A stretch of DNA of 34,640 bases, taken from Salsipaludibacter albus (GTDB taxonomy: Bacteria > Actinomycetota > Nitriliruptoria > Nitriliruptorales > Nitriliruptoraceae). The stretch is from contig NZ_JAHOPH010000037.1 in NCBI RefSeq assembly GCF_019798055.1, forward strand, positions 1 to 34,640, in the 5' to 3' direction. The translations under genes and the position numbers were made by a program. The notes beneath the pieces were generated by a model. The model had not been told where the DNA came from. It searched no databases and saw nothing but the letters and a program-made list of their open reading frames with translations. Of this stretch, positions 1 to 34,640 are shown one piece after another. Positions within the stretch are counted from its first letter, which is position 1; every line of letters begins with the position of its first letter.

Positions 1-147
1 ACAACTCGGAACGGCCCTCGAAGGGCAAGCGCAGCCGGCGATGGCCCGGTGGACACCAAGGGCGCATCAGCAGTCAACCTGCTGATACCCCCCAAGGTTG
101 CCCAGTGAGCGCAGCGAGGAACTCCAACCTGACCGGAGGTCAGGCGC
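1..147. other. Window edge, no confident gene; two small hairpins
   Basis: No gene can be supported here. The first frame is open from the window edge to a TGA at 106-108 and would give a 35-residue C-terminus ending NLLIPPKVAQ. Its third-position G+C (about two thirds) is well below that of the surrounding genes, so it may not be coding; it could be the tail of a gene cut by the window edge. The stretch contains a perfect 8-bp hairpin (66-73 with 79-86, 5-nt loop) and a second perfect 7-bp hairpin (128-134 with 138-144). Confidence 0.4.
128..144 (-). terminator. Hairpin just past the stop of the GAF membrane gene
   Basis: CCTGACC (128-134) and GGTCAGG (138-144) form a perfect 7-bp stem with a 3-nt loop. 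It lies 3 bp beyond the TGA of the minus-strand gene that ends at 148. The position fits a 3'-end signal or terminator. There is no clear T-tract, as is common in actinobacteria, so termination is an inference. It could also serve a plus-strand transcript entering from the window edge. Confidence 0.4.
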
Positions 148-1332
148 TCACCCCAACACGGTCGGGGCGGTCGTGTCGGCGCCGGAGGGGCCGACGTCCT
201 GGCCGTCCTCGCCGGCGCCGTCGCCGGCCTCCTTGCCGGCGGCGACCAGGAACGGCGCCAGCACGCGTCCCATCCGTCCCAGGAGGTGGGCGTCGCGGCG
301 GTGCAGCAGGTCACCCTCGTCGGTCTCGCACACCAGCAGACCCAGCAGGCGACCGTGCAGTGGCAGGGGGGCCGCCACCACCGAGCCACGTACCCGTCCC
401 CGGGCCGCGGCCAGCGCCTCGAGGTCGTCGTGGGTCGCGGCCGCCACGGTGCCCAGGCTGATCGCGCGGTCCCGTGGCCCGCCGGGCAACAGCTCGATCA
501 TCGTCCCCACGGGCGGGTCGTCCCCGCTGGTCGCCGCGACCACCAGCGCGTCACCGGGTCCGACCGACAGCACCTGCACGACGGCCACGGCGAGATGGTG
601 GTGGACCCGCGCCAGGGCACGCTCCAGCGCCCGCTGGCCGCTGCCGGTCCCGGCCTGGCGCACGACGTCCTCCAGCACCTCCACCTCCCAGGCGAGCCGC
701 CGCGCGTGCACGGCGTCCCGGTGGGCGGCGTCGCGCTCGTCGGCGGCCAGCCGCCGAGCCCGCCGACCGCTGGCGGCGACGTCGGCCACCAGCACGCCCA
801 GCCCGGTGGCCAACAGGAGCCCGACGACCGTGTCCTCGACCGCCTGGTTGCCGTACAGCGACTGCCCGATGACCAGCCGGAGCGTCTCGAACGGCGCGGC
901 GATCACGAGGTTGCGCAGCACGCCGAGCCGGCCCAGCCGGACCCCGCCGACCAGGGCGGACACGGTCAGGACGAAGAACAGGTAGGGACTGTCCTGGACC
1001 ACCCCGAAGGGCAGCAGCATCGCGATCGTCACCGCGTCCAACAGGCTCAGGGCCTCGTAGGCACGTCGCCGGCGGGCCATGCGCGGCACGACCAGGAGGG
1101 TGACCGCCCCGGCGACCACCAACAGCAGGCCGGACGCCAGCAGCATCCCCGAGATCCAGCCCGGCACCTCGCTGGGGTTCTGCCACGCCGACAGCAGGAT
1201 CGCGATGCCTCCGATGAGCCGCACCCAGCCCAGCTGGCGCTCGAGGTGGGACTCGTCGTCGGACAGCGGTGACTCGTTCCAGGTGCGGCGCAGCCAGGTG
1301 GCCACCGCCCCGGCAGACGTCGCCGCTGCCAT
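148..1332 (-). CDS. Membrane protein with C-terminal GAF-like domain
   Basis: This is a 394-residue membrane protein. Residues about 36-185 hold roughly six hydrophobic segments (for example 57-83, 114-134 and 166-188). An Arg/Ala-rich stretch that could form a coiled coil follows (about 189-225), and then a soluble C-terminal part (about 230-368) that reads like a GAF domain: alternating beta strands with VRGSVVAAPLPLHGRLLGLLV as the typical core strand pair. No kinase, phosphatase, GGDEF or HTH output domain is visible, so it may sense something and act through a partner. I chose the ATG at 1332; an upstream in-frame ATG at 1386 would add 18 residues of unlikely composition. It is divergent from ffh. 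The last 25 residues are low-complexity. The GAF assignment rests on pattern only. Confidence 0.72.
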   Translation of the reverse strand: MAAATSAGAVATWLRRTWNESPLSDDESHLERQLGWVRLIGGIAILLSAWQNPSEVPGWISGMLLASGLLLVVAGAVTLLVVPRMARRRRAYEALSLLDAVTIAMLLPFGVVQDSPYLFFVLTVSALVGGVRLGRLGVLRNLVIAAPFETLRLVIGQSLYGNQAVEDTVVGLLLATGLGVLVADVAASGRRARRLAADERDAAHRDAVHARRLAWEVEVLEDVVRQAGTGSGQRALERALARVHHHLAVAVVQVLSVGPGDALVVAATSGDDPPVGTMIELLPGGPRDRAISLGTVAAATHDDLEALAAARGRVRGSVVAAPLPLHGRLLGLLVCETDEGDLLHRRDAHLLGRMGRVLAPFLVAAGKEAGDGAGEDGQDVGPSGADTTAPTVLG

Positions 1333-1475
1333 CGAAGTCCGTCCCCTGCTCGCCGCCGTGAGGTCCCGGCACGAGTCTGCCAGCATCGTCGCAGGCTGTC
1401 TGCCCCGCGCCCCGCCCGACCACCGTCGCGTCCGGGTGGGGCTCCGGTGGGAGCGGGAGAAATCGTCGGTGGCGC

Positions 1476-1481
1476 TACCCT
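1476..1481 (+). promoter_or_regulatory. Candidate -10 box of ffh
   Basis: TACCCT at 1476-1481 fits the TANNNT -10 pattern of actinobacterial housekeeping promoters, and the same hexamer precedes rpsB. Transcription would start near 1488, giving a leader of about 50 nt. I see no convincing -35 element. Confidence 0.4.
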
Positions 1482-1485
1482 CGGT

Positions 1486-1511
1486 CACCGTCTCGGTGGT
1501 GTCCCACCACC
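1486..1511 (+). promoter_or_regulatory. Two mutually exclusive hairpins in the ffh leader
   Basis: CACCG (1486-1490) can pair with CGGTG (1494-1498). Alternatively GGTGGTG (1495-1501) can pair perfectly with CACCACC (1505-1511) around a 3-nt loop. The two stems share bases 1495-1498, so only one can form at a time. They lie between the candidate -10 box and the ffh start. A regulatory role is an inference. Confidence 0.3.
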
Positions 1512-1537
1512 TGCTCGCGATCCAAAGGTCCCCAAGC

Positions 1538-2992
1538 GTGTTCGACGCACTCGCGCAACGACTCGACGACGCGCTGTCCCGCGTGCGTGGCCGCGGCCGC
1601 CTCGACGACGAGACCGTCGACGCCACCCTGTCGGAGATCCGGCTCGCGCTGCTCGAGGCCGACGTCAACTTCAAGGTCGTCCGCGGCTTCGTCAGCCGGC
1701 TCCGCGAGGTGCTGGTCGGCGAGGAGGTCTCCAAGGCCCTCAACCCGTCCCAGCAGGTCGTCAAGGCCGTGCACGCCGAACTGGTGCGCGCGCTGGGTGG
1801 CGAGTCCGTCACCCCGGACCTGTCCGGGAACCCGGCCGTGATCATGCTGGCCGGACTGCAGGGCTCGGGCAAGACGACCGCGGCGGGCAAGCTGGCCAAG
1901 CAGCTCAAGAAGAAGGGCCGCACCCCGATGCTGGTGGCCTGCGACCTGCAGCGTCCCGCGGCCGTGCAGCAGTTGCGGATCAACGCCGAGAAGGTCGGGG
2001 TGCACGTCTACGCACCGGTCGAGTCCGGTGACCCCGTCGCGGTCGCACGCGACTCCCTCGCCAAGGCCCGCGACACCGGCTGCGACGTCGTCATCGTCGA
2101 CACCGCCGGCCGCCTGCACATCGACACCGAACTGATGGGCCAGGCCCGCGACATCCGCGCGGCCGTCGACCCCACCGCGACCCTGTTCGTCATCGACGCG
2201 ATGATCGGCCAGGAGGCGGTCAACGTCTCCAAGGCCTTCCTCGACGACGTCGGCTTCGACGGCGTCATCCTGACCAAGCTGGACGGTGACGCCCGCGGCG
2301 GTGCGGCCCTGTCGGTCCGCGAGGTCACCGACCGCCCGATCGTGTACGCGTCGGTCGGCGAGAAGATGGAGGACTTCGAGGCCTTCCACCCGGACCGGAT
2401 GGCCGACCGGATCCTGGGCATGGGCGACATGATGACGCTCATCGAGAAGGCCGAGGACACCTTCACCGAGCAGGAGACCAAGGACGCCGAGCAGGCACTG
2501 CTGTCCGGCGACTTCACCCTCGAGGACTTCCTCAAGCAGATGCAGATGGTCAAGCGGATGGGTCCGCTCAAGGGCGTGCTCGGGATGCTGCCGGGCATGG
2601 GCCAGGCCCTCAAGGACGTCGACGTCGACGACAAGCAACTCGCCCACGTCGAGGCCATCATCTACTCGATGACGTTGGAGGAGCGACGCGACCCCAGGCT
2701 GCTGACCAAGGGCGGCGCCCGGCGGCGCCGCCGGATCGCGGCCGGCTCGGGACGCAGCGTCCAGGAGGTCAACCGGCTCCTCAAGCAGTTCGACCAGGCC
2801 AAGTCGGTCATGAAGTCGGTGTCAAAGATGGCCGGGATGGACTCGATGAACCCGCAGGGCCGCAAGGGCAAGCGCGCCCAGGCCAAGGCCGCCCAGCAGT
2901 TGATGCGGTCGGGCCAGGTGCCCGGCCAGGGTGGCCAGGGCGGCCTGGGTGGCTTCCCCGGTCTCCAGCAGGCCCCGAAGCGCAAGAAGTGA
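1538..2992 (+). CDS. ffh: Signal recognition particle protein Ffh
   Basis: This is the SRP54-type GTPase (484 aa) that binds SRP RNA and signal sequences on ribosome-nascent chains and delivers them to FtsY at the membrane. The N-terminal four-helix bundle (1-90) carries RLALLEADVNFKVV. The G domain shows GLQGSGKTT (106-114), DLQRPAAVQQL, DTAGR and TKLDGDARGG. The M domain has the GPLKGVLGMLPGM finger region and the RNA-binding RIAAGSGRSVQEVNRLLKQF helix. The tail is Gly/Gln/Lys-rich. The family normally begins (M)FDALxxRL, which places the start at GTG 1538, with AAAGG about 9 nt upstream. A much longer in-frame extension upstream overlaps the promoter region and the divergent gene and is not real. 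Length and motifs are normal for the family. Confidence 0.97.
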   Translation: MFDALAQRLDDALSRVRGRGRLDDETVDATLSEIRLALLEADVNFKVVRGFVSRLREVLVGEEVSKALNPSQQVVKAVHAELVRALGGESVTPDLSGNPAVIMLAGLQGSGKTTAAGKLAKQLKKKGRTPMLVACDLQRPAAVQQLRINAEKVGVHVYAPVESGDPVAVARDSLAKARDTGCDVVIVDTAGRLHIDTELMGQARDIRAAVDPTATLFVIDAMIGQEAVNVSKAFLDDVGFDGVILTKLDGDARGGAALSVREVTDRPIVYASVGEKMEDFEAFHPDRMADRILGMGDMMTLIEKAEDTFTEQETKDAEQALLSGDFTLEDFLKQMQMVKRMGPLKGVLGMLPGMGQALKDVDVDDKQLAHVEAIIYSMTLEERRDPRLLTKGGARRRRRIAAGSGRSVQEVNRLLKQFDQAKSVMKSVSKMAGMDSMNPQGRKGKRAQAKAAQQLMRSGQVPGQGGQGGLGGFPGLQQAPKRKK

Positions 2993-3032
2993 CCACCGGG
3001 CGAGCCCTGCCCCGCACCAGGACCCGACGCCG

Positions 3033-3626
3033 ATGATCGACCAACTCTCCCTGTTCCTGCACGTCCTGGCCGCGATCGGGCTGGTCGGCGGGGGCATCAT
3101 GCAGGTCATGGTCGGCGCCCGGCTGCGACGCGCCACCACGGCTGCCGACATCGCCCGCTGGGGCTCGTTCGCCCAGACCGCGGGCGTCCTGATGATCGTG
3201 TCGGCCGTGGTCAGCCTGCTGACCGGGGGTCACCTCGCCGGTGCCGTCTGGACCACCGACGAGCGCTCCGGCTTCTCGTACCCCTTCATCACCCTGGGCA
3301 TGGCCGCACTCGTGGTCCTCGCACCCGTCGGCCCGATGCTGGGCGGCGGGCGCCTGCGTCGCATCGTCGAGCGCACCCATCGCCGCGAGACCGCCGCCGA
3401 CCTGAACGCCCTGCAGGCCGACGTTCGCTCGTCGTCGGTGTGGGGTCCCGTCCACAGCCTGGTCGGCGTGGGCGTCGGGCTGGTCTGGGTCATGACCGCC
3501 AAGCCCGGGTGGCTCGCCACGGCCGTGGTCCTGCTGGGAAGTTTCGTGCTCGGCTGGATCTCCGGGCTCCTGGTGTCGTCGCGGCCGCGCCAGTCGGCAG
3601 CACGCTCGACCGAGCGTCGGGACTGA
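3033..3626 (+). CDS. Four-helix integral membrane protein, DUF2269-like
   Basis: This 197-residue protein has four hydrophobic segments, at about residues 5-27, 44-65, 85-107 and 143-185, the last probably two helices. The [12 protein letters not shown] opening resembles the predicted membrane proteins grouped as DUF2269, but I am not certain of the family. No catalytic motif is seen. It starts at ATG 3033, 40 bp after ffh in the same direction, and may be co-transcribed with it. There is no strong SD sequence. The function is unknown. The final 20 residues are Arg/Ser-rich and cytoplasmic by the positive-inside rule. Confidence 0.75.
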
Positions 3627-3653
3627 GACCGATGGGGGCGGCGAGCGAGCCGG

Positions 3654-3659
3654 TACACT
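3654..3659 (+). promoter_or_regulatory. Candidate -10 box of the rpsP operon
   Basis: TACACT at 3654-3659 stands in the 193-bp gap before rpsP, with transcription predicted near 3666 and a leader of about 155 nt. No clear -35 box is seen. The four coupled genes rpsP-khpA-rimM-trmD would be read from it. The leader has room for regulation, but I found no strong perfect hairpin in it. Confidence 0.4.
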
Positions 3660-3819
3660 GCGGCCAGCCATCCTCGCGAGTTCCTCGCCTCGATGGCGAC
3701 TCCGTTCACCGACCTCCGCCTCGTCGTCGCCTGCACGAACATGTCGCAGCGCGCCCACGCAGGTACGGGCCGGTCCCTTCGTCGGCGGGCCGCCGACACT
3801 GCTCCGAGGTTTGCCACCC

Positions 3820-4221
3820 ATGGCCGTCAAGCTCCGCCTTCGTCGTGAAGGCACCAAGAAGAAGCCGCACTACCGCGTCGTCGCCGCCGACTCCCGCGCC
3901 CCGCGCGACGGTCGGTTCATCGAGATCCTCGGGGAGTACCACCCGATGGACGAGCCGTCGACGGTTCGCATCGACCACGACCGGGCCCTGTACTGGCTCG
4001 GGGTCGGCGCACAGCCGTCCCTGCAGGTCAAGAAGCTGCTCCGCATCCAGGGCATCTGGCAGGAGTTCGCACCCGACGACGAGCCCCAGCGGGTCCGTCC
4101 GGACGCCCCGCCCGTTCCCAACGTGGCCCCGACTCCCGGTGACGCCGCCACGGAGGACACCTCCGCCGACGACTCGTCGTCCGACACCTCGTCGAACGAC
4201 GACGCCGAGGCGTCCGCATGA
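3820..4221 (+). CDS. rpsP: 30S ribosomal protein S16
   Basis: This is S16 of the small ribosomal subunit (133 aa). The conserved N-terminal core [42 protein letters not shown], here cited in part, is typical and is followed by the [13 protein letters not shown] segment. I chose ATG 3820, which gives the usual MAVKLRL start; a TTG nine bases upstream is less likely. The last 50 or so residues form an acidic Ser/Asp/Thr-rich tail not found in the roughly 80-residue E. coli protein but common in actinobacterial S16. Its stop overlaps the next start (ATGA), implying translational coupling with khpA. Confidence 0.97.
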
Positions 4222-4460
4222 GTGAGCGCGCAACCGACACCCTGCACTTCGTCGCGCGCCAGCTCGTCGACCACCCCGACGACGTCCGCATCGACGTCTC
4301 CAGTGACGATCGCGGCACCACGCTGCACCTGATGGTCCACCCCGACGACGTCGGGAAGGTCATCGGCCGCCACGGTCGCACGGCCAAGGCGCTGCGCACG
4401 CTCATCCGCGCTGCCGGCTCGCTCGACGACGACAACGTCAACGTCGAGATCGAGGACTGA
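4218..4460 (+). CDS. khpA: KH-domain RNA-binding protein KhpA
   Basis: This is an 80-residue single KH domain protein of the KhpA/YlqC family. The GxxG loop is visible as GRHG inside [18 protein letters not shown], which binds single-stranded RNA. In other bacteria KhpA pairs with KhpB (Jag) and influences cell envelope growth and RNA stability. The position between rpsP and rimM is the standard one. The start ATG overlaps the rpsP stop by 4 bp. The length matches the family. No KhpB gene is in this window. Confidence 0.95.
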
Positions 4461-4485
4461 GACCCCCACCCCCGAGGTGACCGAC

Positions 4486-5055
4486 GTGGCCGACGCCGAC
4501 CAGGACCGCATCATCGGTCGTGTGGTCAAGCCCCACGGGATCCGGGGCGAGGTCGTCGTCGACGCCCTGTCGGACGTGCCGGGTCGCTTCGACGCCGGCG
4601 TCGTCGTGTCCGTGGGCGACACCTCCCGCACCATCGCGAGCAGCCGACCCCACGCGGGCCGGCTGCTCGTGTCGTTCGAGGGGATCGACGACCGCACCGC
4701 GGCCGAGGTCCTGCGTGGCCTGTCCGTCGCCGCCACCGCCCGTGCCCTGGACGACCAGGCCGTCTACTACGTCCACGAGCTGGTCGGCCTCGACGTCGCG
4801 ACACCCGACGGTGACTGGCTCGGCGAGGTCGTGGGTGTCCGCGAGCTGCCGTCCGTGGCCGGCTACGACCTGTTGGAGGTCGACCGGGACGGCCAGCGCT
4901 GGTTGCTGCCCTCCGACGACGACCTGGTCGAGGTCGCGACCAACAGCGACACCGGCGAGGACCTGCTGCTGGTGTTCGACGCCCCGCCCGGGCTGCTCCC
5001 CGACGACGTCGCCGCGGCTGTCGACGTCGCCCCGCCGGACGAGGCCGCCACGTGA
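4486..5055 (+). CDS. rimM: Ribosome maturation factor RimM
   Basis: RimM (189 aa with this start) binds S19 and helps mature the head of the 30S subunit. The N-terminal barrel carries [16 protein letters not shown] and the C-terminal PRC barrel carries [22 protein letters not shown] and [11 protein letters not shown], both typical. Two GTG starts are possible, 4477 and 4486. I prefer 4486 because GAGGTGA (4474-4480), an almost ideal anti-SD match, would sit 5 nt upstream of it, whereas it overlaps the 4477 codon. The gene ends in an acidic Ala/Asp-rich tail and overlaps trmD by 4 bp (GTGA). Confidence 0.93.
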
Positions 5056-5843
5056 GGATCGACGTCCTCACGATCTTCCCCGAGTACGTCGCGGGGCCGG
5101 CCGACGTGTCCCTGCTCGGACGGAGCCGCGAGACCGGGGTGCTCGACCTGCGGCTGTTCGACCTGCGGGATGCCGCCTTCGACCGCCATCGCAGTGTCGA
5201 CGACGCCCCCTACGGCGGGGGAGCGGGCATGGTGATGCGCCCCGACGTGGTCACCCGCGCCGTCGAGGCGGTCTGGAACGACGTGGACCCGGCGGAGGTG
5301 GACGACGCCGGCCTCACCCACCGGGCCGGTGGGCCACGTCCCCGGACCATCCTGTTCACCCCACGGGGGCGGGTCCTCGACCAGGCCCTGGTCCGCGAGC
5401 TGTCCGCCGAGGATCGGCTCGTGCTGCTGTGCGGTCGCTACGAGGGCATCGACGAGCGGGTGCACGACCACGTCGCGACCGACGAGGTCTCGATCGGCGA
5501 CGTCGTGACGTTCGGGGGAGAGGTCGCGGCCCTGGTGCTGATCGAGGCGGTCGTGCGCCTGCTCCCCGACGCGATGGGCAACGCCGCGTCGCCCGCCGAG
5601 GAGTCGTTCAGCGACGGGCTGCTCGAGCACCCCCAGTACACCCGTCCCGCCCATTGGCGTGGTCACGACGTGCCCGAGATCCTGCGGTCCGGCGACCACG
5701 CCAGGATCGCCGCGTGGCAGCGCGAGCAGCGGCTCGCACTGACCCGGCGGCGTCGCCCGGACCTGCTCGCACCCACCGACGACCCGGCCCCGGGTGCGGA
5801 CGGCCAGGCGTCGGGCCCCGGTGAACTCGCGCACGGCGCCTGA
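5052..5843 (+). CDS. trmD: tRNA (guanine-N1-)-methyltransferase TrmD
   Basis: TrmD (263 aa) makes m1G37 in tRNAs with G36 and so prevents +1 frameshifting. It uses SAM bound in a trefoil knot. Visible are [27 protein letters not shown], the knot segment [29 protein letters not shown] (cited in part), and [15 protein letters not shown] with the catalytic Asp. The knot reads [16 protein letters not shown] where many relatives read YVLTGGELPALVLIDA, a mild variation. The start is GTG 5052, overlapping the rimM stop. The last 35 residues are Pro/Asp/Gly-rich and likely disordered. Confidence 0.97.
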
Positions 5844-5897
5844 CCACGACGGGCGCCGGCCGTCGGTGGCACCACGGCCCGAGGGACGTGGCCCGGG

Positions 5898-5927
5898 TTG
5901 GCCAACGGTGCGGCCATGGCATATCCT
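5898..5927 (+). promoter_or_regulatory. Candidate rplS promoter
   Basis: TTGGCC at 5898-5903 and TATCCT at 5922-5927 are separated by 18 nt. The -10 hexamer is repeated upstream of the small membrane gene at 10296. Transcription would begin near 5934 and leave a leader of about 170 nt before rplS, enough for L19-linked or other control. Confidence 0.45.
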
Positions 5928-5942
5928 CGCCAGTCGTCCCGT

Positions 5943-5971
5943 CGGGCGCGCACTGAGTGTGCCCGCGCCCG
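5943..5971 (+). promoter_or_regulatory. GC-rich hairpin at the start of the rplS leader
   Basis: CGGGCGCG (5943-5950) pairs perfectly with CGCGCCCG (5964-5971), and CAC (5951-5953) with GTG (5957-5959) inside it. The hairpin begins about 9 nt after the predicted transcription start. It could be a ribosomal-protein leader element or an attenuator; neither is shown. Confidence 0.4.
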
Positions 5972-6107
5972 ATCCCGGCGCCTCGTCCGACCACGACGAT
6001 CCGCAGGGCCCCGCCCCGTCCGCATCCCGGTCGGCCCACGATCCACTCGCGTCCGCGCCGGTCGTGTCGTGCCCACGCCGCACCAGCACTTCCCCGAAGG
6101 CAGTCCC

Positions 6108-6467
6108 ATGAACAAGGTCGATCTCGTCGAGTCGGCGCGCATGCGCGACGACATCCCCGACTTCCGTCCCGGCGACACCGTCAAGGTGCACGCCCGGGTG
6201 GTCGAGGGCAGCCGCTCCCGGATCCAGGTGTTCGAGGGGGTCGTCCTGCGTCGCCAGGGCGGCGGCCTGCGCGAGACCTTCACGGTCCGCAAGGTCTCCT
6301 TCGGCGTCGGCGTGGAGCGCACCTACCCGGTGCACAGCCCGATCATCGACCACATCGAGCTGACCCGTCGCGGCAAGGTCCGTCGCGCGAAGCTGTACTA
6401 CCTGCGTGACCGGGTGGGCAAGAAGGCCCGCATCCGCGAGAAGCGCGAGACGGCCGCCAACGGCTGA
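6108..6467 (+). CDS. rplS: 50S ribosomal protein L19
   Basis: L19 (119 aa) lies at the subunit interface of the ribosome. The conserved stretches [41 protein letters not shown] (cited in part), [20 protein letters not shown] and [20 protein letters not shown] are all present. The start ATG 6108 gives the usual MNKVDLVE beginning. It is separated from trmD by 264 bp with its own candidate promoter and a leader hairpin, and is followed by a strong inverted repeat. Length and sequence are normal. Confidence 0.97.
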
Positions 6468-6491
6468 GACGGTGGTGGGACGGATCACTGC

Positions 6492-6519
6492 ACGAGGGTG
6501 CCCGAGACGGCACCCTCGT
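6492..6519 (+). terminator. Intrinsic-type terminator hairpin after rplS
   Basis: An 11-bp perfect stem (6492-6502 with 6509-6519, core CGAGGGTGCC / GGCACCCTCG) with a 6-nt loop stands 24 bp after the rplS stop. There is no U-run, as is usual in high-GC actinobacteria. It probably ends or attenuates the rplS transcript before lepB. Confidence 0.65.
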
Positions 6520-6560
6520 CGCGTGTCCGACCGAGGTGACGTGCAGACGAGGAGCGACGG

Positions 6561-7724
6561 GTGACGGCTGGCGAGGACCTCTTCGCACAGCACCGGCCGA
6601 TCATGGCCGGCGCTGCCGGCGACGACGGGACTTCCCGGGACACGCCAGCCGACGACCAGGTCGAACGTCCCCGGGACCAGCAGCTCGACCACACCGAGCA
6701 CGTCCACGAGGTCGTGCACGTGCAGGAGGACCTCGGCAACGGGGAGCCGGTGGTCCCCGAACCGTCCGAGCCCGACCAGGCCGGCGACGAGCCACGCGCC
6801 GAGGCACCGGTCGACCCGGACGCGACCACCCGGATCGAACCCGTGCCGACCAGCGCGTCCGCCGGGCGCGTCGTCGGCCCCCTGGCGGGACCGCCCCCGT
6901 CGTCGGCCGGCCCCGGCACGACTCGACTCGAGTCCCGCCGCAACGGCCACGGGGGGTCACGCCCCACCGAGGAGACCTGGGACACGGGGACCATCCGGCG
7001 CTGGGACGCCGCCCCGGTCGACCAGGAGCCCACGCCCTCGACGGCACCGCTGCGTCGTCCCGCACAGCTCGACGATCGCGAGGAGGTCACCGTGGAACGG
7101 GAGTCCGGCGGATCACGCTGGTACGAGATCCCGGTGATGATCATCACCGCGCTCACCCTGGCCTTCCTGCTGCGCACCTTCGTCGTCCAGGTGTTCTACA
7201 TCCCGTCGGGGTCGATGATCCCGACCCTGGAGGTCAACGACCGCATCGCCGTCGAGAAGATCTCCTACCTCACCCGCGAGCCCGCTCGTGGCGAGGTGAT
7301 CGTGTTCGCCGGCGACGACCCGCTGTCGGGGCTGGGCGAGGAGTCGACCGCGGACCGGGTCCTGACCGGTGTCGGGCAGTTCCTCGGGGTCGTGCCGGTG
7401 GACGCCAAGGACTTCGTCAAGCGGGTCATCGGCCTGCCCGGCGACGAGGTGTCGATCACCGACGGCCAGGTCAGCGTCAACGGCGTCGAGCTCGACGAGC
7501 CCTACGCGCGGCTCGACAACGACAGCGGCGACTGGGTGGTGCCCGAAGGCATGTTGTTCGTCATGGGCGACAACCGGGCCAACTCGGGCGACTCCCGTTC
7601 CACCCTGGGCTACATCCCCGAGGACGACGTCGTGGGCCGCGCCGTCCTGGTCATCTGGCCCTTCGACCGTGCCGGCTCGATCCCCGGCGAGGCCCACGAC
7701 CTGGCGGTGGACGCCGGATCGTGA
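6561..7724 (+). CDS. lepB: Type I signal peptidase LepB, long N-terminal tail
   Basis: LepB cleaves signal peptides of exported preproteins at the outer face of the membrane. The catalytic domain has the serine box YIPSGSMIPTL (Ser218), the lysine box DFVKRVIGLPGDEV (Lys287) and box E MGDNRANSGDSR. One transmembrane helix lies at about 190-210. The roughly 185 residues before it are acidic and Pro/Gly-rich, without recognisable fold, and would be cytoplasmic; this is much longer than in most signal peptidases. The start is GTG 6561, with AGGAG at 6550-6554 and a 6-nt spacing. It is coupled to rnhB through GTGA. A later start is possible, but the SD favours the long form. Confidence 0.95.
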   Translation: MTAGEDLFAQHRPIMAGAAGDDGTSRDTPADDQVERPRDQQLDHTEHVHEVVHVQEDLGNGEPVVPEPSEPDQAGDEPRAEAPVDPDATTRIEPVPTSASAGRVVGPLAGPPPSSAGPGTTRLESRRNGHGGSRPTEETWDTGTIRRWDAAPVDQEPTPSTAPLRRPAQLDDREEVTVERESGGSRWYEIPVMIITALTLAFLLRTFVVQVFYIPSGSMIPTLEVNDRIAVEKISYLTREPARGEVIVFAGDDPLSGLGEESTADRVLTGVGQFLGVVPVDAKDFVKRVIGLPGDEVSITDGQVSVNGVELDEPYARLDNDSGDWVVPEGMLFVMGDNRANSGDSRSTLGYIPEDDVVGRAVLVIWPFDRAGSIPGEAHDLAVDAGS

Positions 7725-8434
7725 GTCCGACGCGCGGGACGCGACGCCCCCGGGCCTCGCAGGCCCGCGGGACGTACGTGGACCGGTCCGGACGCCGCCG
7801 CAAGCTGCCGCTCGTGCCGGCAATCACCCATGAGCAGCGGCACTGGGACGCCGGCCGGGTCGTCGCCGGGGTCGACGAGGTCGGTCGTGGCGCGTGGGCC
7901 GGACCGGTCACCTGCGCCGCCGTCGTCCTGCCCACCGATCGGCGCATCTACAAGCTGCGTGACTCCAAGCTGCTCACGCCCGAGGCGCGTGAGCTGCTCG
8001 ACAGCCGGATCCGCGCGCACGCCGTCGTCGGCATCGGGCACGCGTTCCACGACGAGATCGACCGGGTCGGCATGACCCTGGCCCTGCGTCGCGCTGCCCG
8101 GCGGGCCGTCGACTCGCTGGGACTGCGGGTCGACGAGATCCTCCTGGACGGCAACTTCGACTTCCTCGCCGACCACCCCGCCCGGGTCACCACGCTGGTC
8201 AAGGGCGATGCCCTGTCGGCCTCGATCGCGGCGGCGTCCATCGTCGCCAAGGTCGCCCGCGACGGCTGGATGGTGGCGGCCGCCGAGCAGCATCCCGGCT
8301 ACGACTTCGCCGACAACAAGGGCTATCCGGCACCCACGCACATGGCGGCGCTGGACGACATCGGGCCCTGTGACCTCCATCGCCACTCGTGGGAACCGAT
8401 CGTGCGGGCCGTCCAGCCACGCCTGTTCGACTAG
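7721..8434 (+). CDS. rnhB: Ribonuclease HII
   Basis: RNase HII (237 aa) nicks at ribonucleotides in DNA and removes RNA from RNA-DNA hybrids. The start of the active site GVDEVGRGAWAGP holds Asp52 and Glu53. Also visible are LRDSKLLTPEARELLD, the third acid in ILLDGNFDF, and VKGDALSASIAAASIVAKVARD. The GTG at 7721 overlaps the lepB stop and gives a 45-residue Arg-rich tail before the core; later GTG codons, such as the one in TYVDRSG, cannot be excluded. Its TAG stop lies in a CTAG that also supplies the stop of the convergent amidohydrolase. Confidence 0.95.
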   Translation: MSPTRGTRRPRASQARGTYVDRSGRRRKLPLVPAITHEQRHWDAGRVVAGVDEVGRGAWAGPVTCAAVVLPTDRRIYKLRDSKLLTPEARELLDSRIRAHAVVGIGHAFHDEIDRVGMTLALRRAARRAVDSLGLRVDEILLDGNFDFLADHPARVTTLVKGDALSASIAAASIVAKVARDGWMVAAAEQHPGYDFADNKGYPAPTHMAALDDIGPCDLHRHSWEPIVRAVQPRLFD

Positions 8435-9738
8435 GTGGGGAGGTCGGCCGACTGACGGACCTCGCGCGACAGGCCGTCGTGCACGACGGTGCCGGCCTGC
8501 ACGACCGTGCGCCGGGCGTTCCACAGCACGGCAGGCTCGGTGAACGGATCGCCGTCGAGGACGACCAGGTCGGCGACGGCGCCCGAGGCGATGCGCCCCA
8601 GGTCGTCCCGGCACAGCACGGTCGCGTTGCCGGTCGTGGCCGCCCGAAGGGTGTCCAGCACCCCCTGGACCTCGACCTGCAGTCGCAGGCCCTGGAGCTG
8701 CTCGTCCTCCAGGTCACCCATCAGGTCGGTCCCGAAGCCCACGACCACGCCGGCGTCGGTCGCCAGCTCGATGGCGCGCTGCCCGGCCGCGAGCACCTCG
8801 CGGTTCTTGGCCTGCGAGACCGGCGCCAGCCCGAGGTCGGCGCCACGCCGGTCCAGCGCGTCGTAGGTCGCCAGCGTCGGGACCAGCACGGCGTCGTGCT
8901 CGGCCATGACCCGGGCCGCGTCCGCGTCCAGGAGGTTGCCGTGTTCGATCGAACGCACCCCGTTGCGGACCGAGTGCACGATCGCCTCGGGGGAGTAGGC
9001 GTGGGCGGCGACGTAGCTCCCACGTCGCGTGGCCTCGTCGGCCACGGCCGCCACCTCTGCGGCGGAGTACTGGGGCATCCGGATCGGGTCGGTCGGGGAC
9101 ACGACCCCGCCGGACGTCATGATCTTGATGGCGTGCACACCGCTGCGGAGCCGCTCGCGCACGGCCCGGCGCAGGGGCTCGACGCCGTCGACGACCTCGG
9201 TCATGTTGCAGCAGCCGGCCGTGACGGCGCGATCACCGGGATGTGGGTCCCCGTGCCCCCCGGTCTGGCTGAGCGCCGGCCCGGTGTGCAGGTAGGTCGG
9301 GGAGGGGAAGCGGTGCTCGGCCACGGCGCGGGCCAGGCCGGCATCGCCGCCGGCCACGTCCCGCACGGTCGTGAACCCCCGGTGCAGCGCGCGCCCCAGC
9401 CGGTCCGCGGCGCGGATCGCGAGATAGCTGGGCGGGGTCGACTCGATCTCGAGCAGGTCCAGCCCGACGCCGTAGGCGTGGAAGTGGGCGTCGACGAGTC
9501 CGGGCACGACGACACGTTCGCGTGCATCGAGCACGACGGTGTCGGTCGCGCGGCCGGGCCCGTCGTCGCCGTCGGCGGTGACGGCCACGACGCGGCCGTC
9601 GCGGACGTGCACGGCGCCCTCCATGAGGTCCCGAGCCGTCCCGTCGAAGATCCGGGCGTTGGCCACGACCAGGTCGGCCGGTCCGAGCGTCCGGGTGCCT
9701 GGCGCCGAGGGCGTGTCGGATGGTCCTGCTGCGGGCAT
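8431..9738 (-). CDS. Amidohydrolase-family metal-dependent hydrolase
   Basis: This 435-residue protein belongs to the amidohydrolase superfamily, in the group of imidazolonepropionase-like and prolidase-like enzymes that hydrolyse C-N bonds of cyclic or peptidyl substrates. Metal-site residues are visible: DAHFHAYG (His85, His87), AIKIMTSGG with the probable carboxylated Lys206, VAAHAYS (His247), SIEHGN (His267) and GFGTDLMGD (Asp339). The small N-terminal beta-sandwich (20-80) and its C-terminal return (GRIASGAVADLVVLDGDPF) are typical. The substrate cannot be named. It is convergent with rnhB and divergent from the DUF2469 gene. No signal peptide is seen, so it is likely cytosolic. Confidence 0.88.
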   Translation of the reverse strand: MPAAGPSDTPSAPGTRTLGPADLVVANARIFDGTARDLMEGAVHVRDGRVVAVTADGDDGPGRATDTVVLDARERVVVPGLVDAHFHAYGVGLDLLEIESTPPSYLAIRAADRLGRALHRGFTTVRDVAGGDAGLARAVAEHRFPSPTYLHTGPALSQTGGHGDPHPGDRAVTAGCCNMTEVVDGVEPLRRAVRERLRSGVHAIKIMTSGGVVSPTDPIRMPQYSAAEVAAVADEATRRGSYVAAHAYSPEAIVHSVRNGVRSIEHGNLLDADAARVMAEHDAVLVPTLATYDALDRRGADLGLAPVSQAKNREVLAAGQRAIELATDAGVVVGFGTDLMGDLEDEQLQGLRLQVEVQGVLDTLRAATTGNATVLCRDDLGRIASGAVADLVVLDGDPFTEPAVLWNARRTVVQAGTVVHDGLSREVRQSADLPT

Positions 9739-9818
9739 GGTCGGTCCGGGTCGGGTCGGCGTGGCGTCATGGTGCCAGCCCGGCGGCGGGCCCGGGGTCG
9801 TGCGGCCCGAGGATGCCG

Positions 9819-9824
9819 TAGGCT
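9819..9824 (+). promoter_or_regulatory. -10 box for a leaderless DUF2469 transcript
   Basis: TAGGCT ends 6 nt before the ATG at 9831. With the usual spacing, transcription would start at or next to the A of the ATG, giving a leaderless mRNA. The same geometry (TAGGAT, 6 nt, ATG) precedes the ABC-F gene at 31432. Confidence 0.5.
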
Positions 9825-9830
9825 CCCGCC

Positions 9831-10151
9831 ATGGACCCAGACGAGATCGAGAACTACGAGATCCAGGCCGAGCTGTCGCTGTACCGCGAGTACCGCGACA
9901 TCGTCCGGACCTTCTCCTACGTCGTCGAGACCGAGCGGCGCTTCTACCTGACCAACGAGGTCGAGGTCGTCCCGCACACCGACGACGGCGACACCTGGTT
10001 CGAGCTCCACCTCACCGATGCGTGGGTGTGGGACATGTACCGGCCGGCACGGTTCATCAAGCAGGTCCGCGTCCTGACCTTCCGCGACGTCAACGTCGAG
10101 GAACTCTCCCACGACGACACCGAGTTCCCCGCGATCTTCGGGGACTCCTGA
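9831..10151 (+). CDS. DUF2469 family protein
   Basis: This 106-residue protein matches the small, highly conserved actinobacterial family DUF2469 (Rv2901c type). It is rich in acidic and aromatic residues (NYEIQAELSLYREYRDIVRTF, cited in part; ETERRFYLTNEVEV; DAWVWDMYRPARFIKQVRVLTFRDVNVEEL). There is no signal peptide or membrane segment. In mycobacteria the gene stands next to rnhB and lepB as it does here, except that this window places a convergent amidohydrolase between them. The function is unknown in the family. The start at ATG 9831 is supported by a -10 box 6 nt upstream. Confidence 0.9.
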   Translation: MDPDEIENYEIQAELSLYREYRDIVRTFSYVVETERRFYLTNEVEVVPHTDDGDTWFELHLTDAWVWDMYRPARFIKQVRVLTFRDVNVEELSHDDTEFPAIFGDS

Positions 10152-10183
10152 CCCCGCCCTTGCCACGGGTGTCGTCGTGAGGA

Positions 10184-10229
10184 ATCGTGTGCCGGGGGCG
10201 TGCGTGGAGGCACGGGAGGAGCACACGAC
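10184..10229. repeat. 46-bp nested palindromic element, copy A
   Basis: Outer arms are ATCGTGTGC (10184-10192) and GCACACGAC (10221-10229), 8 of 9 paired. Inner arms are GCGTGC (10198-10203) and GCACGG (10210-10215), 5 of 6 paired. The 5-nt spacers and 6-nt loop are exactly those of the copies near 33-34.6 kb. The element lies in the gap between the DUF2469 gene and the small membrane gene, just upstream of the candidate -10 box at 10257. Confidence 0.8.
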
Positions 10230-10256
10230 AGGTGGGGGGCGAGGCCGCTGGCGCCG

Positions 10257-10262
10257 TATCCT
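10257..10262 (+). promoter_or_regulatory. Candidate -10 box for the 38-aa membrane gene
   Basis: TATCCT at 10257-10262 is the same hexamer as in the rplS promoter. It lies 33 bp before the ATG at 10296 and 27 bp after the palindromic element. The upstream region is a G-run without a recognisable -35 box. Confidence 0.4.
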
Positions 10263-10295
10263 CGTTGGCCAGCAACCGCGAGACAGGGCACGGAC

Positions 10296-10412
10296 ATGGG
10301 GTTCAACGCGACGCGGCGGTACCGGGACGGCAAGAACCGGGACCTGTGGCTGCTGGTGGCGGCCATCGTGATCGTCGGCGTGCTGATCGCCTGGGCCTTC
10401 GGCGCCTTCTGA
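10296..10412 (+). CDS. 38-residue single-span membrane peptide
   Basis: This short gene encodes 38 residues: a basic N-terminus (GFNATRRYRDGKNRD) followed by one hydrophobic helix (about 18-38, LWLLVAAIVIVGVLIAWAFG). The positive-inside rule puts the N-terminus in the cytoplasm. Codon choice is strongly G/C at position three and a candidate -10 box stands upstream, so I think it is real. No family is recognised. It ends 16 bp from the stop of a convergent secreted-protein gene. Confidence 0.6.
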   Translation: MGFNATRRYRDGKNRDLWLLVAAIVIVGVLIAWAFGAF

Positions 10413-10428
10413 CCCCTCGCCCGTTGCG

Positions 10429-10692
10429 CTACTGGCGGGGACCGGCCTGGCACAGGGACGCCTGCTCCGGATGGACCACGAACTCGGGGAACGCACCGGG
10501 TGAGCTGCTGGCAACGCCCGACGCGGTCGCACCGAAGTCACCGCCCAGCGTTCGGGCCAGGCTCGCCACGTTGGCGCCGAAGGCCGCGCAGCCCGCGTCG
10601 TCGGGGCCGGCCGTCGCGGTCGTCGCGGTCCCCACGAGCACCAGCGCGCAGGCCACCAGGCTCGGCACGATCCGTCGGGTCGTCGTGTTCAT
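10429..10692 (-). CDS. Small secreted protein of unknown function
   Basis: This 87-residue protein has a clear Sec signal peptide: basic MNTTTRR, a hydrophobic core (IVPSLVACALVLVG), and a likely Ala-x-Ala cleavage site near residue 28 (TTATAGPDD). The mature part has about 59 residues with two cysteines, one near its start and one near its end, which could form a disulfide. The ATG at 10692 is supported by GGGGAGG just upstream on the minus strand; the longer in-frame reading to 10803 has no such signal. No family is recognised. It is convergent with the 38-aa gene. Confidence 0.7.
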   Translation of the reverse strand: MNTTTRRIVPSLVACALVLVGTATTATAGPDDAGCAAFGANVASLARTLGGDFGATASGVASSSPGAFPEFVVHPEQASLCQAGPRQ

Positions 10693-10813
10693 CGGGTCCT
10701 CCCCGGTTTCCGGTGCCGGCCTGGACCTCCACGGACCCGTGCCGTCCAGAGTCTGCATCGCGCGTGCCGGCCCGTCAACCCCTCTCGATGGCTCCGGGTC
10801 CATCGTGGCCCGC

Positions 10814-11566
10814 TCAGGACTCGTGGATCGCGATGCGGATGCGCTTGTTGTCGCGGCCCTTGTTCTCGGTCTTCGTGACCTCGACCCGACCGACCTCGAC
10901 GGTCGACGCGACGTGGGTGCCGCCGTCGGCCTGCCGGTCCAGGCCGACGATGTCGATCACCCGGAGGGGGTCGATCGAGGCGGGGATCAGGTTGGCCTTC
11001 GTGCGGATCAGGGCGTCGTCCAGGTCCGCCTCGGACCGGTCCACGAACTCCACGGCGATCGCGCGTGCCCTCGCGATCTCCTCGTTGATGCGGCGCTGAA
11101 CCCGCTCGCCGAGCTCGCTGGTCACTGCGTCCAGCGCGAAGTCCAGACGCCCGTCACCGGGGTTCATGTTGCCACCGGTGACGGCCACGCCGAAGTCGCT
11201 CCAGATCACCCCGCACAGCACGTGCAGCGCGGTGTGCGTGCGCATCAGGGCATACCGCCGGTCCCAGTCCAGTTCCGCGTGCACCTCGGTGCCCGGTGGT
11301 GGCATCGCGTCCGGTTCCACGTCGAGCTCGTGGAGGATGCGCCCGTCCCGGCGTCCGACCCCGACCACGGCTGCTCGGCCAGTGCCACCATCGGCGTCGT
11401 CCCAGGTCAGCACCCCCCGATCGGCCGGCTGGCCACCACCGCCCGGGTAGAACACCGTTCGCGCCAGGGCGACCCGGCTGCCGTCGACGTCCAGGACGCG
11501 CGACTCGGCGCTGCGGCGGTAGGCATCGGTCGCGAACAGTTCGTCGGGCGCGGGGTCGTCGGCCAC
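10814..11566 (-). CDS. AlaX-type alanyl-tRNA editing protein
   Basis: This 250-residue protein matches the free-standing editing domain of alanyl-tRNA synthetase (AlaX), which hydrolyses Ser or Gly mischarged on tRNA-Ala. Typical blocks are TVFYPGGGGQPADRG, RTHTALHVL with the zinc-binding H111-x3-H115, GGNMNPGDGRLDF and RQADGGTHVASTVEVG with His218. In most AlaRS and AlaX proteins the third zinc ligand is a Cys in CGGTH; here it is Asp214 (DGGTH). Activity may persist with Asp as ligand. The start is GTG 11566, with GAGGAC upstream on the minus strand. It is divergent from the cyclic-nucleotide-binding gene. Confidence 0.88.
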   Translation of the reverse strand: MADDPAPDELFATDAYRRSAESRVLDVDGSRVALARTVFYPGGGGQPADRGVLTWDDADGGTGRAAVVGVGRRDGRILHELDVEPDAMPPPGTEVHAELDWDRRYALMRTHTALHVLCGVIWSDFGVAVTGGNMNPGDGRLDFALDAVTSELGERVQRRINEEIARARAIAVEFVDRSEADLDDALIRTKANLIPASIDPLRVIDIVGLDRQADGGTHVASTVEVGRVEVTKTENKGRDNKRIRIAIHES

Positions 11567-11675
11567 GGTCGGTCCTCACGGTTGGTTGGCCGGCATCGTG
11601 GCCCGCGTCGGTGCGGGTCGTCAACCGGGCGGGCGCGGAGGTGACGTCCACGCGGGACGCAGAACGCACGAGGAG

Positions 11676-11704
11676 ATGACACGGGGACCACCGTGGTCTA
11701 CCTT
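11676..11704 (+). promoter_or_regulatory. Promoter with operator-like palindrome
   Basis: ATGACA (11676-11681, 5 of 6 to TTGACA), a 17-nt spacer and TACCTT (11699-11704) make the best -35/-10 pair in the window. A perfect inverted repeat, GACCAC-C-GTGGTC (11686-11698), fills the spacer. A protein bound there would block RNA polymerase. It serves the gene at 11767. Confidence 0.55.
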
Positions 11705-11766
11705 CATCCGGTCATCGGCTCCCACCGGACGCGGGGGCGTCCCGGCCGATGCCGAGGGCCCACATC

Positions 11767-12756
11767 GTGCGACACCACGCCGTCGTCACCTCCCTGTCCT
11801 GGATCCCCTCCGAGGCCATCCGCGGTGCCATGCGACTGCCGTTCGTCCTGGGGATCTCGCACTACGACCCACCACCGCCATCCACGCTCGACGACCTCGA
11901 GGCGCTGCGCTCGGCCGACCGGTTCCGGTTCGCCAACGAGCTGTCCGGCTGGGTCGAGGTGGACGACGACGGCGCGATCGTGGACGCGGGCTACGACGGT
12001 GCGGGCCACATGGGTGCGACGACGGCCACGGTCGGCTCCCGCTCGGTGACCCTTCCCGGCGTGGTCTACCCGACGATCCAGCACCCGGTCGAGCAAGGGG
12101 ACGGCTGGGTGCGCCTGGTGCAGACCACCGGTGGCCGGACCGGCTTCCCCCTGCCCCGGACCGTGGACCGCTCACCGTGGGTCCAGGTCACCGCGCCGAC
12201 CGTGTGGACCACGCTCGCGCTGACCCTGCAGGCCGACGGCGGGGCCACCCACGAACTGGTCGGCTCGTCCGCCTTCCCGCGACACTGGATCTACGACGGC
12301 GAGGGTCGGCTGGTCCACAAGACTGGGACCCTGGACTTCCGTGGTTGGTCCGGCGAGTCCTTCGGGGAGCGCAGCCCGTGGGGTGGGTACGAGCAGGAGG
12401 CCCTGGTCGCCGAGGCCGAGACCCAGCTCGAGCGCACCCTGTCCGAGGAGATCATGCAGGGAGGGGAGCGGCCCACGATCCGACGGGTCGACGCCGACGA
12501 CACGTTGACCGTCCAGGGGACTCCGGGCGAGGAACTCCTGCTGCTCCTCGACGGGATCGTGGACGTCGAGGTCGACGGGCGGGTCGTCGCCGAGATCGGC
12601 CCGGGTGCCGTGGTGGGCGAACGAGCGTTGCTGGAGGGTGGTCGTCGCACCGCGACCCTGCGGGCGCGCACGCCGGCCACCGTCGCGGTCGCGACCGCCG
12701 ACCAGCTCGACACGGCGGTGCTGCGTGAACTGGCCGCGGGTCACCACCGCGAGTAG
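11767..12756 (+). CDS. Protein with C-terminal cyclic nucleotide-binding domain
   Basis: This is a 329-residue protein in two parts. Residues 1 to about 225 form an unrecognised region with conserved-looking stretches (SLSWIPSEAIRGAMRLPF, ADRFRFANELSGW, HWIYDGEGRLVHKTGTLDF). The last 100 residues read as a cyclic-nucleotide-binding domain whose phosphate-binding cassette, GERALLEGGRRTATLRA, keeps the key Glu, Arg, Ala and Thr. No HTH is present, so it is not a standard Crp regulator; the nucleotide probably controls the N-terminal part. I chose GTG 11767, 8 nt after GAGGG; an ATG at 11749 would add six residues. It may be an enzyme or adaptor switched by cAMP or cGMP. Confidence 0.75.
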   Translation: MRHHAVVTSLSWIPSEAIRGAMRLPFVLGISHYDPPPPSTLDDLEALRSADRFRFANELSGWVEVDDDGAIVDAGYDGAGHMGATTATVGSRSVTLPGVVYPTIQHPVEQGDGWVRLVQTTGGRTGFPLPRTVDRSPWVQVTAPTVWTTLALTLQADGGATHELVGSSAFPRHWIYDGEGRLVHKTGTLDFRGWSGESFGERSPWGGYEQEALVAEAETQLERTLSEEIMQGGERPTIRRVDADDTLTVQGTPGEELLLLLDGIVDVEVDGRVVAEIGPGAVVGERALLEGGRRTATLRARTPATVAVATADQLDTAVLRELAAGHHRE

Positions 12757-12764
12757 GGCGGTTG

Positions 12765-14018
12765 TCAGTCTGCCGGGGTGGCGTGCGTCAGCCTCCGGGC
12801 GAACCCCACGAACACGTAGCCGGTCACGATCGCGGCAACGGTCGTGACGATCGCCACCGGGGTGTCCGGTCGCACCAGCAGCAGGGTGGCCACGATCGTC
12901 GCCAGTGCGGCCGCCAGCAGCCACAGCGCGTCACGTCGACCCGACGCAAGGTCGGACAGCGTCAGGATCTGCAGCCCCACGGCCCCCGTGCCCAGCCAGG
13001 CGTAGCGCCACAGCTCCGGCCCCATGGCCGTGTACTGCTCGCCGAACACCACGCCCACGACGTCGGCCAGGAACGGGCCGAGCAGGGCGGCGGCCAGTGC
13101 GCCGACGGCCCCGGCGATGGTCAACCCTCCCAGTGCCACCGCGACGACCCGGCGGCGCGGGTCGGTCACGAGCCGGGGGAACAGCAGCAGGACCACGAAC
13201 TGCGGGGCCCAGAACACGATCCGCATCGCGGTCGTCCCGACCGCGTACATGCCCGCATCGAGGTCGTCGAGCAGGATGCGTGCCATGACGGCGTCGGTGT
13301 GGATCAGCACGAGCAGCAGTGCCATCATGACCACCGCGGTGGTCACCGTGCGCGACAGCCGCAGCCGGGCGGTGCCGACCGGGGTCGCCAGACCACCGGT
13401 CAGGCGATGCGACAGGGTCAGCTGTGCGGCGTAGCCCACGGCGATCGCGACCGCCGCGGCCCAGACGGTGCCGGTCGTGACCATGCCGACGATCCCGGCG
13501 GCCAGCTTGACGGCGGCACCGGTGAACAGCACCAGGCCCAGGACGGCGAACCGCGAGCGTCCCTGCAGCAGTCCCTCGTTGGCGGCCGTCAACGGCAGCA
13601 GCCCCGCCGCGATGCTGACCGCCAGCACCGACACCGGGTCCCAGGTCTCCAGGGCGGGTCCGAGCACCAGCATCAGCACGGCGACGATCCCGGCGATGGT
13701 CGCCGCGAGTCGTCGGGCCAGCGGGGCGTCGATGACGGCCGGCCGGCCCAGCGTGTCCGCGGCCGTCAGGGCCTGCACGGCCATCCCCGGCGCCATCCCC
13801 ACCATCACGATGCCGAGCAGGGCCGTCAGGGTGCCGAAGTCCGCGGGCGGCAGCAGCCGTCCGCCCGCGATCGTGAACCCGAAGTTGGCCGCGTGGGTCG
13901 CAAAGGTCAGGGCCGCGAGCGCGACCGCGCCGGTCCACCACGTGCGTCGCGGACTGGAGGGTCGGGGCGCGCGGTCCTCCCGGCGGCGGGAGTGCCGGGT
14001 CGTCGCGTCGGTGGTCAT
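12765..14018 (-). CDS. MOP-family flippase-like membrane protein
   Basis: This is a 417-residue polytopic protein with about 12 hydrophobic segments and a short Arg-rich cytoplasmic N-terminus. It resembles polysaccharide or lipid-linked sugar exporters of the MOP superfamily (Wzx/MurJ-like), for example in ANFGFTIAGGRLLPPADFGTL near the first helices and FGEQYTAMGPELWRYAW late in the protein. Such proteins flip lipid-linked oligosaccharides across the cytoplasmic membrane. The substrate is unknown, and no glycosyltransferase genes are adjacent, which is unusual for a dedicated Wzx. It is convergent with the preceding gene (8-bp gap). Confidence 0.72.
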   Translation of the reverse strand: MTTDATTRHSRRREDRAPRPSSPRRTWWTGAVALAALTFATHAANFGFTIAGGRLLPPADFGTLTALLGIVMVGMAPGMAVQALTAADTLGRPAVIDAPLARRLAATIAGIVAVLMLVLGPALETWDPVSVLAVSIAAGLLPLTAANEGLLQGRSRFAVLGLVLFTGAAVKLAAGIVGMVTTGTVWAAAVAIAVGYAAQLTLSHRLTGGLATPVGTARLRLSRTVTTAVVMMALLLVLIHTDAVMARILLDDLDAGMYAVGTTAMRIVFWAPQFVVLLLFPRLVTDPRRRVVAVALGGLTIAGAVGALAAALLGPFLADVVGVVFGEQYTAMGPELWRYAWLGTGAVGLQILTLSDLASGRRDALWLLAAALATIVATLLLVRPDTPVAIVTTVAAIVTGYVFVGFARRLTHATPAD

Positions 14019-14038
14019 CGCAGGTGCCTGGTCGGGTC

Positions 14039-14084
14039 GCCGTGTGCACGGGTGCGCGCGTGGTCGAACGGGAGTGCAGGACGT
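14039..14084. repeat. Decayed copy of the 46-bp palindromic element (candidate)
   Basis: The stretch begins GCCGTGTGC (7 of 9 to the left arm) and aligns best with copy A at 10184, matching the CGGG spacer, GCGCGC, GTGG and GAACGG (5 of 6 to the inner right arm), with one inserted and one deleted base. The right outer arm is degraded (GCAGGACGT). Palindromic pairing is mostly lost. It lies in the gap between the flippase start and the aldo/keto reductase stop. The similarity could be chance in such GC-rich DNA. Confidence 0.35.
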
Positions 14085-14126
14085 TCCGAGGCTATCCGGC
14101 CCGGTGACGATCCAGTCGTCGAGGAT

Positions 14127-15155
14127 TCACCCGGCGTCGCCGGCGATCCGTCGATCGCGCTGGTCCCGTCCCGGTCCGCCGTAGGGGTAGTCCGCCACGA
14201 TCGGCTCGCTGGCCTCGGTCAGGCGATCGAGGTGGTCGTCGGACAGGTGGAGGTCGGCCATCGCCAGGTTCTGCTCGAGCTGGTCGACCGTGCGGGCCCC
14301 CAGGATGACCGACGTGACCATCGGCTGGTCGGCCAGCCACGCCAGCGCCACCTCTGCCATGGATCGGTCGAGGTCGTCCGCGACCGACCGGACGGCGTCG
14401 ACGACGGCCCAGGTGCGCTCCTCGGCGTTGCGCTCCGCGTAGGCCTCCATGCCGCGCTCGGGGTCCTCGCCCAGGCGGGTCGCTCCGCTGGGTGTCTCGT
14501 CGCGGTCGTACTTTCCGGTCAGCCATCCGCCGCCCAGGGGTGACCACGGCAGGATCCCGATGTCGTAGTGGTCACAGGCCGGCACCAGCTCGTGCTCGAT
14601 GTCGCGCACCAGCAGGTTGTACTGCGGCTGGAGGCTGACCGGCGGGGTCATGCCCTCGGACCGCTCGATCGCCTGCACGAGCTGCCAGCCGGTGAAGTTC
14701 GACACGCCGAAGTGGTGGATCTTGCCCGCGCTCACGGCGTCGTCGACGAACCGCAGGGTCTCGTCGATGGGTGTCAACGGGTCCCAGGCGTGGGCCTGGT
14801 ACAGGTCGATGGTGTCCACGCCGAGCCGTCGCAGCGACGCCTCCAGGGCGTCGTGGAGGTGGCGTCGGGACAGCCCGACCCCGGTCGGCGTGTCGTCCAT
14901 CGGGAACCGACCCTTGGTGGCGACCACGACCCGCTCCCGCGCGCCGGGCCGATCCGCGAGCCACCGGCCCACGATCTCCTCGCTGACCCCGGTCGAGTAG
15001 ACGTCGGCGGTGTCGATCAGCGTCCCGCCGGCCTCGACGAACATGTCGAGCTGGTCGTGGGCCGCCTCCTCGGGGGTTTCGTCGCCGAACGTCATCGTGC
15101 CCAGGGCGAGGCGGGACACGGCCAGGCCGGTCGGGCCGAGCAGGCGGTACTCCAT
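14127..15155 (-). CDS. Aldo/keto reductase
   Basis: This 342-residue TIM-barrel oxidoreductase would use NAD(P)H to reduce carbonyl compounds. The catalytic tetrad is readable: Asp48 and Tyr53 in LIDTADVYSTG, Lys81 in VVVATKGRF, and His122 in DLYQAHAWDP. The cofactor region shows GVSNFTGWQL and, near the end, SVILGARTVDQLEQNL. The ATG at 15155 has GGAGG 7 nt upstream on the minus strand, whereas the longer in-frame reading runs into yraN on the other strand and is a shadow. The substrate is unknown. It is divergent from yraN. Confidence 0.92.
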   Translation of the reverse strand: MEYRLLGPTGLAVSRLALGTMTFGDETPEEAAHDQLDMFVEAGGTLIDTADVYSTGVSEEIVGRWLADRPGARERVVVATKGRFPMDDTPTGVGLSRRHLHDALEASLRRLGVDTIDLYQAHAWDPLTPIDETLRFVDDAVSAGKIHHFGVSNFTGWQLVQAIERSEGMTPPVSLQPQYNLLVRDIEHELVPACDHYDIGILPWSPLGGGWLTGKYDRDETPSGATRLGEDPERGMEAYAERNAEERTWAVVDAVRSVADDLDRSMAEVALAWLADQPMVTSVILGARTVDQLEQNLAMADLHLSDDHLDRLTEASEPIVADYPYGGPGRDQRDRRIAGDAG

Positions 15156-15185
15156 GGGGGATCCTCCAGGATCGATCGAGTCCCG

Positions 15186-15191
15186 ACGGTA
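15186..15191 (-). promoter_or_regulatory. Candidate -10 box of the aldo/keto reductase gene
   Basis: On the minus strand TACCGT (15191 to 15186) lies 31 bp upstream of the ATG at 15155, giving a leader of about 24 nt that contains the GGAGG ribosome-binding site. No good -35 box is seen. Confidence 0.3.
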
Positions 15192-15288
15192 GGCCGCGGC
15201 GTGGTGGGTCGACCGGTCCGTCCGGACGACCAGCCCCGTCGCCCGGGCGAAGCCGGTGGGCGTCCGTCGGTCGCGCTGCGGGCCCGGG

Positions 15289-15297
15289 TTGTCCACA
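15289..15297 (+). promoter_or_regulatory. Perfect DnaA-box-like 9-mer upstream of yraN
   Basis: TTGTCCACA equals the preferred DnaA box of high-GC actinobacteria (known for Streptomyces and Mycobacterium origins). It is single, about 55-60 bp before the likely yraN start, in the divergent gap with the aldo/keto reductase. It may link the region to DnaA or be a chance 9-mer. Confidence 0.35.
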
Positions 15298-15337
15298 GCG
15301 GGAGGCACGGGGGGGCCGCCCCGCGCGGCCCGCTTCG

Positions 15338-15343
15338 TAGCGT
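15338..15343 (+). promoter_or_regulatory. Weak -10 box for a leaderless yraN transcript
   Basis: TAGCGT ends 7 nt before the ATG at 15351. Together with the absence of a ribosome-binding site this suggests a leaderless mRNA for the yraN-comM-dprA operon. The hexamer is a weaker match than TAGGCT or TAGGAT. Confidence 0.3.
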
Positions 15344-15350
15344 TGCCCAC

Positions 15351-15755
15351 ATGGACCCGACCTCCGACCCCGACACCGCTCCGATCACGCGCCTGCCGCC
15401 GACCCGGACCGGCGACCACGGCGAGACCTTGGCGGCGGAGCACCTGTCCGCGCTCGGACTGGAGGTCGTGGCTCGCAACTGGCGCATCAGCGACGGTGAC
15501 CTGCGTGGCGAGCTCGACCTGGTCGCGCTGGACCACGACGAGGGCTGCGTGGTGGTGGTCGAGGTCAAGACTCGGCGCGGCGGCGGGTGGGGCGGCCCGC
15601 TCGCCGCGATCGACGGTCGCAAGCAGGCTCGACTCCGTCGCCTGGCACGTGCGTTCGTGACGCGGTCCGAGCTGCCCTACCGACGCCTCCGCATCGACGT
15701 GATCGGCGTGCGACTGGACACCCGGCACCTCCACCACGTGACCCACGCACTGTGA
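15351..15755 (+). CDS. yraN: YraN family (UPF0102) nuclease-fold protein
   Basis: This 134-residue protein belongs to UPF0102/YraN, a PD-(D/E)XK-fold family next to comM and dprA in many bacteria. The core motif is readable: GDHGETLAAEHLSALGLEVVARNW (cited in part), then GELDLVALDHDEGCVVVVEVKTRRG, where Glu-Asp and E-V-K form the nuclease-like site. Its biochemical role is not established; a link to DNA uptake or repair is suggested by neighbours. Its stop overlaps a possible GTG of comM. The start ATG 15351 gives a normal length. Confidence 0.93.
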   Translation: MDPTSDPDTAPITRLPPTRTGDHGETLAAEHLSALGLEVVARNWRISDGDLRGELDLVALDHDEGCVVVVEVKTRRGGGWGGPLAAIDGRKQARLRRLARAFVTRSELPYRRLRIDVIGVRLDTRHLHHVTHAL

Positions 15756-15775
15756 CGGGTCCCGGGGAGCTCCGC

Positions 15776-17410
15776 GTGGTCATGACCGACGGCCGGACCG
15801 GCCGCCGGCTGGACCCGGACCGCGTGGCGTCGCCCGCGCCGGGGGCCGATGACGGTGGGGAGGGGGACCCGTCCGCGTCGCCCGACGTCCTGGCGCGGGT
15901 CGGCGCGATCGCGCTGACCGGGTTGGACGGCGCCGCGGTGGGCGCCGAGGCCGCGGTCGGGGGTGGGCTCCCGCAGATCAAGATCGTCGGGCTGCCCGAC
16001 GCGACCGTGCGCGAGGCCGCCGACCGGATCCGGCTGGCCTGCCAGCGCAGCGGGTTCGACCTGCCCGACACCAAGGTCGTGGTGAACCTCGCCCCGGCCG
16101 GCCTGCGCAAGGAGGGCTCGGGCTTCGACCTCCCCGTGGCACTGGCGGTGCTGGTGGCGTCACGCCAGCTCGCACCGGCGGCCGTGCGCGGCGTCGTGGC
16201 GCGGGGCGAGCTGGGCCTGGACGGTCGGCTGCGCGGCACCCCGGGGACGCTGCCGGCTGCGACCGCCGCGCAGCGTCACGATCCCGACACCGTGTTCGTC
16301 GTGGCCGAGGAGGTGGCCGACGAGGCGGCACTCGTGACGGGGCTCGAGGTGGTCGGCGTGTCGTCGGTGCGTCACGCCGTCGAGGTGCTGGCCGGTCGGG
16401 TGCCGCGTCCGCCGACCCCGCGACCGCCCGACCCGGTGCGTCGGGTGGTGCCGGACCTCGCCGACGTCCGGGGGCAGTCGTTGGCCCGTCGCGGCCTCGA
16501 GATCGCGGCGGCCGGGGGCCACCACGTGCTGATGATGGGCCCGCCGGGATGCGGGAAGTCGATGCTGGCCCGGCGGCTGCCGGGGATCCTGCCGGAGCTG
16601 ACGCCTGCCGAGGCGCTGGAGGTCGCTGCGATCGCGTCGATCGTGGGCGGACGGGCCGACGACCTGTCGGTGACCCCACCGTTCCGCGATCCCCACCACG
16701 CCACGTCCACGGCCGGGCTGATCGGTGGCGGCACGGGTGTCGCACGGCCCGGTGAGCTCAGCCGTGCCCACTGCGGCGTGCTGTTCCTGGACGAGGTGCT
16801 CGAGACGCCGCGGTCCACGCTGGACGCGTTGCGCGAGCCGCTGGAACAGGGCCGGATCGTGCTGGTGCGGTCCCGGTCCAGGGTGACCTATCCCGCTCGG
16901 GTCCAGCTGGTCGCCGCCGCCAACCCCTGTCCCTGCGGGCACGCCGGATCGACGACCCGGCCCTGTCGTTGTCGGCCGGACCAGGTCCAGCGCTACCGCA
17001 GCCGCCTGTCCGGTCCGTTGCTGGACCGCATCGACCTGCACCTCGAGCTCCAGCCGGTGACCGAGGACGTCCTGGTGGGACCGTCCGACGGCGAACCCAC
17101 CGCGACGGTCGCCGCCCGGGTCGCCGCCGCCCGGCACCGTGCCGCCGAGCGCTGGCCGAGCGACCCGGCGGCGGCGGAGGCCCGACTCACCCGGGACGTG
17201 CCGGCCCGGGTGGTGCGCGCCACCGTGTCACGCGTCACCCAGGCTCGGCTCGCCCGTGCCGTCGAGTCGCTCGGCTGGTCCGCGCGGACGTTCGATCGCT
17301 GCCTGCGGGTCGCCCGGACGATCGCCGACCTGGACGAGGTCGACCGGGTCGTCGACGAGCACGTCGACGAGGCCGTGGCCTACCGCCTCGACACCGAAGG
17401 CCGGGCGTGA
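15776..17410 (+). CDS. comM: ComM-type Mg-chelatase-like AAA+ ATPase
   Basis: This 544-residue protein is a YifB/ComM-family AAA+ ATPase; in Vibrio ComM is a helicase that promotes branch migration during natural transformation. The N-terminal Lon-protease-like domain (about 40-200) has PQIKIVGLPDATVREAADRIRLA (cited in part) and KEGSGFDLPVALAVL. The AAA+ part has Walker A GPPGCGKSMLARRLPGILP, Walker B GVLFLDEV, and a Cys cluster CPCGHAGSTTRPCRC. I prefer GTG 15776, 6 nt after GGAG; GTG 15752, overlapping the yraN stop, and ATG 15782 are alternatives. The first 35 residues are Asp/Gly-rich and poorly conserved in look. It is coupled to dprA by GTGA. Confidence 0.94.
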   Translation: MVMTDGRTGRRLDPDRVASPAPGADDGGEGDPSASPDVLARVGAIALTGLDGAAVGAEAAVGGGLPQIKIVGLPDATVREAADRIRLACQRSGFDLPDTKVVVNLAPAGLRKEGSGFDLPVALAVLVASRQLAPAAVRGVVARGELGLDGRLRGTPGTLPAATAAQRHDPDTVFVVAEEVADEAALVTGLEVVGVSSVRHAVEVLAGRVPRPPTPRPPDPVRRVVPDLADVRGQSLARRGLEIAAAGGHHVLMMGPPGCGKSMLARRLPGILPELTPAEALEVAAIASIVGGRADDLSVTPPFRDPHHATSTAGLIGGGTGVARPGELSRAHCGVLFLDEVLETPRSTLDALREPLEQGRIVLVRSRSRVTYPARVQLVAAANPCPCGHAGSTTRPCRCRPDQVQRYRSRLSGPLLDRIDLHLELQPVTEDVLVGPSDGEPTATVAARVAAARHRAAERWPSDPAAAEARLTRDVPARVVRATVSRVTQARLARAVESLGWSARTFDRCLRVARTIADLDEVDRVVDEHVDEAVAYRLDTEGRA

Positions 17411-18600
17411 GCCGGGGATCCGGCCCGCCCGGACGTGGCGACGGCGAGGACCACGCGACGAACGACCGCGATCCCTGGGAGGCGGTCGCGGCCCTCGGCA
17501 CCGACCCGGCCATGTTGGCCGCGGTCGTCCGACGGGCGGCGGTCGACCGCCCGGGGCTCGCCGCCCACTGGCGCCGGCTCGTGGCGGACGAAGTGGCGAT
17601 GGCGGTGGCCGTCCGCGAACTCGCCGCTGCGCCCGTCCTGGAGGTCGGGCCGGGGGACGGCCAGGCACGGACGTGGCGCCGGGAGGGGGTCGTCGTCGCG
17701 CTGGCCGGCGATCCCGGCATGCCGGACCGGTTGGTGCGCCACGGGGTCGCGCCACCCTGGCTGGCGTTGCGGGGCCCGATCGAGGCGTCCGTCGGGCCAG
17801 CCGTCGCGATCGTCGGTGCGCGTCGGGCCACCGGGTACGGCACCGGCGTCGCCGCGTGGTTGGCGGAGGAGGCCGCGCAGGCCGGGGTCCGGGTCGTCAG
17901 CGGGGGCGCGGTCGGGATCGACGCCGCCGCGCACACGGCCGCGCTGGGTCGGGCCGGCGGGACGACGGTGGTGCTGGGATGTGGCCACGACGTCGCCTAC
18001 CCACGACCCCACGCCCGCGAGGGGGGCCTGTTCGCCCGGGTGCTCGATGCCGGCGGGGCCGTGCTGTCCGAGGGTCTGCCCGGCGACCCGCCCCGCGCCC
18101 ACCGGGTCCGGGCCCGCAACCGCCTGGTCGCCGCCCTCGCCGATGCGATCGTGGTGGTCGAGGGAGGTGCACGGTCCGGGTCGCTCGTCACCGCGGGGTG
18201 GGGTGCCGACCTCGGCATCCCGGTCCTGGCCGTGCCGGGCGACGTGCGTGCACCCGGCTCGGCGGCCAGCCACCAACTCCTGCGCGAAGGGGCCGCCGTG
18301 TGCACCGGCCCGCCCGACCTGCTGGCGGTCGTGCTCGAGGCCGCACAGGACGGGCGCGACCTGGACCACCGGGGCGGCGTCGACGATCCCGCCGGACTCG
18401 GCACGTCGGGGCTGCCCGGATGGCTGCACGACCGCCTGGTGGCGGCATGGCCCCGCCCCGTTCCCGTGGCCCGACTGGTCGAGGAGGGCGGCTCGGGGTC
18501 GGGACCGGTGCTCGCCGCCCTCACCCGGGCACAGGTCGCCGGGACCGTCACCCGTGACGTCGACGGCGTGCGTCTCTGCCGCCGCCCGCCCGACGCATGA
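17407..18600 (+). CDS. dprA: DNA processing protein DprA
   Basis: DprA (397 aa) binds incoming single-stranded DNA and loads RecA during transformation; in non-competent bacteria its role is less clear. The extended Rossmann fold shows VAIVGARRATGYG, VSGGAVGIDAAAHTAAL, VLGCGHDVAYPRPH, RVRARNRLVAALADAIVVVEGGARSGSLVTA (cited in part) and VLAVPGDVRAPGSAASHQLL. A C-terminal winged-helix segment follows (about 345-395). The start GTG 17407 overlaps the comM stop, and the stop overlaps the next ATG (ATGA), so four genes are translationally linked. No comEA/comEC is in the window, so competence cannot be inferred. Confidence 0.95.
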   Translation: MSRGSGPPGRGDGEDHATNDRDPWEAVAALGTDPAMLAAVVRRAAVDRPGLAAHWRRLVADEVAMAVAVRELAAAPVLEVGPGDGQARTWRREGVVVALAGDPGMPDRLVRHGVAPPWLALRGPIEASVGPAVAIVGARRATGYGTGVAAWLAEEAAQAGVRVVSGGAVGIDAAAHTAALGRAGGTTVVLGCGHDVAYPRPHAREGGLFARVLDAGGAVLSEGLPGDPPRAHRVRARNRLVAALADAIVVVEGGARSGSLVTAGWGADLGIPVLAVPGDVRAPGSAASHQLLREGAAVCTGPPDLLAVVLEAAQDGRDLDHRGGVDDPAGLGTSGLPGWLHDRLVAAWPRPVPVARLVEEGGSGSGPVLAALTRAQVAGTVTRDVDGVRLCRRPPDA

Positions 18601-19217
18601 CCGTCGACGGATCGGCCTCGCCGCGGTGCGTCCGGCCAGCGATCGTGCTGACTCGGATCCTGGCGCTGGTGCTGATGCTCGGGGTGCTGGGGGTGCTCGC
18701 GGCGCCAGTCGCCGCCCCGGCTCGGGCTCGGCCGGATCCGGGTGGGGGCGCACCGGGGGTGGGCGACGACAGGATGGCCAGCGCTCCGGTGGGTCCGACC
18801 GACCAGCAGTTCGCCTGGCCCGTGCCCGGCCGCCTCGTCGTGGGGTTCGACCCGCCGCCGGAGCCGTGGTCGTCGGGCCATCGCGGCGTCGACCTGTCGG
18901 TCGTCCACGGCCAGGCAGTCCACGCCATGGCCTCCGGGGTCGTCGGCTTCGCCGGGATGGTCGCCGGGCGGGCTTGGGTCAGCGTCGACCATCCGGACGG
19001 CGTGCGAACCACGGTCGGGCCGCTGTCCGTGGTCGGTGTGGAGGAGGGCCAGGTGGTTCGCCCCGGCCGGGTCGTGGGTGTCGCTGCCGCCACGGCGCAC
19101 GCCGACGCGACCGGCCCGGTCACCGGGCTGCTCCACGTGTCGGCCCGGGTCGACGGGGCGTACGTGGACCCCGCCACGCTGGTGGGCTCGTGGGTCCCGT
19201 CACTGGTCCCGAACTGA
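18597..19217 (+). CDS. Secreted M23-family (LytM-like) peptidase
   Basis: This 206-residue protein has an N-terminal signal or anchor helix (about 15-40) and a C-terminal M23 domain (about 75-200). The first zinc motif GHRGVDL holds His95 and Asp99, followed by the G-x-V-x-A barrel pattern (AVHAMASGVVGFAGMVAGRAWVSV, cited in part). The second motif, normally H-x-H, reads LLHVSAR: only the second His is present. This is seen in other actinobacterial members beside rpsB (an Rv2891-like setting), so some may be regulators of amidases and not enzymes. It starts by ATGA overlap with dprA and ends the operon upstream of the secreted vWA gene. Confidence 0.85.
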   Translation: MTVDGSASPRCVRPAIVLTRILALVLMLGVLGVLAAPVAAPARARPDPGGGAPGVGDDRMASAPVGPTDQQFAWPVPGRLVVGFDPPPEPWSSGHRGVDLSVVHGQAVHAMASGVVGFAGMVAGRAWVSVDHPDGVRTTVGPLSVVGVEEGQVVRPGRVVGVAAATAHADATGPVTGLLHVSARVDGAYVDPATLVGSWVPSLVPN

Positions 19218-19265
19218 CGTCGTTGCCGCTGAACGCATGCCACGTCTCGACGGGCACCGTGCATG

Positions 19266-19281
19266 TGTGTCCATCGTCACA
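19266..19281 (+). promoter_or_regulatory. CRP-type operator of the vWA gene
   Basis: TGTGT-CCATCG-TCACA matches TGTGA-N6-TCACA at 9 of 10 specified bases. Its centre (between 19273 and 19274) lies about 41.5 bp before the start predicted from the -10 box at 19303-19308, the position of a class II CRP activator. The Crp-family gene at 21006 has the matching DNA-contact residues. Confidence 0.55.
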
Positions 19282-19302
19282 TACGGGCCCGGCCGGCACT
19301 CG

Positions 19303-19308
19303 TAGGTT
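19303..19308 (+). promoter_or_regulatory. Candidate -10 box of the vWA gene
   Basis: TAGGTT would give a start near 19315 and a leader of about 60 nt. No -35 hexamer is seen at the expected place; the CRP-type site covers that region, consistent with activator-dependent transcription. Confidence 0.45.
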
Positions 19309-19321
19309 CGCTCTCGTACAG

Positions 19322-19346
19322 GTGACCGCGGGACCCCCGCGGTCAC
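19322..19346 (+). promoter_or_regulatory. Perfect 10-bp hairpin in the vWA leader
   Basis: GTGACCGCGG (19322-19331) and CCGCGGTCAC (19337-19346) pair perfectly around a 5-nt loop. It lies at the 5' end of the predicted leader and 15 nt before the AAGGGG ribosome-binding site. It may stabilise the mRNA, act as an attenuator, or be the terminator of the upstream yraN-comM-dprA-M23 operon. Confidence 0.5.
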
Positions 19347-19374
19347 AGGGGAACCAGGAACAAGGGGCATGCAC

Positions 19375-20880
19375 ATGAAGCGAGCGGTGAAACTGCTCAC
19401 CGTCACGGCCATGGTGGCCACGACCGTCACGTTCGGCCATGCGGCCGTCGCGGACGGCGACCACCCGGCACTGACACCAGAATCCGTCGACGAGATCATC
19501 TTCCCCGGAGGATCGTTCGAAGTCGACAAGACCGTCCACACGCCGGAGATCCCACCGAACCCGGAGATCTACTTCCTGGTCGACACCACCGGCAGCATGG
19601 GTGCCGTCATCAACCAGGTGACGGCAGACATCGGCTCCATCATCGCCCAGGTCCAGGCGGTGCAACCGACCGAGGCGTTCGGGCTGGGCCAGTACAAGGA
19701 CTTCCCGTTCGACGCCTTCGCCTACCAGCACGAGGTCTCCATCGGTGGGGACGTCGGAACGGGCCTCGTCGGCCTGTCGGCCTCGGGTGGAAGCGACGGC
19801 CCCGAGGGGCAGTTCTACGCCCTCGACCGCATCGCCAACACCAACTCGCCCGGCTTCACCGGTGGCGCGACCTCGACGCCGATCGTGGTGTGGATCGGTG
19901 ACGCGCCGGCCCACGACCCGGTCTGTGCCGCGTTCACCGGTGTCGGCGACATCACGGAAGCCAGCGTCACCGCCGACCTGCTGGCGGTCGACTACACGGT
20001 CGTGTCCGTGAGCACCAACACCGGCGGGTATGCCTTCGGTCTGGACGACGACCCCCTCCTCGGCAGCTTTGACTACACCGCCACGTGTGCCCAGGGTGGG
20101 AGCCCCGGCCAGGCGAGCAGGATCACCAGCGCCACCGGCGGCAACGCGCTCAGCGGCGTGAGTCCGGCCGACGTGACCCAGGCGATCCTCGACGTCATCG
20201 CAGCCGTCGAGATCGAGGTCTCGATGACCAGCGACTGCACGTACCCGATCAGCACGACGTTCGACCCCGCGGACCCCGTGGTCGTCGAGAGTGGCGCGGA
20301 CGTCGCGTTCGTCGAGACGATCTCGGTCGCGGCCGACGCCCCGGGCGGGGTCTACACCTGCAACGACTGGGCGCTGATCGACGGTGAGCCGATGGTCGAC
20401 GCAGCCGGCGACATCATCTACGAGACCAAGACCATCCTCGTCCCGGAGAACTTCGTCACCGGCGGCGGCAACGTGGTCGACGGCAAGGGCAAGAACCGTG
20501 TCCACCAGCTCAGCTTCGGTGGCAACGCCGGCTACACCTCCGAGGGTGACCTGGTCGGTTCGTGGAGCTTCAACTTCCACGCCGCCGGGGTGAAGATCCA
20601 CACCACCGAGATCACGGCCCTGCAGTTCTACGACTTCGGGGGCGACCCTGCCCCGCCGGAGGCCGACGCGGACACCGCCGCGATGGTCGCCACCGCGCGG
20701 GTCAGCGTCGACAACGGTGCGTGGCAGGAGGGGTGCACCCTGCACGCAGTGTTCACCGACAACGGTGAGCCCCAGGACGACGCCGTCCTGAGCTTCGACC
20801 TCGACTGCGCTTCGGGCGCCTTCGTCTGGGAGGACCTGACCGGTGGCAACCTTCAGATCCACGACGGCACGAAGGACTGA
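19375..20880 (+). CDS. Secreted von Willebrand factor A domain protein
   Basis: This 501-residue protein has a Sec signal peptide (KR then a hydrophobic core, cleavage probably after HAAVA near residue 26). A vWA domain follows (about 62-285) with the metal-ion site DTTGSMG (Asp70, Ser74), GQYKDFP and IVVWIGDAPAHD; the layout resembles the integrin-beta-like vWA class. The last 130 residues (VTGGGNVVDGKGKNRVHQLSFGG, cited in part; GSWSFNFHAAGVKIHTTEI) look like a beta-rich domain found in several secreted actinobacterial proteins. There is no sortase motif or C-terminal membrane anchor, so it is probably released. I prefer ATG 19375 (AAGGGG 7 nt upstream); ATG 19369 adds two residues. It may bind a surface or ligand in a metal-dependent way. 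Confidence 0.85.
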   Translation: MKRAVKLLTVTAMVATTVTFGHAAVADGDHPALTPESVDEIIFPGGSFEVDKTVHTPEIPPNPEIYFLVDTTGSMGAVINQVTADIGSIIAQVQAVQPTEAFGLGQYKDFPFDAFAYQHEVSIGGDVGTGLVGLSASGGSDGPEGQFYALDRIANTNSPGFTGGATSTPIVVWIGDAPAHDPVCAAFTGVGDITEASVTADLLAVDYTVVSVSTNTGGYAFGLDDDPLLGSFDYTATCAQGGSPGQASRITSATGGNALSGVSPADVTQAILDVIAAVEIEVSMTSDCTYPISTTFDPADPVVVESGADVAFVETISVAADAPGGVYTCNDWALIDGEPMVDAAGDIIYETKTILVPENFVTGGGNVVDGKGKNRVHQLSFGGNAGYTSEGDLVGSWSFNFHAAGVKIHTTEITALQFYDFGGDPAPPEADADTAAMVATARVSVDNGAWQEGCTLHAVFTDNGEPQDDAVLSFDLDCASGAFVWEDLTGGNLQIHDGTKD

Positions 20881-20917
20881 TGCCGACATGACCACGTGAC
20901 CGATCGCGGTCGCCACA

Positions 20918-20949
20918 GGAAGGGTCGGCCCCGCGGGGTCGGCCCTTCC
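20918..20949 (+). terminator. Long terminator hairpin after the vWA gene
   Basis: Bases 20918-20932 pair with 20935-20949 (15 pairs including two G-U wobbles, almost no loop beyond CCGCGG), 37 bp after the vWA stop. Two T residues and CCGG follow, with no real U-tract. It separates the vWA gene from the Crp-family gene. A smaller inverted repeat, GACCG-ATCG-CGGTC, precedes it at 20898-20911. Confidence 0.6.
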
Positions 20950-20968
20950 GGTGGACGTGGACACGCTC

Positions 20969-20974
20969 TATGCT
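20969..20974 (+). promoter_or_regulatory. Candidate -10 box of the Crp-family gene
   Basis: TATGCT at 20969-20974 predicts a start near 20981 and a leader of about 25 nt. No -35 box is evident; the upstream DNA is the terminator of the preceding gene. Confidence 0.45.
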
Positions 20975-21005
20975 GCGGCGTGGGGCGATGGGTTGGGGGC
21001 GATCC

Positions 21006-21656
21006 ATGCAGACCGTCGAGTTGTGCATCGAGGCGAACGACGAGCAGGGCCGGGCACGGTCCGTGCTGCACGCCGTGGGTCGGCCGATCGAGCTGGACGT
21101 GGGGCGGGTCCTGTACCGACAGGGCGAGGCCGCGGACGCCCTGGTGCTGGTGGACGACGGTGCGGTCCAGCTGTCGATCGCCGTCGGCGACGGCCAGGAC
21201 CTGGCCATCGCGCGGGTCGACCGAGGCGGCGTCGTCGGGCTGGTCTCGGCCGTGGACGGACAGGCCCATGCGGCGACCGCGACGGTCGTCGACACCGGAC
21301 GGGGGACCGCGGTCTGCCGGCGCCACCTGCGGCGGCTGCTGGCCGACGATCCGCACGTCGCGACCTACCTCCTGCAGTGCCTGACGGCGAACCTGCGCCG
21401 CGCCGACCGCCGGTTGGTGCAGCACTGCAGCAAGACCACCCTCGGGCGGGTCGCCGACCTCCTCGCCACGTTGGACGACGACGCCCATGGCGGGCGGATC
21501 GACACGACCCAGCGCGAGCTGGCCGACTGGGTCGGCGCGACCCGCGAGTCGACCGCCCGCAGCCTCGGCCGGCTGCGCGACCGGGGTGCCATCGCCACCG
21601 GACGTGGTTGGATCGAGGTGCTGGACCGAGACCGCCTGACCGAGGCCACCACGTGA
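21006..21656 (+). CDS. Crp/Fnr-family transcription regulator
   Basis: This 216-residue protein has a cyclic-nucleotide-domain-like N-terminus (about 25-110, ELDVGRVLYRQGEAADALVLVDDGAVQLS, cited in part), a dimerisation helix (about 115-140) and a winged helix (about 145-210). The recognition helix reads GATRESTARSLGRL; Arg180, Glu181 and Arg185 match in pattern, and by chance in number, the bases-contacting residues of E. coli CRP. The pocket segment GGVVGLVSAVDGQAHAATATV lacks the Glu and Arg that hold the cyclic phosphate, so cAMP binding is doubtful. Four Cys residues are present but not in the Fnr cluster spacing. The start is ATG 21006; ATG 20988 is possible. It is coupled to the GNAT gene by GTGA. 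Confidence 0.88.
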   Translation: MQTVELCIEANDEQGRARSVLHAVGRPIELDVGRVLYRQGEAADALVLVDDGAVQLSIAVGDGQDLAIARVDRGGVVGLVSAVDGQAHAATATVVDTGRGTAVCRRHLRRLLADDPHVATYLLQCLTANLRRADRRLVQHCSKTTLGRVADLLATLDDDAHGGRIDTTQRELADWVGATRESTARSLGRLRDRGAIATGRGWIEVLDRDRLTEATT

Positions 21657-22147
21657 CCGACCTGCTCGTCCGACCGGCCGACGCCGGCGACTGGCCGGAC
21701 GTCTGGCCGTTCTTCCGCGAGATCGTCGTCGCGGGCGAGACCTACGCCTATCCCGACGACCTGGCCTCGGACACCGCGCGCGACCTGTGGATGGCGCCGC
21801 CCCCGGACCACTGCGTGGTCGCGGTCGACGACGGCGTGGTCGTGGGCAGTGCGAAGTGGGGGCCGAACCGGCCCGGCCGCGGTGCCCACGTCGCGACCGC
21901 CAGCTTCATGGTCGATGCCGCTGCGCGTGGCAGGGGAGTCGGCCGGCGGCTGGGCGAGCACGTCCTCGCCGCTGCCACGGAGGCCGGGTACACGGCGATG
22001 CAGTTCAACGCCGTGGTCGAGACGAACCACGCCGCGGTGGCCCTGTGGGAGTCGCTGGGCTTCACCGTCGTCGGGACCGTTCCCGAGGCGTTCGACCATG
22101 CTCGACACGGCCGGGTCGGCCTGCACGTCATGCACCGGTACCTCTGA
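21653..22147 (+). CDS. GNAT-family N-acetyltransferase
   Basis: This 164-residue GNAT enzyme would transfer an acetyl group from acetyl-CoA to an amine. The pyrophosphate loop is clear in FMVDAAARGRGVGRRLGEHVL (R-G-x-G-x-G pattern, cited in part), followed by MQFNAVVETNHAAVALWESLGF, which is typical of PhnO/Pat-like small-molecule acetyltransferases. The substrate is unknown. The GTG start overlaps the stop of the Crp-family gene, so the two are likely co-expressed. It is convergent with the nucleotidase gene (9-bp gap). Confidence 0.88.
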   Translation: MTDLLVRPADAGDWPDVWPFFREIVVAGETYAYPDDLASDTARDLWMAPPPDHCVVAVDDGVVVGSAKWGPNRPGRGAHVATASFMVDAAARGRGVGRRLGEHVLAAATEAGYTAMQFNAVVETNHAAVALWESLGFTVVGTVPEAFDHARHGRVGLHVMHRYL

Positions 22148-22156
22148 CTGCGGTGC

Positions 22157-22840
22157 CTACGTGGCGCCATCGGGGCGGGGCTGGGGCGTCGTGACCATCT
22201 GGTGACGCGACAACCGCTCCGCGCCGGCGTCGATGCCCGGCAGCTGCAGCGGCATGCCACCCAGCTTGTCGGCCGCCAGGTCCGTCACGATGCCCTCGAC
22301 CTCGTCCCACGACGTCGCGCGCAGGCCCTCGATGTCGCGGTTGTAGGGCTGGTCGAAGGCGATGACGGTGTTGCCACGCTCCCGCAGTGCCCGGATGTTG
22401 TGCGGCGCGTCGTCGATGTAGGCGTCCGCCTCGACCTCGGGCTTGGCCCCCAGGAAGCACAGGTCGCGGTAGGGGATGCGGTGCTCGTCCAACCACGCGG
22501 CGGTGTCACCCACCGCCTTCTCGTGGCCCCAGTTGATGTAGAGCCGATGGGTCACGATCCGGATCCAGATGCCGGCGTCCGACAGCCGCCAGAGGGCGTC
22601 GGCCGCACCCTCGATCAACGGCATCGTGCGGAACAGGCCGTGTTCGAGCACGGCGATGCGGTGGTAGCGGGTGTAGTCGTCCGGGGCGAACCCCCACTCG
22701 GCGAAGTCCCAGCCCCGCTCGAGTGGCAACGACTCCGGGTCGAGATCGTGCAGACCGGCGTAGATCTCGCGGAACCGGCGGGTGTGGTCGCCCACGACCC
22801 CGTCGAGGTCGACCCCCAGGATGAACTGGTCGTTCGCCAT
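22157..22840 (-). CDS. 5'(3')-deoxyribonucleotidase-like HAD phosphatase
   Basis: This 227-residue protein is HAD-superfamily, NT5C type. The nucleophile motif is VDLDGVV (Asp11, Asp13). The second and third motifs read IRIVTHRLY and LGAKPEVEADAYIDDAPHN, where IDDAPHN is the acidic motif typical of 5'-nucleotidases acting on (deoxy)nucleoside monophosphates. The central cap segment is WDFAEWGFAPDDYTRYH. It is cytosolic with no signal peptide. The start ATG 22840 has AGGAA upstream on the minus strand, and a longer reading to 23194 overlaps the rpsB leader and is not credible. The last 20 residues are poorly structured. Confidence 0.88.
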   Translation of the reverse strand: MANDQFILGVDLDGVVGDHTRRFREIYAGLHDLDPESLPLERGWDFAEWGFAPDDYTRYHRIAVLEHGLFRTMPLIEGAADALWRLSDAGIWIRIVTHRLYINWGHEKAVGDTAAWLDEHRIPYRDLCFLGAKPEVEADAYIDDAPHNIRALRERGNTVIAFDQPYNRDIEGLRATSWDEVEGIVTDLAADKLGGMPLQLPGIDAGAERLSRHQMVTTPQPRPDGAT

Positions 22841-22871
22841 GCCGTGTTGTTCCTGTTGCCGATGGGCCTCG

Positions 22872-22877
22872 ATCGTA
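22872..22877 (-). promoter_or_regulatory. Candidate -10 box of the nucleotidase gene
   Basis: On the minus strand TACGAT (22877 to 22872) precedes the ATG at 22840 by 31 bp, with the AGGAA ribosome-binding site between them. It is back to back with the rpsB promoter about 80 bp away. Confidence 0.35.
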
Positions 22878-22950
22878 GTGGTGGTGCGGAGGTCCAGTGG
22901 TCGGGACCTCCGGGTGCCCGGCCGACGTGCGACCCGTCCCGGACCATGCA

Positions 22951-22968
22951 GGACCGGTCCGGTACCCT
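22951..22968 (+). promoter_or_regulatory. rpsB promoter with palindrome beside the -10 box
   Basis: TACCCT (22963-22968) is a -10 box equal to that proposed for ffh. Directly upstream, in the spacer, GGACCGGTCC (22951-22960) is a perfect 10-bp palindrome that could be an operator. The predicted start is near 22975, giving a leader of about 240 nt. Confidence 0.45.
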
Positions 22969-22975
22969 TGCACCC

Positions 22976-23215
22976 GTACGGGCCCGTGGAACGCGGCAAC
23001 GCCGCGCAGCGGGCCCGACCCGCGTGCCGTGATCCGGCTCGACCGGCTCGCCGCGGGACACATCGACACCGACACGGCCGCGACTGCGGCCACCTCAACG
23101 ACACACGCTCGCCGACGGATCGACCCCGGTGCCCGGGGGCCCTGCATCGCGCAGGCCCGGGTGGGTCGGGCGGAAGACGCGGGCGGAGGCCCAACCGAAA
23201 CCAAAGGAATCTTCA
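22976..23215 (+). promoter_or_regulatory. Structured rpsB leader
   Basis: The 375 bp between the nucleotidase gene and rpsB hold no gene. The leader opens with a two-part hairpin: CGGGCCC (22979-22985) pairs with GGGCCCG (23011-23017), enclosing CGCGGC-AAC-GCCGCG (22992-23006). A second GC-rich hairpin lies at about 23132-23161, with CTGC/GCAG at its top and CCGGG-type arms. The ribosome-binding site AAGGA stands about 8 nt before the ATG. In several bacteria S2 represses its own mRNA through such leaders; this one has no resemblance I can name. Confidence 0.5.
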
Positions 23216-24148
23216 ATGGCTGTCGTCACCATGCGCCAGTTGCTCGAGGCCGGGGTCCACTTCGGACACCAGACCCGACGCTGGAACCCCAAGATGAAGC
23301 GCTTCATCTACGGAGAGCGCCACGGAACCTACGTCATCGACATCCGCCAGACGGTGGACTACATCGAGTCGGCGTACACCTTCACCCGCGACCTGGTCGC
23401 CAACGGCGGCACGGTGCTGTTCGTCGGCACCAAGAAGCAGGCCCAGGAGGTCATCCAGTACCAGGCCAACCGCGTGGGCATGCCCTACGTGACCGAGCGC
23501 TGGATGGGCGGGATGCTCACCAACTTCGAGACCATCAAGGGCCGCATCGGCCGTCTCAAGGAGCTGGAGGCCATGGAGTCCTCCGGCACCTTCGAGCTGC
23601 TGCCCAAGAAGGAGGTCCTGGAGCTCAACCGCGAGCACGACAAGCTCCAGACCAACCTCGGCGGGATCCGCGAGATGGGCAAGCTGCCCGACGCGATCTG
23701 GGTCGTGGACACCGTGATCGAGGAGATCGCCGTCAAGGAGGCCAACCGCCTCCACATCCCGGTGGTCGCCATCCTCGACACCAACTGCGATCCCGACGTC
23801 GTCCAGTACCCGATCCCGGGCAACGACGACGCCATCCGTTCCTCGGCCCTGCTGACCCGGATCATCGGTGACGCCTGCGCCGACGGGCTGCTGCTGCGTG
23901 CGTCCCGGTCGCCCGACGAGGAACTGCGTCACCAGGCCATGCAGGCCGCCTCGTCCGACGGTGGGGGCCTCGACGCCTCCGAGCCCAAGGCCGAGTGGGA
24001 GATCGAGCTCGAGCGCCAGCAGGCCGCCGAGCAGGCTGCCCAGGCCGGGGTCGACTCCTCCGAGGAGTCCGCCCCCGAGCCCGCCGACGACCAGGCCGCG
24101 GACGAGCCGTCCGGCGACCAGGTCCCGGCCGACGCCGCCGCCGAGTGA
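23216..24148 (+). CDS. rpsB: 30S ribosomal protein S2
   Basis: S2 (310 aa) is a late-assembling small-subunit protein. The family blocks are present: [23 protein letters not shown] (cited in part), [61 protein letters not shown] and [23 protein letters not shown] (cited in parts). The last 75 residues form an acidic Ala/Glu/Gln/Asp-rich tail longer than in E. coli but frequent in actinobacteria. ATG 23216 gives the usual [11 protein letters not shown]. It is followed by an inverted repeat and tsf. Confidence 0.98.
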
Positions 24149-24153
24149 CTGGC

Positions 24154-24180
24154 ACGGTCCCGGCCGACCGCCGGGACCGT
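24154..24180 (+). terminator. Attenuator-type hairpin between rpsB and tsf
   Basis: ACGGTCCCGGC (24154-24164) and GCCGGGACCGT (24170-24180) form a perfect 11-bp stem with a 5-nt loop, extendable by three pairs across a bulged T. It begins 6 nt after the rpsB stop. It may reduce read-through into tsf so that S2 and EF-Ts levels differ, as known in E. coli. Confidence 0.6.
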
Positions 24181-24258
24181 TGCCCATCCCTCCCGGACCA
24201 CCCCGGACCCGACGGGTCCGTCGCGCCCCCGTGGCGCCGCCACCACCAAGGAACTCCC

Positions 24259-24870
24259 ATGGCAATCTCTGCTGCCGACGTCAAGAAGCTCCGCGAGCTC
24301 ACCAACGCGCCGATGATGGCCTGCAAGAAGGCCCTCGACGACGCCGACGGTGACCTCGACAAGGCCGCCGACCTGGTGCGTGAACGCACCGGCGCCAAGA
24401 TGGACGCCCGCGCCTCCGAGCGCACCGCGTCCGACGGCCTGGTCTACACCTACGCCCACACCCCGACGCCGGGCGTGCCGCCCAAGGTCGGGGTCATGCT
24501 CCAGCTGTCGTCCGAGACGGACTTCGTGGCCAAGAACGAGAAGTTCCAGCAGCTCGCGCACCAGCTCGCACTGCACATCGCCGCCATGAAGCCGCTGGTC
24601 GTCCGCGAGGACCAGGTCGACGAGGAGATGGTGGCCAAGGAACGCGAGTTCGCCCGCAAGGAGGCGCTCGAGCAGGGCAAGCCCGAGCACATCGTCGACA
24701 AGATCGTCGACGGCAAGGTCGCCAAGGTCTACAAGGAGTGGGTGCTGCTCAACCAGCCCTTCGTCATGGACGACGACCGCACCGTGGCCGAGGTCATCTC
24801 CGAGACCCAGGCCATCCTGGGCGAGAAGATCGAGGTCGCCCGCTTCGCCCGCTTCGAAGTGGGGAACTGA
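24259..24870 (+). CDS. tsf: Elongation factor Ts
   Basis: EF-Ts (203 aa) recharges EF-Tu with GTP. The N-terminal UBA-like domain shows VKKLRELTNAPMMACKKALDDADGDLDKA (cited in part), and the core has QLSSETDFVAKNEKFQQL with the TDFVAKN signature that contacts EF-Tu. At 203 residues it is shorter than the roughly 270-280-residue form of E. coli and mycobacteria and keeps a single reduced core, a size known from Thermus and cyanobacteria. ATG 24259 has AAGGA 6 nt upstream. A strong terminator follows. Confidence 0.97.
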   Translation: MAISAADVKKLRELTNAPMMACKKALDDADGDLDKAADLVRERTGAKMDARASERTASDGLVYTYAHTPTPGVPPKVGVMLQLSSETDFVAKNEKFQQLAHQLALHIAAMKPLVVREDQVDEEMVAKEREFARKEALEQGKPEHIVDKIVDGKVAKVYKEWVLLNQPFVMDDDRTVAEVISETQAILGEKIEVARFARFEVGN

Positions 24871-24886
24871 CCGCAAGCTCCCTTCT

Positions 24887-24915
24887 GTGCGCCCCCTCCT
24901 GGTGAGGGGGCGCAC
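24887..24915 (+). terminator. Strong terminator hairpin after tsf
   Basis: GTGCGCCCCCTC (24887-24898) and GAGGGGGCGCAC (24904-24915) form a perfect 12-bp stem with a 5-nt loop, 16 bp after the tsf stop. TT occurs a few bases later but there is no long U-tract. It separates rpsB-tsf from pyrH, which has its own -10 box. Confidence 0.7.
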
Positions 24916-24940
24916 GGCGTTGGGGGGCAGGTGGGGTGGG

Positions 24941-24946
24941 TAGGCT
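24941..24946 (+). promoter_or_regulatory. Candidate -10 box of pyrH
   Basis: TAGGCT at 24941-24946 is identical to the -10 box of the DUF2469 gene, but here the start codon is 35 bp away, so the mRNA has a short leader with a GGAG site. TTGGGG lies 15 nt upstream, a short spacing for a -35 box. Confidence 0.45.
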
Positions 24947-24980
24947 CGGCGCGACCAGCCGGATCGAAGCGGAGTCACGC

Positions 24981-25712
24981 GTGCCCGAGCGTCCCGAGAT
25001 GCAGCGCATCCTGCTCAAGCTCTCGGGCGAGGCGTTCGCCGAGCCCGGGACCAAGGCCGGGGTCGATCCCGAGATCGCCCGGATGGTCGCCGGGGAGATC
25101 GCCGAGGTCGCACGCCGAGGCATCGAGGTCGGGGTCGTGGTCGGCGGCGGCAACATGGTCCGCGGCGCGGCGTTCGCCGAGCGCGGCATGGACCGCTCGA
25201 CCGCCGACCACATGGGCATGCTCGGCACGGTCGTCAACGCACTGGCGCTGCAGGACGCGCTCGAACGCGACGGGGTCGAGACCAGGGTCCAGACGGCGAT
25301 CAACATGCAGGAGGTCGCCGAGCCCTACATCCGTCGTCGCGCCATGCGCCACCTCGAGCGTGGCCGGATCGTCATCTTCGCCGCCGGACTCGGCGCCCCG
25401 TACTTCACCACGGACACGACCGCCGCCCAGCGAGCGCTGGAGATCGACGCCGACGTCATCCTCAAGGGCACCCAGGTCGACGGCGTCTACGACCGCGACC
25501 CCAAGCTCGACGACGCGGCGACGCGCTACGAGCACCTCGACTTCCTGTCGGTCCTCAACCAGGGCCTGAAGGTGATGGACGCCACCGCCATCTCGCTGTG
25601 CATGGACAACCAGCTCCCGATCATCGTCTTCGAGCTGCTCCGCGAGGGCAACCTCGGCCGGGTCGTGGCCGGCGAGCCGGTCGGCACCCTGGTCACCAGC
25701 CGCGGCGCCTGA
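24981..25712 (+). CDS. pyrH: UMP kinase
   Basis: UMP kinase (243 aa) phosphorylates UMP to UDP in pyrimidine synthesis; in bacteria it is a hexamer of the amino-acid-kinase fold controlled by UTP and GTP. Visible motifs are [48 protein letters not shown] (cited in part), [34 protein letters not shown] (cited in part) and [14 protein letters not shown] chose GTG 24981 because GGAG lies 6 nt upstream; a downstream ATG at 24999 would also keep the domain intact. The order tsf-pyrH-frr is standard. Confidence 0.97.
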
Positions 25713-25723
25713 GGCGACGCGGC

Positions 25724-25741
25724 CGGGCCCCGCTCGGCCCG
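25724..25741 (+). terminator. Short hairpin after pyrH
   Basis: CGGGCC (25724-25729) and GGCCCG (25736-25741) pair around a 6-nt loop, 12 bp past the pyrH stop. It is a modest stem without a U-tract, placed where a terminator before the frr promoter would be expected. Confidence 0.35.
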
Positions 25742-25785
25742 ATCGGCAGCCCGCAGGTCGTCGGACCCGGCGCAGATGCCTCGCA

Positions 25786-25791
25786 TAGCAT
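25786..25791 (+). promoter_or_regulatory. Candidate -10 box of the frr-cdsA-rlmN-dxr operon
   Basis: TAGCAT at 25786-25791 predicts a start near 25798 and a leader of about 63 nt before the frr ATG. No -35 hexamer is evident. Confidence 0.4.
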
Positions 25792-25860
25792 GGGCCACCA
25801 CGCCCGGTCCGTCGGGTGGACCGTTCGTGCCCACGGCCGACCAGAATCGAGTGCGACCCC

Positions 25861-26442
25861 ATGAGTGACACGAGTGCCGACCTCACCCCCGACTCCGTCC
25901 TGCGCGACGCCAGCTCGCGGATGGACGGGGCGATCGAACGTGTGCGCGAGGACTTCGCCGCCATCCGCACCGGTCGTGCCAACCCCAGGATCCTCAACCG
26001 GATCCAGGTCGACTACTACGGCACGCGGACCCCGCTGCAGCAGCTCGCAAACTTCTCCGTCCCCGAGCCACGCATCCTCGTCGTCAACCCCTTCGACCAG
26101 TCGACCGTCAACGACATCGAGCGGGCGATCCGCGAGTCCGACCTCGGCCTCAACCCGTCCACCGACGGCCACATCATCCGGTGCATCTTCCCGGAGCTGA
26201 CCGAGGAGCGACGTCGCGAGTACATCAAGCTCGCGAGGGCGGCCGCCGAGGACGGGCGGATCGCGATCCGCAACGTGCGACGCGACGCCCGCGACGAGCT
26301 CGACCTGTTGGAGGAGGAGGGCGAGATCAGCCAGGACGAGCAGAAGCGCCACGCCGACCGGGTCGAGGAGATCACCAAGCGCCACGTCACCACGATCGAC
26401 GAGCTGCTCGAACAGAAGGAAGTCGACCTCCTCGAGGTCTGA
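25861..26442 (+). CDS. frr: Ribosome recycling factor
   Basis: RRF (193 aa) acts with EF-G to split post-termination ribosomes. The triple-helix family signature is present: FAAIRTGRANPRILNRIQVDYYGTRTPLQQLA (cited in part), PFDQSTVNDIERAIRESDLGLNPS, IRCIFPELTEERRREYIKLA and AIRNVRRDARDELD. ATG 25861 is followed by MSDTSADLTPDSVL, a slightly long N-terminus. A strong SD sequence is missing. The stop is 5 bp before the cdsA start. Confidence 0.97.
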   Translation: MSDTSADLTPDSVLRDASSRMDGAIERVREDFAAIRTGRANPRILNRIQVDYYGTRTPLQQLANFSVPEPRILVVNPFDQSTVNDIERAIRESDLGLNPSTDGHIIRCIFPELTEERRREYIKLARAAAEDGRIAIRNVRRDARDELDLLEEEGEISQDEQKRHADRVEEITKRHVTTIDELLEQKEVDLLEV

Positions 26443-26447
26443 CCACC

Positions 26448-27290
26448 GTGACCGACCAGCTCCCCGACTCCGCGACCACGCCCGCACGTTCTGCCGGGCG
26501 CAACCTGCCGATGGCGATCGGCATCGGGGTGGTCCTGGCGGTCGCGTTCATCGGCACCACCTACTGGTCCCCGGCGGCATCGGCCACGCTCATCGGGCTG
26601 TTCATGGTCGCGGCGTCGATCGAGGCCGCGGCCCAGTTGCGTGAGCTCGGCCACCGCTCGATCGTCCCCGTGCTCGTCCTGACCGCGGTCGTCATCGCCG
26701 TCACCACGCTGCGGGCCGGTCACCTCGGCCAGGTCGCGGGCCTGCTGGTCCTGTTCCTCGGCAGTGCCGGCTGGCTGCTGGTCGGACCGGAGCGTCGCCA
26801 GGCGCTCCTGCGCCTCGGCACCACGGTGATCCTGGGCCTGTGGATCAGCCTGCTGGGGTCGTTCGCCGTCCTGATCGTCAACCTCGACGACCAGGGAGCG
26901 CCGCGGCTGCTGCTCGCGATCGGGGCCACCGCGTTCGCCGACATCGGCGCCTATGCCGTCGGGACCTGGATCGGACGCACGCCCGTGGCACCCTCGCTAT
27001 CACCCAACAAGTCGTGGGAGGGCCTGGTGGGAGGGATCCTGGTCGCGGGCGTCGTGGCCGCCCTGGTGATCCCGCAGATCTCCGACCTGCCGGTGTTCGA
27101 CGTCGCGGTCGTGGCGGTCGCGGTCGCGCTGGCCGGGTTCGTCGGCGACCTGTTCGAGTCGATGGTCAAGCGGGACCTGGGGATCAAGGACTTCGGCACG
27201 CTGCTGCCGGGCCACGGGGGGATCATGGACCGGGTCGACGGGATCCTGTTCGCCCTGCCGGTCGCCTACGCCGTGATGGTCGTGCTGTGA
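26448..27290 (+). CDS. cdsA: Phosphatidate cytidylyltransferase
   Basis: CdsA (280 aa) makes CDP-diacylglycerol from phosphatidic acid and CTP, the precursor of all phospholipids, in the cytoplasmic membrane. About seven to eight hydrophobic segments are present. The signature near the C-terminus is exact: SMVKRDLGIKDFGTLLPGHGGIMDR (cited in parts: KRDLGIKDFGTLLPGHGG, MDRVDG), with SPNKSWEGLVGG earlier. The start is GTG 26448, preceded by GAGG at 26434-26437. The stop overlaps the rlmN start (GTGA). Confidence 0.96.
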   Translation: MTDQLPDSATTPARSAGRNLPMAIGIGVVLAVAFIGTTYWSPAASATLIGLFMVAASIEAAAQLRELGHRSIVPVLVLTAVVIAVTTLRAGHLGQVAGLLVLFLGSAGWLLVGPERRQALLRLGTTVILGLWISLLGSFAVLIVNLDDQGAPRLLLAIGATAFADIGAYAVGTWIGRTPVAPSLSPNKSWEGLVGGILVAGVVAALVIPQISDLPVFDVAVVAVAVALAGFVGDLFESMVKRDLGIKDFGTLLPGHGGIMDRVDGILFALPVAYAVMVVL

Positions 27291-28534
27291 GCCGGGACCC
27301 CGCCGAGACCCCCGACACGGCTGGCCCCGACGCCGCCGCCGACCCGGCCAGCCCCGACGACGTCGCGGTGCTGGACCCCTACGACCTGGACCACGACGGC
27401 ATCGCCGCCCTGCTGGAGGAACTGGACCAGCCGAGCTACCGGGCCGACCAGGTGGCGGAGTGGCTCGACCGCGGGGTGGACGATCCCCACCAGATGACCA
27501 ACCTGCCCACGGACCTGCGGGCGAGCCTGGCGGCGCGCTTCGGCCCGACCCGCCCGCGCCTGGTCGCCCACTCCGTCGCCGACGCCGGGCGCACCCACAA
27601 GCTGCTGCTGGAGTACCACGACGGCGTCGCGATCGAGACCGTCCTGATGCTCTATCCCGACCGGGCCACGGTCTGCATCTCCACCCAGGCCGGCTGCGCG
27701 ATGGGGTGCCCGTTCTGCGCGACCGGCCAGGCAGGCTTCCGACGCCAGCTCACCGCCGGCGAGGTGATCCGCCAGGTGATGGTCGCCCACGCCGTGCTCG
27801 CGTCGGGCCAGCTGTCGGCGGCCGTGGAGGTCCAGGCCGAGGAGTCGGGTGACCTGCGACTTCCGGACGGCCACCCCGAGCGGGTGACCAACGTCGTGTT
27901 CATGGGCATGGGCGAGCCGATGGCCAACCTGCCCGCCACCCTCGCCACCATCGACTACCTCCACGAGCGACTCGGGCTGTCCGCACGCAGCATCACGGTG
28001 TCGACGGTCGGGCTGGTGCCCGCGATCCGGCGGCTCGCCCAGCACGGCAAGCCGGTCACCCTCGCGGTGTCCCTGCACGCGTCCGACGACGAGTTGCGCG
28101 ACGACCTCGTGCCACCCAACCGCCAGCACCCACTGGCCAGTGTCGAGGCGGCGATGGAGGACTACCGGGCCACGACCAACCGTCGGGTCTCGATCGAGTG
28201 GTGCCTGATCGGTGACGTCAACGACTCCGACGAGCAGGCGCGAGGGCTGGCGGCGATCGCCCGTCGCACCCGCAGCCACGTCAACGTCATCCCGATGAAC
28301 CCGACCCCCGGCGTGCGCTGGAAGGAGCCCAGTGCCGCGGCGGTCGCACGGTTCATGTCCACCCTGGACGAGGCCGGCGCGAACGCGACCCTGCGGGACA
28401 CCCGCGGTCGTGACGCGGACGCCGCCTGTGGCCAGCTGCTGGCCTCCTACACGCTGGGGCAGGGGCGCCGCCTCCCCGTCGCCGTCGGCGCGGCCGAGCG
28501 GATCGACGCCCGCCGGCAGGACCCGGAGTCGTGA
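27287..28534 (+). CDS. rlmN: Dual-specificity rRNA/tRNA methyltransferase RlmN
   Basis: RlmN (415 aa) is a radical-SAM enzyme that makes 2-methyladenosine at 23S rRNA A2503 and tRNA A37. The iron-sulfur motif is CAMGCPFC (Cys137, Cys141, Cys144). VVFMGMGEPMANL and TVSTVGLVPAI are typical, and the C-terminal catalytic Cys stands in GRDADAACGQL. The first 35 residues are Asp/Ala/Pro-rich and look disordered. The start GTG 27287 overlaps the cdsA stop, and the stop overlaps dxr (GTGA), so translation is coupled along the operon. Confidence 0.97.
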   Translation: MSRDPAETPDTAGPDAAADPASPDDVAVLDPYDLDHDGIAALLEELDQPSYRADQVAEWLDRGVDDPHQMTNLPTDLRASLAARFGPTRPRLVAHSVADAGRTHKLLLEYHDGVAIETVLMLYPDRATVCISTQAGCAMGCPFCATGQAGFRRQLTAGEVIRQVMVAHAVLASGQLSAAVEVQAEESGDLRLPDGHPERVTNVVFMGMGEPMANLPATLATIDYLHERLGLSARSITVSTVGLVPAIRRLAQHGKPVTLAVSLHASDDELRDDLVPPNRQHPLASVEAAMEDYRATTNRRVSIEWCLIGDVNDSDEQARGLAAIARRTRSHVNVIPMNPTPGVRWKEPSAAAVARFMSTLDEAGANATLRDTRGRDADAACGQLLASYTLGQGRRLPVAVGAAERIDARRQDPES

Positions 28535-29688
28535 CCACCCGCCTCGTCATCCTCGGCTCGACCGGCTCGATCGGGACCCAGGCCCTGGACGTCGTACGGG
28601 CCCATCCCGAGCGCTTCGAGGTGGTCGCGCTGGGGACCGGACAGGACGTCGACGGGCTGGTCGCCCAGGCCGAGGAGTTCGGGGTCGACCGCCTCGCCGT
28701 GGCCGACCCCGACGCGGCCGCGTCGGCACCCGGCGGGCGGGCCGTCGCCGGGGGAGCGGCGGCGGTCGAGGAGCTGGCCGCGATCGAGGCCGACGTCGTG
28801 CTCAACGGCATCGACGGTGCGGCCGGCCTGGTCGCCACCATGACCGCACTCGAGGCGGGGACACCCGTCGCCCTGGCCAACAAGGAGTCCCTGATCGTCG
28901 GGGGCGACCTGGTCGTGGCCGCGGCCGACCGGGCCGGTGGTCGCGCGACCCACCTGCTGCCGGTCGACTCGGAGCACTCGGCCCTCGCCCAGTGCCTTCG
29001 CGCCGGCACGCCCCGCGAGGTCGCGCGGCTGGTCGTCACGGCGTCCGGTGGCCCGTTCCGTGGCCGTCGTCGGGACGACCTCCGGGACGTCACCGCGGCC
29101 GAGGCCCTGGACCACCCGACCTGGTCGATGGGCCCGCTGATCACGGTCAACTCGTCGACGCTGGCCAACAAGGGACTGGAACTGGTCGAGGCGCACCTGC
29201 TGTTCGACCTGCCGATGGAGCGGATCGAGCCGGTCGTGCACCCCCAGTCGATCGTCCACTCGATGGTCGAGTTCGTGGACGGCTCCACCATCGCCCAGTT
29301 GTCGCCGCCCGACATGCGGCTGCCGATCCAGCTCGCGCTGGGCTGGCCCGAACGGCTCGATCGCGCGTTCGTCGCCATGGACTGGACGAGCGCCACGTCG
29401 CTGGACTTCGAGCCCGTCGACCACGACGCGTTCCCGGCGCTGGGACTGGTCGTCGAGGCCGGTCGTCTCGGCGGGACCCACCCGGCGGTCGCCAACGCCG
29501 CCAACGAGGTCGCGGTCGAGGCCTTCCTCGACGACCGACTGGCCTGGCTGGACATCGCGACCGCCATCGCCGACGCCCTGGAGGCGCATGCCGGCGGCCA
29601 CACGCCGGCTCCCCGCGACGTCGACGACGTCCTGGACGCGGACCGATGGGCCCGTGCGCACACCAGGCGGGCGATCGCGGCGCGCTGA
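28531..29688 (+). CDS. dxr: 1-deoxy-D-xylulose 5-phosphate reductoisomerase
   Basis: Dxr (385 aa) converts DXP to MEP in the non-mevalonate isoprenoid pathway using NADPH and a divalent metal; it is the target of fosmidomycin. Motifs: nucleotide site LGSTGSIGTQALDVV, LANKESLIVGG, metal site PVDSEHSAL, SGGPFRG, MGPLITVNSSTLANKGLELVEAH (cited in part), VHPQSIVHSMVEF and SPPDMRLPIQLAL. The GTG start overlaps rlmN. The next gene, rseP, has its own candidate promoter after a 174-bp gap. Confidence 0.97.
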   Translation: MTTRLVILGSTGSIGTQALDVVRAHPERFEVVALGTGQDVDGLVAQAEEFGVDRLAVADPDAAASAPGGRAVAGGAAAVEELAAIEADVVLNGIDGAAGLVATMTALEAGTPVALANKESLIVGGDLVVAAADRAGGRATHLLPVDSEHSALAQCLRAGTPREVARLVVTASGGPFRGRRRDDLRDVTAAEALDHPTWSMGPLITVNSSTLANKGLELVEAHLLFDLPMERIEPVVHPQSIVHSMVEFVDGSTIAQLSPPDMRLPIQLALGWPERLDRAFVAMDWTSATSLDFEPVDHDAFPALGLVVEAGRLGGTHPAVANAANEVAVEAFLDDRLAWLDIATAIADALEAHAGGHTPAPRDVDDVLDADRWARAHTRRAIAAR

Positions 29689-29704
29689 CCCGCGTGGCGC
29701 CACC

Positions 29705-29753
29705 GTGGCCGTGACGGCCGGCCCGGTGGCCGTGGCGGCCGGCCCGGTGGCCG
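29705..29753. repeat. 21-bp tandem repeat between dxr and rseP
   Basis: A 21-bp unit occurs at 29705-29725 and 29726-29746 with a single A/G difference, followed by seven bases of a third unit (29747-29753, GTGGCCG). Each unit contains GGCC pairs that can fold. A GTGGCGCCAC palindrome (29694-29703) lies just before it. The array could act in termination after dxr or be a slippage product. Confidence 0.7.
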
Positions 29754-29766
29754 ACGAGGAATGCGG

Positions 29767-29772
29767 CACACT
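29767..29772 (+). promoter_or_regulatory. Candidate -10 box of rseP
   Basis: CACACT at 29767-29772 resembles the TACACT of the rpsP promoter but lacks the first T, so it is a weak call. It would give a leader of about 84 nt. The tandem repeat occupies the -35 region. Confidence 0.25.
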
Positions 29773-29862
29773 GGGGGAACCGTTGCGGCCGTGCCGGCGT
29801 CGAACGACCCCCCGCCCGGCCACCGCAACCGGTGACGCCCCGACCCGCTCCAGGAGCACCCC

Positions 29863-31344
29863 GTGACCGCCACCTTCGGCATCGTGGCCTTCGTGGTCGC
29901 CATCATCGTGTCGATCATGGTCCACGAATGGGGCCACTTCTCCACCGCGCGACGGTTCGGGATGCGAGCCGACAAGTTCTTCCTCGGCTTCGGCCCGACC
30001 ATCTGGTCGACCCGTCGGGGCGAGACCGAGTACGGCGTCAAGGCGCTGCCGGCCGGTGGGTTCGTGCGGGTGCGCGGCATGGCCCGAGGCGAGGAGCGAC
30101 GCCCCCCCGTCGGCATCGCGTGGGCCGACTCGGAGCGCCTCGCGGCCCAGCGGCGCGACCAGGCCGACGCCACCGGGGCCGACCTGCTCACCGTGCCGCT
30201 GGTGACCGACGCTGCCCTGGCCGACCTCGACCACCTCCTCGACGAGCGCGGCGCACCGGTCGACATCCGCCGGGCCATCCTCGACGACGTGCGCAGCGAC
30301 GCGCCGTCCACCCCCGAGGCGGCCGCGTCGGTCGTCGCCGACGCCGTCGACCGCCACGTCCCGGCCGTTGCCGACGACGTCCCGGCCGACGCCCAGGAGC
30401 GGTTGTCGTCCCTGCACCACCGGCTCGCGCGTGGCGACGAGGGCCGCTTCTTCCACGATCGGCCCGCGTGGCAGCGGGCGATCGTGCTGGCCGCCGGGTC
30501 GTTCTGGCACTTCGTCATCGCGATCGTGCTGCTGTTCCTCGGTCTGCTCCTGCTGCCCCAGAACACCGGACAGCCCAGCAACGAGATCGCCTCGATCCAG
30601 GCCGGCTCGCCTGCCGAGGAGGTCGGACTGCAGGCCGGCGACCGGGTCCTGTCCGTCGACGGACGCGAGTCCGACGACTTCCTGGTCCTGCGCGACGCGA
30701 TCCGCGAGCATCCCGGCGAGCCGATCACGATCACTGCCGACCGCAACGGCGAGATCCTCGAGCTCACCGGCGAGCCGGCGGCCGTGGAGGATCCCGACAC
30801 GGGCGAGACCATCGGCCAGTTCGGCTTCGCGCCGGCGTTCGAGACCCGGCGATCCACGCTTGGCGAGGCCTTCGACGAGACCTTCCTCGGGGACCGGTCG
30901 GTGCCGGCCCAGGTGGCCGCCAGCATCGGGGCGATCGGCGACGTCTTCGGCCCCGAGGGCATCGGCCAGCTGTTCGGCGAGATCTCGGGCGAGGAGGAGC
31001 GCGAGGCCACGGGCGGCATCTCGATGGTCGGGGGTGCGGCGATGACCGGCCAGGGCGTCGCGGCCGCGGGCCTGATGTTCCTGGTGTGGATGATCGTGTC
31101 CGTCAACGTGTTCATCGGGGTCCTGAACCTGCTGCCCCTGCCGCCCCTGGACGGCGGGCACCTCGCCGTGCTGGGCGTGGAGGTGGTGACCAACCGGGTC
31201 CGCCGGCTGCTCGGCAGGCCAGCCGACTTCACGGTCGACCCCCGGACCGTGGCGGCGATCGCGCTGCCGGTCCTGCTGGTCCTGGGCACCGTCGGCCTCG
31301 GCCTCATCTGGCTCGACATCACCAACCCGATCCAGCTGCCGTGA
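29863..31344 (+). CDS. rseP: Site-2 protease RseP/Rip1 family, with large insertion
   Basis: This 493-residue intramembrane zinc protease cleaves membrane-bound anti-sigma factors or other substrates within the bilayer. The HExxH site is VHEWGHF (His21, Glu22, His25), and the third ligand motif is NLLPLPPLDGGHL. A single PDZ domain (about 240-310) follows the second helix. Compared with Rip1-type relatives of about 400 residues, it has an extra Asp/Ala/Arg-rich segment of about 100 residues between GGFVRVRGM (66-73) and PAWQRAIVLAAGS (201-213). The usual AGPxxN motif there reads AGSFWH. The start is GTG 29863, with AGGAG 6 nt upstream. Confidence 0.94.
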   Translation: MTATFGIVAFVVAIIVSIMVHEWGHFSTARRFGMRADKFFLGFGPTIWSTRRGETEYGVKALPAGGFVRVRGMARGEERRPPVGIAWADSERLAAQRRDQADATGADLLTVPLVTDAALADLDHLLDERGAPVDIRRAILDDVRSDAPSTPEAAASVVADAVDRHVPAVADDVPADAQERLSSLHHRLARGDEGRFFHDRPAWQRAIVLAAGSFWHFVIAIVLLFLGLLLLPQNTGQPSNEIASIQAGSPAEEVGLQAGDRVLSVDGRESDDFLVLRDAIREHPGEPITITADRNGEILELTGEPAAVEDPDTGETIGQFGFAPAFETRRSTLGEAFDETFLGDRSVPAQVAASIGAIGDVFGPEGIGQLFGEISGEEEREATGGISMVGGAAMTGQGVAAAGLMFLVWMIVSVNVFIGVLNLLPLPPLDGGHLAVLGVEVVTNRVRRLLGRPADFTVDPRTVAAIALPVLLVLGTVGLGLIWLDITNPIQLP

Positions 31345-31419
31345 TGTTGCATGCGCCGCGGGTGGGCGGTGCGGGGACGGCTGGGGTGGACAGGGCGTCG
31401 CCGCCGGGGTGAGCGGGCC

Positions 31420-31425
31420 TAGGAT
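31420..31425 (+). promoter_or_regulatory. -10 box for a leaderless ABC-F transcript
   Basis: TAGGAT ends 6 nt before the ATG at 31432, so the transcript should begin at the start codon. No ribosome-binding site is seen. The geometry is the same as for the DUF2469 gene. Confidence 0.55.
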
Positions 31426-31431
31426 CGCGGC

Positions 31432-33078
<1,647 letters not shown>

Positions 33079-33111
33079 GTCGACACCAGCCCCCGCCACT
33101 CGCCCCGATGG

Positions 33112-33157
33112 ATCGTGTGCTGCTCCCGTGCCCAGACGCACGGTGACGGCACACGAT
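33112..33157. repeat. 46-bp nested palindromic element, copy B
   Basis: This is the most perfect copy. Outer arms ATCGTGTGC (33112-33120) and GCACACGAT (33149-33157) pair fully; inner arms CCGTGC (33126-33131) and GCACGG (33138-33143) pair fully; both spacers are 5 nt and the loop is 6 nt. It begins 33 bp after the ABC-F stop and might serve as its terminator. Confidence 0.85.
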
Positions 33158-33194
33158 GAGTGCGCTCGCCGCCGCGGGAAGGTGGCGGCCGCGG

Positions 33195-33240
33195 ATCGTG
33201 TGCTGGTCTCGTGCCCGGAGGCACGACGCCGGCACGGGAG
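33195..33240. repeat. 46-bp nested palindromic element, copy C
   Basis: The left outer arm ATCGTGTGC (33195-33203) is intact. Inner arms TCGTGC (33209-33214) and GCACGA (33221-33226) pair fully and differ from copy B by a compensatory pair of changes. The right outer arm is partly lost (GCACGGGAG). Spacers and loop keep the family lengths. Confidence 0.8.
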
Positions 33241-33274
33241 GTGCTCCAGTCGACGTGCTCAGTCCTCGGACGCG

Positions 33275-34249
33275 TCACCCGTCCCCGATGTTGGCCACGG
33301 GTGACGTCCTCGTCGGGAGCGGGGTGCCGCGAGCGGACTCGAGTTCCCGACGCACCTCGTCCACGACCAGTCGGGGACCCTCGCGCAGGTCGGTGCTCGT
33401 GAAGTGGAGGAACTCACGCCACCCAGCTGCGACGATGGCGCGCTCGCGCCGCTCGTCGTCGTTGCGGTCCAGCCGACCGTGGTGCCAGCGGCGCGAGTCG
33501 AGCTCGATCGGCACCCGCTCCGGCAGGTAGACCGCGTCGACCACGCGGCGCCGGCCGGCACCGTCCACGACGGGGTGGTTCATGGCGGTCGGGGGCAGGC
33601 CTGCAGCCGAGACCAGGTGGAGGAATTCGGTCTCCAGTGGCGAACGACAGGCGGCGTCCAGCGGCGAGAGCTCGTCGGCCATGTCCAACACCACTCGCCG
33701 TCCTGCCACCGGCCCCAGTCGTCGAGCGGTCGCCCGCAGGGCGGTCGCGTCGGTGAGCTGCCGCCGGACACCCTCGGACAGGATGCGACGCAGGAGGGAT
33801 GGGTCGAGGTCGGCGGCGACATCGAGGACGGTACGCGTGACCGTGGTCAGGGTGAACGGGCCGATCCGGGTGACGTCGCTGTCGTCGAAGCTCTTGGAGC
33901 GGTGCACGACCAGCCCCGGTGACGTCGGGAAGGAGCGCACGTGGGACAGGAGGTGGAGGGCTCGGTCCCCGATCCCGGTGGGGAGGTCCAGGTCGTGGAT
34001 CCGCGCCGCGGTGGTGCGGGCGAGGACAGCGTCGCCACCGACGCTGAGCTGGGCCGCCATCGCCCGCGCCTCCCACGTCTCGGGCACGGCACGATCCATG
34101 AACACGCCCGGGAACAGCCGGGCGTAGCGTCCCCGACCGACCCGTCGAACGATCGTGCTGTCGGCGATGCCGCATGTCCGGGCCTGGGCATGGCTGAAGA
34201 CACCGAACTGTCGTCGGCAGATGCTGGCGAGGCCGTGGTCGTGGGACAC
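33275..34249 (-). CDS. DUF559-type endonuclease-like protein with AbiEi-like N-terminus
   Basis: This 324-residue protein resembles the large actinobacterial group in which an AbiEi-antitoxin-like N-terminal winged helix (FGVFSHAQARTCGIADSTIVRRVGRGRYARLFPGVF, cited in part) precedes a C-terminal DUF559/VSR-like PD-(D/E)XK domain. The C-terminal part has RRRVVDAVYLPERVPIELDSRRWH, with candidate metal ligands Asp and Glu-Leu-Asp, then DDERRERAIVAAGW. Members of this group are often present in many copies per genome; the role is unknown. I chose GTG 34249; the reading frame continues upstream but through palindromic repeats. It is convergent with the ABC-F gene and is surrounded by five 46-bp elements. 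Confidence 0.8.
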   Translation of the reverse strand: MSHDHGLASICRRQFGVFSHAQARTCGIADSTIVRRVGRGRYARLFPGVFMDRAVPETWEARAMAAQLSVGGDAVLARTTAARIHDLDLPTGIGDRALHLLSHVRSFPTSPGLVVHRSKSFDDSDVTRIGPFTLTTVTRTVLDVAADLDPSLLRRILSEGVRRQLTDATALRATARRLGPVAGRRVVLDMADELSPLDAACRSPLETEFLHLVSAAGLPPTAMNHPVVDGAGRRRVVDAVYLPERVPIELDSRRWHHGRLDRNDDERRERAIVAAGWREFLHFTSTDLREGPRLVVDEVRRELESARGTPLPTRTSPVANIGDG

Positions 34250-34403
34250 GCTGTCAGGGTTGCTCCGGCTGGCCGGCGGGGGAACGTCCACCGGGCGGCC
34301 TGTGGACGACAGGGGGCTGTCCCGGCTGCGGGGCCGTCTGGGTACGCGGGACTGGATCCCGTCGGCGGCCACGGATCCGTGGTGCCTGTCCCGGCCGCCG
34401 GTC

Positions 34404-34449
34404 ACCGTGTGCGGCTGTCGAGCCGCGAGGCACGGGTCGGGCACGCGCG
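34404..34449. repeat. 46-bp nested palindromic element, copy D
   Basis: The left outer arm ACCGTGTGC (8 of 9) is at 34404-34412. Inner arms TCGAGC and GCACGG (34418-34423, 34430-34435) pair at 4 of 6. The right outer arm GCACGCGCG is degraded. Lengths of spacers and loop are conserved, which is what identifies it. Confidence 0.65.
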
Positions 34450-34476
34450 TCGAAGGGTCGCCGTGTTCGGGCCGGC

Positions 34477-34522
34477 GCGGAGTGCCGGCCCCGTGCTCCG
34501 GGGCACGGGTTCGGCACACGAT
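34477..34522. repeat. 46-bp nested palindromic element, copy E
   Basis: Inner arms CCGTGC (34491-34496) and GCACGG (34503-34508) pair fully and the right outer arm GCACACGAT (34514-34522) is intact. The left outer arm keeps GTGC at its inner end (GCGGAGTGC). The degraded arm is on the opposite side from copies C and D, suggesting opposite orientation. Confidence 0.75.
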
Positions 34523-34555
34523 CCGGTGGGCGTGCCCCGTCGGTGTCGGACTGCC

Positions 34556-34601
34556 CAGGCGTGCCCTTCTCGTGCCGGGAGGCACGAGATCCGCACACCG
34601 T
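34556..34601. repeat. 46-bp nested palindromic element, copy F
   Basis: Inner arms TCGTGC (34570-34575) and GCACGA (34582-34587) pair fully, the same variant as copy C. The right outer arm GCACACCGT is 7 of 9; the left, CAGGCGTGC, keeps the inner GTGC. It lies 39 bp from the window edge, so the array may continue. Confidence 0.7.
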
Positions 34602-34640
34602 CTGGGCAGGCATCGCGGGTGGGGGCGCCCATCGGGGGTG

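Follow-up and report, generated by a model that had tools for sequence, protein, structure and literature searches.

The window, i.e., the whole 34,640-nt stretch of DNA analyzed here, contains a gene for a secreted vWA protein that lies between an M23 peptidase gene and the genes for a Crp-family regulator and a GNAT acetyltransferase. A palindrome resembling a CRP operator is located in the 151-bp gap between the stop codon of the M23 gene (19217) and the ATG of the vWA gene (19369). The features of the locus are as follows.

18597 to 19217, forward strand: M23 peptidase gene, marking the left edge of the lineage-specific stretch
19266 to 19281, forward strand: TGTGT-N6-TCACA palindrome (TGTGTCCATCGTCACA), predicted operator; 9 of 10 bases of the CRP half-sites
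19303 to 19308, forward strand: TAGGTT, predicted -10 hexamer; sole TANNNT in the gap
19322 to 19346, forward strand: perfect inverted repeat, GTGACCGCGGG-ACC-CCCGCGGTCAC (11-bp arms, 3-nt loop), past the predicted start and ahead of the ATG
19369 to 20880, forward strand: gene for the secreted vWA protein (signal peptide-like N terminus; vWA domain with DTTGS)
19386 to 19401, forward strand: GGTGAAACTGCTCACC, exact GTGA-N6-TCAC core within the start of the vWA coding sequence; core at chance frequency
20913 to 20954, forward strand: long GC-rich palindrome approximately 33 nt past the vWA stop codon; terminator-like, without a T run
21006 to 21656, forward strand: gene for a Crp/Fnr-superfamily regulator (crp) with a TRESTAR recognition helix; cAMP-phosphate cassette apparently lost
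21653 to 22147, forward strand: GNAT acetyltransferase gene, the start of which overlaps the crp stop codon
22157 to 23194, reverse strand: NT5C-type nucleotidase gene, with an uncertain start codon, marking the right edge of the stretch; followed by rpsB

The crp gene starts 0.13 kb past the vWA gene. At the C terminus of the vWA protein, a match to the post-COAP-1 domain fell just under the cutoff, and no obvious anchor was detected. A phage origin of vWA or crp was considered and set aside (no PHROG match for either gene), and no Rfam elements were found in the window.

In a genome of the same genus (G029), M23 and NT5C are adjacent and convergent, and rpsB comes next on that contig; apart from the first bases past the M23 stop codon, the gap between them bears no resemblance to the window sequence. 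Thus, the 2.9-kb stretch from 19218 to approximately 22150, comprising the palindrome, the inverted repeat, vWA, crp, and the GNAT gene, is absent from G029; its gain by transfer appears likelier than its loss in G029. In the G029 assembly, the M23 locus exists in three versions that differ from one another (L106, L107, and L108), probably because of mixed strains in that assembly, and two of these versions carry NT5C at 83 to 84% identity to the window. Two scans of the collection of named genomes turned up distant relatives of Crp but none of vWA. G033 supplied the one other good vWA relative within the class, distant relatives came from the phylum sample, and the genomes searched contained no close vWA orthologue.

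Palindrome and predicted promoter upstream of the vWA gene

The palindrome, which is real as a sequence, differs from TGTGA-N6-TCACA by a single mismatch (center, 19273.5). It therefore has the form of a CRP/GlxR operator, i.e., two TGTGA half-sites separated by a 6-bp gap, at 9 of 10 bases. A TG tract contains the imperfect left half-site and permits the alternative reading ATGTG-N10-CACAT, which shifts the center by 1 bp. Given that TAGGTT is the sole TANNNT in the gap on both strands, the -10 hexamer was not chosen among several. TAGGTT begins 29.5 bp from the palindrome center, which corresponds to the class II arrangement provided that it is the -10 hexamer. With the start predicted at 19315 (-12/-7 convention), the palindrome is centered at -41.5; the alternative purine starts G19316 and A19318 would place the center at -42.5 and -44.5, respectively.

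No -35-like hexamer was detected at a 16- to 18-bp spacing, either by direct reading or by a promoter scan. A sigma-70 promoter with both hexamers was likewise sought upstream of vWA, and the sole scan match was inside the gene. The exact core at 19386 to 19401 was ruled out as a partner operator, as the core pattern occurs at chance frequency and lies in coding sequence.

These results corroborate three statements of the first-pass annotation, namely, the TGTGT-N6-TCACA match at 9 of 10 half-site bases, its center about 41.5 bp before the start predicted from TAGGTT, and the absence of a -35 hexamer. From these three facts together, among them the missing -35 hexamer, the annotation had gone on to suggest strictly activator-dependent expression; this step is unsupported, given that the -35 element is often absent in actinobacteria, and it had overlooked the hairpin downstream of the predicted start and ahead of the ATG. 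WhiB proteins are an actinobacterial hallmark, and a WhiB-family gene in the genome supports an actinobacterial host. Mapping of transcription start sites in Mycobacterium tuberculosis revealed a TANNNT -10 element at 73% of the primary starts and no conserved -35 element (PMC3898074), and a -35 motif was present at 58.6% of the mapped starts in Streptomyces coelicolor (PMC4895711). Because actinobacterial starts often have no -35 element, its absence before vWA says little.

Chance matches, Rex-like operators, and the possible leader hairpin

We estimated how often such a site would arise by chance. A best match of at least 9/10 was present in 0.56% of the dinucleotide shuffles of the 151-bp gap, and a second run of 60,000 shuffles produced 333 sites with at least 9/10. 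A match of at least 9/10 combined with a TANNNT at 29.5 ± 1 bp occurred in 1 of 60,000 gap shuffles, a figure left uncorrected for how many regions, motifs, and placements a reader might notice. Summed over the window's 17 approximate intergenic regions, the probability of at least 9/10 was 0.044, with other motifs uncounted, and matches with up to two mismatches were no more frequent window-wide than expected (5 found versus 8 expected). The genome has 14 sites with up to one mismatch; when each was read on both strands (28 readings), only this site had a TANNNT near 29.5 bp. Since a reader could have picked out many kinds of motif in many positions, we regard the observation as suggestive, not compelling.

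The main rival of the reading as a local operator is thus a chance match, in which a TG-rich stretch happens to precede an ordinary -35-less promoter and no Crp-family protein controls vWA through the palindrome. We consider this a serious possibility, if short of probable. It is in line with the summed probability of 0.044 and with the count of TGTG-N8-CACA in the genome (4.25 Mb in 79 contigs; 97.3% complete), which was not enriched (12 sites versus 14 for the reversed control) and disclosed no TGTG-N8-CACA regulon genome-wide. The site is also not conserved upstream of vWA homologues, with no palindrome match above 8/10 in front of five distant ones; because these homologues are only 32 to 41% identical over the aligned parts, the missing site is weak evidence against an operator. 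On a chance reading, however, the exact class II spacing to the sole TANNNT would be a further coincidence (roughly 1%), and the same lineage-specific stretch contains a Crp-family gene encoding CRP-like base contacts.

In contrast to TGTG-N8-CACA, the longer pattern TGTGA-N6-TCACA with up to one mismatch occurred 14 times in the genome, versus 3 for the control. Three of the sites are perfect ((T)TGTGAAGTTCTTCACAA, (T)TGTGATGTTCTTCACAA, and (T)TGTGACAGATTTCACAA) and lie before or at the start of genes for an NDH-2-type dehydrogenase, a WhiB-family protein, and an ATPase gene 1 (AtpI-like) product. Because the Rex repressor of Streptomyces avermitilis controls atpI, ndh2, and wblE via TTGTGAA-N4-TTCACAA (PMC5355995), we infer that the three perfect sites look like Rex operators. 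Rex would then explain at least part of the excess of TGTGA palindromes, which is no proof of a CRP regulon; the best TGTGA-N6-TCACA matches of this actinobacterium are Rex-like, and taking them for such a regulon would be a mistake. In the extracted loci L004, L006, L009, and L027, the Rex-like operators are at 1501 to 1516, before NDH-2, AtpI-like, WhiB-family, and FAD-dependent oxidoreductase genes, the last of these being in L027, with one mismatch.

The inverted repeat at 19322 to 19346 begins a few bases past the predicted start and ends 22 nt before the vWA ATG. The stretch folds better than 200 of 200 shuffles, and no second perfect copy was found in the genome. If transcription starts at TAGGTT, the hairpin would belong to the vWA leader, where it could stabilize the mRNA or act in attenuation. 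GC-rich hairpins without a T run also follow stop codons at 6492, 20913, 24154, and 24887 and are probably the local form of terminator. Because of this similarity, the hairpin at 19322 to 19346 may be a late or displaced terminator of the M23 gene.

We consider it improbable that another dyad-binding factor uses the palindrome, that the palindrome is a repressor site over the -35 region, or that the leader hairpin rather than the palindrome mainly determines vWA output. Similar dyads are bound by other families, e.g., Rex, and the perfection and folding of the hairpin would suit leader control. However, the palindrome was ruled out as a Rex operator, as no match to TTGTGAA-N4-TTCACAA was found in the window within three mismatches, and the hairpin, given its counterparts past other stop codons, is perhaps just a terminator.

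Crp-family proteins of the genome

The product of the gene at 21006 was confirmed to be a Crp-family protein, as annotated at first pass, by matches to PF00027, PF13545, and PF00325 above the cutoff, i.e., by a cNMP-binding fold together with the Crp helix-turn-helix (HTH_Crp_2) that defines the superfamily. Its TRESTAR motif reads R-E-xxx-R and aligns with Arg180, Glu181, and Arg185 of CRP, which contact TGTGA (PMC11253593, PMC12531629). The phosphate cassette reads GLV...HAA versus GEL...RTS in the CRP of M. tuberculosis and has no equivalents of Glu72, Arg82, and Ser83, which makes cAMP binding of the usual kind unlikely. Several relatives within the class keep GEL...PRSA; the cassette thus seems to have been lost in the lineage of the window. 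Another cNMP-fold protein is encoded at 11749 to 12756 of the window; it contains a cNMP-binding domain and in part matches the mycobacterial acetyltransferase Pat.

The Crp helix-turn-helix family had four matches over the cutoff in the genome. One of these (L016) was excluded because it reads as another type of regulator and has no cNMP domain, leaving three Crp-type proteins. Besides the 21006 protein, these are L014, which has R-E-xxx-R and no cassette, and L013 (G000:C2), which has a CRP-like cassette (GEQ...RRTA) but R-P-xxx-R, with Pro at the Glu181 position. None of the three Crp-type proteins of this 97.3% complete genome combines a cAMP cassette with R-E-xxx-R/K. Synthesis of cAMP or cGMP is possible in this organism, as its genome encodes three class III cyclase domains.

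A cAMP-dependent global regulator of the CRP/GlxR type, encoded elsewhere in the genome, could draw on such cyclases, with L013 as the protein whose cassette resembles that of CRP, and the palindrome fits the Crp motif of S. coelicolor, GTG-N6-GNCAC (PMC10033298). This motif was nevertheless discarded as support for Crp, since it is too common (27 matches in the window). Moreover, L013 is without the Glu181 contact, the other two Crp-type proteins are without the cAMP cassette, and CRP-like sites are not enriched beyond the Rex-like ones. We therefore consider such a regulator very improbable, and the earlier suggestion of control by cAMP or by GlxR/CRP found no support in the 21006 cassette, in the base contacts of L013, or in the form of a regulon.

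Candidate local operator and comparison with known systems

Our preferred reading, held tentatively and with close to half of our confidence, is that the palindrome is the operator of the neighboring Crp-family protein, which probably acts independently of cAMP. A dimeric Crp-family protein, most likely the 21006 product, would occupy the palindrome at -41.5, next to the TANNNT -10 hexamer, and from there activate vWA in the class II manner, bringing in RNA polymerase without the need for cAMP. The site, its geometry, its linkage to crp, the CRP-like recognition helix, and the apparent loss of the cassette can be read from the sequence, as can the joint presence of the site, vWA, crp, and the GNAT gene in the stretch that G029 does not have. 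Binding by the 21006 protein, activation rather than repression, and the identity of the signal are what we infer from them.

Arguing for a local operator are the rarity in shuffles of a 9/10 site with class II spacing, the R-E-xxx-R contacts of the 21006 protein, the shared lineage-specific stretch, and the precedent of DdrI, a CRP-family protein that binds TGTGA-N6-TCACA independently of cAMP (PMC11253593). Arguing against it are the gap before the crp gene, which contains no second such site (best, 6/10), the surroundings of most relatives of the 21006 protein, which have no 9/10 or core site nearby, and the lack of the site near the five vWA homologues, together with the 4% summed chance of a 9/10 match and the imperfect left half-site in the TG tract. 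A more elaborate version, in which a self-contained module acquired by lateral transfer uses a Crp protein without a cAMP pocket and with CRP specificity to drive vWA from a class II site, a strong leader hairpin adding a second layer of control, seems to us unlikely. At most, the finding is an ordinary candidate for a local control site.

The locus resembles the class II CRP promoters of Escherichia coli in that the palindrome is 41.5 bp upstream of the predicted start, the -10 hexamer is at the standard distance, and no -35 hexamer is recognizable. It differs from them in that the start is a predicted one, in that no cAMP-competent CRP with matching contacts was found in the genome, and in that the host is a high-GC actinobacterium, in which -35 elements are commonly missing. 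As in the sites of Corynebacterium glutamicum GlxR and S. coelicolor Crp, TGTGA-like half-sites are separated by a 6-bp gap, and the palindrome fits NGTG-N8-CACN as well as GTG-N6-GNCAC. Unlike the GlxR consensus TGTGANNTANNTCACA, it has a central AT instead of TA, and, unlike in the GlxR/Crp systems, neither a GlxR orthologue with a cAMP cassette and R-E contacts nor a regulon was identified in the genome. The Rex operators of atpI, ndh2, and wblE in S. avermitilis share the TGTGA...TCACA half-sites and so surface in CRP-type searches here; the vWA palindrome has five mismatches to TTGTGAA-N4-TTCACAA.

Compared with DdrI of Deinococcus radiodurans, the 21006 protein has lost more of the cassette, with no equivalent of Glu72 or Arg82. 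Like DdrI, which binds TGTGA-N6-TCACA without cAMP, the 21006 protein has a CRP-like recognition helix and may likewise bind without cAMP. If the local-operator reading is true, the 21006 protein would join the CRP-type regulators known to be uncoupled from cAMP, in this case tied to a single neighboring target.

Follow-up and report, generated by a model that had tools for sequence, protein, structure and literature searches.

Short nested palindromes cluster around a single gene at one end of a contig of Salsipaludibacter albus, and we asked what these elements are and what ties them to that gene. The stretch of DNA analyzed here, called the window throughout, is 34,640 nucleotides long. A preliminary description had listed six palindromes of 46 bp, and all six were found where it placed them: a solo copy at 10184..10229, 32 bp past the stop codon (10149-10151) of a DUF2469 gene; two copies at 33112..33157 and 33195..33240, the first of which sits between convergent gene ends with the second 83 bp from it; and three copies at 34404..34449 (degenerate), 34477..34522 and 34556..34601, the contig ending 39 bp beyond the last. 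That description missed the bracketing of a putative nuclease gene by five of the six, two on the 3' side of the gene and three on its 5' side. The fixed layout it gave (outer arm 9, spacer 5, inner arm 6, loop 6, then 6-5-9 in mirror order) proved constant and gapless across 22 aligned copies, and the GTGC cores within a palindrome are 11, 10 and 11 bp apart, each about one helical turn. Its shared outer arms hold for the GTGC, but beyond that core they are degenerate in the copies at 34404, 34477 and 34556. At the orthologous DUF2469 gene end of the congener G001, a palindrome of an inner CCCGG type (L208 ~1712-1759) is found versus the window genome's copy at 10184-10229, and an additional gene, by eye aldo/keto reductase-like, is present at this G001 site.

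The bracketed gene (33275..34249, minus strand; the GTG start at 34249 was picked by homology) encodes a 324-residue protein composed of an AbiEi-like region and a Vsr/DUF559 (EDxHD) nuclease domain. The AbiEi-like region (residues 7-184; 33698..34231, minus strand) contains winged-helix DNA-binding and antitoxin-like domains (PADLOC AbiEi, E = 2.5e-25; Pfam AbiEi_4), and AbiEi models match the N-terminal region in all 39 family members. The nuclease domain (residues 203-303; 33341..33643, minus strand) carries conserved E206, D238, E249, H256 and D265; profile matches to I-Bth0305I (PDB 3r3p, 4e-6) and to 3hrl (2e-9) were obtained, and conservation of E206, D238, H256 and D265 together with the similarity to 3r3p identifies the domain as EDxHD/Vsr-like. 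The model of the window protein folded alone was unusable (pLDDT 39), and a plasmid search returned no match to this protein and two partial matches to a homolog. The 3' neighbor is an ABC protein gene, and the other side runs to the contig end. A paralog that is 50% identical (G000:C2:133277-134179) is bracketed by one and two palindromes with another inner arm, referred to below as subfamily B, and three remoter paralogs (L019, L020 and L021) are each flanked on either side by palindromes particular to them.

Further copies, which the preliminary description had called for seeking genome-wide, are present. The core GTGC-N5-YCGTGC-N6-GCACGR-N5-GCAC has 12 exact sites in the window genome (4.25 Mb, 79 contigs) versus none in the reversed control; with up to 3 mismatches there are 25 sites versus 7 in the control, and about 21 copies are convincing when mismatches are allowed. 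One copy of the core was found in G001 and none in 59 other relatives. Exact matches to the pattern GTGTGC-N28-GCACAC number 52 in the window genome and 12 in G001, with none in either control; in the 59 other relatives the pattern occurs at chance level (0-1 sites). The palindrome families of the window genome are limited to the genus. The set of six is real but too small, since the copies fall into three subfamilies that have the outer arm GTGTGC, the geometry and the spacer preferences in common and differ in the inner arm, mainly YCGTGC in A (to which the six window copies belong), CTCCA type in B and CGGCC type in C; the outer arm of B and C is GTCGAGTGTGC. Subfamily C is the most numerous in the window genome, and no nuclease gene bracketed by it was found in the assembly. 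At one gene end the window genome has a pair of C palindromes (L080 4979-5090) versus a B-like palindrome in G001 (L214 ~1377-1424), and short tandem repeats with GGAGCGGCGCTGGAGTTG adjoin the C palindrome at L107 ~4943-5070 (G000:C3) and are absent at the orthologous G001 site. Core matches in Streptomyces, Kitasatospora and others (L039-L045, L047 and L048) were judged unrelated, being without flanking arms and, in most, having complementary spacers; those at L039, L042, L044, L045, L047 and L048 (Streptomyces, Kitasatospora) have a near-identical, fully paired palindrome, GTGCGAGGGCCGTGC plus its complement. Scored with gene calls from a codon-usage script, without annotation, all 39 A, B and C copies examined are extragenic, and the center of 28 lies within 80 bp of a stop codon versus a background of 25%.

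The two halves of the palindrome are conserved independently of each other. Pooled half-sites from the 22 aligned copies approximate ATSGTGTGC-YSNTS-YCGTGC, and the spacers, which had been thought to vary freely, prefer N-S-N-T-S/C in both halves when read from the outside inward. Mirror spacer positions are uncoupled and pair more rarely than in shuffled halves (P = 0.02 for subfamily C and 0.13 for subfamily A, values that are indicative only because the copies have common ancestry). The compensatory inner-arm change reported earlier is weak at the first inner pair, with 8 C-G, 3 T-A, 3 T-G, 1 G-C and 7 unpaired among the 22 copies, and the argument built on it for a folded strand lacks support, given halves conserved independently and spacer pairing that is not kept. 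Two independently read half-sites therefore fit these data better than a conserved stem.

The pairing of gene and palindrome extends across Actinobacteria. A search of 150 genomes, which took in the window genome and relatives as distant as the phylum allows, gave 73 homologous loci. Flanks were counted as matching when the similarity between the 5' and the 3' palindrome exceeded that of 99% of 5256 cross-locus pairs. Such flanks are found at 39 of the 73 genes versus 0.7 expected, and are lacking at the other 34. When genes of the window genome were scored identically (n = 273), five reached 35/48, three of which are members of the AbiEi-nuclease family. The sequence of the bracketing palindrome differs from locus to locus, while the arrangement recurs: the downstream palindrome abuts the gene stop, the upstream one lies ~45-200 bp before the start, and extra bracketing copies are in tandem with a spacing of 60-84 bp. 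A query of concatenated flanking palindromes found matches in 22 of 23 genomes, which among the matches listed are mainly of the genome's or genus's own palindrome type. Many of the 23 genomes have copies away from the gene, and in some, among the matches listed, only the bracketing copies appear. The single-contig genome G080 has eight solo copies over 2.46 Mb, with outer and inner arms conserved and spacers unpaired. In these solo copies (L186-L193) the two halves differ in spacer type, and the gene-bracketing copies (L194) have the same spacer in both. In a Mantel test, protein similarity correlated weakly with outer-arm similarity (rho 0.12, p 0.017) and not with inner-arm similarity.

Presence of the elements also varies between congeners in the targeted stretches that were compared. 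The 1,080-bp palindrome-gene-palindrome unit of G080 is missing from both G152 and G150, where its flanks are joined. Solo copy L190 of G080 is missing in G150 and L192 in G152, and each of L193, L187, L188 and L191 is found in at least one of these two genomes. A single outer-arm 8-mer lies at the junction in three of the four empty alleles of G150 and G152, with no others in the ~27 kb examined; as a sign of homing-like gain of the gene at a cut, empty target this is suggestive only, as it fits a pre-existing target and loss of the element alike. In G001 the element is missing at four inspected sites of window-genome copies, though some of these sites may hold decayed copies. Neither insertion boundaries nor target duplications were definable from the alleles compared (G080/G150/G152 and window genome/G001).

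We consider it probable, with fair though not high confidence, that each palindrome serves its own nuclease as a target with two half-sites, and that the two together act as a module like REP/RAYT but built on a non-homologous enzyme. The palindrome would be a double-stranded target of two inverted half-sites of ~20 bp, each consisting of the outer arm GTGTGC-NSNTC followed by the family-specific inner arm, each monomer of the protein, whose gene lies between the palindrome clusters, binding one half-site. Binding as two monomers is likely by analogy with AbiEi, whose site comprises two inverted repeats of 23 bp separated by 3 bp (PMC7319586), and with the related I-Bth0305I, whose target, bound as a dimer, spans nearly 60 bp (PMC3943268). 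Together, the gene and the palindromes on either side of it would constitute one unit, in which the nuclease is predicted to nick or cut at its own palindrome. This activity would help palindrome copies to reach further extragenic positions, for the most part directly past stop codons, in a manner comparable to the presumed spread of REPs by RAYT transposases. We infer this nuclease-driven spread and mobilization from the bracketing, the scatter and the presence/absence differences, by analogy with RAYTs. Against this reading, some restraint would be needed on a nuclease whose own genome contains dozens of its sites, subfamily C brackets no gene in the assembly, and the 34 homologs without matching flanks also count. 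The two earlier suggestions, a REP-like element or a protein-binding site, each capture part of the picture, in that the copies are extragenic, mostly post-stop and genus-limited, and are tied to a predicted two-half-site DNA binder with a nuclease domain.

A transcription regulator could account for some of these features, with the palindromes serving as operators for autoregulation upstream of the gene and for a regulon elsewhere. AbiEi antitoxins autoregulate via inverted repeats (PMC7319586), the palindromes upstream of the gene at many loci (often ~90 bp before its start) occupy what is putatively the position of an AbiE-type inverted-repeat operator, and independently conserved half-sites are expected for a DNA-binding dimer. 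We nevertheless regard this explanation as unlikely, because the palindromes are also found on the 3' side of the gene, the solo copies follow stop codons and avoid divergent promoters (2 of 39 copies in divergent gaps versus 31% background), the genes adjoining solo copies are functionally unrelated, palindrome presence differs between congeners, and the nuclease residues are conserved.

It is more doubtful still that the palindromes are RNA or single-stranded DNA hairpins (terminators or mRNA 3' elements) kept by their hosts, with the link to the nuclease secondary. Spacer pairing that is not kept, weak covariation and the lack of any Rfam match for the palindromes all argue against such hairpins, which would also leave unexplained why each nuclease gene is flanked by a palindrome particular to it, despite the location of copies directly past stop codons and a solo copy of G080 that is identical in a congener where the flanks are 84-89% identical. 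A defense or addiction system, in which the nuclease hits foreign DNA while the palindromes serve to mark or regulate self, is very improbable: AbiEi relatives do occur in abortive-infection systems and there are weak matches to anti-phage nuclease models, but no AbiEii toxin or methylase was found in the ten flanking reading frames tested, and the scattered post-stop copies would be unexplained. Least probable of all is a MITE or REP of the usual kind, mobilized by a known transposase whose gene lies elsewhere in the genome, the size, extragenic position and genus-limited distribution notwithstanding: a search of the genome for the Y1 (REP/IS200) transposase gene found none, and each type of palindrome surrounds an AbiEi-nuclease gene of its own.

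The wider proposition, that widespread and undescribed actinobacterial modules spread palindromes by means of AbiEi-EDxHD nucleases, arose independently of REP/RAYT and diverged with each nuclease and its own two-half-site palindrome changing together, appears to us evenly balanced. No description of an association between palindromes and AbiEi-nucleases was found in the open-licence papers searched. If true, this proposition would supply a second, non-homologous answer to the origin and persistence of extragenic palindromes in bacteria, a role for common actinobacterial genes whose present annotation goes no further than a DUF559 or AbiEi domain, and natural pairs of enzyme and target, by the dozen, for tests of DNA recognition.

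Among known systems, EDxHD homing endonucleases and Vsr offer one comparison: the nuclease domain is related by profile to I-Bth0305I (3r3p), but here there is no intron or intein host, and target-like palindromes accompany the gene and scatter in the genome. The AbiE type IV toxin-antitoxin systems, whose AbiEi antitoxins include Rv2827c, share the AbiEi N-terminal region, and the AbiEi inverted-repeat site is close to the window palindromes in size and layout (PMC7319586). Here, in contrast, a C-terminal nuclease is fused, and sites are also found at the 3' end and scattered in the genome; with no AbiEii toxin in ten flanking reading frames at seven loci, the locus is not a complete AbiE system. 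The CGTC-tagged REPs of five other phyla, which have 8-9 bp stems, 4-5 nt loops and no known enzyme (PMC3733652), are likewise short dispersed palindromes, and subfamilies B and C start with CGTC. A close parallel is with the REP/RAYT (TnpA-REP) "REPtrons", in which palindromes of lineage-specific families bracket an enzyme gene and occur as scattered extragenic copies (PMC3733652, PMC8266576). The Y1 transposase family PF01797 is absent from the window genome (the same search found it in 5 of 14 control genomes) and no GTAG end is present in the aligned palindrome copies, so the locus is not a member of REP/RAYT. RAYTs are HUH/Y1 enzymes acting with REPs that carry a GTAG tag at one end, whereas here an AbiEi region is joined to an EDxHD nuclease and two inverted half-sites make up an element of 46-50 bp; in both, lineage-specific palindromes flank one enzyme gene and turn up at scattered positions in the same genome.
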